A stretch of 64,000 bases of DNA from Caballeronia sp. NK8 (GTDB lineage Bacteria > Pseudomonadota > Gammaproteobacteria > Burkholderiales > Burkholderiaceae), in the NCBI RefSeq assembly GCF_018408855.1, contig NZ_AP024325.1, positions 930,001 to 994,000 of the forward strand, read 5' to 3'. Shown here one piece after another: positions 1-64,000 of the stretch (position 1 is its first letter; each line of letters starts with the position of its first letter). Below the pieces are notes generated by a model that was given only the letters and a program-made list of their open reading frames with translations, had not been told where the DNA came from and did not search any database. A program made the translations under genes and the position numbers.

Positions 1-1623
1 CTGAACAACGACTTCGCGATTCCCGACGCATTCCTCGAGGAAAGCGGCGCGATCGCGACGATCTTCGCCCGCACCGGCGACGACTTCGTGCGCGTGACGA
101 CCTCGCTCAAGAAGCAGGACGGCACGCGCGCGATCGGCACGCTGCTCGACCGCAAAGGCCCGGCGTATGCGCCGATGCTCGCCGGCAAGCCGTACATCGG
201 CATCGCGGCGCTGTTCGGCAAGCAGTACATCACCGAGTACAAGCCCGTCACCGATGCATCGGGCCGCGTGATTGGCGCGCTCTTCGTCGGCGTGGACGTC
301 ACGTCCGAATTCGCCGCGCTGCAGGACACCATCGCGAAGCTCGTGATCGGCGCGAGCGGCTACCACTTCGCAGTCGATGCCTCGAACGGCGCGAGTCGCG
401 GCAAGCTGCTCGTGCATCCCGGTTCGAAAGGCGAACTCGCCGATGACCGCGTCGCGCCCTTCAGGCAGATGCTCGAGACGCGCGAAGGCACGCTCACGTT
501 CGACGGCGCGGATATCGCGGGCGCGAATGCGCGCGTGCACGGCGGCACGAAGGAAATCGTCTACATGACGGTGCCGCAGTGGCAATGGATGATCGGCGGC
601 ATCGCGTATCGCGATGAATTGCTGGCGGACGTGCACGCGAGCCGCAATCGCTTTCTCGCGCTCGGGCTCGCCGTGGTCGCGCTGCTCGTCGGCGTGCTGC
701 TTTATGCGGTCGCGAAGCTCGTCGGCGGTCCCATCGACGACGTGACGCGCGCCTCCGAACGCATCGCGGCGGGCGATCTCACCGTGCGTATCGACAGCAC
801 GCGCGAGGATGACATCGGTCGTCTGATGCGTGCGATCGACGGTATCGCGCGCGGACTCGCGGGCATCGTCGCGCAAGTGCGCAGCGCATCGGCCGACATG
901 AACGAAGGCACGGCGCGCATCGCGTCAGGCAGCAGCGACATCGCGACGCGCATCGCCACGCAAGCGGCGAGCGTCGAGGAGACCGCCGCGAGCATGGAAG
1001 AAATCACGTCGACCGTGCAGCAGAACGCGGCGAACACCGCGCAGGCGGGCACGCTCGTCGCATCGGCTTCGGACGCCGCGCGCGCGGGCGGCCAGGCGGT
1101 CGGACGCGTGGTGGAAACGATGGGCGAGATCGACGCCTCCGCGCGCCGCATCGCCGATATCACCGCGACCATCGAAGGCATCGCGTTCCAGACCAACATT
1201 CTCGCCTTGAACGCCGCAGTCGAAGCGGCGCGCGCGGGCGAGCATGGCAAGGGCTTCGCGGTCGTCGCATCGGAAGTGCGCGCGCTCGCGCAACGCAGCG
1301 CCAGCGCCGTGAAGGAGATCGAGGTGCTGATCGCCGAATCCGCCGCGAAGGTCTCGCAGGGCTACCGGATCGCCGAGCAGGCGAGCAGCACGATGGGCAG
1401 CATCGTCGAGCGGGTGTCGCGCGTGAATGCCATCGTCGATGAAATCGGCGTCGCGTCACGCGAACAGGCGAGCGGCATCGAACAGGTCAACAGCGCGGTC
1501 ATGCTCATTGGCGAAGCGACGCAGCAGAACGCCGCGCTCGTCGGTGAAGCGGAGCATTCCACCACGGAATTGCGCGATCAGGCCGAGCGTCTCGCGCACG
1601 CGGTCAGCATGTTCCGCGTTTGA
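1..1623 (+). CDS. Methyl-accepting chemotaxis protein (5' end outside window)
   Basis: Transmembrane chemoreceptor that passes ligand binding to CheA/CheW. The frame is open from base 1, so the N-terminal membrane segment and the start of the sensor lie outside; 540 residues are visible. Residues 1 to about 205 look like a periplasmic single Cache (Cache3/Cache2) domain, with the [11 protein letters not shown] and GALFVGVDV stretches. A membrane segment lies near 216-239, a HAMP domain near 241-290, then the methyl-accepting signalling domain with the hairpin tip ([20 protein letters not shown]) near 395-415. The C-terminus ends in SMFRV with no CheR/CheB-binding pentapeptide. The stop lies one base from the convergent SDR gene. 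A GTG at 88 is an internal codon, not the start. Ligand unknown. Confidence 0.93.
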
Positions 1624-1624
1624 T

Positions 1625-2434
1625 TCAAAGCGGTTCCAGCGGATGCGGCGCGTCGTCATACGCGCCCCACACCGATTGATCGAAGTTGATCATCGAGCCC
1701 GTCATCAGACCGGATTCCGCGCTCGCGAGATAGGCGACCGCACGCGCCGCTTCGTTCGTGTTGATCAATCGCCCGAATGGCTGCGCGGCTGCGGCGCGCT
1801 CGAGCCAGTCGTCGTCCGCGCCATGATGCGTGCGCTGGATGCGGTCTTCGCCTTCGCTCGCCATCCAGCCCAGATTCAGACCGTTCACGCGGATGCGATT
1901 GCGCAGCAGCGTATAGGCCGTGTTCTGCGTAAGTGTGGCGAGCGCGCCCTTCGACGCGCAATAGGCGGCGATGAACGGCTGCCCCGCCATCGCCGACATC
2001 GAGCAGATGTTGACGATCGCGCCTTCCGTCGCTTCGCGCTTCATGATGCGGATCGTTTCCTGCATCAGAAAGAATGGCGCGCGCACATTGGTCGCGAACA
2101 TGCGATCGAAGAGTTCGGGATCGGTGTCGAGGATCGTGCCGCGTTCAGTGCTCGCGGCTGCATTGACGAGCACGTCGATACGCCCGAACTGTTCATCCGT
2201 CGCCGCAATCACCGCACGGCAATCCTCCACGCGCGACAGATCCGCCGCGACGAAGCGCACCTGCGCTCCGCTCGCTTCGGCGAGCTCACGCGCCTTCTGT
2301 TCGCCCTTGTCCCGCGAGCGCGCGCAGATCACGATGCCGTGCGCGCCTCGCTCGGCGAACAGCGCCGCCACCGCCGCGCCGAGGCCTTGCGCGCCGCCGG
2401 TGATGACCGCGACCTTGCCTTCGAGCTGAGTCAT
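1625..2434 (-). CDS. SDR family oxidoreductase of the MocDE-like operon
   Basis: NAD(P)-dependent short-chain dehydrogenase, 269 aa. It has the TGGAQGLG cofactor motif near the N-terminus, a divergent NAAAS in place of NNAG, the catalytic Ser in the SMSAM stretch and YCASK with the catalytic Tyr and Lys. The start at 2434 was chosen because GGAGAG lies just upstream and the Rossmann fold begins directly after it; a longer reading to 2530 adds 32 residues unlike an SDR. It is the last gene of a minus-strand operon after the Rieske ferredoxin (20 bp gap) and desaturase-like oxygenase, so it probably oxidises or reduces the product of that oxygenase. Substrate not determinable from sequence. Confidence 0.9.
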   Translation of the reverse strand: MTQLEGKVAVITGGAQGLGAAVAALFAERGAHGIVICARSRDKGEQKARELAEASGAQVRFVAADLSRVEDCRAVIAATDEQFGRIDVLVNAAASTERGTILDTDPELFDRMFATNVRAPFFLMQETIRIMKREATEGAIVNICSMSAMAGQPFIAAYCASKGALATLTQNTAYTLLRNRIRVNGLNLGWMASEGEDRIQRTHHGADDDWLERAAAAQPFGRLINTNEAARAVAYLASAESGLMTGSMINFDQSVWGAYDDAPHPLEPL

Positions 2435-2454
2435 GGGTGCTCTCCGTGATGCCG

Positions 2455-2763
2455 TCACACTTCGATGAAAATGCGGCCGCCCTCCACTTTCGCGGGATAC
2501 GTCTGCAACTTTTCGCATACGGGCGCGCACAGCGGACTGCCATCGCGGATATCGAAGCGACCGTTATGCTTCGGGCATTCGATCACATGGTCCATCACGA
2601 AGCCGTCGCTCAGGTGAACGTGCTCATGCGTGCAAAGGCCATCGCTGGCGTACACGGCATCGTTGACCCGGTAGATGGCGAACGTGCGGCCATCGTGATC
2701 GAAGCGCATCACGTCTTCGTCCTCGATGTCGTCCATTGCGGCTGCGTCGATCCATTGCGTCAT
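2455..2763 (-). CDS. Rieske-type [2Fe-2S] ferredoxin, MocE-like
   Basis: Small soluble electron carrier of 102 aa with the two Rieske ligand pairs C-T-H at 44-46 and C-P-K-H at 63-66, 16 residues apart as in dioxygenase ferredoxins. It would feed electrons to the adjacent desaturase-family oxygenase. The start at 2763 gives a normal Rieske ferredoxin length; a 146 aa reading to 2895 runs into the upstream gene and has no family-like N-terminus. The pairing of a Rieske ferredoxin with a desaturase-fold oxygenase matches MocE and MocD of rhizopine catabolism. A matching reductase (MocF) is not in this operon and must come from elsewhere. Confidence 0.9.
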   Translation of the reverse strand: MTQWIDAAAMDDIEDEDVMRFDHDGRTFAIYRVNDAVYASDGLCTHEHVHLSDGFVMDHVIECPKHNGRFDIRDGSPLCAPVCEKLQTYPAKVEGGRIFIEV

Positions 2764-2785
2764 GCGAGTCGTCTCCGAGTGGCTG

Positions 2786-3865
2786 TCAGGCTTGCGTCGC
2801 CGCGGGCATCGGCCGCTCGACGTGATACGACGGATCGCGCGTCTGCCGCACGAGCGCCGGAATGATTTCCGCATATGCCGCGATCGTGCTCGCATAGGGC
2901 GGCGGCATGTCGTGCTTCACCGTTTCGTGAAGACGCGGCAGCGCGTAGTACGGGACCATCGGAAACATGTGATGCTCGACGTGATAGTTCATGTTCAGAT
3001 AAAGAAACCGGAACACGGGATTCATCATCACGGTTCGGCAATTCTTGCGATGATCGAGCACATTCTCGGGCATGCCCGCATGCTGCGTCAGACCGAAGAA
3101 AAGATAGAGCCATGCGCCGTACAGGCTCGGCAGGCCGATATAGAGCAGCGGCAAGATCGAATGGAACACGAAACACGCGGCGATCACGACGGCGTAGATC
3201 GCAAGCCACGCGCGCGCCTCCCGAACCACCTTGGGCCATTCCGACTCGGGCACGTAAGTCTTTTCTTCTTCGCCGATATGCCCGAACGCCGACGAGATGA
3301 TCTTCGGCACTTCGCCCGCGGCATGCTTCAATGCGAAGACATTCAGCGCGAGGCTCAGCCAGTCCGTGGGCAACGGCACGGCGATTTCGCGATCGCGTCC
3401 GACGACGAGCGTGTCCGTATGATGACGCGCGTGACTCCAGCGCCAGATGGTCGGGCGGCGGAACACCTGAAACGACGCCACCTGATAAAGCGCCTTGTTC
3501 ATCCACGATGTTTTGAACGCGGTGCCGTGACCGCTCTCGTGCCAGCGTGAATCGGCCGGACCGCAATAGAGCGCGCCGTAGACAAGGAAGGCGGGAATCG
3601 CCCACAGCGAATGCGACTGCCATGCGAACCATGCAAGCACGCCGCTCGCGATGATCGCCGCATACCAGAGCAGCGTGTCGCGGATCGCGCGCGCGTCGCC
3701 GCGTTGCATCAGGCTTTTCATGACGGGACGCGGCACGGCGCACTTGTACCAGTCGGCGTTGACGAGACCCGCTGCTTGCGCGCGCTCGCCTGCACCGCCG
3801 ATCAATCCGTAATCGCGATGACGATCCCGCGCGCCAGCGCCGTCGAATTGCTTCGAATCCATCAT
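2786..3865 (-). CDS. Fatty-acid-desaturase-family di-iron oxygenase, MocD-like
   Basis: Membrane di-iron enzyme of 359 aa. All three histidine boxes are present: HESGH at 109-113, HARHH at 145-149 and HVEHH at 295-299. Hydrophobic segments lie near 68-102 and 219-260. The family includes lipid desaturases, hydroxylases and the rhizopine oxygenase MocD. Linkage to a Rieske ferredoxin and an SDR, and control by a LacI-type regulator whose relatives sense sugars or polyols, favours a small polar substrate over a membrane lipid. First gene of the minus operon. Two adjacent ATGs occur at 3865 and 3862; GAGGGG is spaced better for the second. Function as an O-demethylase or hydroxylase is inference. 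Confidence 0.88.
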   Translation of the reverse strand: MMDSKQFDGAGARDRHRDYGLIGGAGERAQAAGLVNADWYKCAVPRPVMKSLMQRGDARAIRDTLLWYAAIIASGVLAWFAWQSHSLWAIPAFLVYGALYCGPADSRWHESGHGTAFKTSWMNKALYQVASFQVFRRPTIWRWSHARHHTDTLVVGRDREIAVPLPTDWLSLALNVFALKHAAGEVPKIISSAFGHIGEEEKTYVPESEWPKVVREARAWLAIYAVVIAACFVFHSILPLLYIGLPSLYGAWLYLFFGLTQHAGMPENVLDHRKNCRTVMMNPVFRFLYLNMNYHVEHHMFPMVPYYALPRLHETVKHDMPPPYASTIAAYAEIIPALVRQTRDPSYHVERPMPAATQA

Positions 3866-3877
3866 GTCCCCTCAGCC

Positions 3878-3898
3878 AATGATTGAAATTACATCATT
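3878..3898. promoter_or_regulatory. Candidate operator: AATGAT-N9-ATCATT palindrome
   Basis: An interrupted palindrome lies 13 bp upstream of the desaturase start, in the shared intergenic region with the divergent LacI regulator. The octamer TTACATCA overlaps it at 3889-3896 and occurs again in the same orientation at 4000-4007 just before the regulator gene. A LacI-family dimer bound at both places could repress both genes, possibly by looping. Seen in sequence; binding is inferred. Confidence 0.45.
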
Positions 3899-4010
3899 CA
3901 TCATTACTGGGTCGATGATAGGAGCGTCACACTGACGGCGCAATCTTCACGCGCATTTGCTATCTTTAAGCATCATCGCGCGAATCGAAAAGCCATCATT
4001 TACATCAAAT

Positions 4011-5063
4011 ATGAGCAAGCGTCCCACTCTTCAGTCAGTGGCGGAGGCTGCCGGCGTCAGTCCGGCGACGGTCGATCGCGTGTTCAACGGACGCATCAGC
4101 GTGCGTGAAGGCACCGCGTTGCGCGTGATCGAAGCGGCGGAGCGCATCGGCTATCACGGTGCGGGATTGATGCGCGAGCGGCTGCGCGCGCAACGCGGAG
4201 AGCATCACGCACGGCACACGTTGGGCTTCTGCTTGCAGAAACGCGCCGATCCGTTTTATCAGACCTTTGCCCGCATTGTGAAAGACGCGGCCGCGCGTCA
4301 CGAGCCAGAGCATTGCACGGCCGTCATCGAATACATGGATGAACTCGATCCCGCTTCCATCGCACGCACGCTGCTTTCGCTCGGTGAACAGGCCGATGCG
4401 CTCGGTGTCGTCGCGGTCGATCATCCGCATGTGACGGCCGCGATCGAAACGCTGCATGGGCAGGGCAAACCCACGGTCACGTTGCTGTCCGATCTGAGCG
4501 CGCCGTTGCGGGCGGGTTATATCGGCGTGGACCCGCGCAAGAGCGGGCGGACTGCGGCGTGGGCCGTAAGCCGCCTCACGCGCCGCGACGAAGGCACGGT
4601 GGGCGTCTTCGTCGGTACGCCACGCTATCTCGGGCAGGAAAGCTGTGAGATCAGCTTTCGCTCGTACTTGCGCGAGCATGCGCCCGGTCTGCGCGTGCTC
4701 GATACGCAGATCAATCTCGAAGACAAGCAACTTGCCTACGAGGCGACACTCGCCATGCTCGCGCGTCATGAGGATCTCGCGGGACTCTACATTCCCGGCG
4801 GCGGCGTGGGCGGCGTGATTCGCGCGCTGCGCGAGGAAGCGGCGGGGCGTCGCATCGTGACCGTGTGCAGCGATCTCATGCCGGATCGATACGAAGCGCT
4901 CGTCGAGGGCGTCATCGATCTCGTGATCGATACGCCGCTCCAGCGTATCGCGGAGACGGCGATTCAGGCGATGTTGCGCGCGCTGCAGGCGTTGCCGGGC
5001 GAAGCCGCTCAGGCGAGCCAGTATCCGCTGCCGGCGCAACTCTATACGCCGGAAAACGTCTGA
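4011..5063 (+). CDS. LacI family transcriptional regulator
   Basis: DNA-binding repressor of 350 aa. The N-terminal helix-turn-helix reads TLQSVAEAAGVSPATVDRV followed by the hinge region, and the rest is a periplasmic-binding-like ligand domain to the C-terminus. The ATG at 4011 places the helix-turn-helix at residues 5-25 as usual; a TTG 54 bases earlier would add 18 unrelated residues. No clear ribosome binding site precedes the ATG. Divergent from the MocD/MocE-like operon, which it most likely controls. The effector is probably a sugar, polyol or inositol-like compound, from family behaviour only. Confidence 0.9.
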   Translation: MSKRPTLQSVAEAAGVSPATVDRVFNGRISVREGTALRVIEAAERIGYHGAGLMRERLRAQRGEHHARHTLGFCLQKRADPFYQTFARIVKDAAARHEPEHCTAVIEYMDELDPASIARTLLSLGEQADALGVVAVDHPHVTAAIETLHGQGKPTVTLLSDLSAPLRAGYIGVDPRKSGRTAAWAVSRLTRRDEGTVGVFVGTPRYLGQESCEISFRSYLREHAPGLRVLDTQINLEDKQLAYEATLAMLARHEDLAGLYIPGGGVGGVIRALREEAAGRRIVTVCSDLMPDRYEALVEGVIDLVIDTPLQRIAETAIQAMLRALQALPGEAAQASQYPLPAQLYTPENV

Positions 5064-5142
5064 GCGCGCTACGACTCATGATCGGCTAATTCTTCGGGCC
5101 TAGTCTCCTTATCGGGTTCCATTCTTTCAAAGGAGAACGATC

Positions 5143-5415
5143 ATGAAGAAACTCGCAGCCGCCCTGCTCGCATGCGCCGTCATGGTGCCGATGCTTTCCT
5201 ATGCACAATCATCGCCCACCGTGACGCGGGCAGAAGTCGAAACGCAAGTCGCCCAGGCGGAACACGACGGGACCTTGCATCAGTCCAAGACGGGCTATCC
5301 TGATGGCCCGTACAGCGAGGGTTATGGCGCCAGCAGCGAAGGCAGCGTGCAAAGCGGATGGGCCACGCAACCTTCGGCGCAAGCGCTCGGACAAGGCCTC
5401 TATACACGTCACTGA
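5143..5415 (+). CDS. Small secreted protein, DUF4148-like
   Basis: Ninety residues with a Sec signal peptide: lysines at 2-3, a hydrophobic core and a likely cut after SYAQ. The mature start (SPTVTRAEVETQVAQAEHDG) resembles the VTRAQVxxEL segment of DUF4148, a Burkholderiaceae family of short exported proteins without known function. The C-terminal half is rich in Gly, Ser and Gln and differs from the usual DUF4148 tail. A strong AAAGGAGA site sits 8 bases before the ATG. It stands alone. A second, more typical family member is at 39074-39373. Confidence 0.75.
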   Translation: MKKLAAALLACAVMVPMLSYAQSSPTVTRAEVETQVAQAEHDGTLHQSKTGYPDGPYSEGYGASSEGSVQSGWATQPSAQALGQGLYTRH

Positions 5416-5768
5416 CCGCGCGCGGACGGCGCATGGCATTGCACTTGCTTGGTTTGAAAATATGCCGCATGCACCCTTGTTGCCTGTAACATGCAACGCA
5501 AGCACGAATTCGCGTGTCATCGATTCGTTTTTTTGCTGGGCTAACATGCACGCACTCGGGAACCTTGCCCCGAGAAAGCGGCTCTATCAGCGTTTGCTCT
5601 TTCGACATGCACGTCAGGCGGGGCATCGGGGCCCGCCATATGACGCGACATGCTCCAACAATAACGCGGCACGGTCGCCGCACCAGCCGCATCCATCAGA
5701 CCAGATTGCATTCTTCGCTTCAGCATGCGAAGGGACAGTGCCCCAATCATCCCGATGGAGCGTCATCT
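5416..5768 (+). other. Intergenic region, no gene recognised
   Basis: This 353-base stretch between the DUF4148-like gene and the glycosyltransferase has open frames in several directions, but none resembles a known protein or has a good ribosome binding site. It is less GC-rich than its flanks (for example the T-rich run near 5525), which suits a promoter region for the glycosyltransferase. No terminator hairpin or RNA gene was recognised. Confidence 0.5.
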
Positions 5769-6851
5769 ATGCCGTTTGAAAGCGACTCTTTGCGTGACAC
5801 GAATCCGCTGCTGACCATCGTGGTGGCGGCGTACAACATCGAAGGCTACATCGAGGAAGCGCTCGAATCACTGCTGTCGCAGCCTCATATCGACGCGATG
5901 AAGATCATCGTGGTCGATGACGGTTCTCGCGACGAGACCTATGCCGCAGCGCGCGCGATGGTGGAGCGCGATCGCGGCGTGCATATCGAATTGCTCCAGC
6001 AGGAAAACGGCGGCCTGAGCGCCGCGCGCAACACCGGTCTCGCGGCGGTACGTACGCCGTATGTCGGCTTCCTCGACGGCGACGACATCTATCTGAAGGG
6101 CTTCACCGAAGCGGTCATTCCCGTTCTCGCCGAGGGCAAGTGGGATGTGGTCGAGTACAACGTGAAGATCATCGACGACGACGGGCGCGAGCTCGACGAC
6201 ATCACGCTGGTCGACGCCACCGATGGCGGCGGCGTTCCGATGAATCAGGCCACGCTAAAGCAGTTCGCCGACCGCTTTCATACCTTCGCGTGGGCGCGCG
6301 TGTACCGCACCGGACTCTTCGATGCAGCGCCATTCCCCGTGGGACGACACTACGAAGATGCGGCCCTCGTGCCGTCGACATATCTCCGCGCCAGCAGCCT
6401 CTATCGCATTCCCACGCCGCTGATCGGCTATCGACGACGCTTCGGCAGCATCACGCAATGCGCTTCGTTACGCGATGTCGAAGATCTGCGCGCCAATGGC
6501 AAGGAAGCGCTCGCGCGCTGCGACGGCGGCGAGATGGACGAATTCTGGCTCACCGTGTTCGACAAGCTGTTCCATCGCGCGTGCCACGTCTGTGCGCGCG
6601 TGGATCGGGCATCGTTCAAGCACGCCTCCGAGACGCTCAACGCAATGGCCGTCGATCATCGCACGACGCGCGCGACACTCACCGCGCGTAGCGGACGTGA
6701 AGTCGGCGAGCTCGCGCCATTCGACCTGAACGTGCGCGCGGACCGCTCGATTCACTTCCTCAAGGGCCTCGTCAAGAAGATGTTGCGACGCAGCCTCGAT
6801 CATCATCAACGCGAGCGGCGGCCGAGCCCGTCCAACCAGTTGAGCGGATGA
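5769..6851 (+). CDS. Glycosyltransferase family 2 (GT-A fold)
   Basis: Sugar transferase of 360 aa. The N-terminal GT-A domain starts with LLTIVVAAYNIEGYI, has IIVVDDGSRDET for nucleotide binding, NGGLSAARNTGL, and the metal-binding motif in GFLDGDDIYL near residue 100. The C-terminal third is not a recognised domain and has no membrane segment. The ATG at 5769 was preferred because GGAG lies 8 bases upstream and homology begins at once; the frame is open for 85 more codons upstream, but those are Arg/His-rich and unlike the family. No other polysaccharide genes are nearby, so donor and acceptor are unknown. Confidence 0.88.
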   Translation: MPFESDSLRDTNPLLTIVVAAYNIEGYIEEALESLLSQPHIDAMKIIVVDDGSRDETYAAARAMVERDRGVHIELLQQENGGLSAARNTGLAAVRTPYVGFLDGDDIYLKGFTEAVIPVLAEGKWDVVEYNVKIIDDDGRELDDITLVDATDGGGVPMNQATLKQFADRFHTFAWARVYRTGLFDAAPFPVGRHYEDAALVPSTYLRASSLYRIPTPLIGYRRRFGSITQCASLRDVEDLRANGKEALARCDGGEMDEFWLTVFDKLFHRACHVCARVDRASFKHASETLNAMAVDHRTTRATLTARSGREVGELAPFDLNVRADRSIHFLKGLVKKMLRRSLDHHQRERRPSPSNQLSG

Positions 6852-6864
6852 ACGCGCGCCTGGC

Positions 6865-7500
6865 TCAGACATCCTCGATCGCTCGCAGGGTCATCCGCTT
6901 ATAAGCGTCGACCAGCAGCGCGCCCTCGCCGCGCTTGTGCGCGACGGCGAGGCGCATCGTTTCTTCGCCCATTTGCCAGATCAGGAAAGCGAGCGCGTTG
7001 ACGCGCTTGCTGTCCGCGCGCGGCTTGACGCGCCGGATCGCCGCCGCGAGCAGTGCACCGCACGCTTTGCTCTCTGCAATCTCGATGTTCATCAACTCCT
7101 TGTCCGATCGCAGCGCGGAAGAAATGTCGCGCATCACGGGCTTGTCCAGCACGATCTCATAGTACTGATCGACCAGCGACGCGAACGCGCCCAGCAATTG
7201 CGCCTTGTCCTGCACCGCGTCGAGCGCCTCGCGCACGCAGCGCCGGCTTTCGGCCGCGTATAGCTCGGCGAGCGTGCGGATGATGGCGCGCTTATCGGGA
7301 AAATACTGATACAGCGAGCCGATGGAAATCTCCGCAAGCTCGGCGATCTCGCTCATCTTCACGTGCTCGCTGCCCTTCTCCGCGATCAATCGCTGTGCGA
7401 TCTCCAGGATGCGATCCAGGCGCTCGCGACTGCGTTGTTGCGCGGGTTGCCGGCGGGCCGCGCCTGATTCCGCCTTGACGCGCGGCGGCTTGTCTTGCAT
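6865..7500 (-). CDS. TetR family transcriptional regulator
   Basis: Repressor of 211 aa with an N-terminal helix-turn-helix (SEIAELAEISIGSLYQYF) near residues 45-62 and a helical ligand-binding domain behind it. The basic N-terminus is unusually long. The start at 7500 is supported by AAAGGAAAA upstream; an alternative at 7533 adds 11 residues. Divergent from the NmrA-like gene at 7614, with two operator-like repeats and a promoter in between, so it very likely controls that gene and itself. Effector unknown. Confidence 0.92.
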   Translation of the reverse strand: MQDKPPRVKAESGAARRQPAQQRSRERLDRILEIAQRLIAEKGSEHVKMSEIAELAEISIGSLYQYFPDKRAIIRTLAELYAAESRRCVREALDAVQDKAQLLGAFASLVDQYYEIVLDKPVMRDISSALRSDKELMNIEIAESKACGALLAAAIRRVKPRADSKRVNALAFLIWQMGEETMRLAVAHKRGEGALLVDAYKRMTLRAIEDV

Positions 7501-7539
7501 GGCTTTTCCTTTGCCGCATGACTGCGTGCTCAAAAATCC

Positions 7540-7567
7540 TTGACAGCTGAATGTGAGTATCTATCAT
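7540..7567 (+). promoter_or_regulatory. Sigma-70 type promoter of the NmrA-like gene
   Basis: TTGACA at 7540-7545 and TATCAT at 7562-7567 are separated by 16 bases and point to the NmrA-like gene at 7614. The -10 element lies inside the first TetR operator-like repeat, which fits simple repression. Transcription would start near 7574, giving a leader of about 40 bases. Confidence 0.7.
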
Positions 7568-7595
7568 GTTTAAAACGTGAGCAACTCTCATGTTT
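7553..7595. promoter_or_regulatory. Tandem TetR operator candidates
   Basis: Two 19-base direct repeats, 7553-7571 and 7577-7595, share GTGAG and TCATGTTT and lie 24 bases apart. Each contains an imperfect palindrome: TGAG-N5-ATCA in the first and a perfect TGAG-N5-CTCA in the second. The first overlaps the -10 element of the divergent promoter. They are the obvious binding sites for the adjacent TetR protein. Confidence 0.65.
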
Positions 7596-7613
7596 TAATC
7601 ACAGGAGACTGTC

Positions 7614-8453
7614 ATGACTGGATCGAACTTCGACGCCGCGCCCATTCTCGTGCTGGGCACGAACGGCAAGACGGGACGCCGCGTGGCCGAGCGGCTTCGC
7701 GCGCAAGGACTCGACGTGCGCGGATGCGCGCGCTCCACGCGGCCGCGCTTCGACTGGAACGATCGCGCCACCTGGGGCGACGCGCTCGCGGGCGTGAAGC
7801 GCGCCTACATCACTTATCAGCCCGACCTCGCGATACCCGGCGCGCTCGACACGGTCAGCGCGTTCTTCGACGCGGCCCGGGCAAGCGGCATCGAACGTAT
7901 CGTGCTGCTTTCGGGACGCGGCGAGGAAGAAGCGCAGGCCGCCGAAGAAGCGCTGCAACGCTCGGGCGCAATCTGGACCATTCTCCGCTGCAGCTGGTTC
8001 ATGCAGAACTTCAGCGAAAGCTTTCTGCTCGATCCGATTCGCGAGGGCACGCTCGCGCTGCCTGTCGGCGATATCAAAGAGCCTTTCGTCGATGCCGAGG
8101 ATATCGCCGACGTAGCCGTCGCGGCGCTCACGCAGCCGGGTCACGAGAACAGGCTTTACGAGCTGACCGGGCCTCGCGCGATCTCTTTCGCCGAAGCGCT
8201 CGAATGCATCGGGCAGGCATCGCGGCGCAATCTGCGTCTCGTGGCGGCTCCGGCCGATGCGTTTCGCGCGGGGTTGCTCGAGGCGGGCGTATCGACGGAG
8301 GAAACGGATCTGATTCTCTATCTGTTCACCACCGTGCTCGACGGCCGCAACGAAAAGCCTGTCGATGGCGTGCGTCTCGCCCTGGATCGCGAAGCGCGCA
8401 GTTTCGAGGACTATGCGAGGCGCACGGCGGCGAGCGGCGTCTGGGACGTGTGA
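7614..8453 (+). CDS. NmrA-like NAD(P)-binding protein
   Basis: Atypical SDR of 279 aa. The N-terminal Rossmann motif is ILVLGTNGKTGRRV, followed by a segment like the NmrA / NAD(P)H azoreductase group (IERIVLLSGRGEEEAQ and CSWFMQNFSESF). It lacks the classical YxxxK motif, as expected of that group, which acts as redox sensors or quinone/azo reductases. CAGGAGA precedes the ATG. The TetR control and divergent layout suggest induction by a xenobiotic or quinone-like compound; that is inference. Confidence 0.88.
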   Translation: MTGSNFDAAPILVLGTNGKTGRRVAERLRAQGLDVRGCARSTRPRFDWNDRATWGDALAGVKRAYITYQPDLAIPGALDTVSAFFDAARASGIERIVLLSGRGEEEAQAAEEALQRSGAIWTILRCSWFMQNFSESFLLDPIREGTLALPVGDIKEPFVDAEDIADVAVAALTQPGHENRLYELTGPRAISFAEALECIGQASRRNLRLVAAPADAFRAGLLEAGVSTEETDLILYLFTTVLDGRNEKPVDGVRLALDREARSFEDYARRTAASGVWDV

Positions 8454-8492
8454 GGTGTGCGAAAACCACGCTGTTCGCGATAAACTGTAAGG

Positions 8493-8750
8493 ATGGAACA
8501 ATGTCCCTACTGTGAGCGAATCCGTGACGAATGGGATTGTCACGGACAGGAGTGCCGCACCAACATCGCCCGCGCGCTGCGCAGACAGCGCATGGGATTA
8601 CCCATGGTGCCCAAGGTCATTCGCAATGAAATCCCGCCAGGCGCGTCGACGGGCGAGGTGATCGCACAATTGTCGCGTCAGCGTTTGCGCGCGCGTCGGG
8701 CGAATGAGGAACGGCGTGCGCGCAAGGAAGCCGAAGACCTTGATCTTTAG
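8493..8750 (+). CDS. Small Cys-rich hypothetical protein
   Basis: Eighty-five residues beginning MEQCPYCERIRDEWDCHGQEC, with four cysteines and a histidine in the first 21 positions, followed by a strongly basic, helical Arg/Lys/Glu-rich C-terminal half. The Cys spacing (C-x2-C, then C-x4-C) could bind one zinc ion. I do not recognise the family. AAGG directly abuts the ATG, so initiation is probably weak. It ends just before a hairpin shared with the convergent gene at 8796. Confidence 0.55.
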   Translation: MEQCPYCERIRDEWDCHGQECRTNIARALRRQRMGLPMVPKVIRNEIPPGASTGEVIAQLSRQRLRARRANEERRARKEAEDLDL

Positions 8751-8751
8751 A

Positions 8752-8796
8752 ATGGGTCGGGTTGTTTTGCTAAGGAATGCTTTTAACCCGTCCCAT
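8752..8796. terminator. Bidirectional terminator-like hairpin
   Basis: ATGGGTCGGGTT at 8752-8763 pairs with AACCCGTCCCAT at 8785-8796 with one mismatch in 12 bp, around a 21-base loop. It lies between two convergent genes and its right arm enters the stop codon of the minus-strand gene. There is no clear U tract, so termination is only plausible. Confidence 0.5.
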
Positions 8797-10166
8797 CAAA
8801 CCCGCGTACCCTCATCACGCCACGCCCGCCGCGATTCACGCATCTTCGCAACCGCGATACGCGCAACCTTGAGCCAGCCATAAGGACGCGGATCAGCGAC
8901 CATGCTGAGCGCTCGCGCATAGTCGAGCGTCAAACCGGGCGTCCAGGCCATCGTCACCGCGCGCTTGCGTACCTGCGCGGCAACCCAGAGTTCCGGCGTG
9001 ACGATCATTCGAACCAGCGCGCCCCAACCCGCGCTCGCACCATACAAGCGCCCCGCCGCGCCTTCCAGCGCCGCATCGAGCGCGCGCGATACGCTGCTCG
9101 AACAGTTGCGATGCGTGAGGTTATAGGTCGTGTCCTCGCGATAATTGCGCCAGAAACGATCCAGACGAACCGGATCGTAATTGCGGACACGCACGCGCGT
9201 CGTCGATGGACACCACGCCTTCGATTCGATCGCGTAGCTCGGCTGAAACATTCCGGGCACATCGTTCTCGCGCGTGGCGCGCAAGAGGCGCGCGAAGTCG
9301 TCGGGCGAGCGGTCTATCTCGACAGCCGGATAAAGGCTCAAGTAGATGCCTTCCGGCGATTCGAGCGCGGCATGGCCCGTCGAGATCACGCCGTTACGGT
9401 CCACGGCCGCAATATAACGATCGACGACCGGATGCCACTGCGTCTGCGCCTTCGACGAGCCTACCGGCGTCCAGACGTGCACCGTGAGCGCGGGTTCATC
9501 GTCGGCGGGCGGGCCGTCCCATTCGCGGGCTTGCAGCGCGGGACGCGGCGGTTCCTTCGGTTGTGCCGCGCTCGCGGCTTCGGCGCTGGCGTCGCCCCAG
9601 CTCGCGGGGTTGCTCGCCAGCTTGCGCACCCGCGTCGCGATGAGAATCAGGTTCCAGCCCGCGAAGATGAAGAACGCACCGACGCAATACGGCACCGTGC
9701 CCTTGTAGTGCGTCGGATAGGGCTGAAGCATGAAGACGCCGAGCAGAATCTCGAAGATCGCGAACCCGAATGCGACGCGATAGCGACGATACCGCACGAC
9801 GAGCGCGGACGTCGCCTGCAGAAGGCCATCGAAGATGAACGCGACGCCGATCAGTATCGACAGAATGAAGTGGCCGTGATGATTGCCCTCGAAGATCAGC
9901 GCCGCCGTGAGCACGAACGCGATGCCCTTCGCATAGCGCAGCCTGCGCTGCCCGCCGACGCCGGCCCACGCGACCGCCAGCGTCAACGCGCCCTCGATCA
10001 GCAGCAGCCAGCCCACCGAGGCAATCGGGAAACCGAGCGCGCCGTCGAGTGCATCGATGAACACGCCGATGCCGGTCAGCAGAAGCAGCCAGCCCGTCAC
10101 CATGAGGCCGCGCCAGCGATTGCGCAAATAATCCACGCCCAGCAGGATCATCATTAGCTTGACCAT
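8796..10166 (-). CDS. HdeD-like membrane protein fused to a putative permuted NlpC/P60-like domain
   Basis: Two-part protein of 456 aa. Residues 1-180 form about six membrane helices typical of HdeD/DUF308 acid-resistance proteins. A Pro/Ala linker (190-225) leads to a soluble domain of about 230 residues with G-H-A (His265) and T-H-R-N-C (Cys355). That His-before-Cys order and the NC motif resemble permuted papain-like (NlpC/P60, LRAT-type) cysteine hydrolases. The start at 10166 has GGGAG upstream; a reading to 10271 adds 35 unrelated residues. Possible role: membrane-anchored hydrolase of peptidoglycan or lipid in stress. The domain assignment is by motif only. Confidence 0.75.
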   Translation of the reverse strand: MVKLMMILLGVDYLRNRWRGLMVTGWLLLLTGIGVFIDALDGALGFPIASVGWLLLIEGALTLAVAWAGVGGQRRLRYAKGIAFVLTAALIFEGNHHGHFILSILIGVAFIFDGLLQATSALVVRYRRYRVAFGFAIFEILLGVFMLQPYPTHYKGTVPYCVGAFFIFAGWNLILIATRVRKLASNPASWGDASAEAASAAQPKEPPRPALQAREWDGPPADDEPALTVHVWTPVGSSKAQTQWHPVVDRYIAAVDRNGVISTGHAALESPEGIYLSLYPAVEIDRSPDDFARLLRATRENDVPGMFQPSYAIESKAWCPSTTRVRVRNYDPVRLDRFWRNYREDTTYNLTHRNCSSSVSRALDAALEGAAGRLYGASAGWGALVRMIVTPELWVAAQVRKRAVTMAWTPGLTLDYARALSMVADPRPYGWLKVARIAVAKMRESRRAWRDEGTRV

Positions 10167-10310
10167 CGTTCTCCCACCGGAAAAAGAATGCTCAGTGCCC
10201 GTACATGTTAGTGCAGTTGACGCGCACACCGTTTCGTACGATCGTTCCAGACACTGCGATGAACGCGCCATGACATACTTACGCTGCCATCCTCATGCGA
10301 CGGAGACGCC

Positions 10311-10895
10311 ATGTTCGAGCAATGCCGATGGATCAACGAGCCCGCGCAATGGCGCGTCGAGAACGACACGCTCCACGTCGCCACCGACCCGAACACGGAC
10401 TTCTGGCGCAAGACGCACTACGGCTTCGTACGCGATAACGGCCATGTCTTCGCGGCAGACGTCGATGGCGACTTTACCGCCGAAGTCGCGGTCGAAGGCG
10501 AATTCTCCGCGCTCTACGATCAGGCCGGCCTCATGGTGCGCGAAAGCGCCGAACGCTGGATCAAGTCCGGCGCCGAATACAACGACGGCGCGCTCACCTT
10601 CAGCACCGTCCTGACCAGCGATCTCTCCGACTGGTCGCTCGGCTCGCGCGCGAACACGAACCGCTTCCGGTTGCGCATGACGGTCGCGCAAGGCGTCCTG
10701 AAAGTGCAATGCAGCGCCGATGAACGCCACTGGACCCTCATGCGTCTTGCGCCCTTCGCCGCAAGCAGTTCGACCGCGCGCTGGCAGGTCGGCCCGATGT
10801 GCTGCACACCCGAGCGCGGCGGCCTCACCGTGCGTTTCTCAGACTTCAGGATCGGACCGCCCATCGTCAAGGACCTGCACGATATCTCGATGTAA
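10311..10895 (+). CDS. DUF1349 domain protein
   Basis: Cytoplasmic protein of 194 aa, without signal peptide, made of one DUF1349 domain with a concanavalin-like beta-sandwich. Recognisable parts are W-R-V-E-N-D near the start, T-D-F-W-R-K-T-H-Y-G, the YDQAGLMVR segment, WIKSGAEY and the closing VRFSDFRIGP. Members are often annotated as regulation of enolase protein 1 and may bind carbohydrate. The sugar-transport island follows on the same strand but is separated by a strong promoter, so co-function is not established. Confidence 0.85.
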   Translation: MFEQCRWINEPAQWRVENDTLHVATDPNTDFWRKTHYGFVRDNGHVFAADVDGDFTAEVAVEGEFSALYDQAGLMVRESAERWIKSGAEYNDGALTFSTVLTSDLSDWSLGSRANTNRFRLRMTVAQGVLKVQCSADERHWTLMRLAPFAASSSTARWQVGPMCCTPERGGLTVRFSDFRIGPPIVKDLHDISM

Positions 10896-10927
10896 GGCGG
10901 CGCATCGGAGTCGGTAAAAACACTCAC

Positions 10928-10956
10928 TTGCCCGGTTGGTCGGCGCTTTCTAATAT
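10928..10956 (+). promoter_or_regulatory. Sigma-70 type promoter of lacI-type gene and sugar ABC operon
   Basis: TTGCCC at 10928-10933 and TAATAT at 10951-10956 are separated by 17 bases. The predicted transcript starts near 10963, inside the adjacent palindromic operator, and would cover the regulator and probably the ABC transporter genes. Confidence 0.65.
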
Positions 10957-10974
10957 TCTGAAACGTTTCAGAAT
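10955..10974. promoter_or_regulatory. LacI-family operator, perfect 20-bp palindrome
   Basis: ATTCTGAAACGTTTCAGAAT is a perfect palindrome with the central CG typical of LacI/GalR operators. It overlaps the end of the -10 element and the expected start point, so binding would block transcription. It lies 18 bases upstream of the TTG start of the adjacent LacI-type gene, which indicates autoregulation and probably joint control of the downstream transporter. Confidence 0.85.
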
Positions 10975-10991
10975 TTCGACGATATCGCGCC

Positions 10992-12050
10992 TTGGACTCA
11001 CGAAAAAAACCGGCCCGCACGTTGAAGGATGTCGCCACTGCGGCAGGGGTATCGCTCGGCACCGCATCGAAGGTCATGGCGGGCGCGCCGGGCGTGAGCG
11101 CCGCGCGGCGCGAGCAGGTGTGGGACGCCGCGCGCCGGCTCGGCTATCGGCGCAACAGCCTCGCGGCCGAATTGCGCAGCAGCCGCTCGACGTCCATCGG
11201 CTTCGTCGTGCCCGATCTGACGAACTCGTTCTTCATCGAATTGCTGTGCGTGGTGGAAGATCATGCGCTCGCGAGCGGCTATCGCCTGCTGCTCGCGCAT
11301 GCGCAGGAAAATCCCGAGCGCGAGGCCGAGCGCATCCGCTTCGTGCTGTCACGGCAAGTGGCGGGCATGATCATCATCCCCTGCCACGGCTACGATCACG
11401 CGATAGAAGAACTGCGCGAATGCGATGTGCCGCTCGTCATGGCCGATCGCGTCGACGACAGCTTTCCCGCCAATACCGTGACCACCGACAGCCGGCGCGC
11501 CGCGCGCGACGGCACCGACCATCTCATCGCGCTGGGGCACAAACGCATCACGTTCATCGTCAATGCGCTCGATCTCGTCAACAGCCGCGAGCGCGCGGAC
11601 GGCTATCTCGACGCCATGAAACGCGCGGGCCTCGCGCGCCATGCACGCGTCGTCGTATGCGGGATGACGGACACGGAGAGCCACGCGGCCACGCTCGGAC
11701 TGCTCTCGGAGCGCGAGCGGCCGACTGCGCTCTTCACCGGCGCGAACGTCGCGACGCTCGGCGCCTTGCGCGCGATACGCGATGCGGAATTGCAGCTGCC
11801 CGAACACATCTCCCTGCTCTCTTTCGACGACGCGCCGTGGATGTCGGTGCTGCATCCGCGCATCAGCTCGATACATCAGCCGGTGGAAGCCGTGGGCCGC
11901 GCGATCTGGCAACTGCTGCACAAACAGTTGCAAGGCGAATCAGCGGAGCCGGTGCATCTGCGCATGAAAGCGGATTTGCGCGTGCGCGAGAGCACCGCGC
12001 CGCCCTTCAAGGCGACGGGCAGGGAAACCCGCAAGCGGGCCGCGCTATAA
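10992..12050 (+). CDS. LacI family regulator of sugar ABC operon
   Basis: Repressor of 352 aa. The helix-turn-helix TLKDVATAAGVSLGTASKV lies at residues 10-28, then a hinge and a sugar-binding domain with GFVVPDLTNSFF and SLLSFDDAPW. The apparent start is TTG at 10992 with no clear ribosome binding site; no ATG or GTG is suitably placed before the helix-turn-helix, so expression may be deliberately low. A 100-base gap separates it from the binding-protein gene on the same strand. The 20-bp operator directly upstream is its likely target. Effector probably the imported sugar. Confidence 0.92.
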   Translation: MDSRKKPARTLKDVATAAGVSLGTASKVMAGAPGVSAARREQVWDAARRLGYRRNSLAAELRSSRSTSIGFVVPDLTNSFFIELLCVVEDHALASGYRLLLAHAQENPEREAERIRFVLSRQVAGMIIIPCHGYDHAIEELRECDVPLVMADRVDDSFPANTVTTDSRRAARDGTDHLIALGHKRITFIVNALDLVNSRERADGYLDAMKRAGLARHARVVVCGMTDTESHAATLGLLSERERPTALFTGANVATLGALRAIRDAELQLPEHISLLSFDDAPWMSVLHPRISSIHQPVEAVGRAIWQLLHKQLQGESAEPVHLRMKADLRVRESTAPPFKATGRETRKRAAL

Positions 12051-12150
12051 CGTTTTATTTTTATCGATCAAACCCGATCAGAACCAGCGAGAGCAGCAAC
12101 CCGTCACGAACAACGAACCCGAAGCTGGCAACCAAAACAGGAGAGACGCA

Positions 12151-13125
12151 ATGGACAGCAAACGACGCATCATCACCGCGAGTCTCATCGCCGCACCGCT
12201 GGCCGGCGCGGTCGGCACGTTCTCCGCGCTCATCGCCGGGCCGGCGTTCGCGCAGCAGAAGAAATACCGCTTCGGGTTCTCGCAGGTCACGACCGTCGAG
12301 CCGTGGCGCGTGCAGTTCAACAAGGACATGAAGGCGGAGGCCGCGAAGCATCCCGAGGTCGAGTTGATCATCGCCGACGCGGGAGACCGCACCGACAAGC
12401 AGAACGCCGACATGGAGAACTTCATCACGCAGAAGATGGACGCGATCTTCATCTCGCCCAAGGAGTCGGCGGGCCTCACGGGCGTCGTCGAAAAGGCCTT
12501 CAAAGCAGGCATTCCCGTGTTCGTGCTCGATCGCGAAGTGAACGGCGATCAGTTCACGCAGTTCATCGGCGGGGACAACGTGCAGATCGGCCAGGAAGCG
12601 GGCAACTTCATCGTCAAGCTGACGGGCGGGCCGGGCAAGGCGCAAGGCAATCTGGTCGAAATCTGGGGCGGCTTCGGCGCGCAGCCCGCGCATGACCGGC
12701 ATGACGGCGCGGACAAGGCCATCGGCAAGGAGAAAGGAATCAAGCGCGTGGGCGAGCGCGTGGATTGCGACTGGAAGCAGGACAAGGCCTACGATTACAT
12801 GAAGACCGTGTTGCGCGTGCAGCCGAAGATCGACGTGGTGTACGCGCATAACGATCCGATGGCCTATGGCGCCTATCTCGCCGCGAAGGATGCGGGCCGC
12901 GAGAAGAGCATCAAGTTCGTCGGCATCGACGGCTTGCCGCAGGAAGGCGCGACGTGGGTCGAGCAAGGCCTGCTCGCGGGCACCTTCATGTATCCGACGC
13001 CGGGTGCGGAAGGCATCCGCCAGTCGCTCAAGGTGTTGCACGGCGACAAGGTGCAGAAGAAAGTCACGCTGCCGACGCAGGGCATCTTCGCGGACAACGC
13101 GAAGCAGTACATCGCAAACCACTGA
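12151..13125 (+). CDS. Sugar ABC transporter, periplasmic substrate-binding protein
   Basis: Binding protein of 324 aa in the ribose/galactofuranose (YtfQ-like, Peripla_BP_4) group. The signal peptide has a basic start (MDSKRR) and a likely cut after PAFA. Mature features include GFSQVTTVEPWRVQ, ADAGDRTDKQNADMENF, DREV and YAHNDPMAYGAYLAAKDAG. CAGGAGAGA precedes the ATG. First gene of a complete importer with ATPase and permease. YtfQ likeness suggests a furanose or pentose substrate, but this is a guess from overall pattern. Confidence 0.93.
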   Translation: MDSKRRIITASLIAAPLAGAVGTFSALIAGPAFAQQKKYRFGFSQVTTVEPWRVQFNKDMKAEAAKHPEVELIIADAGDRTDKQNADMENFITQKMDAIFISPKESAGLTGVVEKAFKAGIPVFVLDREVNGDQFTQFIGGDNVQIGQEAGNFIVKLTGGPGKAQGNLVEIWGGFGAQPAHDRHDGADKAIGKEKGIKRVGERVDCDWKQDKAYDYMKTVLRVQPKIDVVYAHNDPMAYGAYLAAKDAGREKSIKFVGIDGLPQEGATWVEQGLLAGTFMYPTPGAEGIRQSLKVLHGDKVQKKVTLPTQGIFADNAKQYIANH

Positions 13126-13142
13126 GCGAGACACAGACAGCG

Positions 13143-14660
13143 ATGGCAACCGTCACCGCGCCGCTCATCGAAGCCGCGGGCCTGTCGATTTCGTTCAACG
13201 GCAGCCCCGCGCTGTCCGGCGTCGACTTCGATGTCGCATCGGGCGAGATTCATGCGCTCGTCGGCGAGAACGGCGCGGGCAAGTCGAGCCTGATGAAGAT
13301 ACTGGGCGGCCTCTACGCGCCCGATGCCGGCAGCATCCGCGTGCGTGGCGAGACGACGCGCATGATGAGCGTGAACGACGCGACGCGCGCGGGTGTCGCG
13401 ATCATTCATCAGGAGCTCAATCTCGTCGATACGCTGTCCGCCGTCGACAACATCTTTCTCGGCAAGGAACTGCGCACGCGCATGGGCTTTCCCGATCGCC
13501 GCGCTATGCACGACGCGGCCGCGAAAGTGCTCGCGCAACTCGGTTTTCGCGCGCCGCCGAATACGCTCGTCGGCACCTTGCGTGTCGGCGAGAAGCAACT
13601 GGTCGAGATCGCGAAGGCGCTGCTCGCCGATGCGCGCGTGCTCATCATGGACGAACCGACGTCCGCGCTCTCCGACACCGAAACGCAGGCGCTGCTTACG
13701 CTCACACGCGATCTGCGCGAGCGCGGCATGGGTATCGTGCTCATCAGTCACCGGCTCGGCGAAGTATTCGCGGTCGCGGACCGCGTGACCGTGTTGCGCG
13801 ACGGAAGACGCATCGCGACCTTGCAGATGCGGCAGGTCGAATCGTCATCGGCGCTCGTCTCGATGATGATCGGCAAGGACTTCACGCCCCCCGAGCGCAC
13901 CGAAGCCGAGGCGCCGCAGGCGCGCCCGCTCGCCGTGGACGTGCGCGGCCTCACGTTATGGGGACCGGCGCGCGCGGTCGTATCGGATGTGTCGTTCGCG
14001 GTGCAGCAAGGCGAAGTGTTCGGCATCTCGGGGCTGCTCGGCGCGGGCAAGACGGAGATACTCGAGGCGTTGTTCGGCGTGTCGCGGTATCGGCGCGAAG
14101 GCGAGATACGCGTGGCGGGTCACACGCATTCGATCGATTCACCGGATCGCGCGGCCGCGGCCGGCCTTGCTTTCGTGACCGAAGACCGCAAGAAAGACGG
14201 GCTCGTGCTCGATCAGTCGCTGGAAGCGAACCTCGTTCTGCCGTCGCTCTCGCGCGCGCCGGGATTCCCGTTCTATCGGCGCGGCCGCATGCAGGCATGG
14301 GCCGCATCGCAGGCGCGGGCATCGAACGTCAAGCATCGCACGCTCGCGCAGGATGCGAGCACCTTGTCGGGCGGTAATCAGCAGAAACTCATCATCGGCA
14401 AATGGCTGATGACGAAGCCGCGCATTCTTCTGCTCGATGAACCCACGCGCGGCGTCGATGTCGCTGCGAAGGCCGAGATCTATCGGCAGATACTCGCGGC
14501 CGCGCGCGAAGGCGTGACGGTGATCGTCGCGAGTTCGGAAATCGATGAGCTGATGCTTCTGGCCGATCGCATCCTCGTGATGTGCGAAGGACACGCGCGC
14601 GGCGTACTGACGCGCGAGCAATTCTCGGGCGACGTGCTCATCAGGATGGCCTCGCCCTGA
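13143..14660 (+). CDS. Sugar ABC transporter, dual ATP-binding protein
   Basis: Cytoplasmic ATPase of 505 aa with two nucleotide-binding domains, as in RbsA/MglA/YtfR. The first Walker A is GENGAGKSS at 41-49 with the Walker B LIMDEPTSAL; the second half has GLLGAGKT near 297-304, signature LSGGNQQK near 409 and LLLDEPTRGVD. The second Walker A is the reduced form normal for this family. The start at 13143 lies 17 bases after the binding-protein stop; a longer upstream reading overlaps that gene. Energises the adjacent permease. Confidence 0.95.
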   Translation: MATVTAPLIEAAGLSISFNGSPALSGVDFDVASGEIHALVGENGAGKSSLMKILGGLYAPDAGSIRVRGETTRMMSVNDATRAGVAIIHQELNLVDTLSAVDNIFLGKELRTRMGFPDRRAMHDAAAKVLAQLGFRAPPNTLVGTLRVGEKQLVEIAKALLADARVLIMDEPTSALSDTETQALLTLTRDLRERGMGIVLISHRLGEVFAVADRVTVLRDGRRIATLQMRQVESSSALVSMMIGKDFTPPERTEAEAPQARPLAVDVRGLTLWGPARAVVSDVSFAVQQGEVFGISGLLGAGKTEILEALFGVSRYRREGEIRVAGHTHSIDSPDRAAAAGLAFVTEDRKKDGLVLDQSLEANLVLPSLSRAPGFPFYRRGRMQAWAASQARASNVKHRTLAQDASTLSGGNQQKLIIGKWLMTKPRILLLDEPTRGVDVAAKAEIYRQILAAAREGVTVIVASSEIDELMLLADRILVMCEGHARGVLTREQFSGDVLIRMASP

Positions 14661-14683
14661 AGCGATAAACGGAGACGCATATC

Positions 14684-15958
14684 ATGCTGCAAGCGCAGGA
14701 CCAACTCGCCGAGTCCGCGGCCACCGCCCGTCAGCGACACCTGAGCACGTTCCTCACGTATCTGAAGTATTACCTCGGGCTCATCGTGCTGCTGGTGGTG
14801 GGCGCGTTCACGGCGCCGCACGCGGCCGACGGCGGCAACATCTTTCTGTCGAGCGCGAATATCTCCGACGTGTTCCGGCAAGTCGCGAACGTCGGCGTGA
14901 TTTCAATCGGCATGACGCTCGTGATCATCACGGCGGGCATCGATCTGTCGGTGGGCGCGATCATGGGACTCGGCAGCGTGCTCACCGCGATGCTGCTCAC
15001 CACCGATGGCTGGAACCGCGCAACCTACGCATCGCTCGTGCTCGACGCGATCGCCGTGTTCGCGATCGTGTTCGCCGTGCTCGGCGTCGCGCGCGGCATC
15101 ATGCGTGCGCGCGATGCGCAGACCGTGCGCGTCGCGGATCGTTCGCCCGTTGCGATGCAGGCGGGCATCGCGCTGATCGTCGCGGCGCTGGCTTGCGCGT
15201 ATATCGCGCTGCATGGCGGGCATCGCATGCCCCTGCTCGCCGTGATGTGGATCGTGCCGCTCGCGGGTTTAACGCTGGGCGCGCTCAACGGCTGGATCAT
15301 CACGCGCGGACGCATGCAGCCTTTCATCGTCACGCTTGCCGCGATGGTGGGCGTGCTGGGCGCCTCGCGTCTGATCGCGGGCCAGGATACGGCCGTCTAT
15401 TCGATCTATAGCGGCACCAATGCAACGAGCGATATCGAAGCGCTGCGCGCGCTGCTCTTCAATGTGGTGCCGGTGCCTGCGCTTTTCTTTCTGGTGATCG
15501 CGATCGTCGTGGGGTTCGTGATGAACCGCACCGTATTCGGCAAGTATCTTTATGCGATCGGTGGAAACGAGAAATGCGCGGTGGTGTCGGGACTCGATGT
15601 CGCGCGCCACAAGATGGCCGCTTATGCGATCTCGGGCTTGCTATCGGCGCTGGTCGGCGTGCTTTATGCGGCGCAGTATCGGCAAGGCAAGGCGGATGCC
15701 GGCATGGGCTGGGAGCTGGACGCGATCGCGGCTGTCGTGATCGGCGGTACGAGCCTTTCGGGTGGGGTCGGGCGCGTGTCGGGGACGGTTGCGGGTGTGT
15801 TGATATTTGGATTCCTTAGCAATATCTTGTTGCTCAATGATATCGATAGCAATACGCAGCTCGTTCTCAAAGGATTGATCATCGTGATCGCGGTGTTTCT
15901 GCAGCAGGCGGATATGGGGAAGCGTGGGTGGTTCAGGCGTTTTGGGGCGCGGAAGTAG
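14684..15958 (+). CDS. Sugar ABC transporter, permease
   Basis: Inner-membrane permease of 424 aa, RbsC/YtfT family. It has ISIGMTLVIITAGIDLSVGA, the PFIVTLAAMVGVLGASRLIAG region, and YAIGGNEKCAVVSGLDV followed by the GGTSLSGGVGRVSGT motif. It is longer than the usual 310-350 residues: about 75 extra residues near 110-190 contain two more hydrophobic segments and a charged loop. GGAGACGCATATC precedes the ATG, 23 bases after the ATPase stop. Its TAG stop abuts the convergent aldolase stop with no gap. Confidence 0.93.
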   Translation: MLQAQDQLAESAATARQRHLSTFLTYLKYYLGLIVLLVVGAFTAPHAADGGNIFLSSANISDVFRQVANVGVISIGMTLVIITAGIDLSVGAIMGLGSVLTAMLLTTDGWNRATYASLVLDAIAVFAIVFAVLGVARGIMRARDAQTVRVADRSPVAMQAGIALIVAALACAYIALHGGHRMPLLAVMWIVPLAGLTLGALNGWIITRGRMQPFIVTLAAMVGVLGASRLIAGQDTAVYSIYSGTNATSDIEALRALLFNVVPVPALFFLVIAIVVGFVMNRTVFGKYLYAIGGNEKCAVVSGLDVARHKMAAYAISGLLSALVGVLYAAQYRQGKADAGMGWELDAIAAVVIGGTSLSGGVGRVSGTVAGVLIFGFLSNILLLNDIDSNTQLVLKGLIIVIAVFLQQADMGKRGWFRRFGARK

Positions 15959-16747
15959 TCACCCCTCAAAATCAATCCCCCTCCCCCGCAACTGCCGCAT
16001 CCCGCTCGCAAGATGCGCCTTCGCGCTCTGCGCATCCCCCTCACGCATCTGCTCGTAAGTACGCTGCGCAATCTCGTGCGGCACAACCTTGAGCGGCCGG
16101 TTTGCGCTCATCGCGCGCAACTGCACTTCAGCCGCGCGCTCGAGATAGTAGAGATCGTCCCACGCCTCGGCGATAGTCGCACCCGCAACCATCACGCCGT
16201 GATTCTTGAGGAAGAGGATATCGGCGTCGCCCATCGCGCTGGCGATACGGTCGCCTTCGGCATCATCGAGCGCGAGGCCGTTGTAATCCTCGTCGACCGC
16301 GGTGCGGCCATAAAATTTCAATGACGTCTGCCCGAGCCACAAGAGCGGCGGCCCGTCGAGCAGACACAGCGCAGTCGCGTTCGGCATATGCGTGTGGAAC
16401 GCCGCCTTCACGCGCGGCATCAGCTTATGCAGACGCGCGTGAATATAGAAGGCGGTCGCTTCCGGCTCACCCTCGCCGTCGATGACATTGCCTTCGAAAT
16501 CGCAGACCAGAAGGCGCGACGCCGTGATCTCGCTGAACGCATAGCCGTACGGGTTCACGAAGAACAGATCGTCGCGGCCCGGCACCACCGCCGAAAAGTG
16601 ATTGCACACGCCCTCTTCGAAGCCGTGCAGCGCCGCGAGCTGAAAGCAGGCGGCAAGCTCCCGGCGTGCCTCGGCGATCTCCGGCGCATCGAGCCGGACG
16701 GTGTCGGACGCCGCGCGTTGCGCGACGCTGGAAAGCGTATGTGCCAT
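15959..16747 (-). CDS. Class II aldolase/adducin family protein
   Basis: Zinc-dependent aldolase-like protein of 262 aa. It has CNHFSAVVPG, the FHTHMPNATAL segment with two zinc-ligand histidines, and LKNHGVMVAG with the third, matching the L-fuculose/L-ribulose phosphate aldolase and epimerase fold. AAAGG lies upstream of the ATG at 16747; a longer reading to 16873 lacks family likeness. It is convergent with the sugar ABC operon and so has its own promoter, but may process the imported sugar. Many Burkholderiaceae homologues are simply annotated class II aldolase; the true substrate is unknown. Confidence 0.9.
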   Translation of the reverse strand: MAHTLSSVAQRAASDTVRLDAPEIAEARRELAACFQLAALHGFEEGVCNHFSAVVPGRDDLFFVNPYGYAFSEITASRLLVCDFEGNVIDGEGEPEATAFYIHARLHKLMPRVKAAFHTHMPNATALCLLDGPPLLWLGQTSLKFYGRTAVDEDYNGLALDDAEGDRIASAMGDADILFLKNHGVMVAGATIAEAWDDLYYLERAAEVQLRAMSANRPLKVVPHEIAQRTYEQMREGDAQSAKAHLASGMRQLRGRGIDFEG

Positions 16748-16994
16748 GATTACGTGCCTTTTGTCTTTTGCCTGACCGAGAGGTCGAGGATAATCGAATG
16801 CGCGGGCGAGTATTGTCCGGACAAAAAGACAATCGGCGGCGCAGGCTCCCGAAAAACGAAGTATGACGCGCAAATGTCGCGTCTCTTAGCAGAAACGCTT
16901 ATTTGAACTCGGCGTTCTGGCATGGTAAAACTCTATGCCGCTCGAGATTCGAAGCGCATCTACAACGTAATCCGTCTCAATAGGGTTTGGAAAA

Positions 16995-17198
16995 ATGGCA
17001 ACAGGTACTGTGAAGTGGTTCAACGATGCAAAGGGTTTTGGTTTCATCACGCCGGACGACGGCGGTGAGGACCTGTTTGCACATTTCTCCGAAATCCAGT
17101 CCAAGGGTTTCAAGTCGCTCCAGGAGAATCAGAAGGTGAGCTTCGAAGTCAAGCAAGGCCCGAAGGGCAAGCAAGCTTCGACGATCCAGCCGCTGTAA
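16995..17198 (+). CDS. cspA: Cold-shock protein CspA family
   Basis: Single cold-shock domain of 67 aa that binds single-stranded RNA or DNA. Both RNA-binding motifs are intact: KGFGFI at 13-18 and DLFAHF at 27-32, with the usual GTVKWFN start. Length is standard. A weak GGA lies before the ATG, after an untranslated leader of unknown length in the 247-base gap following the divergent aldolase gene. An excellent terminator follows. Role: RNA chaperone in cold, growth change or stress. Confidence 0.97.
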
Positions 17199-17223
17199 GT
17201 TTCAGCGCACTCGCCTCTGGCAA

Positions 17224-17249
17224 CGAAACGGCCCTCACGGGCCGTTTCG
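17224..17249 (+). terminator. Rho-independent terminator of cspA
   Basis: CGAAACGGCCC pairs perfectly with GGGCCGTTTCG around a TCAC loop, an 11-bp GC-rich stem starting 26 bases after the cspA stop and followed by CTTTGG. Confidence 0.85.
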
Positions 17250-17407
17250 CTTTGGTGCGCGCAATAAAGTAAAACGTTATTCAGATGCACCATTTGCGAG
17301 CGTTCACTGTTCCTTACCGATCTATCGAATAACTCAGTAGAATCGCGGTATCTTTTTTCAACGCCGCAAACACTCGCGGTGATGCGCAATTATTTCCTCT
17401 CACTCGT

Positions 17408-17911
17408 GTGAACTCGGCCAGCAATCGGAAAAAATGCCGCACGCTCGTTCGGCATAAAACAAATGCATTGCTTGTCGCCCTTTGCGTTTTTGCATGGGAT
17501 GCCTCCGCGCAAACGTTCGCGGCCAATGCAAAAGCGGCGCGCTTCGTCAGCGACGTCGTGATGAACGACTTTCATACAGCCCAGGCAGGCGGCGGCTACG
17601 TCTTTTCATACGACAGCCACGAAACCGAAGCGACCCTTTCGACCCGGCTCGACCGCTGGTTTTCCGGAACCGATCCGCAGGCGCTCACCATGGAGCCCGC
17701 GGAAAAGCAGGCGCTCTTCAGCTTTTACTGGGCGGCGACCATGATGCCCGCGAATTCGCCGTGTTTCCGCGATATCGCCGATCCGGCCTGCGGCGAAGAT
17801 CTGTCGAAGTGGATGGCGCGCGAGCTCGATGACGATCCCCGCTTCATCCGTGCTTACGAGTCCGCGAAAAAGCCGCTCGGCCTGCCGCCGCTCGAACGCA
17901 ACGCGCACTGA
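17408..17911 (+). CDS. Putative secreted protein of unknown function
   Basis: Protein of 167 aa starting with GTG. The N-terminus is basic (SNRKKCRTLVRHK), followed by a hydrophobic stretch and a likely signal-peptidase cut after DASA. The mature part is acidic, helical and has two cysteines about 10 residues apart (SPCFRDIADPACGED), which could form a disulphide in the periplasm. No family recognised. Its last 68 bases overlap a possible convergent gene. The start is uncertain because no strong ribosome binding site precedes it. Confidence 0.65.
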   Translation: MNSASNRKKCRTLVRHKTNALLVALCVFAWDASAQTFAANAKAARFVSDVVMNDFHTAQAGGGYVFSYDSHETEATLSTRLDRWFSGTDPQALTMEPAEKQALFSFYWAATMMPANSPCFRDIADPACGEDLSKWMARELDDDPRFIRAYESAKKPLGLPPLERNAH

Positions 17912-18113
17912 CGACCGGGCGCACACAGCGCGGGCGAAATGCTCCAGCGGCCGGCTTGCGCCGGAAACACGCGGCGCAGGCTCGTCGGACCGGCGCGGCT
18001 TTGAGCGGATCGTCCGCGCTGTCTTCGTGCGGATCGCGCAGCAACACGATCTTCGCCGCGATGCTCACGAGCAGCGACAGCGCACCGATGGTTTCGAGCA
18101 AAGCGGGAAACAT
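17844..18113 (-). CDS. Possible small membrane protein
   Basis: Reading of 89 aa beginning MFPALLETIGALSLLVSIAAK, a single hydrophobic segment that continues with KIVLLRDPHEDSADD and then an Arg/Ala/Cys-rich tail that may not be genuine protein. AAGGGGA with a 6-base spacer precedes the ATG at 18113, which argues for translation. The 3' part overlaps the convergent gene ending at 17911 by 68 bases. The hydrophobic start plus good ribosome site make a real short gene likely; the exact C-terminus is doubtful. Confidence 0.45.
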   Translation of the reverse strand: MFPALLETIGALSLLVSIAAKIVLLRDPHEDSADDPLKAAPVRRACAACFRRKPAAGAFRPRCVRPVVSARCVRAAAGRAAFSRTRKHG

Positions 18114-18211
18114 GATGGTCCCCTTGGGTCTGTTCACCTATAAAACGGCCAACCCCTGGCTTAAATTCGACTCGGCAGAAATCGGCCGCATTGCTGCGAC
18201 CCTCGTGTCGA

Positions 18212-18979
18212 TCACCGGTTCGACAACATCGGCCCGTAGGTCTTCACAAAGAACGCGATGGTGATGCAGGCACTGACGAGCAGAGTGCCCGCGCGAATCC
18301 AGTGCGGCGGCGCGCGCCGGCCGAGTTGCGCGCCGCTATAGCCGCCCACGATCGCCGCGAGCAGCATCGCGATGGTCTCCGGCCAGCGCACCGCCTGCGC
18401 CACCGCGAAAGTCACCACCGCGACCGAGTTGGCCGCGCTCACGAGCAGCGTGCGCGGCGCGTTCAGGCTCTTCAGGTCGCGCGAATCGAGCAGGCCCCAC
18501 ACCGCCATCATCATGATGCCGACCGCCCCGCCGAAGTAGCCGCCATATACGCCGAGCGCGAACTGGATCGACAGCACCGCCGCCGCGCCGATATGCCAGC
18601 GCCGCCGCAACGCCTCGCCGAGCTTGCGGCCGAACGCAAGCGTCAGGCTCGCGCACAGCAAGAGCCACGGCAGCACGAAGGAGAAGGTCTTCGACGACGT
18701 CGACAGCAAGAGCGCCGCGCCGACGAAACCGCCGATGAGCGTCATGACGAGCATCTTGCGCATCGATACCGAACCGACGGGGCCGAGCCCGTCGCGATAC
18801 GCCCACGCGCTCACCACGCCGCCCGGAAACAGTGCGACGGTACTGGATGCGTTCGCCTGAACCGGTGGCAAGCCGGCGGCGATCATCGCGGGCAGGCTCA
18901 CGAACGAGCCGCCGCCCGCGAGCGCATTCATCGCGCCCGCAAGAAAACCCGCGCCAATGACGAGAATAAAGGGTTGCAT
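18212..18979 (-). CDS. TauE/SafE family sulfite/organosulfur exporter-like permease
   Basis: Inner-membrane protein of 255 aa with about seven to eight hydrophobic helices. The N-terminal half contains the family repeat FLAGAMNALAGGGSFVSLPAM and QANASSTVALFPG; the matching C-terminal half includes GVYGGYFGGAVGIMMM. These are hallmarks of the TauE/SafE (DUF81) family, which moves sulfite, sulfoacetate or other small anions. It is divergent from a LysR regulator with an 82-base gap, the usual control arrangement. Substrate not evident. Confidence 0.9.
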   Translation of the reverse strand: MQPFILVIGAGFLAGAMNALAGGGSFVSLPAMIAAGLPPVQANASSTVALFPGGVVSAWAYRDGLGPVGSVSMRKMLVMTLIGGFVGAALLLSTSSKTFSFVLPWLLLCASLTLAFGRKLGEALRRRWHIGAAAVLSIQFALGVYGGYFGGAVGIMMMAVWGLLDSRDLKSLNAPRTLLVSAANSVAVVTFAVAQAVRWPETIAMLLAAIVGGYSGAQLGRRAPPHWIRAGTLLVSACITIAFFVKTYGPMLSNR

Positions 18980-19061
18980 GCGACAGATGCTAGCGATGCC
19001 GCCAGCCGCTTACAATCTGGCATTTCCAATGCGAGGCTTCGGCGAAACCGAAGGATGCGGC

Positions 19062-19952
19062 ATGCGTTTCGATCTGACCGACATGCGGCTTTTCCTGACC
19101 GTCGTTGAGCGCGGCAGCATCACGGCCGGCGCGCAGGCCATGCATCTCGCGCTGGCCTCGGCGAGCGAGCGCATCGCGGGCATGGAAGCCGCGCTCGGCG
19201 CGCCGTTGCTGGAGCGCAACCGGCGCGGCGTGCAGGCGACCGCCGCGGGCGACGCCTTCGTGCGCCACGCGCGCGCGATCCTCGGCCAGGTCGAGCAGAT
19301 GCGCGGCGAATTGCGATCGTTCGCGACCGGACTCAAAGGCCGCATCCGGATGATGTCGAACACGGCGGCGCTGGCCGCCTTCCTGCCGCCGCGGCTCACG
19401 GAATTTCTCGCGACCCATCCGGATCTTTCGATCGATCTCGACGAGCGCCCGAGCGTCGAGATCGTGCAGGCGATCGCCGAAGGCCGCGCGGAACTCGGCA
19501 TCGTTTCGGTTACGGCGGACCTGGGGCTGCTTCAGACCCATCTGCTCGCGCAGGATCAGCTGGTGGTCGTGGCGAACGGCGTGCATCGCCTGGCGAGGGA
19601 ACGCGCGGTGGCGTTTGCCGAAATCGTCGGCGAGGCGTTCGTCGGGTTATCGGACGCCGCGCTCGAAATGCATCTGGCCGAACGCGCGTCGCGGCTCGGC
19701 AGGCAGATGAGCTACCGCATCCGTATGCGCAGCATCGACAACATCGGCATGCTCGTCGAGGCGGGCATCGGACTCGCGATCTTGTCGGAGGCGTCGGCGC
19801 GCATGCTGGAGCGCCCCGCGCTCTCGATCGTGCCGCTCTCGGAACCGTGGGCGACACGCCGCCTGCACCTGTGCGCCCGCGACTTCGACGCCCTCACTCC
19901 GCACGCCCGCCTGCTCGCGCAGACTTTGATGACAGGCACTAGTCCGAGCTAG
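19062..19952 (+). CDS. LysR family transcriptional regulator
   Basis: Regulator of 296 aa. The winged helix-turn-helix lies in residues 1-60 (DMRLFLTVVERGSITAGA), followed by a substrate-binding domain. ATG at 19062 has AAGG seven bases upstream and places the DNA-binding domain at the N-terminus; a longer frame from 18957 adds 35 residues overlapping the divergent gene's start. Likely regulates the TauE-type exporter. Its TAG stop shares the palindrome CTAG with the stop of the convergent PPK2 gene. Confidence 0.92.
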   Translation: MRFDLTDMRLFLTVVERGSITAGAQAMHLALASASERIAGMEAALGAPLLERNRRGVQATAAGDAFVRHARAILGQVEQMRGELRSFATGLKGRIRMMSNTAALAAFLPPRLTEFLATHPDLSIDLDERPSVEIVQAIAEGRAELGIVSVTADLGLLQTHLLAQDQLVVVANGVHRLARERAVAFAEIVGEAFVGLSDAALEMHLAERASRLGRQMSYRIRMRSIDNIGMLVEAGIGLAILSEASARMLERPALSIVPLSEPWATRRLHLCARDFDALTPHARLLAQTLMTGTSPS

Positions 19953-21004
19953 AACGGCCGCCCGACGATGAAAGGATCGACCGCACCGATCGCCTTGAGA
20001 TCGCGATTCGCGTACGGCAACCTGTGCAGCACGTAGCGCATGGCGTTGAGCCGCGCGCGTTTCTTGCAATCGGAGCGCACGACGGTCCAGGGCGTGTCGG
20101 CGCTATCGGTGTGCGCGAACATCGTTTCCTTGGCTTCCGTGTAGGCGTCCCACTTGTCGAGCGATGCGAGATCGACCGGGCTCAGCTTCCACTGCTTGAG
20201 CGGATGGATCTCGCGTTCCCTGAAACGCCGCCGCTGCTCGGCGCGGCTCACGGAAAACCACAGCTTGATGACGTGCGTGCCGCTTTGCCAGAGATGGCGC
20301 TCGAACGCGGGCACCTGTTGCACGAATTCGTCGTACTCGCGCGGCGTGCAGAAACCCATCACGCGCTCCACGCCGGCGCGGTTGTACCACGAGCGGTCGA
20401 AAAGGACGATCTCGCCGGCCGTCGGCAAATGCTCCACGTAGCGCTGAAAATACCATTGCCCCCGCTCGCGCTCGGACGGCTTTTCCAGTGCGACCACGCG
20501 CGCGCCGCGCGGGTTCAGATGTTCCATGAAACGTTTGATGGCGCCGCCCTTGCCCGCCGCGTCGCGTACTTCGAACAGGATCACGACGCGCTGACCCGTG
20601 TCGCGCACCCACGCCTGCAACTTCAGCAACTCAACCTGCAGGCGATACTTCTGTTTCTCGTACGCACGCCGCGACATCAGATGCCGGTACGGATAGCCGC
20701 CTTCGCGCCACGACGGCGACAGTTCGTCGTCGGGATCGGTCGAGCCGTTGGCCGTTCGCAGCACGGTGTCGCCATCGAAAAGATGGGCGCGTAACGTGGA
20801 TATCTCATCTGGCGACATACCGCCGATCAGGGTTCTCACGGTATCGACGAGCGATTCCGTCTCTTCGCGCTCCTGTGATCCGAGCCGCTGGAGTATGTCG
20901 TCGACGCTGTTCGTCAGCAGGCCATGCGCCGCTTCGACCGCGCAGCCCGTTTCCTCCTCTTCGATGCAGGCCGGCAGCGCTTGAGGCTTGTCTGGCGAGA
21001 TCAC
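19949..21004 (-). CDS. ppk2: Polyphosphate kinase 2 family protein
   Basis: Cytoplasmic phosphotransferase of 351 aa that moves phosphate between polyphosphate and nucleotides. The core has Walker A-like DAAGKGGAIKRFMEHL at about 148-163, Walker B-like LFDRSWYNRAGVE near 201-213 and the lid arginines RRRFREREIHPLKQWKLS. A 100-residue N-terminal extension is acidic and not conserved. Start is GTG at 21004 with AGGAAGGA upstream. The gene ends four bases inside the convergent lysR gene. Whether it makes GTP/ATP or polyphosphate cannot be told. Confidence 0.93.
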   Translation of the reverse strand: MISPDKPQALPACIEEEETGCAVEAAHGLLTNSVDDILQRLGSQEREETESLVDTVRTLIGGMSPDEISTLRAHLFDGDTVLRTANGSTDPDDELSPSWREGGYPYRHLMSRRAYEKQKYRLQVELLKLQAWVRDTGQRVVILFEVRDAAGKGGAIKRFMEHLNPRGARVVALEKPSERERGQWYFQRYVEHLPTAGEIVLFDRSWYNRAGVERVMGFCTPREYDEFVQQVPAFERHLWQSGTHVIKLWFSVSRAEQRRRFREREIHPLKQWKLSPVDLASLDKWDAYTEAKETMFAHTDSADTPWTVVRSDCKKRARLNAMRYVLHRLPYANRDLKAIGAVDPFIVGRPF

Positions 21005-21055
21005 CTTTATTCCTTCCTCTCGTTGTTGCTTCGGCGTCTCTGTCTCTCACGTCTC

Positions 21056-21277
21056 TCAGGCGGCTTCCTGCGCCTTTCTCAAGACGGCGTACATCTTGTC
21101 GTTCAACAACAGCTTTTCCTTCTTCAGCGATTCGATGGCGAAGGAATCAGCAGGACTGACGCCCGTCTCCATGTTGTTGATCTGATGATCGAGTTCGTTG
21201 TGACGCTCGAAAAGACGCGAGAAATGAGCATCCTCGGTCTTCAGGCGCGAGATGAGATCGCGATATTCAGGAAACAT
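21056..21277 (-). CDS. YdcH/DUF465 family small protein
   Basis: Protein of 73 aa forming one long coiled-coil hairpin: MFPEYRDLISRLKTEDAHFSR, then HNELDHQI and the LKKEKLLLNDKMYAVLR segment. This pattern and length match DUF465 proteins, common in proteobacteria and of unknown function. GGAGG sits at good distance before the ATG. It lies 51 bases upstream of ppk2 on the same strand, so the two may be co-transcribed. Confidence 0.9.
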   Translation of the reverse strand: MFPEYRDLISRLKTEDAHFSRLFERHNELDHQINNMETGVSPADSFAIESLKKEKLLLNDKMYAVLRKAQEAA

Positions 21278-21498
21278 GCGGTGATCCTCCGGTGGTTCGT
21301 TTCGAGTGTTTCGAAGTACATACTACCTACTAGACTAGGTTATTTGTTAGACGAATATCAAAGATGGCTGCGGTAAAGCGTCGCAAATCGTATCGAATGC
21401 ACTTAGGCAAAACCCTCCTGTTTCCGGGCATCGTCCTTGCACACAATGAAGGCGCTGGCTGTGCATCCGCATGGCGAGCATGAGCCAAGGAGGCCGTC

Positions 21499-21822
21499 AT
21501 GAAGAAGAGCCGCAATCGCGCGCACCGTCGCGCCATGCATATTGCGTTGATCGCCGGCGTGGCCGGCATGTGCTTCGCCACGGCAGCCAGTGCGGACAGT
21601 CAGGCCGCAAAGAAGATGGGACAGATGGGCGTCATCAATCAGACGCTCCAGCCGAAGCCCGCGAACAACTATTCGAACACCCCAAACGCGAACACGGCCA
21701 ATCCGAGCTACAACGCAAATCCAGCCTATAACCCGAACACCGCCAACGCCGCGAACAACGCGAACGCAGCGAACGCAGCGCGTAACGGAGCGGCCGCCAC
21801 AGCCACCGCCCCGAAAAAGTAA
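21499..21822 (+). CDS. Secreted Asn/Ala-rich low-complexity protein
   Basis: Protein of 107 aa with a signal peptide (basic MKKSRNRAHRR, hydrophobic core, likely cut at ASA). The mature chain is dominated by Asn, Ala, Pro and Thr with repeated N-A-N and N-P-x-Y steps, including ANAANNANAANAARN. No enzyme domain is visible; it is probably disordered. AGGAGG precedes the ATG. Codon use is as GC-rich as its neighbours apart from AAC codons. Function unknown; possibly a surface or stress-related envelope protein. Confidence 0.75.
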   Translation: MKKSRNRAHRRAMHIALIAGVAGMCFATAASADSQAAKKMGQMGVINQTLQPKPANNYSNTPNANTANPSYNANPAYNPNTANAANNANAANAARNGAAATATAPKK

Positions 21823-21838
21823 GCACATCCCTTCACGC

Positions 21839-21862
21839 CGCCGCCCGCTGGGCCGGGCGGCG
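21839..21862 (+). terminator. GC-rich terminator-like hairpin
   Basis: A nine-base-pair stem (CGCCGCCCG with CGGGCGGCG read around a CTGGGC loop, outermost pair 21839/21862) begins 16 bases after the Asn-rich gene. No U tract follows, so efficiency is uncertain. Confidence 0.4.
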
Positions 21863-21967
21863 CTCTACATCCCCGCCGATCGACCGCGCGCGCGCGTACA
21901 TTCGCGCACGTCCGATCTTTTATACTTGACTCATGGCCCAGGCGCTCAGGCGCACACTTTCGAGTCC

Positions 21968-22615
21968 ATGAAAAAGATCAAGCCCGGTCTCGTGCTGGAA
22001 CTCGCCGCCAATCTGCTGCTGCCGTGGCTGGCGTATCGCGTGGCGTTGCCGTATTGGGGCGATGTCGGCGCGCTCTATGCGTCGGCCGCGCCGCCGCTCG
22101 TGTGGAGCATCGTCGAGTTCGCGCGCTCGCGTCGTGTCGATGCGCTCTCCGCGCTCGTGCTGTTCGGCATCGCGCTGTCGATCGTGATGCTCGCGATGGG
22201 CGGCAGCCCGCGCATTCTGCTCGTGCGCGAATCGCTGGCAGCGGGCGCGACGGGCATCGTGTTCCTGGTCTCGCTGTTCTTCGAACGTCCGCTCATCTTC
22301 TATCTCGCGCGCGCCACCGTCACGCGCGAACAGGAAAACGGCGCCGAGCGCTTCGAGGCGTACTGGAGCGAAAGCGCGATGCTGCGCGCGTCGCTGCGGC
22401 TCATGACGTTCGTGTGGGGCGTGGGACTATCGCTCGAAACGCTATTGCGTTTCTGGTTCGCGTGGACCTGGCCGGTCGAGCGCTACCTCGTCGTATCGCC
22501 GGTCGTGAGCTACGCGATCTACGGCGGGCTGCTCGCGTGGACGTTCTGGTTTCGCGCACGGCTCATAGAACGTCAGGGCAAGAGCGCGCCGTCACGCGAC
22601 GGGTTACTCGGCTAG
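21968..22615 (+). CDS. VC0807-like integral membrane protein
   Basis: Membrane protein of 215 aa with about six hydrophobic helices; recognisable stretches include LLLPWLAYRVALPYWGDVGAL, the RESLAAGATGIVFLVSL region and the PLIFYLARA segment. The pattern resembles the VC0807 family (septation-protein-A-like fold), of unknown function. The ATG at 21968 is the first at the homologous start; the frame remains open upstream but that part is Arg/Pro-rich. The last 12 bases overlap the convergent hydrolase gene. Confidence 0.75.
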   Translation: MKKIKPGLVLELAANLLLPWLAYRVALPYWGDVGALYASAAPPLVWSIVEFARSRRVDALSALVLFGIALSIVMLAMGGSPRILLVRESLAAGATGIVFLVSLFFERPLIFYLARATVTREQENGAERFEAYWSESAMLRASLRLMTFVWGVGLSLETLLRFWFAWTWPVERYLVVSPVVSYAIYGGLLAWTFWFRARLIERQGKSAPSRDGLLG

Positions 22616-23437
22616 GTTATCGGCGCGCGCATCGCACTGGGCGATATGACGCGCGATCGCCGCATTCACCGCCGGCGCGTGCGTGAGCGGCCCCATGTGG
22701 CCCGCATCGGACACGACGATCAGCTTCGCCGCCGGCATCAGACCGGGCAGCGTCTCGGCGATCAGGCGCGTCGGCGCGGGCGCATGCTCGCCGCGCATCA
22801 CGAGCGTGGGAATGCGCAAGGCGGCATACGCGCTCGCCGGTGTGGGCTCGTGAATCAGCGCGCGAAAATCGAGCGGCGCTTTCGGCACCCAGCGTGTGAG
22901 CATGGCCTGAATGGAAGGCCGCAACGCCGACCACGCGCCCCGTCCGCTCCAGTAATCGACGAACGAGCTTGCCGCGCCACGCAGATCGCCCGTGACGACG
23001 CCTTCCGCCGTGCGCGCCGCGATCGCGAGAATCTCCGCGAATTCCGCCGCGCCACGCGCGCCCATGCCCTTCAGCAAATGAAACGCCGACGGTTCGTAGA
23101 GCGTGATGCTCGCGACGCCGTGGGGCCTTTCCAGCGCGGCGCGCAACGCGACGCCGCCGCCGTACGAATGCCCGACGAGATGCACCTTGCCGCGCTGGCG
23201 ATCGATGATCTCGACCGTGCGCGCCGCTTCGTCCGCGAGCGTGAAAGCGCGCTCGCCGCTCCACGGGCCCACGCTATCGCAGCCGTAATGCTCCGGCGCG
23301 ATGAGCGTGTAGCGCGTTCTGGCGCAGCCGAGTGCATCGAGCGTTTCGCCGAGCTGGCGCCATTGATTCGCGCCCGCGCCGGAGCAGTGCAGCGCGATGA
23401 CGGGCGCGTCGGCGTGTTGGTCGTTCGGCATTGTCAT
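22604..23437 (-). CDS. Alpha/beta hydrolase
   Basis: Soluble hydrolase of 277 aa with no signal peptide. The oxyanion-hole region is ALHCSGAGANQW, the nucleophile elbow GHSYGGG carries the catalytic Ser, and DAGHMGPLTHA near the C-terminus supplies the His. CAGGAA precedes the ATG at 23437; another Met two codons later is possible, and a reading to 23548 adds 37 unrelated residues. It overlaps its convergent neighbour by 12 bases. Substrate unknown; likely an ester or lactone. Confidence 0.88.
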   Translation of the reverse strand: MTMPNDQHADAPVIALHCSGAGANQWRQLGETLDALGCARTRYTLIAPEHYGCDSVGPWSGERAFTLADEAARTVEIIDRQRGKVHLVGHSYGGGVALRAALERPHGVASITLYEPSAFHLLKGMGARGAAEFAEILAIAARTAEGVVTGDLRGAASSFVDYWSGRGAWSALRPSIQAMLTRWVPKAPLDFRALIHEPTPASAYAALRIPTLVMRGEHAPAPTRLIAETLPGLMPAAKLIVVSDAGHMGPLTHAPAVNAAIARHIAQCDARADNLAE

Positions 23438-23462
23438 CTGAACGTTCCTGGTTCGTTGAAGA

Positions 23463-23636
23463 TCACTCGTCGATGTCGACGGCACGCATACGACGCTCGA
23501 GTTCGCCGATATCGACGGACGATGCGAGATAGGCATCGCGCCGGCCATGTTCCGCGCGATCCAGCAGCACTTCGGTCCGGCCGACCAGAAACGGCAGCAC
23601 GATATCTCTCGAAAAATTGATCAGGTATCCCAACAT
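23463..23636 (-). CDS. DUF3563 family small protein
   Basis: Protein of 57 aa. Its C-terminal part DAYLASSVDIGELERRMRAV matches the DUF3563 core (RDAYLAxSxDxxELERRMR), a short family largely confined to Burkholderiales. The N-terminus is hydrophobic (MLGYLINFSRDIVLPFLV). GTGGAG sits 8 bases before the ATG at 23636; a longer frame starting at 23828 includes 64 residues unlike the family. It lies 25 bases upstream of the alpha/beta hydrolase and may be co-transcribed. Confidence 0.85.
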   Translation of the reverse strand: MLGYLINFSRDIVLPFLVGRTEVLLDRAEHGRRDAYLASSVDIGELERRMRAVDIDE

Positions 23637-24028
23637 GATTCGCTCCACTTGCACTAACGGGTCGGTCAATGACATGCCGGCTGAGCGAACGTGCAACTGC
23701 TGAAGCGAGGTCGCTGAGGCGGCGGGTGTCGGCTTTGAATGCAGCCTCCGTGCCAGTTTCCCGAAACCACCGTGCGACAAGGCTCGGCGCGAATTCAGCC
23801 GCGCGCCGGCTGATAAAATGTCGGGCACGAACCAACGCTTTCAGTTCCGAAAGCGGGCAACCAACAAACACATCATCGGACGATCCGAAAGCGAATTCAT
23901 GCTCTCGATACCGCGCTAACGCGGCGAATATTCCTTCGGCGCCGACTCAAGCTTTCATGAAACCGCGCCGTAAACGGGTCTGATGGCCGCGCGATAAGAT
24001 ACGGCTGCTTTCACTCGGAGACAACGGC
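23637..24028. other. Intergenic region between divergent genes
   Basis: This 392-base stretch separates the DUF3563 gene (leftwards) and the hybrid kinase (rightwards). Overlapping open frames occur on both strands but none has a recognisable domain or a ribosome site. It likely carries the two divergent promoters; no clear -35/-10 pair or operator was found. Confidence 0.45.
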
Positions 24029-27000
24029 GTGCTCATTCGCCATTCGCTCACTTCAAGGATGACGGTGTTCATCGTCGTCGTCTGCGTGCTTCTGATCGGC
24101 ACCGACGTGTGGCGCAGCGTCGCCGCGCGCCGCGTGCAGATGGACGAGATGACGTCGGCGACTTCGAACCTCGCGCGCGCGATGGCGCAGCACGCGAACG
24201 ACACCTTCAAGGAAGCCGACACGACGCTCATCGGCATGGTGGAACGCGTGGAGGAAGACGGCACGTCGCCCGAAGCGCTCGCGCGCATTCATCGTTCTCT
24301 GGTCACGCGTGTGCAGCAGTTGCCGCAATTGAACGGCCTCTTCATCTACGACAAAGACGGCGCGTGGCTCGTCAACTCGCAGCCCCGGCTCGACTCGCGC
24401 TTCAACAACTCCGACCGCGAATACTTCGAGTATCACCGCACCCACACCGATCAGAATTCGCATATCGGCCCGCCCGTGAAGAGCCGCTCGACGGGCAAGT
24501 GGATCGTGCCGGTATCGCGCCGTATCGATGCGCCCGACGGCAGTTTCGCGGGCGTCGCGCTCGCGACCATCGACATCGAGTTCTTCTCGCGTTTCTATGA
24601 CAGCCTCGACCTCGGGCAATCGGGCGCGGCCGTGCTCGTGCTGAATTCAGGCGTGATGGTCGTGCGCCGCCCGTTCGAGGACCGCTTCGTCGGCAAGAAC
24701 GTAATCGATACCGCGCTGTATCGCGCGCATCTCGAAAACGACGGTTCGGGCGTGTTCACGACGCGCTCGTCGCAAGATCATGTCACGCGCCTCAACAGCC
24801 TGCGCGAATTGCAGGACTATCCGCTGTTCGTGGCCGCGGCGCTTTCACGCGATGAAATCCTCGCGCCCTGGTGGCGGGACACGGTCTGGCACGCCTGCGT
24901 GTCGATCGTGCTCGCGCTCGTGCTGGCGATGTTCGGCTCGACCCTCGTGCGACAGGTCAACGCGCGTATCCGCATCAGGCAGGAACTCGTCCGCAGCCTC
25001 GCGACCACCCAGACCGTGCTCGACACCGCCATCAGCCCGATCATCACCGTGGACGAGCGCGGCGCAATCCGCTCGTTCAACTCGGCGGGCGAAAGGGTGT
25101 TCGGCTACAAGGCGAAGGAGGTCATCGGACAGAACATCCGCATGCTGGTGCCGCCCCATCATCTGGATACGTATAACGAATACATCATGCAATTCAAGGG
25201 TCCAACAGGCGTCGCGACCGCTGATTGCGAACTCGCGGGACAGCGCAAGGACGGCACCTCGTTTCCGGCGCACGTCTCGACGGGCGCGATGCGGCTGGAT
25301 GGCGCTTTGCATTTTGTATCGGTAATTACGGATATCTCGAGGCAGAGAAAGGAACGCAGCGAGCTTGCCGACGCGCGCGATCAGTTGTTGCTGGCCGCAG
25401 AAATCGCCGAACTGGGCATCTGGTCGTGGGATATCGCCACGGGCAAGCTGCACTGGAACGCGCGCATGTTCGAGATCTATCAGTACCCGCCGGAATTGCT
25501 CGACAACGGTCTGCACTTCGAGCACTGGCGCTTGCGGGTTCATCCCGACGATCACGACAGCATCATGGCCGACGTGCGCGCCGCCGCTGCGGGAGAAACC
25601 GAGACGCTGCCGCCGTTTCGCATCGTACTTCCGGACGGCACGACGCGGCGCATCCAGAGCGGCCTGCGCACGCAGCGCAACGCGGACGGCGTGCCCGTCG
25701 TGATGACGGGCGTGAACTACGACGTCACCGATCAATATCAGCTGGAATTCCATCTGCGCGACGCGAAGGAACAGGCCGACGCGGCGAGCGCGGCCAAATC
25801 CTCGTTCCTCGCGAACATGAGTCACGAAATCCGCACACCGATGAACGCCGTGCTCGGCATGCTGCATCTCGTGCAACTGACCTCGCTCGACAACCGCCAG
25901 CAGGACTACGTCAGCAAGGCCGAAACTGCCGCCAAATCGCTGCTGAATCTGCTCAACGACATCCTCGACTATTCGAAGATCGAAGCCGGCAAGCTGCAAC
26001 TCGATATCCATCCGTTCGAGCCTGAAAAGCTGATGGAAGAACTGGGCATCGTGCTGTCGGGCAATCAGGGCGCAAAAGACGTCGAAGTGCTGTTCGATCT
26101 CGATCCGAGCTTGCCTTCCGTGCTCGTCGGCGACGGCTTCCGGCTTCAGCAGGTGCTCATCAACCTCGCGGGCAACGCGCTCAAGTTCACGTCGGCGGGG
26201 CAGATCGTCATGAGCGTCCATCGACTCGAAAGCTCGCACGATGCAACAGGCGCGTCGATGCGCGTACGCATCGCGGTGAGCGACAGCGGCATCGGCATCA
26301 GCGAGGAACAACTCGAACGCATCTTCGAAGGCTTTACGCAGGCCGAGGCCTCCACGTCGCGACGTTACGGCGGTTCCGGCCTCGGGCTCGTGATCAGCAA
26401 GCGGCTCGTCGCGATGATGGGCGGCCAGCTCGAAGTCGAAAGCCGTCTGGGAGAAGGCAGCCGCTTCTGGTTCGATATCACGCTCGGGGTGGAAGCGTCC
26501 GGCGCGCTATCGCATGACGAACGCGCGACGCTTCATGGAGGCGCGCGCATTCTCATCGCTGACGACAACGCGATCGCCGGCGAAATTCTCTCGCGCACGG
26601 TACGTTCGCTCGGCTGGCAGGCGGATCTCGTGACGAGTGGAAGCGATGCGGTCGAGCGTATCGGCGCGGCGGCGCGGCGCGGCGCGCCTTACGACATCGC
26701 CCTGCTCGACTGGCGCATGCCCGGACTCGACGGCCTGAGCACGGCGAAGCAGATCCGCGCGATGGACGTGAAGACCGCACCGCCGCTCGTGCTGCTCGTC
26801 ACCGCCTTTGGCCGCGAAGTCCTGAGAGAAGCGCAGGACGACGGCGCCGCGCCCTTCGCGGGCTTTCTCACGAAGCCCGTGACGCCAAAGCAACTCGTCG
26901 CCGCGATTCGCGCCGCATTGCCCGGCGATATCGAAGCCGCGCAACTTCAGACGATGCCGCCTTCAGTGAAAGCGCAACGCCTCCAGGGACTTGCGCTGCT

Positions 27001-27973
27001 CGTGGTCGAGGACAACGAGCTCAATCGTCAAGTCGCCGAAGGGCTGTTGCTCGCGGAAGGCGCGCACGTGTCCCTCGCGCAAAGCGGTCGCGAAGGCGTC
27101 GACAGGATCGTGGCCGACGATACGCGCTTCGATGCCGTGCTGATGGACGTGCAGATGCCCGATCTCGACGGCCTCGAAGCCACGCGCCTCATTCGTGCGG
27201 ATGGCCGCTTCGCCGCGCTGCCCATCATCGCGATGACGGCCAACGCATCGAGTTCGGATCGCGAGGCCTGTTTGCAGGCGGGCATGAACGATCATGTCGG
27301 CAAGCCGATCGACGTGGAGCGGCTCGTCACGGTGTTGCGCGCGCAAGCCGGACACACGCCGACGGAACCGCACACGCAGGATGCGCACGCGGAGTCGATC
27401 ATCGAGCCACGCGATTCGATCGTCGCGCGTTTCGGCGGCAATATCGATCTGATCCGGAATGCGGCTGACGGCTTCGGCGCGCAGGCCGACATGCAACTGA
27501 CACGGCTCGCCACCGCGCTCGCTGCGGGCGACGCGCAAGGCGCCGCATCGATGCTGCATGCGATCAAAGGCAGCGCGGGCACGATCGGCGCGGCCGCGCT
27601 CGCGAAGCTGGCCGCCACGCTCGAAAACGAGACCCACATGCTCGACACGACGCGCGCGAACCTGCCGCAAATGCGGCGATTGCTTGCATCGAGCGTCGCG
27701 CAACTCGTCGATGAGTTCGGCCGGCCGCAGGCGTCCACGGAATCGGAACAGAGCGCGCCGCCGCTCGAGGATGAAGACTGGCGCGCGCATCTGACCGCGA
27801 TCATCGAACTGCTGGATGCATCGAATCTGCAGGCGATCGCGCTATCCGAGAAGCTGTCGCCGCATGCGCCGAATGGTTATCGCGAGGACTTCGCGGATTT
27901 CCTCACGCGCGTGCGTGCGCTCGACTTCGCGCACGCATCCAGAATGGCGCGCGAGATGCTCGAACAGGCCTGA
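24029..27973 (+). CDS. Membrane-bound hybrid sensor histidine kinase with two receivers and HPt
   Basis: Multistep phosphorelay kinase of 1314 aa. A membrane helix at 12-30 and another near 290-308 flank a double-Cache-like periplasmic sensor. Two PAS domains follow (about 325-435 and 445-570), then HisKA with [12 protein letters not shown] (His near 598) and the ATPase domain (690-820, with DSGIGIS and GSGLGLVIS). Receiver 1 (about 838-957, [11 protein letters not shown]) and receiver 2 (about 990-1104, [11 protein letters not shown]) keep their Asp, Thr/Ser and Lys residues, and a C-terminal HPt has [12 protein letters not shown] (His near 1177). Start is GTG with CGGAG upstream. The convergent response regulator at 27988 is the nearest possible partner; output unknown. 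Confidence 0.95.
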
Positions 27974-27987
27974 ACGGAAGTTATCGC

Positions 27988-28917
27988 TCAGCCACCGCGC
28001 GCATCACGCGCGAACACCGGAAACGGATGAACGCGCGCGCCCGCCGATGAATCCAGCAATGCGCGCGACTCGTCCAGCGCCTTTTTCGCCGAGTCCAACG
28101 CGGCCAGCACGCGCGCGTGCAGCACAGCGGAGCGAGCTGGCCTTGCGATGACATCGGCCGCGCCCGCATCGAGTGTGCATTGCTCGGTCTGGACATCGCG
28201 TGCATCCGCGAGCACGACGATGGGCACGTGAGGAAGCTTTGCGAGCAATGCGTGCACCGCTTCGCAAGGGTTGTTGCAGCAACGCGCATCGAGCACGATC
28301 GCGTCCGGCTCCTTGTTTTGCGCGAGACGCAGCGCGGCTTCGCAGTCCGTCACCACGTCGAGCGCGCCGATCGACTGAAGCGCGTGACGATGCGCTTCGA
28401 CCATGTCGTCCGCGAGGATGCCCAGCACGCGCACGCCCGTAGGCTTGGGCGCCGCTTGCACGCCCGCCTCGTGCAGACGCGCCTGCGCTTCCATCACGCG
28501 GCGTCTCAGACTGAGTTGCGCTCGCACGCGCGCTTGCAGGCGCGGCGCGACGAGCGGTTTGATCACGTAATCGGCCGCGCCAATGCGAAAGGCATCGACT
28601 TCGAGCGCGGGCGCGTCGTGACTGGTGACGAATATCACCGGCACACGCGCGAGCTTCGCATCGCTCTTGAGGATCTCGCAGACATCGAAGCCCGTCATGT
28701 TTGGCAGGTTCGCATCGAGCAGAATGAGATCGGGCGTCGCTTCGCGCGCCAGGGCGAGCGCGGCTTCGCCGGTGGTGGCAAAACGCTGGTCGGGAAATTC
28801 GGCGAGCATTTCGCCGATGATGCGGATCATGGCCGGATCGTCGTCGACGAGCAACAGGCGCGGTTGATAGGCTGAAGCGGAGTGGTCTGCTTTATCCATG
28901 TTCGAACGGGTATTCAT
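27988..28917 (-). CDS. Dual-receiver response regulator, second receiver degenerate
   Basis: Cytoplasmic protein of about 309 aa with two receiver domains and no DNA-binding or enzymatic output. Receiver 1 has the acidic pair in LLVDDDP, phosphoacceptor Asp in LLDANLP, Thr in FVTSHD and Lys in VIKPL. Receiver 2 keeps DD (ILADDM) and Asp (VLDARC) but has Ala for Thr/Ser (VLADA) and Arg-Pro for Lys-Pro (ARPA), so it is probably not phosphorylated normally. It is convergent with the large hybrid kinase. Start uncertain: ATGs at 28935, 28917 and 28899 all lack a clear ribosome site. Confidence 0.88.
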   Translation of the reverse strand: MNTRSNMDKADHSASAYQPRLLLVDDDPAMIRIIGEMLAEFPDQRFATTGEAALALAREATPDLILLDANLPNMTGFDVCEILKSDAKLARVPVIFVTSHDAPALEVDAFRIGAADYVIKPLVAPRLQARVRAQLSLRRRVMEAQARLHEAGVQAAPKPTGVRVLGILADDMVEAHRHALQSIGALDVVTDCEAALRLAQNKEPDAIVLDARCCNNPCEAVHALLAKLPHVPIVVLADARDVQTEQCTLDAGAADVIARPARSAVLHARVLAALDSAKKALDESRALLDSSAGARVHPFPVFARDARGG

Positions 28918-28935
28918 CAGACAAGAAACATGCAC

Positions 28936-29309
28936 GAACTCTACGCCCGCGATGACGGTGTCGCAAACTCAAAAATTATCTGCAGGTATTAATTATCTGA
29001 TATTTCAGCGGGCGCACAATTTCATTTCCACAGATACTTGGTGAACAAATCATATTCATAAGCAGATAAGTAATTCATGCCGACGCCCGCCTCGGCCTCG
29101 AAAGCCATATGGCGTAACGCAATGTGCGCTAAAGGACAGACGTACGCGAAAATTTCGCACGACCGTGTCGCAAAAAATGCTCCGACGTTTTCAATCGATT
29201 CGGCCGATCAATGTAAACATTTAAAATCGGGTTATCGTTTGCGAGGCTTTTTCGGCTGACCTTTCCGGGCGCATACTGAGGCAATACCTATAAAAGTCGG
29301 GAAAAAGCC
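28936..29309. other. AT-rich divergent intergenic region with short repeats
   Basis: This 374-base stretch between the dual-receiver gene and the VpsR-type regulator is markedly AT-rich. It has AATTATCTG twice (28974-28982 and 28991-28999) and GTGTCGCAAA twice (28958-28967 and 29165-29174). A 60-codon frame at 29077-29259 shows no family likeness. The repeats may be binding sites for the neighbouring regulators. No sigma-54 (-24/-12) element was recognised. Confidence 0.4.
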
Positions 29310-30683
29310 ATGTACGGGGAAGCCAGAACGCTCTATTTCGCTGGGCGCGCGGTATCGGAGGATCTGGCCGAGCGTTTGCACGCTCGGGGATGGTCCATCG
29401 AGCGCATCGATCCTGCGAAGCCGCTCAAATCCAGCAAGCAAGGCAAGCGCGCCGCCGCCGGCATCGTCGATCTGACGAGTCGTGGCTATGCGAAGGAAGC
29501 GGCCTCGCTCACCGGCTTGCTCGCGAGTTATCAGATCGGCTGGGTTGCGGCGGTCGATGCCGAACATGTCGAAAGCCCCGAGATTTGCCGGCTGATTCGC
29601 GACTTCTGTTTCGACTACGTGACGGTGCCTGCTTCAGCGGATCGTCTCGTCGATGCGGTCGGGCATGCTTACGGCATGGTTTCTCTGCACGACACGGCCT
29701 GCAACGATCCCCGCAAGGACGACTTCAAGGAAGGCGGCATGGTCGGCTCCTGCGACGCGATGCAGGCGCTGTATCGTTCGATCCGCAAAGTCGCCATGAC
29801 CGATGCGCCCGTGTTCATCTCCGGCGAATCCGGCACCGGCAAGGAACTCACGGCGGTCGCAATCCACGAGCGTTCGGTGCGGCGCGATCAACCATTCGTC
29901 GCGATCAATTGCGGCGCGATTCCCGCGCACCTGCTGCAATCGGAACTCTTCGGATATGAGCGCGGCGCGTTCACCGGCGCGAATCAGCGCAAGATCGGCC
30001 GCGTCGAAGCCGCCGATGGCGGCACGCTCTTTCTCGATGAAATCGGCGATTTGCCGCTCGAAAGCCAGGCGAGCCTGTTGCGCTTTCTGCAGGAACGCAA
30101 GATCGAGCGGCTGGGCGGACAAGGTTCGACCGATGTCGACGTGCGCATCATCTCGGCGACGCACGTCGATATGCAAACCGCGATGATCGAAGGACGCTTC
30201 CGCGCGGACTTGTACCATCGTCTGTGCGTATTGCAGATCGACGAGCCGCCGCTGCGCGTGCGCGGCAAGGATATCGAGTTGCTCGCGAATCACATGCTCG
30301 AGCGCTTCAGAAAGGACGCGAGCCGGCGGCTGCGCGGCTTTTCGCCTTGTGCGATTGCGGCACTTCATAACTATGGCTGGCCCGGCAACGTGCGCGAGCT
30401 GATCAATCGTGTGCGCCGCGCGATCGTCATGTCGGAAGGCAGGCAGATTCTCGCAAGCGATCTCGAACTCGGCGAGTACGCAGAAGCCGCACCGATGACG
30501 CTCGCGCAGGCACGCGAGGCCGCCGAGCGGCAGGCCATCGAAGTGGCGCTGCTGCGCCATCGTGGACGACTCGGTGAAGCGGCGGATGAACTCGGCATCT
30601 CTCGCGTCACGCTGTATCGCATGTTGACGGCGTATGGCTTGCGCGCAAAGACGGATCGGCCGCTGGAGGCGTCGGGGGCTTAA
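29310..30683 (+). CDS. VpsR-type sigma-54-activator-family regulator
   Basis: Transcription activator of 457 aa. Residues 1-130 form a receiver-like domain without a clear phosphoacceptor acidic cluster, as in the VpsR group. The AAA+ domain (about 145-375) has Walker A GESGTGKE near 170-177, the sigma-54 contact motif GAFTGA near 219-224, Walker B LFLDEIGDLPL and the arginine-finger region. A Fis-type helix-turn-helix (GEAADELGISRVTLYRML) closes the protein. VpsR and BerB relatives respond to cyclic di-GMP and control exopolysaccharide and biofilm genes; the same role here is inferred. GGGAAAAAGCC precedes the ATG. Confidence 0.93.
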   Translation: MYGEARTLYFAGRAVSEDLAERLHARGWSIERIDPAKPLKSSKQGKRAAAGIVDLTSRGYAKEAASLTGLLASYQIGWVAAVDAEHVESPEICRLIRDFCFDYVTVPASADRLVDAVGHAYGMVSLHDTACNDPRKDDFKEGGMVGSCDAMQALYRSIRKVAMTDAPVFISGESGTGKELTAVAIHERSVRRDQPFVAINCGAIPAHLLQSELFGYERGAFTGANQRKIGRVEAADGGTLFLDEIGDLPLESQASLLRFLQERKIERLGGQGSTDVDVRIISATHVDMQTAMIEGRFRADLYHRLCVLQIDEPPLRVRGKDIELLANHMLERFRKDASRRLRGFSPCAIAALHNYGWPGNVRELINRVRRAIVMSEGRQILASDLELGEYAEAAPMTLAQAREAAERQAIEVALLRHRGRLGEAADELGISRVTLYRMLTAYGLRAKTDRPLEASGA

Positions 30684-31023
30684 GCGTTTCATGATTCGCT
30701 TAACAACGCGAAAAGGAACCTTTATTCGCGTTAGTCACTCCAATCACCGCATCGCAATCGATGCATCGTGAAAGCCTGAAGCGGCGTGCGCGCATCATGC
30801 GCCGTTAGCCTCGTCACGCATTTCCTCTCGTAGCCGGCTGGCGCATTCTCGCGACGCCAGACCACGCGCTACGCAGTCACGTTTCATTCATATGCGGCCC
30901 GCCCGAATGCTTTTCGGCGCGTCCATATCGCGCTTTTGCGCCATGCCATAACTTTGACTCGCACGTCGACTCCCTCGTGTGCGGGCACTGGCGTGCAGCG
31001 AGTAACGTCGAGTCGTATCAATC
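30684..31023. other. Intergenic region between VpsR-type regulator and MATE gene
   Basis: This 340-base region starts with two nested inverted repeats after the regulator stop (see terminator) and then shows no gene, RNA gene or convincing promoter. It must contain the promoter of the MATE exporter gene. Confidence 0.4.
30705..30732 (+). terminator. Terminator-like hairpin after the VpsR-type gene
   Basis: AACGCGA and TCGCGTT enclose an inner AAAGG-AA-CCTTT stem, giving a 12-bp hairpin with a small bulge 22 bases after the stop codon. A second inverted repeat, TAAGCG-N10-CGCTTA at 30681-30702, begins at the stop codon itself. No strong U tract follows. Confidence 0.5.
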
Positions 31024-32388
31024 ATGGTTTCGCTCAATAACAATACTTCCCTCGTTCGTCAATTCTCGAACTATGCCGTACCTACCGTGCTCGCCGCGTG
31101 GGTCTACTGCATGCATTCGGTCATCAGCGGCATATTCATCGCGCGTCACGTCGGCGCCGATGCGCTGGCCGCGTTGAATCTGCTCGTCCCGCTGCTCTAT
31201 CTGCCTTATGCGTTCAGCGTGATGATCGGTGTGGGCGGATCGACGCTCGTCTCGCGCCTGCTCGGGGAGCGGCGCGAACGCGATGCCGCCGAAGCCTTTA
31301 CACAGGCGTTATGGTTGCTCGGCCTGTGCGGTGTCGCCTTCGCGCTCGCCATCTATTTCCATGCCGACACGTTCGTGCAATGGACCGGCGCACGCGGCGA
31401 ACTCGCGCGTCTCGCCAAAGACTTCCTGCATGCCTATGCGCCGTTCGTGCTGTTCCCGACCGCATGCTATGCGCTCGAACTCTTCTTGCGCATCGAAGGC
31501 GCGGCGAAGTTCGGTCTCGTCTGCCTGATCGCGGGCGGCATCGCCGATGTCGCATTGACTTGGTGGATGGTGGGCCAGATGGACTGGGGCATGCGCGGCG
31601 CGGCGATCGCGTCGGGCATCAGTCAGGCGCTCGCCTGCATCCCGATGCTGGCTTATCACTTCATCAAGGCGCAACGCGTTCGTCCCGTCGCCCGTGCCTT
31701 CGCGCGCCTCGATCATGCATGGCGCATGGCCTACAACGGCGTGTCGGAATTTTTGGGTGAGATCGCGCCGAGCGTCACGCTGTTCGCGTTCAATCACGCG
31801 GTATTGCGCTGGCTCGGCGATACGGGACTCGTCGCATTCGCTGTCGTCGAATATATGACGATGATCGCATCGGTCACGATGGTCGCGCTCGTGCAAAGCA
31901 TGCAGCCTATCGTGAGCTTTCAGCGTGGCGCGGGCAACGCGCACGCGGTGTCGCGCGCGTTTTCCATCGGCATATCGGTTACGGCGGGCTTTGCGCTCGC
32001 CGCCGCGTTGGCGATCCTCACGCTCGCGCAACCGCTCGGCGCGCTCTTCCTGCCCGACAGTCCCGCAGCGCAGGCACTGCTGCGCGATGCCTTGCCGTGG
32101 TGCGCGCTCGCCTTCTTGCCCGCCGCGATCAACGTCGCGATCAGCGGCTATCTGACGGCTATCGAAGCGCCGCTCGCCTCGTTGATCGTCGCCTTGCTGC
32201 GCAGTTGGCTATTGCTGTTGATGATGCTGTGGCTGCTGACCGAATGGCTCGGGCCGCGCGGCCTCTGGATGACCGTCGCTGTAACCGAACTGGCTACGCT
32301 TGCGGCGAGCATCGTGCTCTATCGAAACCGGGGCCGGCGTTTCGAACTCCATGCGCGTCCTCGCGTTCAGGCATCGCGCGTCAGATGA
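31024..32388 (+). CDS. MATE family efflux transporter
   Basis: Inner-membrane antiporter of 454 aa with about twelve hydrophobic helices in two six-helix halves. The N-terminus has YAVPTVLAAWVYCMHSVISG and FIARHVGADALAALNLLVP, typical of MATE (NorM/DinF/MepA-like) exporters that expel drugs or small metabolites in exchange for Na+ or H+. No clear ribosome binding site precedes the ATG. The last 22 bases overlap the convergent acyltransferase gene. Substrate unknown. Confidence 0.92.
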   Translation: MVSLNNNTSLVRQFSNYAVPTVLAAWVYCMHSVISGIFIARHVGADALAALNLLVPLLYLPYAFSVMIGVGGSTLVSRLLGERRERDAAEAFTQALWLLGLCGVAFALAIYFHADTFVQWTGARGELARLAKDFLHAYAPFVLFPTACYALELFLRIEGAAKFGLVCLIAGGIADVALTWWMVGQMDWGMRGAAIASGISQALACIPMLAYHFIKAQRVRPVARAFARLDHAWRMAYNGVSEFLGEIAPSVTLFAFNHAVLRWLGDTGLVAFAVVEYMTMIASVTMVALVQSMQPIVSFQRGAGNAHAVSRAFSIGISVTAGFALAAALAILTLAQPLGALFLPDSPAAQALLRDALPWCALAFLPAAINVAISGYLTAIEAPLASLIVALLRSWLLLLMMLWLLTEWLGPRGLWMTVAVTELATLAASIVLYRNRGRRFELHARPRVQASRVR

Positions 32389-33563
32389 AAACGTCGATCG
32401 ATCGATGCAAGCAGCCGTCTGGATAGGCGCGTCGCACGCCCCTGTATCAGCCGGTCAGACACGCGCGAGAGACCATAAGACACGACGAGCACCGCGATCA
32501 GCGTCGCGCCGAACAACGCAAGCGACGTTTCGCCATCCGTCTCCCCGAACGCGCGGTCGAAGAAATGAAACGTCGCGTAGACGCAGATGAAGTGCCAGAG
32601 ATAAATGCCATAACTTTCGCGGCCGAGCGCGGCGGCGCATCGTCGGATGAACGTGATGCGCGGCGCCCGACGCATTGCATCGCGATGATTGCGGGCGCGG
32701 CGCGTGCACACGAACAGGAGAAATGCCACCGCGCTGCACGCGGCGAACACCGGGGCGAGCGCGTGCGCCTTGTCAAGCCATACACCGAGCGCGCCCGTCA
32801 TCAGCGCAAACCCCACGGCCAGCGAAAGAAAGAGCCATACCCTGGACTTCGTCACATCGGCGGCGCCGAGCAGATGCGGGCGGAACGCATACCACGCCCA
32901 CATGCCGATGATGAAACACGGACCCTGCACCGGCGGCCAGAAATAGCTGAACGTGTTGTTGGCGACATTGCAGTCGAGCGTACCGTTGCAATCGCTCATC
33001 GACAGCACGCCAAGCGATAGTCCGAGCAGCAGGACCGTGGCCAGCAACAGACGCACACGATTCATCGCCAGGAAGAACAGCAGCGGCGCGATCAGATAGA
33101 ACAGCATTTCCACGCCGATCGACCATCCGCCGGGCACGACGTTGTTGATCGCCGTTGGTGACAGCGCGTGCAGAAACACCATGTTGAGCAGGATGTCCAT
33201 TGGACCGTGCGCGCCGAGGATCCATGCGCGTTCGACGCCCGAGTGCATCGCGCCATAGCTGATGAGACCGTAGATCGCGATCGCCGCGTAGTACAGCGGC
33301 GCAATGCGAAAGAAGCGCTTGATATAAAAGCGCAGCGTGACATGACGCGCATCCGCGCAGCGCGCGTGATCCGTTTCGAGCGTCATGAAGATCGTGATCG
33401 CGCTGATCACGAAGAATAGCTGCACGCCGTATTGGCCCATGCGCGCGACGAGCGTCACGGCACCGGGCAGATTGGGAAACTGAAATGACAGGTGAACTGC
33501 TACGACCCCGACGATCGCGAGCGCCCGGCCTGCGTCGAGCGCGGCAACACGTCCTTGCTCCAT
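32367..33563 (-). CDS. Acyltransferase 3 (OafA/YrhL) family membrane protein
   Basis: Integral membrane O-acyltransferase of 398 aa with about ten helices. The N-terminal motif GRALAIVGVVAVHLSF contains the R-x9-H pair typical of the family, followed by the GVQLFFVISAI segment and RFYIKRFFRIAPLYY. The family moves acetyl, succinyl or similar groups to sugars of lipopolysaccharide, exopolysaccharide or antibiotics. AGGAGAA precedes the ATG. It overlaps the MATE gene by 22 bases tail to tail. No glycan gene cluster is adjacent, so the target is unknown. Confidence 0.92.
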   Translation of the reverse strand: MEQGRVAALDAGRALAIVGVVAVHLSFQFPNLPGAVTLVARMGQYGVQLFFVISAITIFMTLETDHARCADARHVTLRFYIKRFFRIAPLYYAAIAIYGLISYGAMHSGVERAWILGAHGPMDILLNMVFLHALSPTAINNVVPGGWSIGVEMLFYLIAPLLFFLAMNRVRLLLATVLLLGLSLGVLSMSDCNGTLDCNVANNTFSYFWPPVQGPCFIIGMWAWYAFRPHLLGAADVTKSRVWLFLSLAVGFALMTGALGVWLDKAHALAPVFAACSAVAFLLFVCTRRARNHRDAMRRAPRITFIRRCAAALGRESYGIYLWHFICVYATFHFFDRAFGETDGETSLALFGATLIAVLVVSYGLSRVSDRLIQGRATRLSRRLLASIDRRFHLTRDA

Positions 33564-33731
33564 CGATATTCTCCTCGCGGTTGATGCCGACCTTCAAAGG
33601 CCGCGAGGCCCGTGGACAACGGTTTTTTCGACGAAGTTCCGCAGCATCGGCCCTAAGCGGCAAGTCTTACAAGAAGAAACTTCATACACGTACAGATACA
33701 ATTTTCGCGTTGGCGGGAGGGGTTCAATCGT

Positions 33732-34910
33732 CTAGACGGCGGGCGCATCCCGCCTCAAAAACCGCAGGATGCGGCTCGCGACCGTGCTCGGCTGCTCCTG
33801 TTGCACCCAATGCCCCGCCCCTTCGATCAGATGCGTTGCGCGAAAGTCCGTGCAGGCGAGAACACGCATCGCTTCGAAATCGCCCGGACGCTGGTAGTAG
33901 CCCCAGTCGCTCGCGCCCGCGACGAAGCATGACGGCACGTCGATCGTGCGTCCCGACCACATGCGCAATGCCGCCGCATAGCGCGCGTCGGTGCCGCAGC
34001 GATACCAGTTCAACCCGCCCTGAAAGCCCGTGCGCGCGTATTCGCCCGCATACACGTTCAAGTCCCGATCGGTGAGCCATGCACATGCCGCGATGTCGTC
34101 CGCGCCAGGCATGTGCCCAGCGACGGTCTGCGCCATCGTGGCATCCGCGTTCATCACGTAATAAGTCGGCAGCATCGCGAGCTGTTCGGCGCTCACCGAT
34201 GCAAGCGGATGCGGTTGATTGCCCGCCCAGTCCGCGCTCTTCACGTAGTAGTACGCGCGCAGGAACGCCGCGAGCCCTTGCGGCGCGTGCCACATGTCGT
34301 CGTTGGCCTGTGCGCCCGAGTAATACCATTGATAATGCTTGCGCGGCGGATCGAGCGATGCGAGCGCCCTGACCGCCTCGTCCATGATCGATGAAGCCGT
34401 TTCGACACGCGCAAGCCGCGCATCGTCCTTTGCGGTGTTGAACGCGAATGCCGGCGGCCCGGCGAACGGCGCGCTCATCATCACGACGGACGCGAACACG
34501 TCGGGACGAATCAATGCGCACCAGGCCGCCACGGGCGAGCCGAAGTCATGGCCGATCACCGACGCCACCCTTCGATAACCCAGCGCCGATACGAGACCCA
34601 GCACATCGCGCACGAGATTCGGAAAGGTGAATTCGTTCAGGTCGGCATCGAACGAAACAGCGCCGCCGGTCGTGCGTCCATAACCTCGCTGATCCGGCGC
34701 GACGACATAAAAGCCCGCATCGGCAAGCGGCTTCATGATCTTGCGCCAGCTATAGGCAAGTTCAGGAAAACCGTGCAGAAGCACGATGCAGGGCCGCTCC
34801 GGCGCGTCGTAGCCGGCTTCCAGCACGTGCATCGAAAGGCCATTGCCGTTATCGACCATGCGCGCCCGAATGCCCTCCGGCAAGGGCAGATCGCTCAATG
34901 GTTCATTCAT
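33732..34910 (-). CDS. Epoxide-hydrolase-like alpha/beta hydrolase
   Basis: Soluble alpha/beta hydrolase of 392 aa. It has LLHGFPE (oxyanion loop), GHDFGSPVA where the nucleophile is Asp rather than Ser, a cap domain, and GAGHWVQQEQP with the catalytic His. An Asp nucleophile is typical of epoxide hydrolases and haloalkane dehalogenases. CAGGAGACTC precedes the ATG at 34910; an earlier start at 34940 adds 10 residues. It lies 42 bases downstream of the LysR gene on the same strand and could belong with the divergent MFS-lactonase-lyase operon. Confidence 0.88.
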   Translation of the reverse strand: MNEPLSDLPLPEGIRARMVDNGNGLSMHVLEAGYDAPERPCIVLLHGFPELAYSWRKIMKPLADAGFYVVAPDQRGYGRTTGGAVSFDADLNEFTFPNLVRDVLGLVSALGYRRVASVIGHDFGSPVAAWCALIRPDVFASVVMMSAPFAGPPAFAFNTAKDDARLARVETASSIMDEAVRALASLDPPRKHYQWYYSGAQANDDMWHAPQGLAAFLRAYYYVKSADWAGNQPHPLASVSAEQLAMLPTYYVMNADATMAQTVAGHMPGADDIAACAWLTDRDLNVYAGEYARTGFQGGLNWYRCGTDARYAAALRMWSGRTIDVPSCFVAGASDWGYYQRPGDFEAMRVLACTDFRATHLIEGAGHWVQQEQPSTVASRILRFLRRDAPAV

Positions 34911-34952
34911 GCGAGTCTCCTGAATGGGCCATGAATGCATCTTGCGACGCGT

Positions 34953-35834
34953 TCATGCTTCGAGCAAGGCCGCGAAGCGGTCCGCGAGCGTCGGACGCGA
35001 ACGCATGGGCCATATGGCGCTGAGTTCGAAGGGGGGAAGGTTGTCGCCGTCGCGCACATCGCAGAAGCGCACGCCGGCGAATTGCAGCGCGGTGACCGAT
35101 TGCGGCAGCAGCGATGCGCCGCACCCTGCCGCGACACACGCAAGCACGGTCAGCGAGCGATTCGCGTCCTGCACGACATTCGCCTCGCATCCGGCCTTGC
35201 GAAAAGCACTCAGGATGCCCGCGCGCACCACCGGCAGCTGATCGCCCGGAAACCACACGAGCCCTGCATTCGAGAGATCCTTCAGGCCGACCTTGCCGTC
35301 ATCGCCGACAGAAAACGATAGCGGCAGCACCGCAAGCAGGCGCTCCCTGACGATGAGCTTCTCGCGCATGCGCCCGCCCACGGCGACGGGCGTATGCAGC
35401 AAACCGATATCGATGCTGCCCTTCTCCAGCGCGCTCGCCTGTTCCGCATTGCTCATTTCCCTGAGCATGAGTTCGACATTGGGCACTTCCTCGCGCAGCG
35501 CCGCAATCGCACGGGGCAGCAGACTGAAGAGCGCCGCCGATGCGAAACCGATCGTCAGACGCCCGCCGCGCTGCGCGCCGATCGCACGCGCGCGATGCGA
35601 TGCGGCATCGATGCGCGCCACGCTCAGGCGTATGTCTTCGACGATCGCCTCGCCCGCCGCTGTCAATTGCGCCCCGCGGCGCGTGCGCTCGAACAGCTTC
35701 ACGCCCAGGTCGCGTTCCATGCGTGAAAGCGCCTGGCTCAGCGCGGGCTGCGCGATATCGAGCACGTCGGCTGCGCGCGTGACGCTGCCTGCATCGACCA
35801 CGGCCAGAAAGTATTTGAGGTTGCGCGTCTCCAT
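34953..35834 (-). CDS. LysR family transcriptional regulator of MFS-lactonase-lyase operon
   Basis: Regulator of 293 aa with an N-terminal winged helix (METRNLKYFLAVVDAGSVTR) and two-lobed ligand domain. The helix-turn-helix segment IAQPALSQALSRME resembles the CatM/BenM/CbnR branch that controls aromatic and dicarboxylate catabolism. Divergent from the MFS gene at 35965 with a palindromic site at 35854-35874 in the gap, 20 bases before its own start. Usual mode is autorepression plus inducer-dependent activation of the divergent genes. Confidence 0.92.
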   Translation of the reverse strand: METRNLKYFLAVVDAGSVTRAADVLDIAQPALSQALSRMERDLGVKLFERTRRGAQLTAAGEAIVEDIRLSVARIDAASHRARAIGAQRGGRLTIGFASAALFSLLPRAIAALREEVPNVELMLREMSNAEQASALEKGSIDIGLLHTPVAVGGRMREKLIVRERLLAVLPLSFSVGDDGKVGLKDLSNAGLVWFPGDQLPVVRAGILSAFRKAGCEANVVQDANRSLTVLACVAAGCGASLLPQSVTALQFAGVRFCDVRDGDNLPPFELSAIWPMRSRPTLADRFAALLEA

Positions 35835-35853
35835 GTCGCGAGCATATCAAAAC

Positions 35854-35874
35854 GATATGAAAGATGAACATATC
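35854..35874. promoter_or_regulatory. LysR-type binding site candidate, GATATG-N9-CATATC
   Basis: A 21-bp interrupted palindrome containing the T-N11-A core lies between the divergent LysR gene and the MFS operon. Its position 20 bases upstream of lysR and about 90 upstream of the MFS start fits a LysR recognition site. Confidence 0.6.
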
Positions 35875-35964
35875 CATAGTATGCGAGGCCGCTATTCATT
35901 TCTAGAATGCAGTGACACATGACACAACATGCGCCGGCTTAAAGCCCGCTCAGGAGACGCAAAA

Positions 35965-37224
35965 ATGAATTGGTACCGTGAAGTTTCCACGGCGGAAAAA
36001 CGCACGCTATGGGGCTGCTTCGCAGGCTGGGCGCTCGATGGCGTCGACACGCAATTGTTCAGCCTGGTGATTCCGACGCTCATCGCGACGTGGGGCATCG
36101 GCAAGGGACAAGCGGGGCTGATCGGCGGGGCGACGCTCGTCGCGGGCGCGCTGGGCGGGCTCTTTGCGGGCGTGCTGTCCGATCGCATCGGGCGCGTGAA
36201 AGCGCTGCAAATAACCGTGCTCTGGTTCTCGCTTTTCACGTTTCTCAGCGCCTTTGCGCAGAATTTCGAACAGTTGCTCGTGCTCAAATCGCTGCAGGGA
36301 CTCGGCTTCGGCGGTGAATGGACCGCGGGCGCCGTATTGCTCAGCGAGACCATTCGCGCGAAACATCGCGGCAAGGCCATGGGCATCGTGCAAAGCGCAT
36401 GGGGCTTCGGCTGGGCCGGCGCGGTGCTGCTCTACATGATCGTGTATTCGTGGGTCTCCCCGGACTGGGCCTGGCGCGTGCTGTTCGCCATCGGTCTGAT
36501 TCCCGCGCTGCTCGTCGTCTATATGCGCCGCAATATCGAAGAGCCGCCGCGTGAAGCGAAGTCCGGCGAGCCGGATCACGCGCAACGTCAGGGCGCGTTC
36601 GCGATCCTCGCCGGCATCTTTCATCCTTCGGTGCTGCGCACGACGATCGTCGGCGGCCTGATCGGACTCGGCGCGCATGGCGGTTATCACGCGATCACGA
36701 CGTGGCTGCCCACCTACCTCAAAACGGAACGTCATTTATCGGTGCTCGGCACGGGCGGTTATCTGGCCGTGGTGATCACCGCGTTCATCGTCGGATGCTT
36801 TGTCAGCGCATGGCTGCAGGACAAGATCGGCCGCCGCAAGAATGTGATCCTCTTCGCGATCTGCTGCGCGGTCACGGTCAATATCTATGTGTTCCTGCCC
36901 ATCGGCGATCTCGCGATGCTCATTCTGAGCTTTCCGCTCGGCCTCTTTTCGGCCGGCATTCCCGCGACGCTCGGCGCCCTTTTTAACGAGCTTTATCCGC
37001 AAGGCGTGCGCGGCACGGGCGTCGGCTTCTGCTACAACTTCGGGCGTGTCGTGTCGGCCGTGTTTCCGGTGCTCGTCGGGCACATGGGCAATTCGATGCC
37101 GCTCGGACAGGCGCTCGGCATCGACGCGGGTATTGCGTATGGACTCGTCGTCGTAGCAGCGTTGCTGCTGCCTGAAACACGAGGCCGCCGCATTGCAACG
37201 GCGCCCGCTCAAGCCTCGTCCTGA
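35965..37224 (+). CDS. MFS metabolite:H+ symporter
   Basis: Importer of 419 aa with about twelve membrane helices. It shows the MFS signature GVLSDRIGR after helix 2 and DKIGRRK after helix 8, plus GLGFGGEWTAG, a pattern of the aromatic acid/sialate:H+ symporter-like groups. CAGGAGACGC precedes the ATG at 35965; a frame starting at 35929 adds 12 residues. First gene of an operon with a LigI-like lactonase (6-base gap) and an isocitrate-lyase-like lyase. The substrate is probably an organic acid; identity unknown. Confidence 0.92.
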   Translation: MNWYREVSTAEKRTLWGCFAGWALDGVDTQLFSLVIPTLIATWGIGKGQAGLIGGATLVAGALGGLFAGVLSDRIGRVKALQITVLWFSLFTFLSAFAQNFEQLLVLKSLQGLGFGGEWTAGAVLLSETIRAKHRGKAMGIVQSAWGFGWAGAVLLYMIVYSWVSPDWAWRVLFAIGLIPALLVVYMRRNIEEPPREAKSGEPDHAQRQGAFAILAGIFHPSVLRTTIVGGLIGLGAHGGYHAITTWLPTYLKTERHLSVLGTGGYLAVVITAFIVGCFVSAWLQDKIGRRKNVILFAICCAVTVNIYVFLPIGDLAMLILSFPLGLFSAGIPATLGALFNELYPQGVRGTGVGFCYNFGRVVSAVFPVLVGHMGNSMPLGQALGIDAGIAYGLVVVAALLLPETRGRRIATAPAQASS

Positions 37225-37230
37225 AGCCCC

Positions 37231-38100
37231 ATGACACATTCACTTCATTCCACGCTCGCCGATGAGCAATGGCTCGAATCGGCCCCCGCCGCGATCGAAG
37301 CAATCGACAGTCACGCGCATGTCTTCGTGCGCGGTCTGCCGCTCGCGCCGCATCGCCGTCACGCACCCGATTACGATGCGACGCTCGATGCCTATGCGGA
37401 GCACCTGCGCGCGAACGGCGTCTCGCATGCGGTGCTGGTGCAGCCCAGTTTTCTCGGCACCGACAACTCGTTTTTCGTCGATGTGCTGCAACGCTATCCG
37501 CAACGATTTCGCGGCGTGGCCGTCATCGATCCTTCGATCAGCGACGCCGATTTGCAGCAACTCGCCGCGCACGGTGTCGTCGGGATGCGGCTGAATCTCA
37601 TCGGCCTCGCATTGCCCGATCTGCGTGACGCGCATTGGCGCGCGCTCTTCACGCGAATCAACGCGCTCGGCTGGCACGTCGAGATTCATCGCGATGCGGT
37701 GGATTTGCCGATGCTCATCACGCCGCTGCTCGAACAAGGCTGCACGATCGTGATCGATCATTTCGGCCGGCCCGATCCTGCATTCGGCGCGAACGATCCT
37801 GGCTTTCGCTATCTTCTGACGACCGCGAAAAGCGGGCGCGTGTGGGTCAAACTGTCGGCGGCGTATCGCAGCGTGTGCGACGAAAGCGGCACGGCGCTGG
37901 GGCAAACGCTCACGGCCGCATTGCTCGATTCATTCGGCGCGTCGCGGCTCGTATGGGGCAGCGACTGGCCGCATACGCAGCATCGCGAGCTGATCGACTA
38001 CGGTGCGTCGCGCGATGCGCTCGGCCGCTGGATTCCGGATGCATCGCTGCGTACCATCGTGTTGCGCGATGCGGCGCGCGCGCTGTTTCGCTTCGCCTGA
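37231..38100 (+). CDS. Amidohydrolase-superfamily lactonase (LigI-like)
   Basis: TIM-barrel hydrolase of 289 aa similar to 2-pyrone-4,6-dicarboxylate lactonase and related amidohydrolase_2 enzymes. It has the N-terminal metal-site motif DSHAHVF near 26-32, EIHRD in the middle, VIDHFGRP and the conserved WGSDWPHTQ with the catalytic Asp near the C-terminus. It starts 6 bases after the MFS stop and precedes the lyase gene, so it probably opens a lactone ring of the imported compound or of its metabolite. Substrate not determinable. Confidence 0.88.
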   Translation: MTHSLHSTLADEQWLESAPAAIEAIDSHAHVFVRGLPLAPHRRHAPDYDATLDAYAEHLRANGVSHAVLVQPSFLGTDNSFFVDVLQRYPQRFRGVAVIDPSISDADLQQLAAHGVVGMRLNLIGLALPDLRDAHWRALFTRINALGWHVEIHRDAVDLPMLITPLLEQGCTIVIDHFGRPDPAFGANDPGFRYLLTTAKSGRVWVKLSAAYRSVCDESGTALGQTLTAALLDSFGASRLVWGSDWPHTQHRELIDYGASRDALGRWIPDASLRTIVLRDAARALFRFA

Positions 38101-38185
38101 TGGCTGTGCGAGCGCCGAAGCGCGACGCGCGTTAGCATTGCATACGCTGACGCCGAACCCGAACTCTCTTTCCGGAACCGAAGCC

Positions 38186-39067
38186 ATGACCACTTCTTCT
38201 TCCCGCCGCCGCGCCGCGTTTCGCGAACGGGTCAACGCACGGCGCGGTCTGCTGCTGCCCGGCGCATTCAACGCGATGAGCGCGCGTGTCGCCGCCGATC
38301 TCGGTTTCGAAGCGCTCTACATCACCGGCGCGGGCGTGACGAACATGTCGCTCGGCATGCCGGACCTCGGTTTCATCGGCCTCGCGGAAGTCGCGGAGCA
38401 TACGTCGCGCATTCGCGATGCAGTGGACCTGCCGCTCGTCGTCGATGCGGACACGGGCTTCGGCAATGCGCTCAACGTGCGTCATACGGTACGCACGCTG
38501 GAGCGCGCCGGCGCCGATGCGATTCAACTCGAAGATCAGGTGATGCCGAAGAAGTGCGGCCATTTCGCGGGCAAGGCCGTTGTCTCGACCAATGAAATGG
38601 TCGGCAAGATTCGCGCGGCGGTGGATGCGCGCGAGGACGAGAACTTTCAGATCATCGCGCGCACCGATGCATGCGCGGTGGAAGGCTTCGATGCGGCGAT
38701 CGAACGTGCGCGCGCCTTCGTCGAAGCAGGCGCGGACATTCTCTTTGTCGAGGCAATCGAGACGCCCGAGCAGATCGCATCGCTGCCGAAGCTGCTCGAT
38801 GCGCCACAGCTCATCAACATCGTGATCGGCGGCAAGACGCCGGTGACCGATCGGGCCGATCTCGAACGTCTCGGTTTCAGCCTCGTGCTCTATGCGAATG
38901 CCGCGTTGCAAAGCGCCGTGCGCGGCATGCAGACGGCGCTCGGCGCGTTGAAATCGCAAGGACGGCTCGATGAAGATTCGGCTGTCGTTGCGCCCTTCGC
39001 CGAGCGTCAACGGCTCGTGAACAAGCCGCTTTTCGACGAACTCGACCGCAAGTACGCGGCTGATTAG
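38186..39067 (+). CDS. Isocitrate lyase/PEP mutase superfamily lyase
   Basis: Enzyme of 293 aa cleaving or rearranging the C-C or C-P bond of a 2-oxoacid-related acid. It has LLLPGAFNAMSARVA, the metal-binding VDADTGFGN, IQLEDQ and the loop motif PKKCGHFAGK with the catalytic Cys typical of isocitrate, methylisocitrate and dimethylmalate lyases. Third gene of the LysR-controlled operon. Sequence alone cannot choose between methylisocitrate, 2,3-dimethylmalate or other substrates; the linked lactonase suggests the lactone opens to a branched hydroxy acid which is then split. The start at 38186 follows the previous stop by 85 bases. Confidence 0.9.
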   Translation: MTTSSSRRRAAFRERVNARRGLLLPGAFNAMSARVAADLGFEALYITGAGVTNMSLGMPDLGFIGLAEVAEHTSRIRDAVDLPLVVDADTGFGNALNVRHTVRTLERAGADAIQLEDQVMPKKCGHFAGKAVVSTNEMVGKIRAAVDAREDENFQIIARTDACAVEGFDAAIERARAFVEAGADILFVEAIETPEQIASLPKLLDAPQLINIVIGGKTPVTDRADLERLGFSLVLYANAALQSAVRGMQTALGALKSQGRLDEDSAVVAPFAERQRLVNKPLFDELDRKYAAD

Positions 39068-39073
39068 GCTGGC

Positions 39074-39373
39074 TTAGCGCGAGTACATCGCGTTCCAGTC
39101 GGATGGCGACACGCGCGCACCGCCCGCTTGCGACGTTCCATTGGCGCTGCCGCCATAGGCGGTTGCACCATCGCGCGCGGCGAGCTTCGCTTCGGCCGCC
39201 TGAATCGCTTCGGGATAATGCGCCTGATCGCCATCGCCTACGTGATAGCCGACGCTCTGCAATTCGGCGAGTTCTGCACGCACTTGAGCACGCGTGATCT
39301 GGCTTTGCGCAAACGAAGCAACGGGAATGACGAGAGCGGTGGCGACGACTGCCGCACGGATGATCGACTTCAT
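39074..39373 (-). CDS. DUF4148 domain secreted protein
   Basis: Protein of 99 aa with a signal peptide cut after SFAQ. The mature part contains the full family core: ITRAQVRAELAELQSVGYHV and AHYPEAIQAAEAKLAA. DUF4148 proteins are short, exported and abundant in Burkholderiaceae; no function is known. TTGGAG precedes the ATG. It ends six bases from the convergent lyase gene. Confidence 0.92.
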   Translation of the reverse strand: MKSIIRAAVVATALVIPVASFAQSQITRAQVRAELAELQSVGYHVGDGDQAHYPEAIQAAEAKLAARDGATAYGGSANGTSQAGGARVSPSDWNAMYSR

Positions 39374-39633
39374 GATGAAACTCCAATGTTATGAGGTGCC
39401 TGGCTACGAACACTGTGCCGTTCGAAGCAGTGAGTGCAGTCTATGTCGCGCGTCCTCTCGGGTTAACCCCTAGCGCAAGAAAGCACTCTTCTTCGAAACG
39501 CGCACAATCGCTCACGAACCGCGCCGGTCCTGGCGTTCGAGAATTTGCTATGCTGGCCGCCGGACTGAACGCAGATGCGCGTCGCGTTCGCCTCATGGCG
39601 CAAGGCGCCCGTCAAACACTGGAGAAGCAGAAG

Positions 39634-39927
39634 ATGGCAAAAGGATATTGGGTCAGCGTGTACAAGCAGATCATCAAGCCCGAGCAGACAGCGGAATACG
39701 CGAAGATCGCAACGCAGGCCATCGCAGAAGGCGGCGGCCGGCCCCTTGTTCGCGGCGTCGCGTCGATGACGCAAGGTGAAGGCGTCATCGAGCGCACGGT
39801 GGTCATCGAATTCGATTCGCTCGATGCAGCCGTCGCAGCCTATAACAGCGCGACCTACCAGCACGCGCTCGAAGTGCTGGGCGATGCGGTCGTGCGCGAT
39901 TTCCGCGTCGTCGAAGGCGTTGCCTGA
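39634..39927 (+). CDS. DUF1330 family protein
   Basis: Protein of 97 aa with the dimeric alpha-beta barrel (ferredoxin-like) fold of DUF1330. It has the usual start AKGYWVSVYKQI, KPEQTAEYAK, IERTVVIEFDS and the AVAAYNSATYQHAL segment. GGAGAAGCAG lies upstream of the ATG at 39634; a frame from 39391 adds 81 residues without likeness. Family members have no settled role. It is convergent with the HAD gene. Confidence 0.92.
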   Translation: MAKGYWVSVYKQIIKPEQTAEYAKIATQAIAEGGGRPLVRGVASMTQGEGVIERTVVIEFDSLDAAVAAYNSATYQHALEVLGDAVVRDFRVVEGVA

Positions 39928-39956
39928 GGTTGCGGTTCGGCCGATGTTCGCGGCGC

Positions 39957-40679
39957 TCACGCGCCCACGGCATCGGCCAGTTCGATCATGTCGCGCGCGC
40001 TGACGTCCCAGTCGCTCGCGGCTTTCAGATCGACCGTCTGAGCGGGACCACGCTCATACGGACGCGCGACGAACGCGGTGCGCAAGCCGCACTTTCGCGC
40101 CGCGGCGAGATCGTCGTTATGCGCGGCGACGAGACACACTTCTTCCGGCGCGAGCATCAGCACGTCAGCCGTGCGCAGATACGCCTGCGGATCCGGCTTG
40201 TAGATCTGCGCGATCTCCGCGCCGAGAATTGCATCCCAGGGCAAGCCGGCGCGCTTCGCCATATCCACCATCAGCCTGATATTGCCGTTCGAAAGCGGCG
40301 CGATGATATGGCGCGCTTTCAGCCGTTGCAGACCCGGTATCGAATCCGGCCAGGGATCGAGGCGATGCCACGCGAGATTCAATTCATCGAGCACTTCCGG
40401 CGGGACCGCATTCGGGTCGATGCCGAACTCCGGTAATGCATCGATCAGGTTCTCGCGATGCAATACATCGAGTCGCACGAAGGGGCGCTCGCCGCTGATG
40501 ATCTTGCGCATCGCCGGCACATAGCGGCTGCGCCATGCATCGGCGAAAGCTTCCGGCTGCGCGCCCGCCGCGCCGAAGCGCTGCAGAAACGGCGCGGCCT
40601 CGCGCGCGACGCCGCCGCGCCAGTCCACCACCGTGCCGAATACATCGAATACGAAAGCCTTTACGTTGGGCAAGCTCAC
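39957..40679 (-). CDS. HAD-family haloacid dehalogenase type II
   Basis: Hydrolase of 240 aa. Motif I is FDVFGTVVDWR with the nucleophilic Asp, motif II lies in APLSNGN, the motif III Lys in YKPDPQAY, and motif IV in AAHNDDLAAAR. This set matches (S)-2-haloacid dehalogenases and close phosphatase relatives. The start chosen is GTG at 40679 because AAGGGGA lies 6 bases upstream; an ATG at 40754 would add 25 residues. It is divergent from the SDR at 40850. True substrate may be a haloacid or a phosphate ester. Confidence 0.88.
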   Translation of the reverse strand: MSLPNVKAFVFDVFGTVVDWRGGVAREAAPFLQRFGAAGAQPEAFADAWRSRYVPAMRKIISGERPFVRLDVLHRENLIDALPEFGIDPNAVPPEVLDELNLAWHRLDPWPDSIPGLQRLKARHIIAPLSNGNIRLMVDMAKRAGLPWDAILGAEIAQIYKPDPQAYLRTADVLMLAPEEVCLVAAHNDDLAAARKCGLRTAFVARPYERGPAQTVDLKAASDWDVSARDMIELADAVGA

Positions 40680-40849
40680 GTCGATTTCCCCTTTCAAGTA
40701 ATTCGTCTGATCGAAGACTTGTTCCTTGCGCGCAAAACTGATTGTCCACCGCATGTGTACGCAACGAATCTCGAAACGCCTAAATTACGACTCATCGGAG
40801 CAAGCGGTCCGATCCGCAACAGGCCCAACATCATCTTTCGAGGTTCATC

Positions 40850-41560
40850 ATGAGCAACGCACAAAAAGTCGCTATCGTTACCGGCGCATCGCAAGGCATT
40901 GGCGCTGAAATCGTCAAGGCATTCCGCGCACAAGGTTATGGCGTCGTCGCCACCGCCCGTTCGATTCAGCAGGCGGACGATCCGAATGTCGTCGCCGTCG
41001 CGGGCGATATCGGCGATCGCGCCACGGCGCACCGTGTCGTCGAGGCGGCTATCGCGCGCTTCGGCCGCATCGATACGCTCGTCAACAATGCGGGCATTTT
41101 CATCGCCAAGCCTTTCACGCAATATACGCAGGAAGACTATGCGGCGGTCCTGAATGTGAACGTGAACGGCTTCTTCCATATCACGCAACTCGCGATCGAA
41201 CAGATGGAGAAGAACAAGAGCGGGCATATCGTCAACATCACGACTACGCTGGTGGATCATGCGGTGAGCGGCGTGCCTTCGGTTCTGGCATCGCTGACGA
41301 AGGGCGGTCTGAATGCCGCGACGAAATCGCTTGCGATCGAATACGCGAAGTCCGGCATTCGCGCGAATGCGGTATCGCCCGGCATCATCAAATCGCCTAT
41401 GCATGCAGCCGAAACCCACGAAGCACTCGGCGCGCTGCATCCGATGGGACGCATGGGCGAAATGAGCGATATCGCGAACGCCGTGCTGTATCTCGACGCT
41501 GCGCCGTTCGTGACGGGCGAAATCCTGCACGTCGATGGCGGCCAAAGCGCGGGGCATTGA
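40850..41560 (+). CDS. Atypical SDR protein lacking catalytic Ser and Tyr
   Basis: Rossmann-fold protein of 236 aa of the SDR family. The cofactor motif TGASQGIG (11-18), NNAG (79-82) and DGGQ are intact. The catalytic region is altered: where other SDRs have Ser, residues 131-133 are Thr-Thr-Thr, and the Tyr-x3-Lys motif reads A-S-L-T-K (Ala147, Lys151). Classical dehydrogenase activity is therefore doubtful; it could bind cofactor as a sensor or use another mechanism. A tautomerase gene follows in the same direction. Confidence 0.9.
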   Translation: MSNAQKVAIVTGASQGIGAEIVKAFRAQGYGVVATARSIQQADDPNVVAVAGDIGDRATAHRVVEAAIARFGRIDTLVNNAGIFIAKPFTQYTQEDYAAVLNVNVNGFFHITQLAIEQMEKNKSGHIVNITTTLVDHAVSGVPSVLASLTKGGLNAATKSLAIEYAKSGIRANAVSPGIIKSPMHAAETHEALGALHPMGRMGEMSDIANAVLYLDAAPFVTGEILHVDGGQSAGH

Positions 41561-41629
41561 TCGATTCCTTACCGGTTGCGAATGCGCCCTTCGCGGGCGC
41601 ATCGCTGTTTTTCAATCCAGGAGATCACC

Positions 41630-41866
41630 ATGCCGATCGTTACGATTCAAGTGACACGCGAAGGCAACAAGCCCGGCACGAGCGCCGTCACCGCCGATGA
41701 AAAAGTGCAGCTCATCAAGGGCGTGAGCCAGCTATTGCTCGACGTGTTGAACAAGCCGCTCGACAGCACCTTCGTCGTAATTCAGGAAGTCGAACTCGAG
41801 AACTGGGGCGTGGGCGGCTTGCCGGTGTCCGAGTATCGGCGGCAAAAGCAGGCAAAGGAAAGTTGA
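41630..41866 (+). CDS. 4-oxalocrotonate-tautomerase-like enzyme
   Basis: Small tautomerase of 78 aa. After Met removal it starts with Pro (PIVTIQVTREG), the catalytic base of the family, and continues with VQLIKGVSQLLLDVLNKP and VVIQEVELENWGVGG. The C-terminal YRRQKQ tail is longer than in XylH-type enzymes. CCAGGAGATC precedes the ATG, 69 bases after the atypical SDR, so both may form a unit. It would isomerise a keto-enol acid. Confidence 0.88.
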   Translation: MPIVTIQVTREGNKPGTSAVTADEKVQLIKGVSQLLLDVLNKPLDSTFVVIQEVELENWGVGGLPVSEYRRQKQAKES

Positions 41867-41881
41867 CGCGCATCGGGACGC

Positions 41882-41915
41882 CGGCATCGCCGCATGAACA
41901 GACACGGCGATGCCG
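41882..41915. terminator. Bidirectional terminator between tautomerase and trehalase genes
   Basis: CGGCATCGCCG and CGGCGATGCCG form a perfect 11-bp stem around a 12-base loop, in the 62-base gap between two convergent genes. It can serve both directions. Confidence 0.7.
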
Positions 41916-41928
41916 CTATCTCCAGGTG

Positions 41929-43578
41929 TCATTGCGCTGACGGATAAAGATCGAGCAGCTTCAGCGTCACGCCATTCGTCCATCCGAAGCCATCCTGCAG
42001 CGGATATTCTCCGCCGCCTCCGCCACCGGTTCCCTCGCCTTCCACCACGTATTTCTCGACGAGCTTCTGCTGGGTCTTGTAGACGTTGTTCACGTCGCCC
42101 AGAAAACGCGTGCCGATCTGCTGCGCGAGATCGCTGCGCCCGTAGCGCCGCAGGCCCTGCACGGCTATCCAGTGCAACGGCGCCCAGCCGTTCGGTGCGT
42201 CCCACTGCTGCGTCGTGTTGTAGGTCGTCGTCGTAAGGCCGCCCGGCTTCAATAGCATCGCCTCGACGGTCTGCGCGGTCTTGTGCGCGCGCTCCGGCCA
42301 CGCCGCATTCGCAAAGAGCGGATAGAGCATCGCGGCCGATGGATTATTGCGCGGCTGCGCGAGCTTCCAGTCGTAATCGCCGTAATAGCCGTTCTTGTTC
42401 CAGAGATACTTGTTGATGCCGATCGCGCGCCGCGCCGCGCGTCCGACAAACTCGCCAACACAACCGAAATCGCGCGCCTCGCCGCAACCGATGGCAATCG
42501 TCGTTTCGAGGTGGAACATCAGGCTGTTCAGATCGACGGGAATGATGGACGTAGTGCGGATCGTCGCGAGCGTCATGTTGTCGCCGAACCAGCGCGAACT
42601 GAAATCCCAGCCGCTTTCGGCCGCCGCGCGCAGATCGCGATACACCTCGTTCGCCGGGCGATTCGTGACCTGTTTCGCGGTGGCGACGTCCTCCGAATAC
42701 GACTCGTCGCGCGGCGTGTCGCGTTCGTCCCAGTAGCGATTGAGCACGGTCTTGTCCGGCAGCATCACGACGTTGCGCACCGCATCGCCCGGCTGCAATC
42801 CGTTTGCGCCTTGCATCCAGTAGCCATATTCACGGCGCAATTGCGGCAAATACTTCTGATAGACGCGGCCGCCCTCTTTCTTCGCGGCAAGTTCGACCAT
42901 GTAGGAGAAGAATGGCGGCTGCGAACGGCTCACGTAATACGTGCGATTGCCATTGGGAATATGGCCGATCGTATCGATCAGATACGCGAAGTTATCGAGC
43001 ATGTCGTCGACGAGATCTTCGCGGCCCGCTTCCTGAAGACCGAGCATCGTGAAATAGGTGTCCCAGTAGTAACCTTCGCGAAAGCGTCCGCCCGGCACGA
43101 CATACTGCTTGGGCATCGGGATCAGCGAGCTATTGGGCGGAACGTTCGCGGTCGTCGTCAGACGCGTGAGTTCGGGCCACAGCCAGTCGATATGTTCGCG
43201 CAGCGTCTGGTTCGGCGGCGGCGTGATGCTCTGGTCCGTAGGCGGCGTGAAGTATTGCGCGACGAAGTTCTTGAGCGAGAAGCCCGGCACCGACATCTGC
43301 TGATGGTAGGCCTGCACGATCTGCGCGGGGTCGATCTTCGGCACCGCATCGACAAAGGTCTTCTGATCAGGATAGATGCCCTGCGTCTGCACGGCGACGA
43401 ACAGATCGCCGTATAGCTCGCTCGGCGGTGGCGGCAAGGTATAACCGGTTTGCGCGTCGGCATACGCCACGCTCGCTGCCGCGCTCATGACGAGCCAGCC
43501 GCATAACATTGCGCGCGCCCTGAACGTGAAGCGCCGCGACGCCTCATGCGTCGCGCGATGCGATGACAGTGCGATCAT
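41929..43578 (-). CDS. treA: Periplasmic trehalase (GH37)
   Basis: Secreted alpha,alpha-trehalase of 549 aa that splits trehalose into two glucose molecules in the periplasm. A signal peptide ends near residue 40 (VAYADA). Signature 1, [15 protein letters not shown], is at 162-176, and signature 2, [10 protein letters not shown], lies near residue 465. Near the C-terminus the Gly-rich run and [15 protein letters not shown] match known trehalases. GGAGGGAGC precedes the ATG. The gene stands alone; uptake of the glucose is by other systems. Confidence 0.97.
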
Positions 43579-43700
43579 GCTCCCTCCATGAAAGGATGAG
43601 TGAATCGAACTGGTCTCGCTCGGGCCGTGTTTGTTATGAGTGGTTCACGGCAGGGCGAAGCATCGCACGCCTGCAAGGCTCTGGCAACCCTCGAATGCCG

Positions 43701-44594
43701 CTATTGAATGGCCAGCGCCTTGTGCGCCTCTGCCTGAAACTGTGTCGGCGTGACGCCGGTCTGCTTGCGGAAATAACGACTGAAATACGCGATATCGGTA
43801 AAGCCCAGTCCATGCGCGATCTGCTTGACCGATAGCGTGGAATAGACGAGATCGCGTTGTGCCTCGCGCACGAGATGTTCGTTGATCAACGCAAGCGGCG
43901 AGCTTGATATTTCCTCGCGGCAAATGCGCCCGAGCTGCGTGACGGTCATGCCGAGCTTCTGCGCATAGAACTCGACGGGACGATGCTCGCGGAAATGCGC
44001 GGCCACGAGTGCCCTGAAGCGCTTGATCTGCTGCGCGCGCCGTTCCGTCGATGCCACATTCGGCGCCGACGCGCTTTCGCACAGGCGCGCCACATGCACG
44101 AAAAGTGCAATCAGCAGCGACATGCCCGCCGCCATGTGTCCGCGATCCGTCGCACGAAATTCCTTCTCCAGCAATTCGAGAATCGGCACGAACGCGCTTT
44201 CCTTCACCGTCTGCGCGTTCACGCGAGATACGCCCGCGCGCTGCAGCACGGGAATGAGGCCCGGCGCCGCGATCGATGCGAGCGCCTCGATCGATCGTTG
44301 CGCCACGGTGACGACGAGACCATCCACATCCGGCGCGAAATTGAAGCCGTGCACCGTCTGCGCGGGAAGCATGATCACGCTCGGCGGCACGATCTCGATC
44401 ATGCGGTTCTCGATCAGCACTTCCCCTCCGCCGCCGCGAATGTACAGAAATTGCAGCAGCGCATCATGCCGATGCGCGTCGATATGCCAGTCGTTCGGCG
44501 CGCTGCGCTCGACGATCCATTCGAAGTTGAACGCGTCATACCACGGCGGACGCGCCGATTCTCCGTACAGACTGTAGTTAGGGATTTTCCTCAT
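43701..44594 (-). CDS. AraC family transcriptional regulator
   Basis: Activator of 297 aa with an N-terminal cupin-like sensor (HIDAHRHDALLQFLYIRGG) and two C-terminal helix-turn-helix motifs (YAQKLGMTVTQLGRIC and VKQIAHGLGFTDIAYFSRYFR). This layout and the ligand domain are like the PobR/HpaA branch that senses hydroxy-aromatic acids. The ATG at 44594 has CAGGAG 9 bases upstream; two earlier ATGs are poorly spaced. It is divergent from the catabolic operon at 44731 and likely activates it. Confidence 0.92.
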   Translation of the reverse strand: MRKIPNYSLYGESARPPWYDAFNFEWIVERSAPNDWHIDAHRHDALLQFLYIRGGGGEVLIENRMIEIVPPSVIMLPAQTVHGFNFAPDVDGLVVTVAQRSIEALASIAAPGLIPVLQRAGVSRVNAQTVKESAFVPILELLEKEFRATDRGHMAAGMSLLIALFVHVARLCESASAPNVASTERRAQQIKRFRALVAAHFREHRPVEFYAQKLGMTVTQLGRICREEISSSPLALINEHLVREAQRDLVYSTLSVKQIAHGLGFTDIAYFSRYFRKQTGVTPTQFQAEAHKALAIQ

Positions 44595-44618
44595 GTCGCG
44601 CATCTCCTGATGCACAAA

Positions 44619-44684
44619 TTGTCCTGTCGTCTGCCGGCTTTGTCCAATTTTTCCTGCAGGGCCGTGAATATACTTTTTTCACGG
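44619..44684 (+). promoter_or_regulatory. AraC-type direct repeats and promoter of the KstD-like operon
   Basis: TTGTCC occurs at 44619-44624 and again at 44640-44645, exactly 21 bases apart, the usual phasing of AraC half-sites. TATACT at 44669-44674 is a good -10 element and the second half-site lies at the expected -35 zone, as in class II activation. A perfect CCGTGAA-N9-TTCACGG inverted repeat (44662-44684) surrounds the -10. No own -35 consensus is present, consistent with activator dependence. Confidence 0.55.
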
Positions 44685-44730
44685 CGAAGGTTATCGACGC
44701 CTTCGTATTGAACGGACTCAGGAGACAAGG

Positions 44731-45570
44731 ATGACTAATCAGGTCGCGCGGGATCACACCGCGCCGCATTGGCTCGGCCTCGAATCGAGCGTGTGTGTGG
44801 TGACGGGTGCGGCGGGCGGCATCGGCCGCGCCATAGCAAGCACATTCGCCGACGCGGGCGCGCGCCTTGCATTGCTCGATCGCGATGAAGCGGGCTGTCA
44901 CGAAACGGCCGAAGCGCTGCGCGCGAGCGGTGTCGACGCGATCGCCATCACCTGCGATATCGGTGATGCGGCGAGCGTGAATCGTGCGCGCGATCAGGTC
45001 GAACGCAAGTATGGCCATGTCGATGTGCTCGTCAACAACGCCGGGCTGTTGAGAGCGGGCGGCATCGAAGATATCGGCCTCGACGCGTGGAACGCGATGC
45101 TCGCCGTGAATCTCACGGGCTACATGTTGTGTGCGCAGTCGTTCGGGCGCGGCATGCTCGCGCGCGGCGCAGGCAGCATCGTGCATATCGCATCGGTGGC
45201 GGCGCATCATCCGCAGACATGGAGCGGCGCATATAGCCCCAGCAAGGCCGGCATCGCGATGCTCTCGCGGCAGATCGCCGCCGAATGGGGCGCGCGCGGC
45301 GTGCGCAGCAACGCGGTATGCCCCGGCATGATCCGCACGCCGCTCTCGAAGGCCTTCTACGAACAGGGCGATGTCGAAGCGCGACGCAGCGCGATGACCG
45401 CGAGTCGACGCATCGGCGAGCCGCGCGATATCGCGGAAGTCGTCGCGTTTCTCGCGAGTCGTCGCGCGGCGTATGTGAACGGCGCGGAGCTTGCCGTAGA
45501 CGGCGGCCTCGAATGCATGCTGATGGATCTCGTGCCGCGCCCCGGCTTCGAAGCGCCGCGTAGCGCCTGA
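44731..45570 (+). CDS. SDR family oxidoreductase of the AraC-controlled operon
   Basis: Dehydrogenase of 279 aa with complete classical motifs: TGAAGGIG for NAD(P), NNAG, catalytic Ser in IVHIASVAA and YSPSK with Tyr and Lys. A 20-residue N-terminal extension precedes the fold. AGGAGACAAGG lies upstream of the ATG. First gene of the operon, 23 bases before the KstD-like flavoprotein. Presumably oxidises a ring alcohol of the substrate; identity unknown. Confidence 0.92.
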   Translation: MTNQVARDHTAPHWLGLESSVCVVTGAAGGIGRAIASTFADAGARLALLDRDEAGCHETAEALRASGVDAIAITCDIGDAASVNRARDQVERKYGHVDVLVNNAGLLRAGGIEDIGLDAWNAMLAVNLTGYMLCAQSFGRGMLARGAGSIVHIASVAAHHPQTWSGAYSPSKAGIAMLSRQIAAEWGARGVRSNAVCPGMIRTPLSKAFYEQGDVEARRSAMTASRRIGEPRDIAEVVAFLASRRAAYVNGAELAVDGGLECMLMDLVPRPGFEAPRSA

Positions 45571-45593
45571 ACCTCAAATCAAAGGACATCATC

Positions 45594-47339
45594 ATGACTA
45601 CCGTAACGCGGTCGTCCGATCTCGCTTGCGATGTGCTCGTGATCGGCTCGGGCGCCGGCGGCCTCTCGACGGCCATCACAGCGAAGAAGCAAGGGCTCGA
45701 CGTGATCGTCGTCGAGAAAGAGGAATACTTCGGCGGCACCACGGCTTTTTCGGGCGGCGTGCTGTGGATTCCCGGCAATCGCCATGCGAAGGAAGCGGGC
45801 ATTCACGATACACGCGAAGCGGCGCTTCGATACATGCGCGGCGAAACCGGCGCGATGTACGACGAAGCCGCCGTCGATGCGTTTCTCGACAACGGTCCGC
45901 GCATGATCGACTTCTTCGAGCGCGAGACTTCAGTCAGGTTCCTGCCGACGCTCTACCCCGACTATCATCCCGATGCGCCGGGTGGGGTCGACGTGGGTCG
46001 CTCCGTCGTCGCGAAGCCCTTCGATGCGCGCGAGCTGGGCAAGGACATCGCGCGCCTGCGTCCGCCGCTTGCGACGATCACGTTCATCGGCATGATGTTC
46101 AATTCGTCGAGCGCCGATCTCAAGCACTTCTTCAACGCGACGAAATCGCTTGCGTCCGCCTGGTATGTCGCCAGGCGGCTTGCGAGTCATCTCCGCGAAC
46201 TCGCGCTCTATCGACGCGGCGTGCAGATCACGAGCGGCAACGCGCTGGCCGCGCGTCTCGCCAAATCGGCGCTCGATCTCGGCATTCCGATTCATACGCG
46301 TACTGGCGCGAAGGAACTGGTCACGGAGAAAGGCCGCGTGACCGGCGCGATCGTTGTTTCCAAAGGCCGCGAAACGCGCATCACCGCGCGGCGTGGCGTC
46401 GTGCTCGCGTGCGGCGGCTTTTCGCATGATGTCGCGCGCATTGCGAAGGCGTATCCGCATCTGCGACGCGGCGGCGAACATGCCTCGCCCGTTCCCGCTG
46501 GCAATACCGGCGACGGCGCACGCATGGCCGAACGTGTGGGCGCGCGTGTCGATATCCGCTATCCGCAGCCGGCCGCGTGGATGCCCGTCTCGCGCGTACC
46601 GTTGAAAGACGGCAAATTCGGCGTGTTTCCGCATCTGCTCGATCGCTACAAGCCGGGCGTGATCGGCGTGACGCGCGGCGGCATGCGCTTCACCAACGAA
46701 TCTAACTCTTATCACGATGTCGGCGCGGCGATGATCGAAGCCTGTTGCGACGAAAAAGAAACGGCGATGTGGCTGATCTGCGATCACGCGACGATTCGCA
46801 AATTCGGTCTTGGCTTTGCAAAGCCCGCGCCGATACCGCTCGGCGCGCATCTGAAGAGCGGTTATCTGGTGAAGGGCCGCACGCTGACGGAACTCGCGCA
46901 GCGCGCGGGCATCGACGCCACCGCGCTCGAAGCAACCGCGCGCGCCTATAACCGCGATGCCACGCAAGGCAAGGACACCGCATTCGGCCGCGGCACGACT
47001 TCGTTCAACCGCTATCTCGGCGATCCCGCGCACGCGCCGAATCCGTGCGTTGCGCCCATCGGCGAAGGTCCTTACTACGCGCTGAAGGTCGTGATGGGCG
47101 ATCTCGGCACCTTCGACGGCATCGCAACGAATCCGCACGGCCAGGTGCTGAAGGACGACGAGCCGATCCCCGGCCTTTATGCCGTCGGCAACGATCGCGC
47201 GAGCGTCATGGGCGGCAACTATCCCGGCGCGGGCATCACGCTCGGCCCGATCATGACCTTCGGTTATCTCACCGGTTTGCATCTCGCGGGCCGCATCGAT
47301 GCGCGCGCGAAGATCAAGGAACTGAGGAGCGCAGCATGA
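45594..47339 (+). CDS. FAD-dependent oxidoreductase, 3-ketosteroid-dehydrogenase/fumarate-reductase-like
   Basis: Flavoprotein of 581 aa. The FAD-binding motif is VLVIGSGAGGLSTAI with VVEKEEYFGGTTAFSGG, where the GGTTAxSGG motif is typical of 3-ketosteroid delta-1-dehydrogenase and fumarate reductase-like enzymes. The C-terminal part has the second FAD contacts GNDRASVMGGNYPGAG. It would desaturate a C-C bond next to a ketone or reduce an enone. Second gene of the operon; stop overlaps the next start (ATGA). Confidence 0.92.
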   Translation: MTTVTRSSDLACDVLVIGSGAGGLSTAITAKKQGLDVIVVEKEEYFGGTTAFSGGVLWIPGNRHAKEAGIHDTREAALRYMRGETGAMYDEAAVDAFLDNGPRMIDFFERETSVRFLPTLYPDYHPDAPGGVDVGRSVVAKPFDARELGKDIARLRPPLATITFIGMMFNSSSADLKHFFNATKSLASAWYVARRLASHLRELALYRRGVQITSGNALAARLAKSALDLGIPIHTRTGAKELVTEKGRVTGAIVVSKGRETRITARRGVVLACGGFSHDVARIAKAYPHLRRGGEHASPVPAGNTGDGARMAERVGARVDIRYPQPAAWMPVSRVPLKDGKFGVFPHLLDRYKPGVIGVTRGGMRFTNESNSYHDVGAAMIEACCDEKETAMWLICDHATIRKFGLGFAKPAPIPLGAHLKSGYLVKGRTLTELAQRAGIDATALEATARAYNRDATQGKDTAFGRGTTSFNRYLGDPAHAPNPCVAPIGEGPYYALKVVMGDLGTFDGIATNPHGQVLKDDEPIPGLYAVGNDRASVMGGNYPGAGITLGPIMTFGYLTGLHLAGRIDARAKIKELRSAA

Positions 47340-47671
47340 GCAAGCCTTTCATCGATCATCGCATCTACACGATCAAGCCACGCGGCATGAACGAATTCAT
47401 CGATGTATTCGATCGTCTCGCCATGCCGATCCAGCTCAAGTATCTCGGCGCGCCCGTGGGCTTCTATATGAGCGACATCGGCGCATTGAATCAGGTCGTG
47501 CATCTGTGGAGCTACGAAAGCATCGCGGACTACGACCAGCGACGCACCGCGCGCGACAACGATCCGGAATGGCCCGCCTATCTGCAGGCATCGGCGCATC
47601 TGATCGTCGCGCAGGAGAGCCGCATCATCAGGCGCGTCGAATTTAAAAGTCTTTCGCCCGCCATGCGCTAA
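47336..47671 (+). CDS. NIPSNAP family protein
   Basis: Protein of 111 aa of the dimeric alpha-beta barrel type. The pattern FIDHRIYTIKPRGMNEFIDVF, the GFYMSDIGALNQVVHLW segment and DNDPEWPAYL are characteristic of NIPSNAP. Translationally coupled to the flavoprotein by an ATGA overlap. In bacterial aromatic and cyclic-compound operons such proteins are often found beside oxidoreductases and may be monooxygenase-like or protective. Exact role unknown. Confidence 0.9.
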   Translation: MSKPFIDHRIYTIKPRGMNEFIDVFDRLAMPIQLKYLGAPVGFYMSDIGALNQVVHLWSYESIADYDQRRTARDNDPEWPAYLQASAHLIVAQESRIIRRVEFKSLSPAMR

Positions 47672-47745
47672 CAGCGCGGCATAGCGGCACGACGAAGGCC
47701 GCATTCCTGCGATTGCTTATACATGAATGAATGGAGACATACGGC

Positions 47746-49128
47746 ATGGAAAAGAGAGTCGGGACCATCGAGGTCCAAAGCTTCATCGACGGCGAGCGCT
47801 TCTCGCCGTATCAATGGGTCATCCTGATCCTGTGCTTTCTCGTCGTCGCGGCCGATGGCTTTGACACAGCCGCAGTCGGTTTTATCGCGCCATCGCTGAT
47901 CGGCGACTGGGGCATCACGCGCGCCGCATTGGGCCCGGTGATGAGCGCAGCGCTCGTCGGACTCGGCATCGGCGCGCTCGCGGCGGGTCCGGTCGCCGAT
48001 CGTATCGGGCGCAAGGCGGTGCTCACGCTGTCGGTATTCTTCTTCGGCGTGTGGAGTCTGGCATCGGCGCAGGCAAGTTCGGTCGAAACGTTGACCGCGT
48101 GGCGCTTTCTGACCGGCCTGGGTCTCGGCGCCGCGATGCCCAACGCCGTCACGCTGATGTCCGAGTACGCGCCCGCACGCAGTCGCGCGGTCGCCGTCAA
48201 CACCATGTTCTGCGGCTTCTCCGTGGGTCTCTCGCTGGGCGGCCTGTGCGCGGCCTGGCTGATTCCGCATTTCGGCTGGCAGAGCGTGCTCGTCGCGGGC
48301 GGCATCGGCCCGATCGTGCTCACGGCGTTGCTGCTCCTGCTGCTTCCCGAATCGGCGCAGTTCATGGTCTTGCGACAGCGCCCCGCGCACAAGATCGCGC
48401 GGATTCTGCGACGCATCTCGGACGATCCGCGTCTTGCCGAAGGTTCGTCCGTCACGTTCACCGCCGCCGATACCCGCCCGGGCAGTACCGACAAGTCATC
48501 GCTCGGGCTCATCGTTTCGCGGCCTTATCGCTATGGCACGTCGATGCTGTGGATCGCGTACTTCATGGGCCTGATGATCTTCTATCTGCTGACGAACTGG
48601 CTGCCCACGCTCTTCAAGGATGCGGGCTTTTCGGCCGAACGCGCCGCGCTCACCACGTCGCTCTTTCCGCTCGGCGGCATTCTCGGCAACCTGTGTCTCG
48701 GCTGGGTGATGGACCGTGCCAATCCGCGACGCGTGAACGCCTGCGCATACGTGCTGGCGGCTGCCCTCGTGCTGACCATCGGGCGCGGCGTGGCCGATCA
48801 GTTCTGGCTCGCGGTGCTGATCTTCCTGACGGGCACTGCCGTGACGAGCGCGGTCACGTCGATGTCGGCGCTCGCAGCGTCGTTCTATCCGACGCGCAGC
48901 CGCGCCACGGGCGTCGCATGGATGCTCGGCATCGGGCGCATGGGCGCGGTCGCCGGCGCGATGACGGGCGGCCTGCTCATGAGCATGGGCCTGCAGTTCG
49001 GCGCGGTCTTCACGCTGCTCGCGATTCCCGCCTTCATCGCCGCGTTCGCGCTCGGCGCGTTGAGCCGGCGCGATGCATCGCCCGAGGCGAATCATCTCGA
49101 TCAGACTGCGCGCGTGCCGATCGAATGA
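47746..49128 (+). CDS. MFS aromatic acid:H+ symporter (AAHS family)
   Basis: Importer of 460 aa with twelve helices. The N-terminal region (FLVVAADGFDTAAVGFIAPSL) carries the D-G-F-D motif of AAHS permeases such as PcaK and BenK; GPVADRIGRK is the loop 2-3 motif, and GLGAAMPNAVTLMSEYAPAR is typical. The start at 47746 follows GGAGACATACGGC, whereas an ATG at 47731 overlaps that site. Last gene of the AraC-controlled operon, pointing to an aromatic or cyclic acid as substrate. Confidence 0.93.
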   Translation: MEKRVGTIEVQSFIDGERFSPYQWVILILCFLVVAADGFDTAAVGFIAPSLIGDWGITRAALGPVMSAALVGLGIGALAAGPVADRIGRKAVLTLSVFFFGVWSLASAQASSVETLTAWRFLTGLGLGAAMPNAVTLMSEYAPARSRAVAVNTMFCGFSVGLSLGGLCAAWLIPHFGWQSVLVAGGIGPIVLTALLLLLLPESAQFMVLRQRPAHKIARILRRISDDPRLAEGSSVTFTAADTRPGSTDKSSLGLIVSRPYRYGTSMLWIAYFMGLMIFYLLTNWLPTLFKDAGFSAERAALTTSLFPLGGILGNLCLGWVMDRANPRRVNACAYVLAAALVLTIGRGVADQFWLAVLIFLTGTAVTSAVTSMSALAASFYPTRSRATGVAWMLGIGRMGAVAGAMTGGLLMSMGLQFGAVFTLLAIPAFIAAFALGALSRRDASPEANHLDQTARVPIE

Positions 49129-49140
49129 CACACGGTCGCG

Positions 49141-49659
49141 TCACGGCGCATCGGCGGCATCGTGATCATTTGCAAGCGCAACTATATTGACGATGCCCTT
49201 GCGCGTCATCTTCGTGTAGGGGCAGAAACGTTCGGTGTTGCGCACGAGTTCTTCCGCCACCGTGCGCTCGACGCCAGGCATTTGAACGCGCGTGTGCGCG
49301 GTGAGCACGAAGAGGCCATCCATCGGATCGCGGCTGAATTCCACCGTGACGGCCACACTGGCGCCTTCCACCGCGATGCCCGCGCGCGCCGCCAGCAACA
49401 CCAGCGCGCCATGAAAGCACGCGGCACAACCCGCCGCGAACAACTGCTCCGGGTTGGTGCCGCCGCCTGGTCCGCCGAGCGCCTCCGGCATGCGCAAGTT
49501 CAGCTCGAGGTTGCCGTCGTCGGAGCGGACCACGCCCGAGGCGCGGCCATGGCCCGCGTCGCCGCCCGTGACGGTGACGGTCGTCCTGTAGAGCGGTTGC
49601 ACGTCCTGCCCTTGATACTTGTCGAGCAGACTGACGGGCGGCGGATCGATCGGCGCCAT
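49141..49659 (-). CDS. Ohr/OsmC family organic hydroperoxide resistance protein
   Basis: Thiol peroxidase of 172 aa. The two redox cysteines lie in AAGCAACFHGAL (the ACFHGAL Cys) and RFCPYTKMTR, as in Ohr proteins that reduce organic hydroperoxides with lipoylated partners. It is about 30 residues longer than typical Ohr because of the N-terminal IDPPPVSLLDKYQGQ segment. Upstream, ten bases away, ends a 20-codon relic of an SDR gene. Start ATG at 49659; an alternative TTG at 49677 is possible. Lies at the downstream end of the ECF41 cluster. Confidence 0.9.
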   Translation of the reverse strand: MAPIDPPPVSLLDKYQGQDVQPLYRTTVTVTGGDAGHGRASGVVRSDDGNLELNLRMPEALGGPGGGTNPEQLFAAGCAACFHGALVLLAARAGIAVEGASVAVTVEFSRDPMDGLFVLTAHTRVQMPGVERTVAEELVRNTERFCPYTKMTRKGIVNIVALANDHDAADAP

Positions 49660-49669
49660 GGACGGTCTC

Positions 49670-49732
49670 TTATGCAAGCGATGACACCTTGCCGCCGATA
49701 AGCCCGCTGCCGCCAGTCACTGCGATCTTCAT
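49670..49732 (-). pseudogene. 5' remnant of an NAD(P)-binding epimerase/SDR gene
   Basis: Twenty codons reading MKIAVTGGSGLIGGKVSSLA then stop. This is the exact N-terminal Rossmann signature (GGxGLIG) of an atypical SDR or epimerase, with an intact ribosome site AAAGGAACC, but the remaining 200 or more codons are missing. The next gene, ohr, starts 10 bases after its stop. Most likely an internal deletion joined the start of an SDR gene to ohr. It could now serve as a leader peptide. Confidence 0.7.
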
Positions 49733-49844
49733 GGTGGTTCCTTTCGACACTGCCCGAAACACGTGTCGTACGCGATGCATCGTAGACGTGCGCGCATGCA
49801 TCCGGTAGCGCCGCCACAGGAAGCGCCGTGTTGCCTTCAGTGCA

Positions 49845-50852
49845 TCAATCGGCGGGCACGAGCGGCAACGCACGCGCGTTCGTGATGGTCGTCGTCAGGC
49901 AATGCAGATCGAGTGCACGCGTGTGCTCCGTCATGTAATCGACGAATACACGCACGCGCGCGGGCAGTTGCTTGCGGCTCAGATAGCAAAGATAGTGGCC
50001 GCCGTCGTCGGGCGCGTGTTGCGCGAGACACATGACGAGGCGCCCGGCCTTGAGCGGATCGCACACGAGATACGCGGGCAGTTGCGCGATGCCCTGCCCG
50101 TCGAGCACCGCCTGGAGCATCAGGTCGATGTCGTTGAAGGTCTGCCGCGCGGCGGGCGAGCGCTTGTGTGCGAGACCGTCGACCTTGAACTCCCAGTCGG
50201 CGATGCGTCCCGTCGAGGTGCGGAAGTTGATGCAGCGATGCTTCTCCAGATCATCGACATGGCGCGGCAATCCATACGCGCACACATACTGCGGCGACGC
50301 GCACACGACTCTCTGCATCGGAATCAACTGCTTCGCGACGACTTCGCTGTCTTCCATCTGGCCGTCGCGAAACGCGACATCGACGCGCTCGGCGGTGAAA
50401 TCGCACGGACGATCGCTGAGCAGCAATTCCAGCGCGACGTCGGGATAACGCGCATTGAAGCCGGATAACAGCGGCGCCACGACCTTGCGGCCGAAGCCCG
50501 GCGCCGAGGCGATGCGCAAGTGCCCGCGCGGCGGCCCGTTGCGCAACTCGCGCATGTCTTCGAGCGCCTGCACGATGCGCTCCACGCCCGGCTGGCAATT
50601 CTTGTAGAAGAGTTCGCCTTCGCGCGTGAGTGACGTGCGGCGCGTGGTGCGAAGAAAGAGACGCGCGTCGAGCTGTGCTTCGAGCTTCTGCACGTTGCGG
50701 CTGACGGCGGAACGGCCGATTCCCAGGCGATCGCTCGCTTTCGCGAAACTGCCTTCGTTGGCGACGGCCAGAAATGAAACGACGCCCGCGTAGCTCGTCA
50801 CGAAGCTGTACGCGAGCGAATTGTCGGAATGGAACGCAAGATCCAGGGGCAT
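49845..50852 (-). CDS. LysR family transcriptional regulator, possible ECF41 target
   Basis: Regulator of 335 aa. The winged helix lies near residues 22-80 (VVSFLAVANEGSFAKASDRLG and VSRNVQKLEA), preceded by an unusually long 20-residue N-terminus; a GTG at 50801 is an alternative start giving a standard length. The ligand domain resembles the group that includes DsdC/GcvA-like regulators of redox enzymes. The sequence at 50886-50912 just upstream matches the ECF41 promoter consensus. It points toward the relic SDR and ohr genes. Confidence 0.9.
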   Translation of the reverse strand: MPLDLAFHSDNSLAYSFVTSYAGVVSFLAVANEGSFAKASDRLGIGRSAVSRNVQKLEAQLDARLFLRTTRRTSLTREGELFYKNCQPGVERIVQALEDMRELRNGPPRGHLRIASAPGFGRKVVAPLLSGFNARYPDVALELLLSDRPCDFTAERVDVAFRDGQMEDSEVVAKQLIPMQRVVCASPQYVCAYGLPRHVDDLEKHRCINFRTSTGRIADWEFKVDGLAHKRSPAARQTFNDIDLMLQAVLDGQGIAQLPAYLVCDPLKAGRLVMCLAQHAPDDGGHYLCYLSRKQLPARVRVFVDYMTEHTRALDLHCLTTTITNARALPLVPAD

Positions 50853-50885
50853 GGCGGTCAGAAACGTAGTGGCTCTGTCTCACTA

Positions 50886-50912
50886 GACGTTCGCGCGCCG
50901 CGCTTTGTGACA
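50886..50912 (-). promoter_or_regulatory. Candidate ECF41 promoter TGTCACA-N16-CGTC
   Basis: On the minus strand TGTCACA (50912-50906) and CGTC (50889-50886) are separated by exactly 16 bases. As I recall it, the published ECF41 consensus is TGTCACA-N16-CGTC. The predicted start would be near 50879, about 27 bases before the LysR start codon. The cognate-type sigma gene is 1.1 kb upstream on the same strand. Confidence 0.7.
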
Positions 50913-50927
50913 CGCCATGCCGGATTT

Positions 50928-51335
50928 TTATTTCACCGGCGTCAGAACCGGGCTGCCCTTGTCCTTCAGAAGCAGCACGATGAACTTCGCGCGCTTCGTG
51001 TTGCTGGCGTTGCGGCCCACCGTGTGGATATCGTCAGGGCCTTCATAAAACGTGTCGCCGGGCTTGAGCGTCACGGCCTTGCCGCCCTTGACCTGCATGA
51101 TGATCGTGCCTTCGAGCACATACAGGAAAGCGTGTGCATCGTGACGATGCACCGGATCCACCGCGCCCGGCGGATATTCCACGCTGATCATCAGCTCTTC
51201 CTTGCCCGGATATTCGGGCAGCGGCCTGGTCATCAGTTCCTTGACGATCGCCTCGGGCGCTGCCTGCGCGGTGTTCGCGACGAACGCCGCGCATCCGACG
51301 ACGAGCGCCAGCCCCACGCGTTTGATGCTATGCAT
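50928..51335 (-). CDS. Secreted cupin protein
   Basis: Exported protein of 135 aa: signal peptide to the TAQAA cut, then one cupin domain with VDPVHRHDAHAFLYVLEG (metal ligands H-x-H plus E) and KPGDTFYEGPDDIHTV supplying the second motif. GGGAG precedes the ATG at 51335. Second gene after the sigma factor, 38 bases downstream of the AhpD-like gene. Probably a metal-dependent quencher or dioxygenase-like protein in the periplasm; role unknown. Confidence 0.88.
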   Translation of the reverse strand: MHSIKRVGLALVVGCAAFVANTAQAAPEAIVKELMTRPLPEYPGKEELMISVEYPPGAVDPVHRHDAHAFLYVLEGTIIMQVKGGKAVTLKPGDTFYEGPDDIHTVGRNASNTKRAKFIVLLLKDKGSPVLTPVK

Positions 51336-51373
51336 GATCGGTTCTCCCATGATCGAATGACGGCGCGTACGCG

Positions 51374-51853
51374 TTACGACAGATTCGCCTTGTCGAGGCC
51401 GAAGGCCTTGTCGGACGAGCCCGGCACCGTCTGGAACGCGACATTCGCGCGGTTCCATCCGTTGATCGCCATGATGGCGTAGGTCAGGTCGGAGAGTTCC
51501 TTCTCCGAGAACTGCTCGCGCACCCGTCCATAGAGTTCGTCGGGCACGCCGTGCTCGGGCAAGCGGGTCAGCACTTCGGTCCAGGCCAGCGCGGCACGTT
51601 CGCGCGGCGAGAACAGCGTCGATTCACGCCAGATCGCGACATGGTGCGTGCGCAACTCGCGCTCGCCGTGAATCTTCGCTTCCTTCACGTGCATGTCGAC
51701 GCAGAAGCCGCAACCGTTCATCTGCGATGCGCGCAGCGTCACGAGATCGCGGGTCGTCTGCTCGATCGAGCACTCCTTCAACGCCTGGCTGAATTCATAG
51801 AACTTCTTGAACAGCTCGGGCGATTGTTGAACGTAGTTGATTCGCTGCGTCAT
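51374..51853 (-). CDS. AhpD/carboxymuconolactone-decarboxylase family protein
   Basis: Protein of 159 aa of the AhpD-like group. It has the redox pair in NGCGFCVDMHVKEA (C-x2-C-x3-H), which marks alkylhydroperoxidase activity rather than true decarboxylation. GGAGCCC precedes the ATG at 51853; a frame to 51970 adds 39 residues. It follows the ECF41 sigma gene by 155 bases. A gene of this family next to ECF41 is the usual arrangement. Likely part of a peroxide-type stress response. Confidence 0.92.
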   Translation of the reverse strand: MTQRINYVQQSPELFKKFYEFSQALKECSIEQTTRDLVTLRASQMNGCGFCVDMHVKEAKIHGERELRTHHVAIWRESTLFSPRERAALAWTEVLTRLPEHGVPDELYGRVREQFSEKELSDLTYAIMAINGWNRANVAFQTVPGSSDKAFGLDKANLS

Positions 51854-52008
51854 GATGGGCTCCATGCCTGGTTGAAAATGCCTGCCGATGTTTCGCGCTG
51901 GTTCGCGTTCGGCATGGATGTCATCGTAAATTCGCGCGGCTTCGCCCGGTAGACGCGCGAACGTACGCACGCTGTTGCCTCGCGTGCATCAATCGCAACT
52001 GCAGTGCA

Positions 52009-52890
52009 TCACGCGCCGCCGCGAAGGGCCGCGATGCGTTCCAGCTTGTCGGGATTGCGTTGAACCTGTATGCGCACGATGCGTTCGTCTTCGATGTCGT
52101 ACGTCTGCGCGGATTCGAGCTTGCCGTCGATGAAGCGCAGCAGCGCCCATTGCTCGTTGAGCATGACGAGTTCGAGCCGCACGCCCGCGCCATGGCGCAG
52201 GTGCGCCGCGTAGAAAAGCTGCGCGATGCGCTTCCCGCCGACGAGCGGTTTCGGAAAGCTCTGCACGCGTCCGCCGCCATCGCCGACGAGCGTGGCGTCG
52301 TCCGCGAGCATCGCGTGGATCGCGGCGAAATCGCCGTGTTCGATCGCATGCGCGAAGGCGTGCAACACGCGCCGATGCAGCTCGCGCGGCACCGAACGGC
52401 GCGGACGTTCCTCGCGCAACTGCGCTTTTGCACGGCTCACGAGTTGACGGCACGCGGCCTCCGTCTTGCCGATGATCCCCGCGATCTCGGGATAATCCGC
52501 GTCGAACACCTCGCGCAGCAGGAAGGCTGCGCGCGCCTCGGGCGTCAGGCGTTCGAGCAGCAGCAGAAACGCGACGGATACATCGTCCGCGCGCTCGGTG
52601 ACTTCTTCCGGCGTCGCGGGCGGCTCGGTGATCTGCGGCTCGGGCAGCCAGATGCCCGCGTAGTGCTCGCGCTGCAGTTTCGCGGCGCGCAGACGGTCGA
52701 TCGAATGACGCGTCGTGACGGCGACGAGCCACGCCTCCGCGTTCTCGATGGCTTCGCGCGCCGCAGCATGCCAGCGCAGCCACACGTCCTGCACGATGTC
52801 CTCGGCTTCCGCGACCGAGCCGAGCATGCGATACGCGATGCCCTGCAAGCGCGGACGCAGGCGGTCGAATTCGCGTGTGGCGTCATCCAT
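52009..52890 (-). CDS. ECF41-type (SigJ) RNA polymerase sigma factor with SnoaL-like extension
   Basis: Sigma factor of 293 aa. Region 2 lies at 8-75 (GIAYRMLGSVAEAEDIVQDV), region 4 at about 100-165, and a SnoaL/NTF2-like C-terminal domain follows to the end. The three ECF41 hallmarks are present: WLPEP at 81-85, DGGGR at 204-208 and NPDKL at 279-283. In this group the extension, not an anti-sigma factor, adjusts activity; none is encoded here. GAGGA lies 9 bases before the ATG at 52890; a Met at 52923 lacks a site. Probably controls the adjacent AhpD/cupin/LysR genes. Confidence 0.94.
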   Translation of the reverse strand: MDDATREFDRLRPRLQGIAYRMLGSVAEAEDIVQDVWLRWHAAAREAIENAEAWLVAVTTRHSIDRLRAAKLQREHYAGIWLPEPQITEPPATPEEVTERADDVSVAFLLLLERLTPEARAAFLLREVFDADYPEIAGIIGKTEAACRQLVSRAKAQLREERPRRSVPRELHRRVLHAFAHAIEHGDFAAIHAMLADDATLVGDGGGRVQSFPKPLVGGKRIAQLFYAAHLRHGAGVRLELVMLNEQWALLRFIDGKLESAQTYDIEDERIVRIQVQRNPDKLERIAALRGGA

Positions 52891-53060
52891 GAAAACGAAT
52901 CCTCGTTCGTAGGCGGAAGCCATCGATTTGAAAGCTACGTTGAAGGTGATCGTATATTACGCGCGCGCGTATGAGTGGATGATCCGGTGACGCAGTAAAG
53001 ATCTGAGAATAACGCGGCCAATTTTGACCATCATTTCGAAAAGTGCTATTACGACGGGGC

Positions 53061-53090
53061 TTCGCATCCCGCACATGCGCGGGACGCGAA
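53061..53090 (+). promoter_or_regulatory. Leader hairpin upstream of the GntP permease gene
   Basis: TTCGC-a-TCCCGC and GCGGGA-c-GCGAA form an 11-bp stem with one mismatch around a six-base loop, ending 22 bases before the start codon. No upstream gene runs in this direction, so it belongs to the permease leader or promoter rather than being a terminator. Confidence 0.4.
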
Positions 53091-53112
53091 AGCTCATCGT
53101 AATTGCATCGGC

Positions 53113-54522
53113 ATGTCGAACGATGCGCGTCAGCCCAAGGTCACTGTGAATCCAACAACAACGCTCGCCCCCTGGTCCGTCCACGACACTCAGCTTCTGA
53201 TCGCCTGCGCGCTCGGCCTCGCGATCATCATCGTTTCCATCAGCGTGCTCAAGCTCGCGCCGTTTCTGTCCATTCTGGTGGGCACGTTCGCGGCGGGCTT
53301 CGCCGCGCATCAACCGCTCGAGGCGATCGCGCAGGCGTTCAGCAAGGGCGCGGGCGCGCTGCTCGGCGACGTCGGCATCATCATCGCGCTCGGCGCCATG
53401 CTCGGCGCGCTGATGGCCGAATCCGGCGCGGCCGATCGTCTCGTCACCACGCTGCTCGATCATTCGACGCCACGCCGCCTGCCTTGGATGATGGCGTTCG
53501 TCGCGATCATCGTCGGCTTGCCGCTCTTCTTCGAAGTGGGCCTCGTGATGATGGTCCCGATCATCTTCGTGATGGCGCGCCGAGCGAAGCAGCCGATCCT
53601 GCGTATCGCGATTCCCGCGCTCGCCGGCATGACGACGCTGCACGCGCTCCTGCCGCCGCATCCGGGACCGCTGATCGCAGTGAGCGCGCTGCACGCCGAT
53701 CTCGGCCTGACGCTCGGTCTCGGTCTGATCGTCGCGCTGCCCGCGGTGATTCTCGCGGGGCCGCTGTATGGCATCTGGCTGTCGAAGCGCCTGCATATCG
53801 ACGAGCCAGAGGAAATGGGCCAGCTCTTCACCGCGCATGGCGACGGCGCCGCGACGCCGGGCTTCGCGATATCGCTTGTCACGATCCTGCTGCCCGTCGT
53901 GATGATGCTCGGCCGCACTGTCGCGAAGCTCGCGCTGGCGAAAGACACGCTGTTGTACGACACGCTCGATTTCGTCGGTGAGCCGCTCATCGCACTCGCC
54001 TTGACGGTGCTCTTCGCGATCGTGATGCTCGGCTGGTCGCGCGGCATGGCGCGCGAGCGCGTCGGCGGCATCCTGCGCAAGAGCCTGCCGCCGATCGCGG
54101 CGCTCCTGCTCACCATCGGCGCGGGCGGCGGCCTGAAGCAGATGCTCGTGAACGCGGGCATCAGCGTGACCATCGGGAAGATTGCGGTCGGCACGCATTT
54201 GCCGCTGATCCTGCTCGCGTGGCTGATCGCGGTCGCATTGCGGCAGGCGACAGGCTCCGCGACCGTCGCCACGACGACGACCGCGGGCATCGTCGCGCCG
54301 GTCGTGGGCGGACTCACGGCGACGCACAGTTCGCTGATCGCGCTGGCGATCGGCGCGGGCTCCGTGTTCTTCTGTCACGTCAACGACGCGGGCTTCTGGA
54401 TGGTGCGCGAATACTTCGGTCTCAAGCTGAAGCACACGGTTGCCGTATGGTCCGTACTCCAGACGATCGTCTCCGTGGTCGGACTCGTGTTGACGCTCTT
54501 GCTCTGGAGCGTGCTGACCTGA
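53113..54522 (+). CDS. GntP family gluconate-type permease
   Basis: Membrane permease of 469 aa with about twelve to fourteen hydrophobic segments. Conserved GntP features include LGDVGIIIALGAMLGALMAESG, FFEVGLVMMVPI, the LLPPHPGPLIAVSAL segment, and RQATGSATVATTTTAGI near the C-terminus. The family imports gluconate, idonate or related acids with H+. No ribosome site precedes the ATG; a GTG at 53147 preceded by AAGG is a possible start. It stands alone; the convergent aldose epimerase could act on related sugars. Confidence 0.95.
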   Translation: MSNDARQPKVTVNPTTTLAPWSVHDTQLLIACALGLAIIIVSISVLKLAPFLSILVGTFAAGFAAHQPLEAIAQAFSKGAGALLGDVGIIIALGAMLGALMAESGAADRLVTTLLDHSTPRRLPWMMAFVAIIVGLPLFFEVGLVMMVPIIFVMARRAKQPILRIAIPALAGMTTLHALLPPHPGPLIAVSALHADLGLTLGLGLIVALPAVILAGPLYGIWLSKRLHIDEPEEMGQLFTAHGDGAATPGFAISLVTILLPVVMMLGRTVAKLALAKDTLLYDTLDFVGEPLIALALTVLFAIVMLGWSRGMARERVGGILRKSLPPIAALLLTIGAGGGLKQMLVNAGISVTIGKIAVGTHLPLILLAWLIAVALRQATGSATVATTTTAGIVAPVVGGLTATHSSLIALAIGAGSVFFCHVNDAGFWMVREYFGLKLKHTVAVWSVLQTIVSVVGLVLTLLLWSVLT

Positions 54523-54531
54523 ACCGCGACG

Positions 54532-55686
54532 TCAACGCACCCCGAGCTTCCAGACCGTGACTTCGTGATACTCGTCGCCGGGCTTGAGCTCGGTCGACGG
54601 GAACGCCGGACGATTCGGCGAGTCCGGAAAGTGCTGGGTTTCCAGCGCGAAGCCATCCGTCTGGCGATACGCCGTGCCCGACGTGCCGATCGCGCTGCCG
54701 TCCAGACCGTTGCCCGTGTAGAACTGCAGGCCCGGTTGCGTCGTGTAGACATCGAGCACGCGGCCGCTCGACGGATCGTAGGCGCGCGCCGCGAAGATCG
54801 CTTCATCGATGCGCTGGCCGTTCTTGTTGAGCTTCCAGTTGTGATCGTAGCCGCGCGCAAAGCGCATCTGCTGATGCGAGGAACGCAGCCGCGCACCGAT
54901 CGGCGTGAGCGCGCGCAGATCGAGCGGCGTGTTCTCGACGTTCGCGATCTCTCCCGTCGGAATCGAATCGGGCCGCGTCGGCGTATAGCTCGATCCCGCG
55001 ATCATGATGAGCTGACTCTCGACGCCGCCGCTGTTCTCGCCCGCGAGGTTGAAGTAGCTGTGATTCGTGAGATTCACGACAGTCGGCTTGTCCGTCTTCG
55101 CGCGATAGTCGATGCGCAATTCGTTCTCATCCGTGAGCGTGTAGGTGACATCGACCGTGAGCGTGCCGGGAAAGCCGTTCTCGCCATCGGGACTCACGTA
55201 GCGAAGCTGCACGCCCGCGCCCTGTGCGCCCTGGAACGTTCTCACCACGGTCCAGACCTTTTCGTCGAAGCCGTGCGGTCCGCCATGCAGCGTGTTCGGC
55301 GGCTCGTTGACGGGCAGCTTCCAGGTGCGTCCGCCGAGCTCGAACCGTCCATCGGCGATGCGGTTCGCATAGCGCCCGATCAATCCGCCGAAATGAATCT
55401 TGCCGTTGTACTTTTCATAGTCGCCGAGCGAGCCGAAGCCGAGCACGATATCCGCGCGACGTCCGCGCCGGTCGGGCACATCGAGCCGTGTGACGATGCC
55501 GCCATAGGTGATGCAGTTCATCGTTACACCGCGTGCATTCGAAAGCGTGTATTGCACGACCGCCTGACCTTGCTGCGTCGCGCCATAAGGCGCGGAAGAG
55601 ATCGACGCTGCCGCGACGCGCAGCGGCATGAACGCCGCGTACGCCAGCATGGATATGACCAGGAGGCCCTTTTTCGAGTCGCGCAT
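54532..55686 (-). CDS. Secreted aldose 1-epimerase (galactose mutarotase family)
   Basis: Mutarotase of 384 aa that interconverts sugar anomers. A signal peptide (RDSKKGLLVISMLAYAAF, cut near VAAAS) directs it to the periplasm. Catalytic residues are seen in NHSYFNLAG (His) and GFALETQHFPDSPN (Glu), with GRYANRI and LHGGPHGFDEKVW as further family motifs. Start at 55686 gives a clean signal peptide; 55716 adds 10 residues. Neither has a good ribosome site. Export fits sugar processing before uptake. Confidence 0.93.
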   Translation of the reverse strand: MRDSKKGLLVISMLAYAAFMPLRVAAASISSAPYGATQQGQAVVQYTLSNARGVTMNCITYGGIVTRLDVPDRRGRRADIVLGFGSLGDYEKYNGKIHFGGLIGRYANRIADGRFELGGRTWKLPVNEPPNTLHGGPHGFDEKVWTVVRTFQGAQGAGVQLRYVSPDGENGFPGTLTVDVTYTLTDENELRIDYRAKTDKPTVVNLTNHSYFNLAGENSGGVESQLIMIAGSSYTPTRPDSIPTGEIANVENTPLDLRALTPIGARLRSSHQQMRFARGYDHNWKLNKNGQRIDEAIFAARAYDPSSGRVLDVYTTQPGLQFYTGNGLDGSAIGTSGTAYRQTDGFALETQHFPDSPNRPAFPSTELKPGDEYHEVTVWKLGVR

Positions 55687-55819
55687 AAGTGGTGTGAAAG
55701 GAAGATCGTCCGGCATCGCAAAACGGGAAGTTCAGCATCGCCTATGCCTGACTCATGAGCGGGCACGTCGCGTGCGGCCGATTTCGCGTCCATCCATTGA
55801 CGATGACAAGGAGCCTCTC

Positions 55820-55996
55820 ATGAACGAGCAAACAGATCGTCCCACCCCGCCGAAACAAACGACCGAAGACCCGAATGTGGCCGACCGCCGGCTGTCCGAT
55901 GAACAAAAGCGCGCGATGAAGGACGAGCCCGCGCCGCCGCAACGCGACAAGCAAGGCAAACTGCCCGATCCGAAGGAGGTCGGCGAAGCGGGCTGA
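55820..55996 (+). CDS. Small hydrophilic protein of unknown function
   Basis: Protein of 58 aa rich in Pro, Lys, Asp, Glu and Gln with no hydrophobic segment: NEQTDRPTPPKQTTEDPN, then VADRRLSDEQKRAMKDEPAPP. It is probably disordered. A strong AAGGAGCC site with a 5-base spacer supports translation from 55820. Family not recognised. It stands alone between two divergent or unrelated genes. Confidence 0.7.
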   Translation: MNEQTDRPTPPKQTTEDPNVADRRLSDEQKRAMKDEPAPPQRDKQGKLPDPKEVGEAG

Positions 55997-56135
55997 TTCA
56001 TTAGATGAATCGTGATCGTCCGGTCACCGCGCGACCGGACCGGATCGCTTTTGTTGTATGGTATTCCTTAGCTATCGCTGCCTCGATGCCGCGCCCGGCG
56101 ACGCGTCTCGCCGGAACCACGAAGCAAGACCGCTC

Positions 56136-58745
56136 ATGCACGATCCTGCTCATTTTCTGCCATCGTTCGTGTGGCGCGCGGCGCGCGACGGGGTGATCCA
56201 GTATGCGAATCCGTGGGCGTGCCGTTATCTCGGCATCGCCTTTCCCGAACTCGTCGGGCGTTCGTGGAAAGCTTTTGTCCACCCCGACGATATCCCGCCC
56301 GTGCTCGATGCACTGCGTCAAATGCGCGACGGCACGCTGCTGCGCAACGTCGACGTGCGCCTGCTGCGCGCGGACGGCGCGTTCCGCTGGCATACGCTGC
56401 ATCTGCAGGCGCGCCGCGACGAGGAAGGCCTGATCTCCGATACGGTCGGCGTCGCGATCGACATCCACGAGTGCCGCCACGCATGGGCGATGTACGAGGC
56501 GAGCGAGCGGCGCCTGCAGGCCGCGTTCGCGGGCGCGCGCATGGGCGCGTGGGAATGGGACATGAAGACGCGCGTCGTGCGGATGACGGCGCAGCTCGCC
56601 GCGCTCTATTCCTTTCCCCCCGGCACCGAAGCGGTCTTGCTTTCGGAAGTGTGGGACCGTGTCGCGCCGGAGCATCGCGAGCCGTTTCAGCGCAAGCTCA
56701 CCGAAGCATTGCGCGACGGCGGCCCGTTCGAATTCGACTTCGTGCTCGAAGGCGAACAGGGAAACCGACGCTGGCTGCGCATGCGCGGACATCCCGAGTT
56801 CGATCGTCAGGGCGTGCTCACGCGCGTCTATGGCGTGAGCTTCGACATCAGCACGCAGCGCGCCGATGAAGAGCGCCTGAGCCTGTCGGAACGACGCTAT
56901 CGCGCACTCGTCGAGACGACAGGCGCGCTCGTCTGGTCCGCCGATGCGAACGGCGAGATTCGTCCTTCGGGCGGCGAATGGGAGCAGTTCACGGGCACGT
57001 CGCCCGAGATATTGTCCGGCTGGGGATGGCTCGACTATATCCATCCCGATGACCGCGAGCGCACCCATCAGGCATGGCTCGAAGCGCTGCGCGAAGGCAC
57101 GGCGCGCACGCTCACCTTTCGCATGTACCGGCGCGACGGCGTATATCGCATGGTGCAGGCGCATGCCGCGCCGCTCTACGACGACAAGGGCAATCTGCAG
57201 GAATGGTTCGGCACGACGACCGACGTCACGCCGCGCTACGAGGCGCAGGCCGCGATCGAAGCACGCAGCCTGCGCCTCACCGTGGCGATGCAGGCCGCGA
57301 ACATCCGCATCGCATCGCTGGAACTGGCAACCTGGACGCTGGTGCTCGAAACCGGCGGAGAACGTCAGGTTACCGAAACACTCGGTTATGAAGCGGCGCT
57401 CGCACGCGTGCATCCCGATGACAGCGCGACGCTCGACCGTTACATACGCAGCCTCGCGCAGGGCGATAACCCCGAAGGGCACTTCGAATTCCGCGTGCGC
57501 AATCCGCACGGCGAGCAATGGATGCAGGGCAGCGCCCTGCTCCAGCGCAGCAAGGACGGCGAGCCGCTGCGCATCATCGGCAGTGTGATCGACATCACCG
57601 AGCGCAAGCACATGGAACTCATGCTGCGTGAAGCGGGACGCCGCAAGGATGAATTCCTCGCGATGCTCGCGCATGAGTTGCGCAACCCGCTCGCGCCCTT
57701 GCGCACGGCCATCGCGCTGTTGCAAAAGGACCGCGATGGCGACGCGCGGCTCAATGAACTCATCGATCTGATGCGCAGGCAGGTGGAGCACATGACGCGC
57801 ATCGTCGACGACCTGCTCGAAGTGTCGCGCATCACGCAGGGACGCATCGCGTTGCAGCTCGAACCGATTCTCGTCGGCACCGCGGTGTATCACGCGGTGG
57901 AAGCGATCGCGGGCATGGTCGAGTCGCGCGCGCAGAATATTCAGGTCGATGTCTCCGACGCGACCACCTGGGTCTGCGGCGACCCGACGCGGCTCTCGCA
58001 GATTCTCGTGAACGTGCTGAACAATGCGAGCAAATACACGCCCGAGCAAGGCCGCATCACCGTGAGCGTGCAGGCGGATGACGAATGGGTAGCGATCGTC
58101 ATCGCCGATACGGGCACGGGCATCTCGCCGGACCTGCTGCCGAAAGTGTTCGAACTCTTCGCGCAAGGCGAGCGCACGCTCGACCGTTCCAACGGCGGGC
58201 TGGGCATCGGGCTGTCGCTTGTGAAGAAGCTCGTCGAGATGCATAAAGGCACGATCACCGTGCAGAGCCCCGGGCCGGGTCTCGGCACGACTGTCACCGT
58301 GCGGCTGCCGCGCCTGCATCATCACGAGCGGCATTCGGCGCTCGCGCTCTCGGAGACGAGTCTGCGCGAAGCGCGCGCGGCGTTGCGCATTCTCGTCGTC
58401 GACGATAACCGCGACGCCGCCGATTCACTCGCGATGCTGTGCGAGTCGGAGGGACATGCCGCACGCGTCGCGTATTCGTCGGCGGAAGCGCTGGAGGCCG
58501 CGCCGCTCTTGCAACCCGATGTGGCGCTGCTCGATATCGGCCTGCCCGATATCGACGGCTACGAACTCGCGCGCCGCATGCGCCGCAAGGGCGACACGAC
58601 CCCGCTGCTGATCGCGATCACGGGTTACGGTCAGGCCGAAGACCGGCTGCGCGCGCAGTCGGCGGGCTTCGATTATCACTTCGTCAAGCCGGTCAACGTG
58701 GACAGTCTGCTGAAGCTTTTGTCATCCTTGACGATCACGCGCTGA
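56136..58745 (+). CDS. Cytoplasmic multi-PAS hybrid histidine kinase
   Basis: Sensor kinase of 869 aa without membrane segment. It has four PAS/PAC-like regions: about 10-120, 122-250, 255-375 and 380-495. HisKA follows with FLAMLAHELRNPLAPL (His near 512), then ATPase boxes (DTGTGIS and NGGLGIGLSLVKKL). A C-terminal receiver (about 750-862) has VVDDNRD, LLDIGLPDIDG, ITGYG and FVKPV, all intact. There is no HPt, so phosphate must pass to a separate protein. Start uncertain: 56058 would add 26 Arg-rich residues. Signal unknown. Confidence 0.94.
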   Translation: MHDPAHFLPSFVWRAARDGVIQYANPWACRYLGIAFPELVGRSWKAFVHPDDIPPVLDALRQMRDGTLLRNVDVRLLRADGAFRWHTLHLQARRDEEGLISDTVGVAIDIHECRHAWAMYEASERRLQAAFAGARMGAWEWDMKTRVVRMTAQLAALYSFPPGTEAVLLSEVWDRVAPEHREPFQRKLTEALRDGGPFEFDFVLEGEQGNRRWLRMRGHPEFDRQGVLTRVYGVSFDISTQRADEERLSLSERRYRALVETTGALVWSADANGEIRPSGGEWEQFTGTSPEILSGWGWLDYIHPDDRERTHQAWLEALREGTARTLTFRMYRRDGVYRMVQAHAAPLYDDKGNLQEWFGTTTDVTPRYEAQAAIEARSLRLTVAMQAANIRIASLELATWTLVLETGGERQVTETLGYEAALARVHPDDSATLDRYIRSLAQGDNPEGHFEFRVRNPHGEQWMQGSALLQRSKDGEPLRIIGSVIDITERKHMELMLREAGRRKDEFLAMLAHELRNPLAPLRTAIALLQKDRDGDARLNELIDLMRRQVEHMTRIVDDLLEVSRITQGRIALQLEPILVGTAVYHAVEAIAGMVESRAQNIQVDVSDATTWVCGDPTRLSQILVNVLNNASKYTPEQGRITVSVQADDEWVAIVIADTGTGISPDLLPKVFELFAQGERTLDRSNGGLGIGLSLVKKLVEMHKGTITVQSPGPGLGTTVTVRLPRLHHHERHSALALSETSLREARAALRILVVDDNRDAADSLAMLCESEGHAARVAYSSAEALEAAPLLQPDVALLDIGLPDIDGYELARRMRRKGDTTPLLIAITGYGQAEDRLRAQSAGFDYHFVKPVNVDSLLKLLSSLTITR

Positions 58746-58793
58746 AGCGGCTCGCTCTACAATGGCCGTTCGATCAACGCCTTCGAGGACGTC

Positions 58794-59381
58794 ATGACGC
58801 AACAGCCGATCAGCCGCTATCCCGTTCCCGACCCGCAAGACTGGCCCGACGATATCCGCGCGCGCATTCTCGAAGTGCAGGAGAAGGCCGGCTTCGTGCC
58901 GAACGTGTTTCTCACGCTTGCGCATCGGCCCGATGAGTTCCGAGCGTTCTTCGCCTATCACGATGCGCTGATGCTCAAGGACGGCGGCCTCAGCAAGGGC
59001 GAACGCGAGATGATCGTCGTCGCGACGAGCGCGGTGAACGATTGCCTCTACTGCGTCGTCGCGCATGGCGCGATCCTGCGGATCTACGAGAAGAACCCGC
59101 TGGTTGCGGATCAGGTGGCGGTCAACCATCGCAAGGCGGATATCACGCCGCGTCAGAAAGCCATGCTGGATTTCGCGCTGAAGGTGTGCCGCGCGTCGGG
59201 CACGGTGGACGAGACGGACTTCGCCGCGCTCCACGCGCACGGTTTCAGCGATGAAGACGCGTGGGATATCGCGGCGATCACGGCGTTCTTTGGCTTGTCG
59301 AACCGCATGGCAAACGTGATCTCGATGCGGCCCAACGATGAGTTCTTCTTGATGGGGCGTGTGCCGAAAGAGCGGAAGTAA
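58794..59381 (+). CDS. Peroxidase-related AhpD-like protein
   Basis: Protein of 195 aa in the alkylhydroperoxidase-related group. It has C-L-Y-C-V-V-A-H-G with redox Cys pair and His, and the RAFFAYHDALM segment typical of the family. GGACGTC lies before the ATG. A LysR gene starts 6 bases after its stop, so they are probably co-transcribed. It would detoxify organic peroxides; no partner reductase is nearby. Confidence 0.9.
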   Translation: MTQQPISRYPVPDPQDWPDDIRARILEVQEKAGFVPNVFLTLAHRPDEFRAFFAYHDALMLKDGGLSKGEREMIVVATSAVNDCLYCVVAHGAILRIYEKNPLVADQVAVNHRKADITPRQKAMLDFALKVCRASGTVDETDFAALHAHGFSDEDAWDIAAITAFFGLSNRMANVISMRPNDEFFLMGRVPKERK

Positions 59382-59387
59382 CAACCC

Positions 59388-60281
59388 ATGCGCCTTCCCC
59401 CGCTGAAATCCATCATCGCGTTCGAAAGCGTCGCGCGGACCAAGAGCGTGAACCGCGCCGCCGACGAACTCGGCCTCACGCCCTCCGCGGTCAGTCATCA
59501 ACTGGCGAATCTGGAGAGCATCGTCGGGCGTCCGTTGTTCACGCGGCTCGGCCGCGGCCTCGTGCTCACGCCAACCGGCACGCAATATCTCTCCGATGTC
59601 ACCGGCGCGCTCGCCGAACTGAATCGCGCGACCGAACGCGCATCGAGCGAGACATCCGTCGAGATTTTGCGGATTCATTCGAGCCCGAGCTTCGGACTCA
59701 TGTGGCTCTTGCCGCGCCTCGCCGCATTTCAGGAAGCGAACGGCGACATTCAAATGAATCTCGCGTGCTCGTATGAAGACGTGTCCTTCACCTCGGGCTA
59801 TTACGATATCGACGTGCGGCACGGCTACGCGCACTGGACCGATGTCGAAATCAAAACCTTGCGCCACGAAACCATCGCGCCGCTCGCATCGCGCGCTTAT
59901 CTGGAGCGCTTTCCCGTTTCCTCGCCCGACGATCTGCTGGAACGCCGGCTGATCTTTTCCGAATCGCCGCTCGTGCAATGGCGGCAATGGTTCGGCAAGT
60001 TCGGCGTCGCGGCGAAACGCAAGGCGTTCGATTTCTCGTTCGATCGCTCGTACATGTCGCTCGAAGCGGCGGCGCTCGGTCACGGCATCGCGCTCGAAAG
60101 CACGATGCTCGCGTCCGTGCATCTGGAGCGCGGCTCGCTCGTGCCCGTCTTCGGCAGGGAATACGCAGTCGAAGTCGGCGCACATCATCTGGTTTACCCG
60201 AGCCAGAATGCCGGATTGCCGCGCGTCGCCAAGTTTCTCGCGTGGATGGATCAGCAAATCGAGCCGCGCGCCCATACCTGA
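59388..60281 (+). CDS. LysR family regulator, GcvA-like
   Basis: Regulator of 297 aa with N-terminal winged helix (PPLKSIIAFESVARTKSVNRA and LTPSAVSHQLANLES) typical of the GcvA branch, and a ligand domain with SPSFGLMWLLPRLAAFQ. It lies between the peroxidase-like gene and the SDR/transporter/transketolase operon, both on the same strand. It may control either; GcvA-like proteins often regulate adjacent catabolic genes. Confidence 0.93.
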   Translation: MRLPPLKSIIAFESVARTKSVNRAADELGLTPSAVSHQLANLESIVGRPLFTRLGRGLVLTPTGTQYLSDVTGALAELNRATERASSETSVEILRIHSSPSFGLMWLLPRLAAFQEANGDIQMNLACSYEDVSFTSGYYDIDVRHGYAHWTDVEIKTLRHETIAPLASRAYLERFPVSSPDDLLERRLIFSESPLVQWRQWFGKFGVAAKRKAFDFSFDRSYMSLEAAALGHGIALESTMLASVHLERGSLVPVFGREYAVEVGAHHLVYPSQNAGLPRVAKFLAWMDQQIEPRAHT

Positions 60282-60374
60282 AAATTTCTCAGCAATAGTT
60301 GAGCTGAACTGCGTTGATCGTCAGGTGAAGAACGAAGACACTGCGTCTACACCAGACAACCAACGGAGACAACG

Positions 60375-61124
60375 ATGTTGCTCGAGAATCAGGTAGTGAT
60401 CGTCACGGGCGCGGCTTCGGCGCGCGGTATCGGCAAGGCGACGGCCAGGGCGCTCGCGGCGCAGGGCGCGCACATCGTCGTGCTGGACCTGAAGGAAGCG
60501 GACGCACAAGCCGCCGCGAACGATCTCGGTGAAGGCCATCTCGGCCTCGCCTGCGACGTCACCGACAAGGCCGCGTGCGTCGCCGCCGCCAGCGCGGCCA
60601 TCGAAAAGTACGGGCGCATCGACGTGCTCATCAACAACGCGGGTATCACGCAGCCCATCAAGACGTTGGAAATCGGCGCGGCCAATTTCGATGCCGTCAT
60701 CGATGTGAACCTGCGCGGCACGTTGTACATGTCGCAAGCCGTCATCCCGCAGATGAAAAAACAAAAGAGCGGGAGCATCGTCTGCATGTCGTCGGTGTCG
60801 GCGCAACGTGGTGGCGGCATCTTCGGCGGGCCGCATTACAGCGCGGCGAAGGCCGGCGTGCTCGGACTCGGCAAGGCGATGGCGCGCGAGTTCGGCGGCG
60901 ACGGCATCCGCGTCAATTCGATCACGCCGGGCCTGATCCAGACCGATATCACCGGCGACAAGCTCACGCCGGAGATGCGCGCGGACGTCATCAAGGGCAT
61001 TCCGCTGGGACGTCTCGGCGATGCCGCGGATATCGCCAACGCTTGCCTGTTTCTTGCGAGCGGTCTTTCTGCGTATCTCACCGGCGTAACGCTCGATGTA
61101 AATGGCGGCATGTTGATTCATTGA
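60375..61124 (+). CDS. SDR family oxidoreductase of the transketolase operon
   Basis: Dehydrogenase of 249 aa with complete motifs: TGAASARGIG (a two-residue insertion in the glycine loop), NNAG, catalytic Ser in CMSSVSAQ and YSAAK. GGAGACAACG precedes the ATG. First gene of an operon with an ACS-family importer and a split transketolase, so it likely oxidises or reduces a polyol or sugar acid that ends up as a transketolase substrate. Confidence 0.93.
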   Translation: MLLENQVVIVTGAASARGIGKATARALAAQGAHIVVLDLKEADAQAAANDLGEGHLGLACDVTDKAACVAAASAAIEKYGRIDVLINNAGITQPIKTLEIGAANFDAVIDVNLRGTLYMSQAVIPQMKKQKSGSIVCMSSVSAQRGGGIFGGPHYSAAKAGVLGLGKAMAREFGGDGIRVNSITPGLIQTDITGDKLTPEMRADVIKGIPLGRLGDAADIANACLFLASGLSAYLTGVTLDVNGGMLIH

Positions 61125-61180
61125 TCACACGCAACAGCGCACCTGGAAAACCGGGGCGCCAAACATGGCTGGAGACACCT

Positions 61181-62509
61181 ATGAAATCCAAACTGGCCGC
61201 ATCGACGGCAACGGCTGAGTTCGCGTCGTCCCATGACGCAACCAGCTTCGAAGCAAAGACCTACGCCAAGGTCGGACGCCGCCTCATCCCCTTTCTGATG
61301 CTTTGCTATCTCGGCGCGTATCTCGACCGTGTCAACGTCGGCTTCGCCAAGCTGCAGATGCTCAACGATCTGCGTTTCAGCGAAACCATCTACGGCATCG
61401 GCGCGGGCATCTTCTTTCTCGGCTACTTCCTGTTCGAAGTGCCCAGTAACGTGATCCTGCATAAAGTGGGCGCGCGCAACTGGCTCGCGCGCATCATGCT
61501 GACGTGGGCGGTGATCTCCGCGTGTTTCGTGTTCGTGAAGTCGCCGACGATGTTCTACGTGCTGCGCTTTCTGCTCGGCGTCGCGGAAGCGGGCTTCGCG
61601 CCCGGCGTGATTCTCTATCTCACGTACTGGTTCCCCGCCGCGCGGCGCGCGAAAGCACTCTCGCTCTTCTTCATGGCGATTCCGCTCGCGGGCATCGTCG
61701 GCGGGCCGCTGTCCGGTTACATCCTGCATGCGTTCCAGGGCGTGCAAGGGCTCGCCGGATGGAAGTGGCTGTTCATGCTCGAAGCCTTGCCGTCGCTCTT
61801 CCTCGGCGTCGCGATCCTGTTCTATCTCGACAACGGCATCGCCGGCGCGAAGTGGCTCACGGATGAAGAGAAGGCCTTGCTCAAGCGCAATGTCGAGAAG
61901 GACAACGCGAACACCGTGAAGCATGTGTCGATCCGCGCGTTCATCGGCGATCGTCGTCTGTGGCTCATGGCCGCGATCTACTTCTGCGTCGTGCTCGGTC
62001 AGTATGGCCTGACGTTCTGGCTGCCCACCATCATCCGCAGGACCGGTGTCGCGGACCCGCTGTGGGTCGGCATTCTCACCGCGATTCCGTATCTCTGCGC
62101 CATCGTCGCACTGCCGCTGATCGGCGCGAGCGCCGACAAGCGCCGCGAACGCCGCCTGCATCTCGCCATTCCGATGCTCGTGTCCGCCGCCGGTTTCGCC
62201 ACCTTGCCGATGCTCGGCAGCGTGGGCGCGTCGATCGTCTGCGTGAGCATCGCGGCGGCAGGGATTCTCGCGTCGTCGTCGCAATTCTGGTCACTGCCCA
62301 CGGCGGTACTCGGCGGCATGTCGGCGGCGGCGGGCATCGCGGCGGTGAACTGCTTCGCCAATCTCGCGGGCTTCTTCTCGCCGGCGATCGTCGGCTGGCT
62401 CAATGACTTCACGGGCAAATCGACCGCGGGCCTGATCTTCATCTCGGTGGCGGTCGTCATCGGCGCGGTGCTCGTGTTCTTCGTGCCCGCCAAGACCGTC
62501 AATCGCTGA
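61181..62509 (+). CDS. MFS transporter, anion:cation symporter (ACS) family
   Basis: Importer of 442 aa with twelve helices, like tartrate, phthalate and glucarate permeases. Motifs include LGAYLDRVNVGFAKLQM, FFLGYFLFEVPSNVILHKVG and the RFLLGVAEAGFAPGVILYLT segment. GGAGACACCT precedes the ATG at 61181; a longer frame begins inside the SDR gene. Second gene of the operon. The substrate is probably a sugar acid or related organic acid. Confidence 0.93.
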   Translation: MKSKLAASTATAEFASSHDATSFEAKTYAKVGRRLIPFLMLCYLGAYLDRVNVGFAKLQMLNDLRFSETIYGIGAGIFFLGYFLFEVPSNVILHKVGARNWLARIMLTWAVISACFVFVKSPTMFYVLRFLLGVAEAGFAPGVILYLTYWFPAARRAKALSLFFMAIPLAGIVGGPLSGYILHAFQGVQGLAGWKWLFMLEALPSLFLGVAILFYLDNGIAGAKWLTDEEKALLKRNVEKDNANTVKHVSIRAFIGDRRLWLMAAIYFCVVLGQYGLTFWLPTIIRRTGVADPLWVGILTAIPYLCAIVALPLIGASADKRRERRLHLAIPMLVSAAGFATLPMLGSVGASIVCVSIAAAGILASSSQFWSLPTAVLGGMSAAAGIAAVNCFANLAGFFSPAIVGWLNDFTGKSTAGLIFISVAVVIGAVLVFFVPAKTVNR

Positions 62510-62536
62510 TTTCACATTCAATCAAGGAGACAACAC

Positions 62537-63379
62537 ATGAGCACTCCCGTCATCGAAGAGGTAACGCTCGCCGAGCGTGCCTATCGTATCCGCCGCAATG
62601 CCCTGCTGATGGGCGAAGTGCAAGGCCAGGGATATATCGGTCAGGCGCTCGATATCGCCGATGTACTGGCCGTCGCGTACTTCGGCGCGATGAACTATCG
62701 GCCCGAAGACCCCGAATGGGAAGGCCGCGACCGCTTCCTGCTGTCCAACGGTCACTATGCGATCGCGCTCTACGCCGCGCTGTTCGAAGCGGGCATCCTG
62801 CCGCAAGAGGAACTCGAAACCTACGGCAGCGACGACAGCCGCCTGCCGATGTCCGGCATGGCCAGCTACACGCCCGGCATGGAGATGTCCGGCGGCTCGC
62901 TCGGGCAGGGCCTGACGATCGCGGTGGGCCGTGGTCTCGGTCTGAAGCGCAAGGGTTCGAAGTCGTTCGTCTACACGCTCTTTTCCGATGGCGAACTCGA
63001 CGAAGGCTCGGTCTGGGAAGGCTTGATGTCGGCGGCGCACTGGAAACTCGACAACCTCATCGCGATGGTCGATGTGAACAACCAGCAGGCCGATGGCCCG
63101 TCGACGCAGATCATGGCGTTCGAGCCGCTCGTCGACAAGCTCGAGGCCTTCGGCTGGTATGTGCAGCGCGTGGACGGCAATGATATCGACGCCGTGAAGG
63201 CGGCATTCGACAACGCGCGCACGCTGAAGGAGGCGAAACCGCGCATCATCGTGTGCGATACGAAGATGGGCTGTGGCGTGCCCTTCCTCGAACAGCGCGA
63301 GAAAAACCATTTCATCCGCGTCGATGCCCATGAATGGCAACTGGCGCTCCAGGCACTCGAAGCAGGGAGACAAGCATGA
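62537..63379 (+). CDS. Transketolase, N-terminal (thiamine diphosphate) subunit
   Basis: Protein of 280 aa corresponding to the first half of transketolase. It has FLLSNGHYAIALYA, GGSLGQGLTIAVGRGLG and the cofactor motif SDGELDEGSVWE ... VDVNNQQ, in which Ser replaces the first Gly of the usual GDG. AAGGAGACAAC precedes the ATG. The start of the partner subunit overlaps its stop (ATGA). Split transketolases occur in specialised sugar pathways beside the housekeeping enzyme. Confidence 0.93.
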   Translation: MSTPVIEEVTLAERAYRIRRNALLMGEVQGQGYIGQALDIADVLAVAYFGAMNYRPEDPEWEGRDRFLLSNGHYAIALYAALFEAGILPQEELETYGSDDSRLPMSGMASYTPGMEMSGGSLGQGLTIAVGRGLGLKRKGSKSFVYTLFSDGELDEGSVWEGLMSAAHWKLDNLIAMVDVNNQQADGPSTQIMAFEPLVDKLEAFGWYVQRVDGNDIDAVKAAFDNARTLKEAKPRIIVCDTKMGCGVPFLEQREKNHFIRVDAHEWQLALQALEAGRQA

Positions 63380-64000
63380 GCACCCGTCTGAAAACATCCG
63401 CGATGATCGCGTCGATTGCAAGCGAAGGACAGATCACGCGCTCCGCGCCGTTCGGCCACGCGCTCGTGGAACTGGCGCGAGCGAAGGCGAACGTCATCGG
63501 CATGACAGCAGATCTCGGCAAATACACCGATCTGCATATCCTTGCGAAAGAATTTCCCGAGCGTTATTACCAGATGGGCATGGCCGAGCAATTGTTGATG
63601 GGCGCGGCCTCGGGTTTCGCGCATGAAGGCGCGCAGCCGTTCGTCACCACTTATGCGGTGTTCGCGACGCGCCGTGCGTATGACTTCATCCATCAGACAA
63701 TCGCGGAAGACAATCTCGATGTGAAGATCGTCGCTGCGCTGCCGGGGCTGACAACAGGTTACGGTCCGAGTCACCAGGCGGCGGAAGACCTCGCGCTGAT
63801 GCGCGCGATGCCGAACATGACCGTGATCGATCCGTGCGATGCGCTCGATATCGAGCAGATGGTGCCCGCGATCGCCGCGCACAAGGGTCCGGTCTATGCG
63901 CGACTGTTACGCGGCAACGTGCCCGCCGTCCTCGACGAATACGACTATTCGTTCGAACTCGGCCGTGCAAAGCTCGTGCGCGATGGCCGCGACGTGCTCA
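63376..64000 (+). CDS. Transketolase, C-terminal (pyrimidine-binding) subunit, partial at window end
   Basis: The first 208 codons are visible. They read as the second half of transketolase, with the SAPFGHALVELARA region, TADLGKYTDL, RYYQMGMAEQLLMGAASGFA carrying the catalytic Glu, PGLTTGYGPSHQAAEDLALM and the GPVYARLLRG segment. It starts with ATG overlapping the stop of the N-terminal subunit, a sign of stoichiometric co-translation. The remaining third lies beyond base 64000. Confidence 0.92.
   Translation, partial: MSTRLKTSAMIASIASEGQITRSAPFGHALVELARAKANVIGMTADLGKYTDLHILAKEFPERYYQMGMAEQLLMGAASGFAHEGAQPFVTTYAVFATRRAYDFIHQTIAEDNLDVKIVAALPGLTTGYGPSHQAAEDLALMRAMPNMTVIDPCDALDIEQMVPAIAAHKGPVYARLLRGNVPAVLDEYDYSFELGRAKLVRDGRDVL

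Follow-up and report, generated by a model that had tools for sequence, protein, structure and literature searches.

A predicted sigma-to-LysR relay at an ECF41 locus of Caballeronia sp. NK8

A stretch of 64,000 nucleotides from Caballeronia sp. NK8 (the window; contig NZ_AP024325.1, positions 930,001 to 994,000) encodes an ECF41 sigma factor next to a carboxymuconolactone decarboxylase (CMD) gene, and an ECF41-type promoter in front of a LysR gene. This arrangement raises the question of whether the sigma factor acts on a transcription factor, and what then controls the CMD gene. The genome measures 9.2 Mb in 7 contigs. Judged on sigma protein identity, its closest named relatives are Caballeronia pedi (95%) and C. 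jiangsuensis (93%). The minus-strand gene order is sigma, CMD, cupin, TGTCACA-N16-CGTC, LysR, SDR remnant and ohr, with the following features.

52009..52923, minus strand: ECF41 sigma gene, 304 aa as the longest ORF, alternative start at 52890; sigma2, sigma4 and a C-terminal SnoaL/NTF2-like extension
51975..51993, minus strand: proposed LysR-binding box ATTGATGCACGCGAGGCAA upstream of CMD, from pattern match and conservation
51923..51952, minus strand: sigma70-like promoter CTACCG-N18-TACGAT upstream of CMD, from its spacings, kept in the profile
51374..51853, minus strand: CMD/AhpD-like gene, translation MTQRINYVQQ..., CxxC motif CGFC (Pfam PF02627, 9.7e-21; TIGR00778)
50928..51335, minus strand: cupin-domain gene with a signal-peptide-like N-terminus (Pfam PF07883, 3e-16); start picked from the translation
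50886..50912, minus strand: ECF41-type promoter TGTCACA-N16-CGTC of the LysR gene, from exact match and conservation
49845..50852, minus strand: LysR-type regulator gene, 335 aa (Pfam PF00126, PF03466), proposed direct target of the sigma factor
49831..49849, minus strand: second proposed LysR-binding box ATTGATGCACTGAAGGCAA, overlapping the LysR 3' end, before the SDR remnant and ohr
49779..49808, minus strand: sigma70-like promoter CTACCG-N18-TACGAT of the SDR remnant and ohr, with spacings equal to those at CMD
49670..49732, minus strand: NmrA/epimerase-type SDR remnant of 20 codons (MKIAVTGGSGLIGGKVSSLA and stop); the gene is whole in related genomes
49141..49659, minus strand: Ohr/OsmC-family peroxidase gene (TIGR03561, 116.2 bits, cut-off 88.85; Pfam OsmC); start picked by reading the translation

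The sigma factor and the ECF41-type site before the LysR gene

The sigma factor is an ordinary ECF41 member. Its protein scores 371.8 bits against the NCBIfam model TIGR02957 SigX4 (cut-off 323.25) and 305.7 against PRK09636 SigJ (cut-off 271), matches the Pfam r2 and r4 domains, and aligns over residues 16-256 to SigJ of PDB 5xe7 (2.7e-44). The two models and the alignment support the sigma2, sigma4 and roughly 100-residue SnoaL-like extension that define the group, with no SnoaL domain above the Pfam cut-off and weak DUF4440 only. DGGGR is a conserved C-terminal motif of ECF41 sigma factors. The translation contains it together with YAGIWLPEP in the linker and NPDKL, so the three hallmarks that the initial annotation had named are all present. 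NPDKL is given as a conserved C-terminal ECF41 motif in the accessible part of PMC7730460. The adjacent CMD gene is of the kind that neighbours ECF41 genes, and none of the nine neighbourhood proteins scanned belongs to an anti-sigma family. It is the single ECF41-like gene found in the genome; the next two matches (E 3.9e-7 and 6.2e-6) cover core domains only. The start proposed earlier at 52890 (MDDATREF...) is as possible as the 52923 start of the longest ORF.

The window contains one exact TGTCACA-N16-CGTC, at 50886-50912 on the minus strand. It lies about 1.1 kb past the sigma stop on the same strand, as had been described, and upstream of LysR, although the distance to the LysR ATG at 50852 is 33 bases and not the 34 first reported. 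That description had also omitted the CMD (51374-51853) and cupin (50928-51335) genes between the sigma gene and the site. With spacers of 14-18 the chance expectation in the window is a mean of 0.22, and 19 of 100 shuffles contain at least one match, so the window-level match alone proves nothing.

Comparison across loci is more informative. It covered 179 loci with 146 distinct sigma sequences, 95 of which have a LysR counted as orthologous (at least 50% identical and within 6 kb of sigma), and each LysR was searched from 230 nt upstream to 45 nt inside its start. The site is exact in 72/95 of these loci and present with at most one mismatch in 90/95, from Caballeronia to Rhodanobacter, while 300 permuted motifs gave means of 0.00 (exact) and 0.18 (at most one mismatch), with a maximum of 6. 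Across the set of 18 closest loci, which includes the window, GTCACA and AACGTCT are retained, and most of the spacer and flanks varies. The T following CGTC, which took no part in finding the 90 sites, carries 2.0 bits over them, compared with 0.2-1.1 bits for the spacer.

The site also stays with LysR when the locus is rearranged. It is kept where CMD and cupin are absent between sigma and LysR (e.g. L090, L092, L097), where SDR-CMD is reversed (L212 and L213 of Achromobacter, L124, L127), and where LysR diverges from CMD-cupin-sigma (L207-L210 of Rhodanobacter). Five of the 95 LysR genes have no site within 230 nt (L123, L205, L206, L216, L217); another LysR copy in L205 has a two-mismatch site, and in L216 and L217 an exact site lies farther out, about 300 nt upstream. 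The LysR of L183, beyond the 6-kb limit and counted apart, has none. Within the window, CMD, cupin, ohr and sigma have no sigma site within one mismatch. The proposal that LysR is a sigma target is thus backed by comparative evidence at the level of the sigma group, the promoter and the target gene.

Two features of the LysR 5' region were observed in the Caballeronia-type alignment. No clear Shine-Dalgarno sequence precedes the LysR ATG. The leader at 50879-50856 (AGAGCCACTACG) shows strong conservation among Caballeronia-type loci and may contain a further control element.

A genome-wide scan for the pattern, the check suggested by the initial annotation, gives 5 exact matches (1 for the reversed-pattern control), of which the LysR site alone is in a clear promoter position. 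Of the remaining four, one (L001) is intergenic and the others fall within ORFs or antisense to them. These four and one CGTCACA site, all in or antisense to ORFs or facing a gene 3' end, were rejected as further sigma targets in the genome. The intergenic site (L001 1501-1527; G000:C2:775641-775667) faces the 3' end of a sensor-kinase-like gene and is identical in the closest relative, G004; it is either a chance match or an antisense or small-RNA promoter. An exact match occurs in 33/41 genomes and is therefore not rare, so pattern counts alone decide nothing.

Several sites were seen at other genes. In other genomes of the genus, a second sigma lineage, about 40% identical, has an exact TGTCACA-N16-CGTC directly upstream of its own sigma gene (L028, G002:C76:44682-44708; L030, G008:C212:25659-25685). 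A gene near sigma or CMD in L088 (ORF 2974-3972 relative to sigma), L091, L106 and L110 has an exact or one-mismatch ECF41 site and encodes 332-343 aa where read (MHLGKSYxLxEFLxWTRRQ...). This gene, with a presumably bestrophin-like product, is a likely additional sigma target in some Burkholderiaceae. An apparent target in L134 was set aside, being a 325-aa ORF without recognised kin.

Putative LysR boxes at the CMD and SDR/ohr genes

The regulator has the N-terminal HTH_1 and substrate-binding domains of a LysR protein in Pfam, and its nearest solved sequences are 3hhg (best, E 1.3e-42), which we take to be CrgA-like, and 3mz1. The alignment of close relatives shows a conserved block in the sigma-CMD gap, and a copy with identical fixed letters lies between LysR and the SDR remnant. 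The block contains a 19-bp LysR-type box, ATTGATGC-N6-GGCAA, found upstream of both CMD and the SDR remnant/ohr pair. At both places the box end is 22 nt from CTACCG, CTACCG is 18 nt from TACGAT, and the putative box centre falls at about -66 from the estimated start. The box holds TGC-N7-GCA, a T-N11-A dyad, and such dyads are typical of LysR sites. LysR regulators bind such a dyad near -65 of their targets, and candidate dyads lie here at about -66 of both estimated starts.

The box belongs closely to this locus in the host genome. The form ATTGATGC-N6-RGCAA has exactly two matches there, both in the locus, and the reversed control has none. The second step proposed earlier, from LysR to ohr or other genes, is likewise backed by comparative evidence, with the box upstream of CMD and of the SDR remnant/ohr pair and no other match in the genome. 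With at most two mismatches the CMD box is found in 18/18 Caballeronia-type loci (window included) and in 46/62 held-out loci, that is, loci not used to define the box; the SDR box is found in 37/50 held-out loci. Permuted motifs give means of 0.08 (CMD) and 0.05 (SDR) in held-out loci, and no box occurs on the coding strand before the LysR genes (0/18 and 0/77). The architecture of box, CTACCG and TACGAT arises separately in the CMD and SDR profiles. The 16/80 CMD genes without a box at this threshold each have a version with 3-4 mismatches 110-168 nt upstream. In the 13 searched genomes with the locus, 18/21 exact boxes are inside it; the 28 other searched genomes (of 41) have 16 exact matches, so an exact box match alone is not specific.

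The SDR gene has a varied fate. In L036 the gene is complete and hits the NAD_binding_10, NmrA and Epimerase models. Nine of the 18 closest loci have a complete or almost complete NmrA-type SDR between LysR and ohr, and in eight it is missing or truncated, with unlike pieces remaining; L039 is unreadable. The losses include the window (49670-49732, minus strand), L038, L040, L041, L044, L045, L046 and L075. The box stays while the SDR goes, which reads as repeated loss of one gene of the predicted regulon.

A proposed exchange of control and relay

Sigma site and box exclude each other at the CMD and SDR genes. The comparison took in 125 loci that contain CMD or SDR (L184 omitted because its contig ends; L183 counted as LysR-present, with LysR at +6352). 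Loci with LysR have the sigma site at CMD or SDR in 0/93 cases and the box in 81/93, and loci without LysR have the sigma site in 26/32 and the box in 0/32. For CMD, the sigma site is found in 0/80 LysR loci versus 19/25 LysR-less loci. Six LysR-less loci have neither (L103, L104, L109, L223, L229, L232); L103, L104 and L109 keep a close CMD without LysR, with no site or box at CMD and the site at sigma. Sigma sites at both sigma and LysR are seen in L051 and L052, which are possible rewiring intermediates.

These counts are to be read with the phylogeny in mind. In a quick sigma tree, all 95 LysR loci fall in one group of 111 rows (SH-aLRT 96), with 16 LysR-less loci within it and 34 outside. 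Because the LysR state changes only about two times on this tree, the 125 loci are not independent cases, and an independent-pairs test yields 1-2 pairs, too few to reach significance. The window CMD shares only 33-43% identity with most CMD genes of LysR-less loci, which are distant relatives and not clear orthologues, so gene replacement may account for some of the contrast. CMD and similar genes had been cited as the usual ECF41 targets, which stands; it had not been seen that a CMD adjoins this very sigma gene without a sigma site. On this comparative evidence, the usual targets appear to have been handed over to a LysR relay, and the sigma factor does not appear to have acquired a new, unrelated target.

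The probable reading is a rewired ECF41 two-step detoxification circuit, in which sigma would act on LysR, and LysR on CMD-cupin and SDR-ohr. Under the control of its fused SnoaL-like domain, the ECF41 sigma factor would bring RNA polymerase to the TGTCACA-N16-CGTC promoter, and LysR would be made. LysR, probably with its own co-inducer, would bind the boxes centred at about -66 and activate the sigma70-type promoters of CMD-cupin and SDR/ohr. Other ECF41 factors directly control genes of the CMD and NmrA/epimerase-type SDR kinds, and the lineage would thereby have put LysR between the sigma factor and the classical ECF41 targets. Genes, sites, spacings, conservation and the mutual exclusion of sigma site and box are read directly; from them we infer that the sigma factor would use the site and that LysR would bind the box and activate. 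The outcome would be defence against organic hydroperoxides or electrophiles. Such compounds are pointed to because the products are an AhpD-like CxxC protein, a cupin, an NmrA-type SDR and an Ohr peroxidase, a role read from protein families only.

Other readings of the site and the boxes were weighed. Of the 5 matches in the 9.2-Mb genome, four have no clear meaning as promoters, as chance would produce, but retention before LysR in 90/95 loci against a permuted mean of 0.18 leaves chance a negligible probability and, as far as comparison goes, rules it out as the origin of the site. It is unlikely, though worth weighing, that the site serves a LysR-SDR-(ohr) operon in which the SDR, an epimerase-type gene of the classical ECF41 kind, is the real target and LysR only the first gene. 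SDR and ohr do lie downstream of LysR in many loci, and in Kribbella and Acidobacteriaceae an SDR relative itself has a one-mismatch site. However, the site stays before LysR where the SDR is lost (the window, L038, L040, L044-L046) and where it is on the opposite strand (L124, L127, L128, L130, L212, L213), and a separate conserved box and promoter for SDR/ohr directly follow LysR.

The sigma factor could also act on LysR while the boxes belong to another regulator, with LysR acting elsewhere or repressing. LysR boxes look alike, and the assignment here is a prediction from sequence. This is nevertheless quite improbable, given that in the loci compared the box at CMD or SDR accompanies LysR (81/93) and is absent without it (0/32), that Rhodanobacter L207-L210 have a two-mismatch box in the divergent gap between LysR and CMD, and that both boxes of the genome are local.

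The sigma-to-LysR relay would place two cytosolic ligand-sensing regulators in series. It can tentatively, and with some doubt, be extended to a coincidence circuit, in which expression of CMD, SDR and ohr would require both the SnoaL-like domain and the LysR effector domain to be engaged, and which would close into a positive loop in some lineages. In Rhodanobacter L207-L210, the sigma site (at most one mismatch) is at LysR and at sigma, and the LysR box precedes CMD-cupin-sigma; in L124, L125, L127 and L129 the box is before sigma. These arrangements suggest feedback onto sigma in both sets of loci. In L216 and L217 (Stenotrophomonas) and L206 (Luteibacter), the order LysR-SDR-ohr is found with boxes at SDR, no sigma site is within 230 nt of LysR, and sigma follows CMD-cupin in L206 and L217, where CMD was found. 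The hierarchy is possibly reversed in these three loci, with LysR above sigma.

Relation to known ECF41 systems

The ECF41 factors of Bacillus licheniformis and Rhodobacter sphaeroides recognise TGTCACA/CGTC with a spacer of 16 +/- 1, and CMD, oxidoreductase or epimerase genes are the only targets detected, according to the accessible text of Wecke et al. 2012 (PMC3426412). The same text describes control of other members by their own C-terminal domain. The window resembles these systems, as far as that text describes them, in sigma architecture, WLPEP, TGTCACA-N16-CGTC, CMD/epimerase-type neighbours and lack of an anti-sigma gene. It differs in that the direct targets described there are here without a sigma site, while LysR has one. 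Likewise, in the available portion of PMC6180224, Sinorhizobium meliloti RpoE9 is an ECF41 factor that, as here, goes with a promoter of the TGTCACA type and has CMD as a neighbour, but this CMD is its single direct target, whereas LysR carries the sigma site in the window. LysR is absent from the main text of both papers as available. The regulatory unit of the window departs from the defined ECF41 unit, since the sigma site is absent at CMD and at sigma.

Two further sources touch on the names involved. In the part of PMC7730460 at hand, 'LysR' in an ECF41 context means OxyR. PMC2194791 covers Burkholderia sigma genes, but the SigJ in its accessible text is a group 1 factor and not the window sigma, and LysR is absent from that text. 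Searches covering few subscription papers, with most of these and the recent ECF reclassifications outside them, found no earlier ECF41-LysR-CMD relay; an earlier mention is possible.

Mycobacterium tuberculosis SigJ (PDB 5xe7) shares the fused SnoaL-like C-terminal domain (2.7e-44), and to our knowledge it has no LysR relay. We also know of no dependence of 3hhg-type LysR regulators on an ECF sigma factor.

The inducing signal of ECF41 is called unknown in the accessible text of PMC3426412, and the targets given there and in that of PMC6180224 are neighbouring CMD-type genes. A lineage-wide LysR relay would add a second sensor, with a co-inducer that could be searched for directly. With two boxes in the genome, it would define a small, closed regulon. 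It would also be an example of rewiring: target genes of unchanged kind would move from control by a sigma factor to control by a transcription factor.
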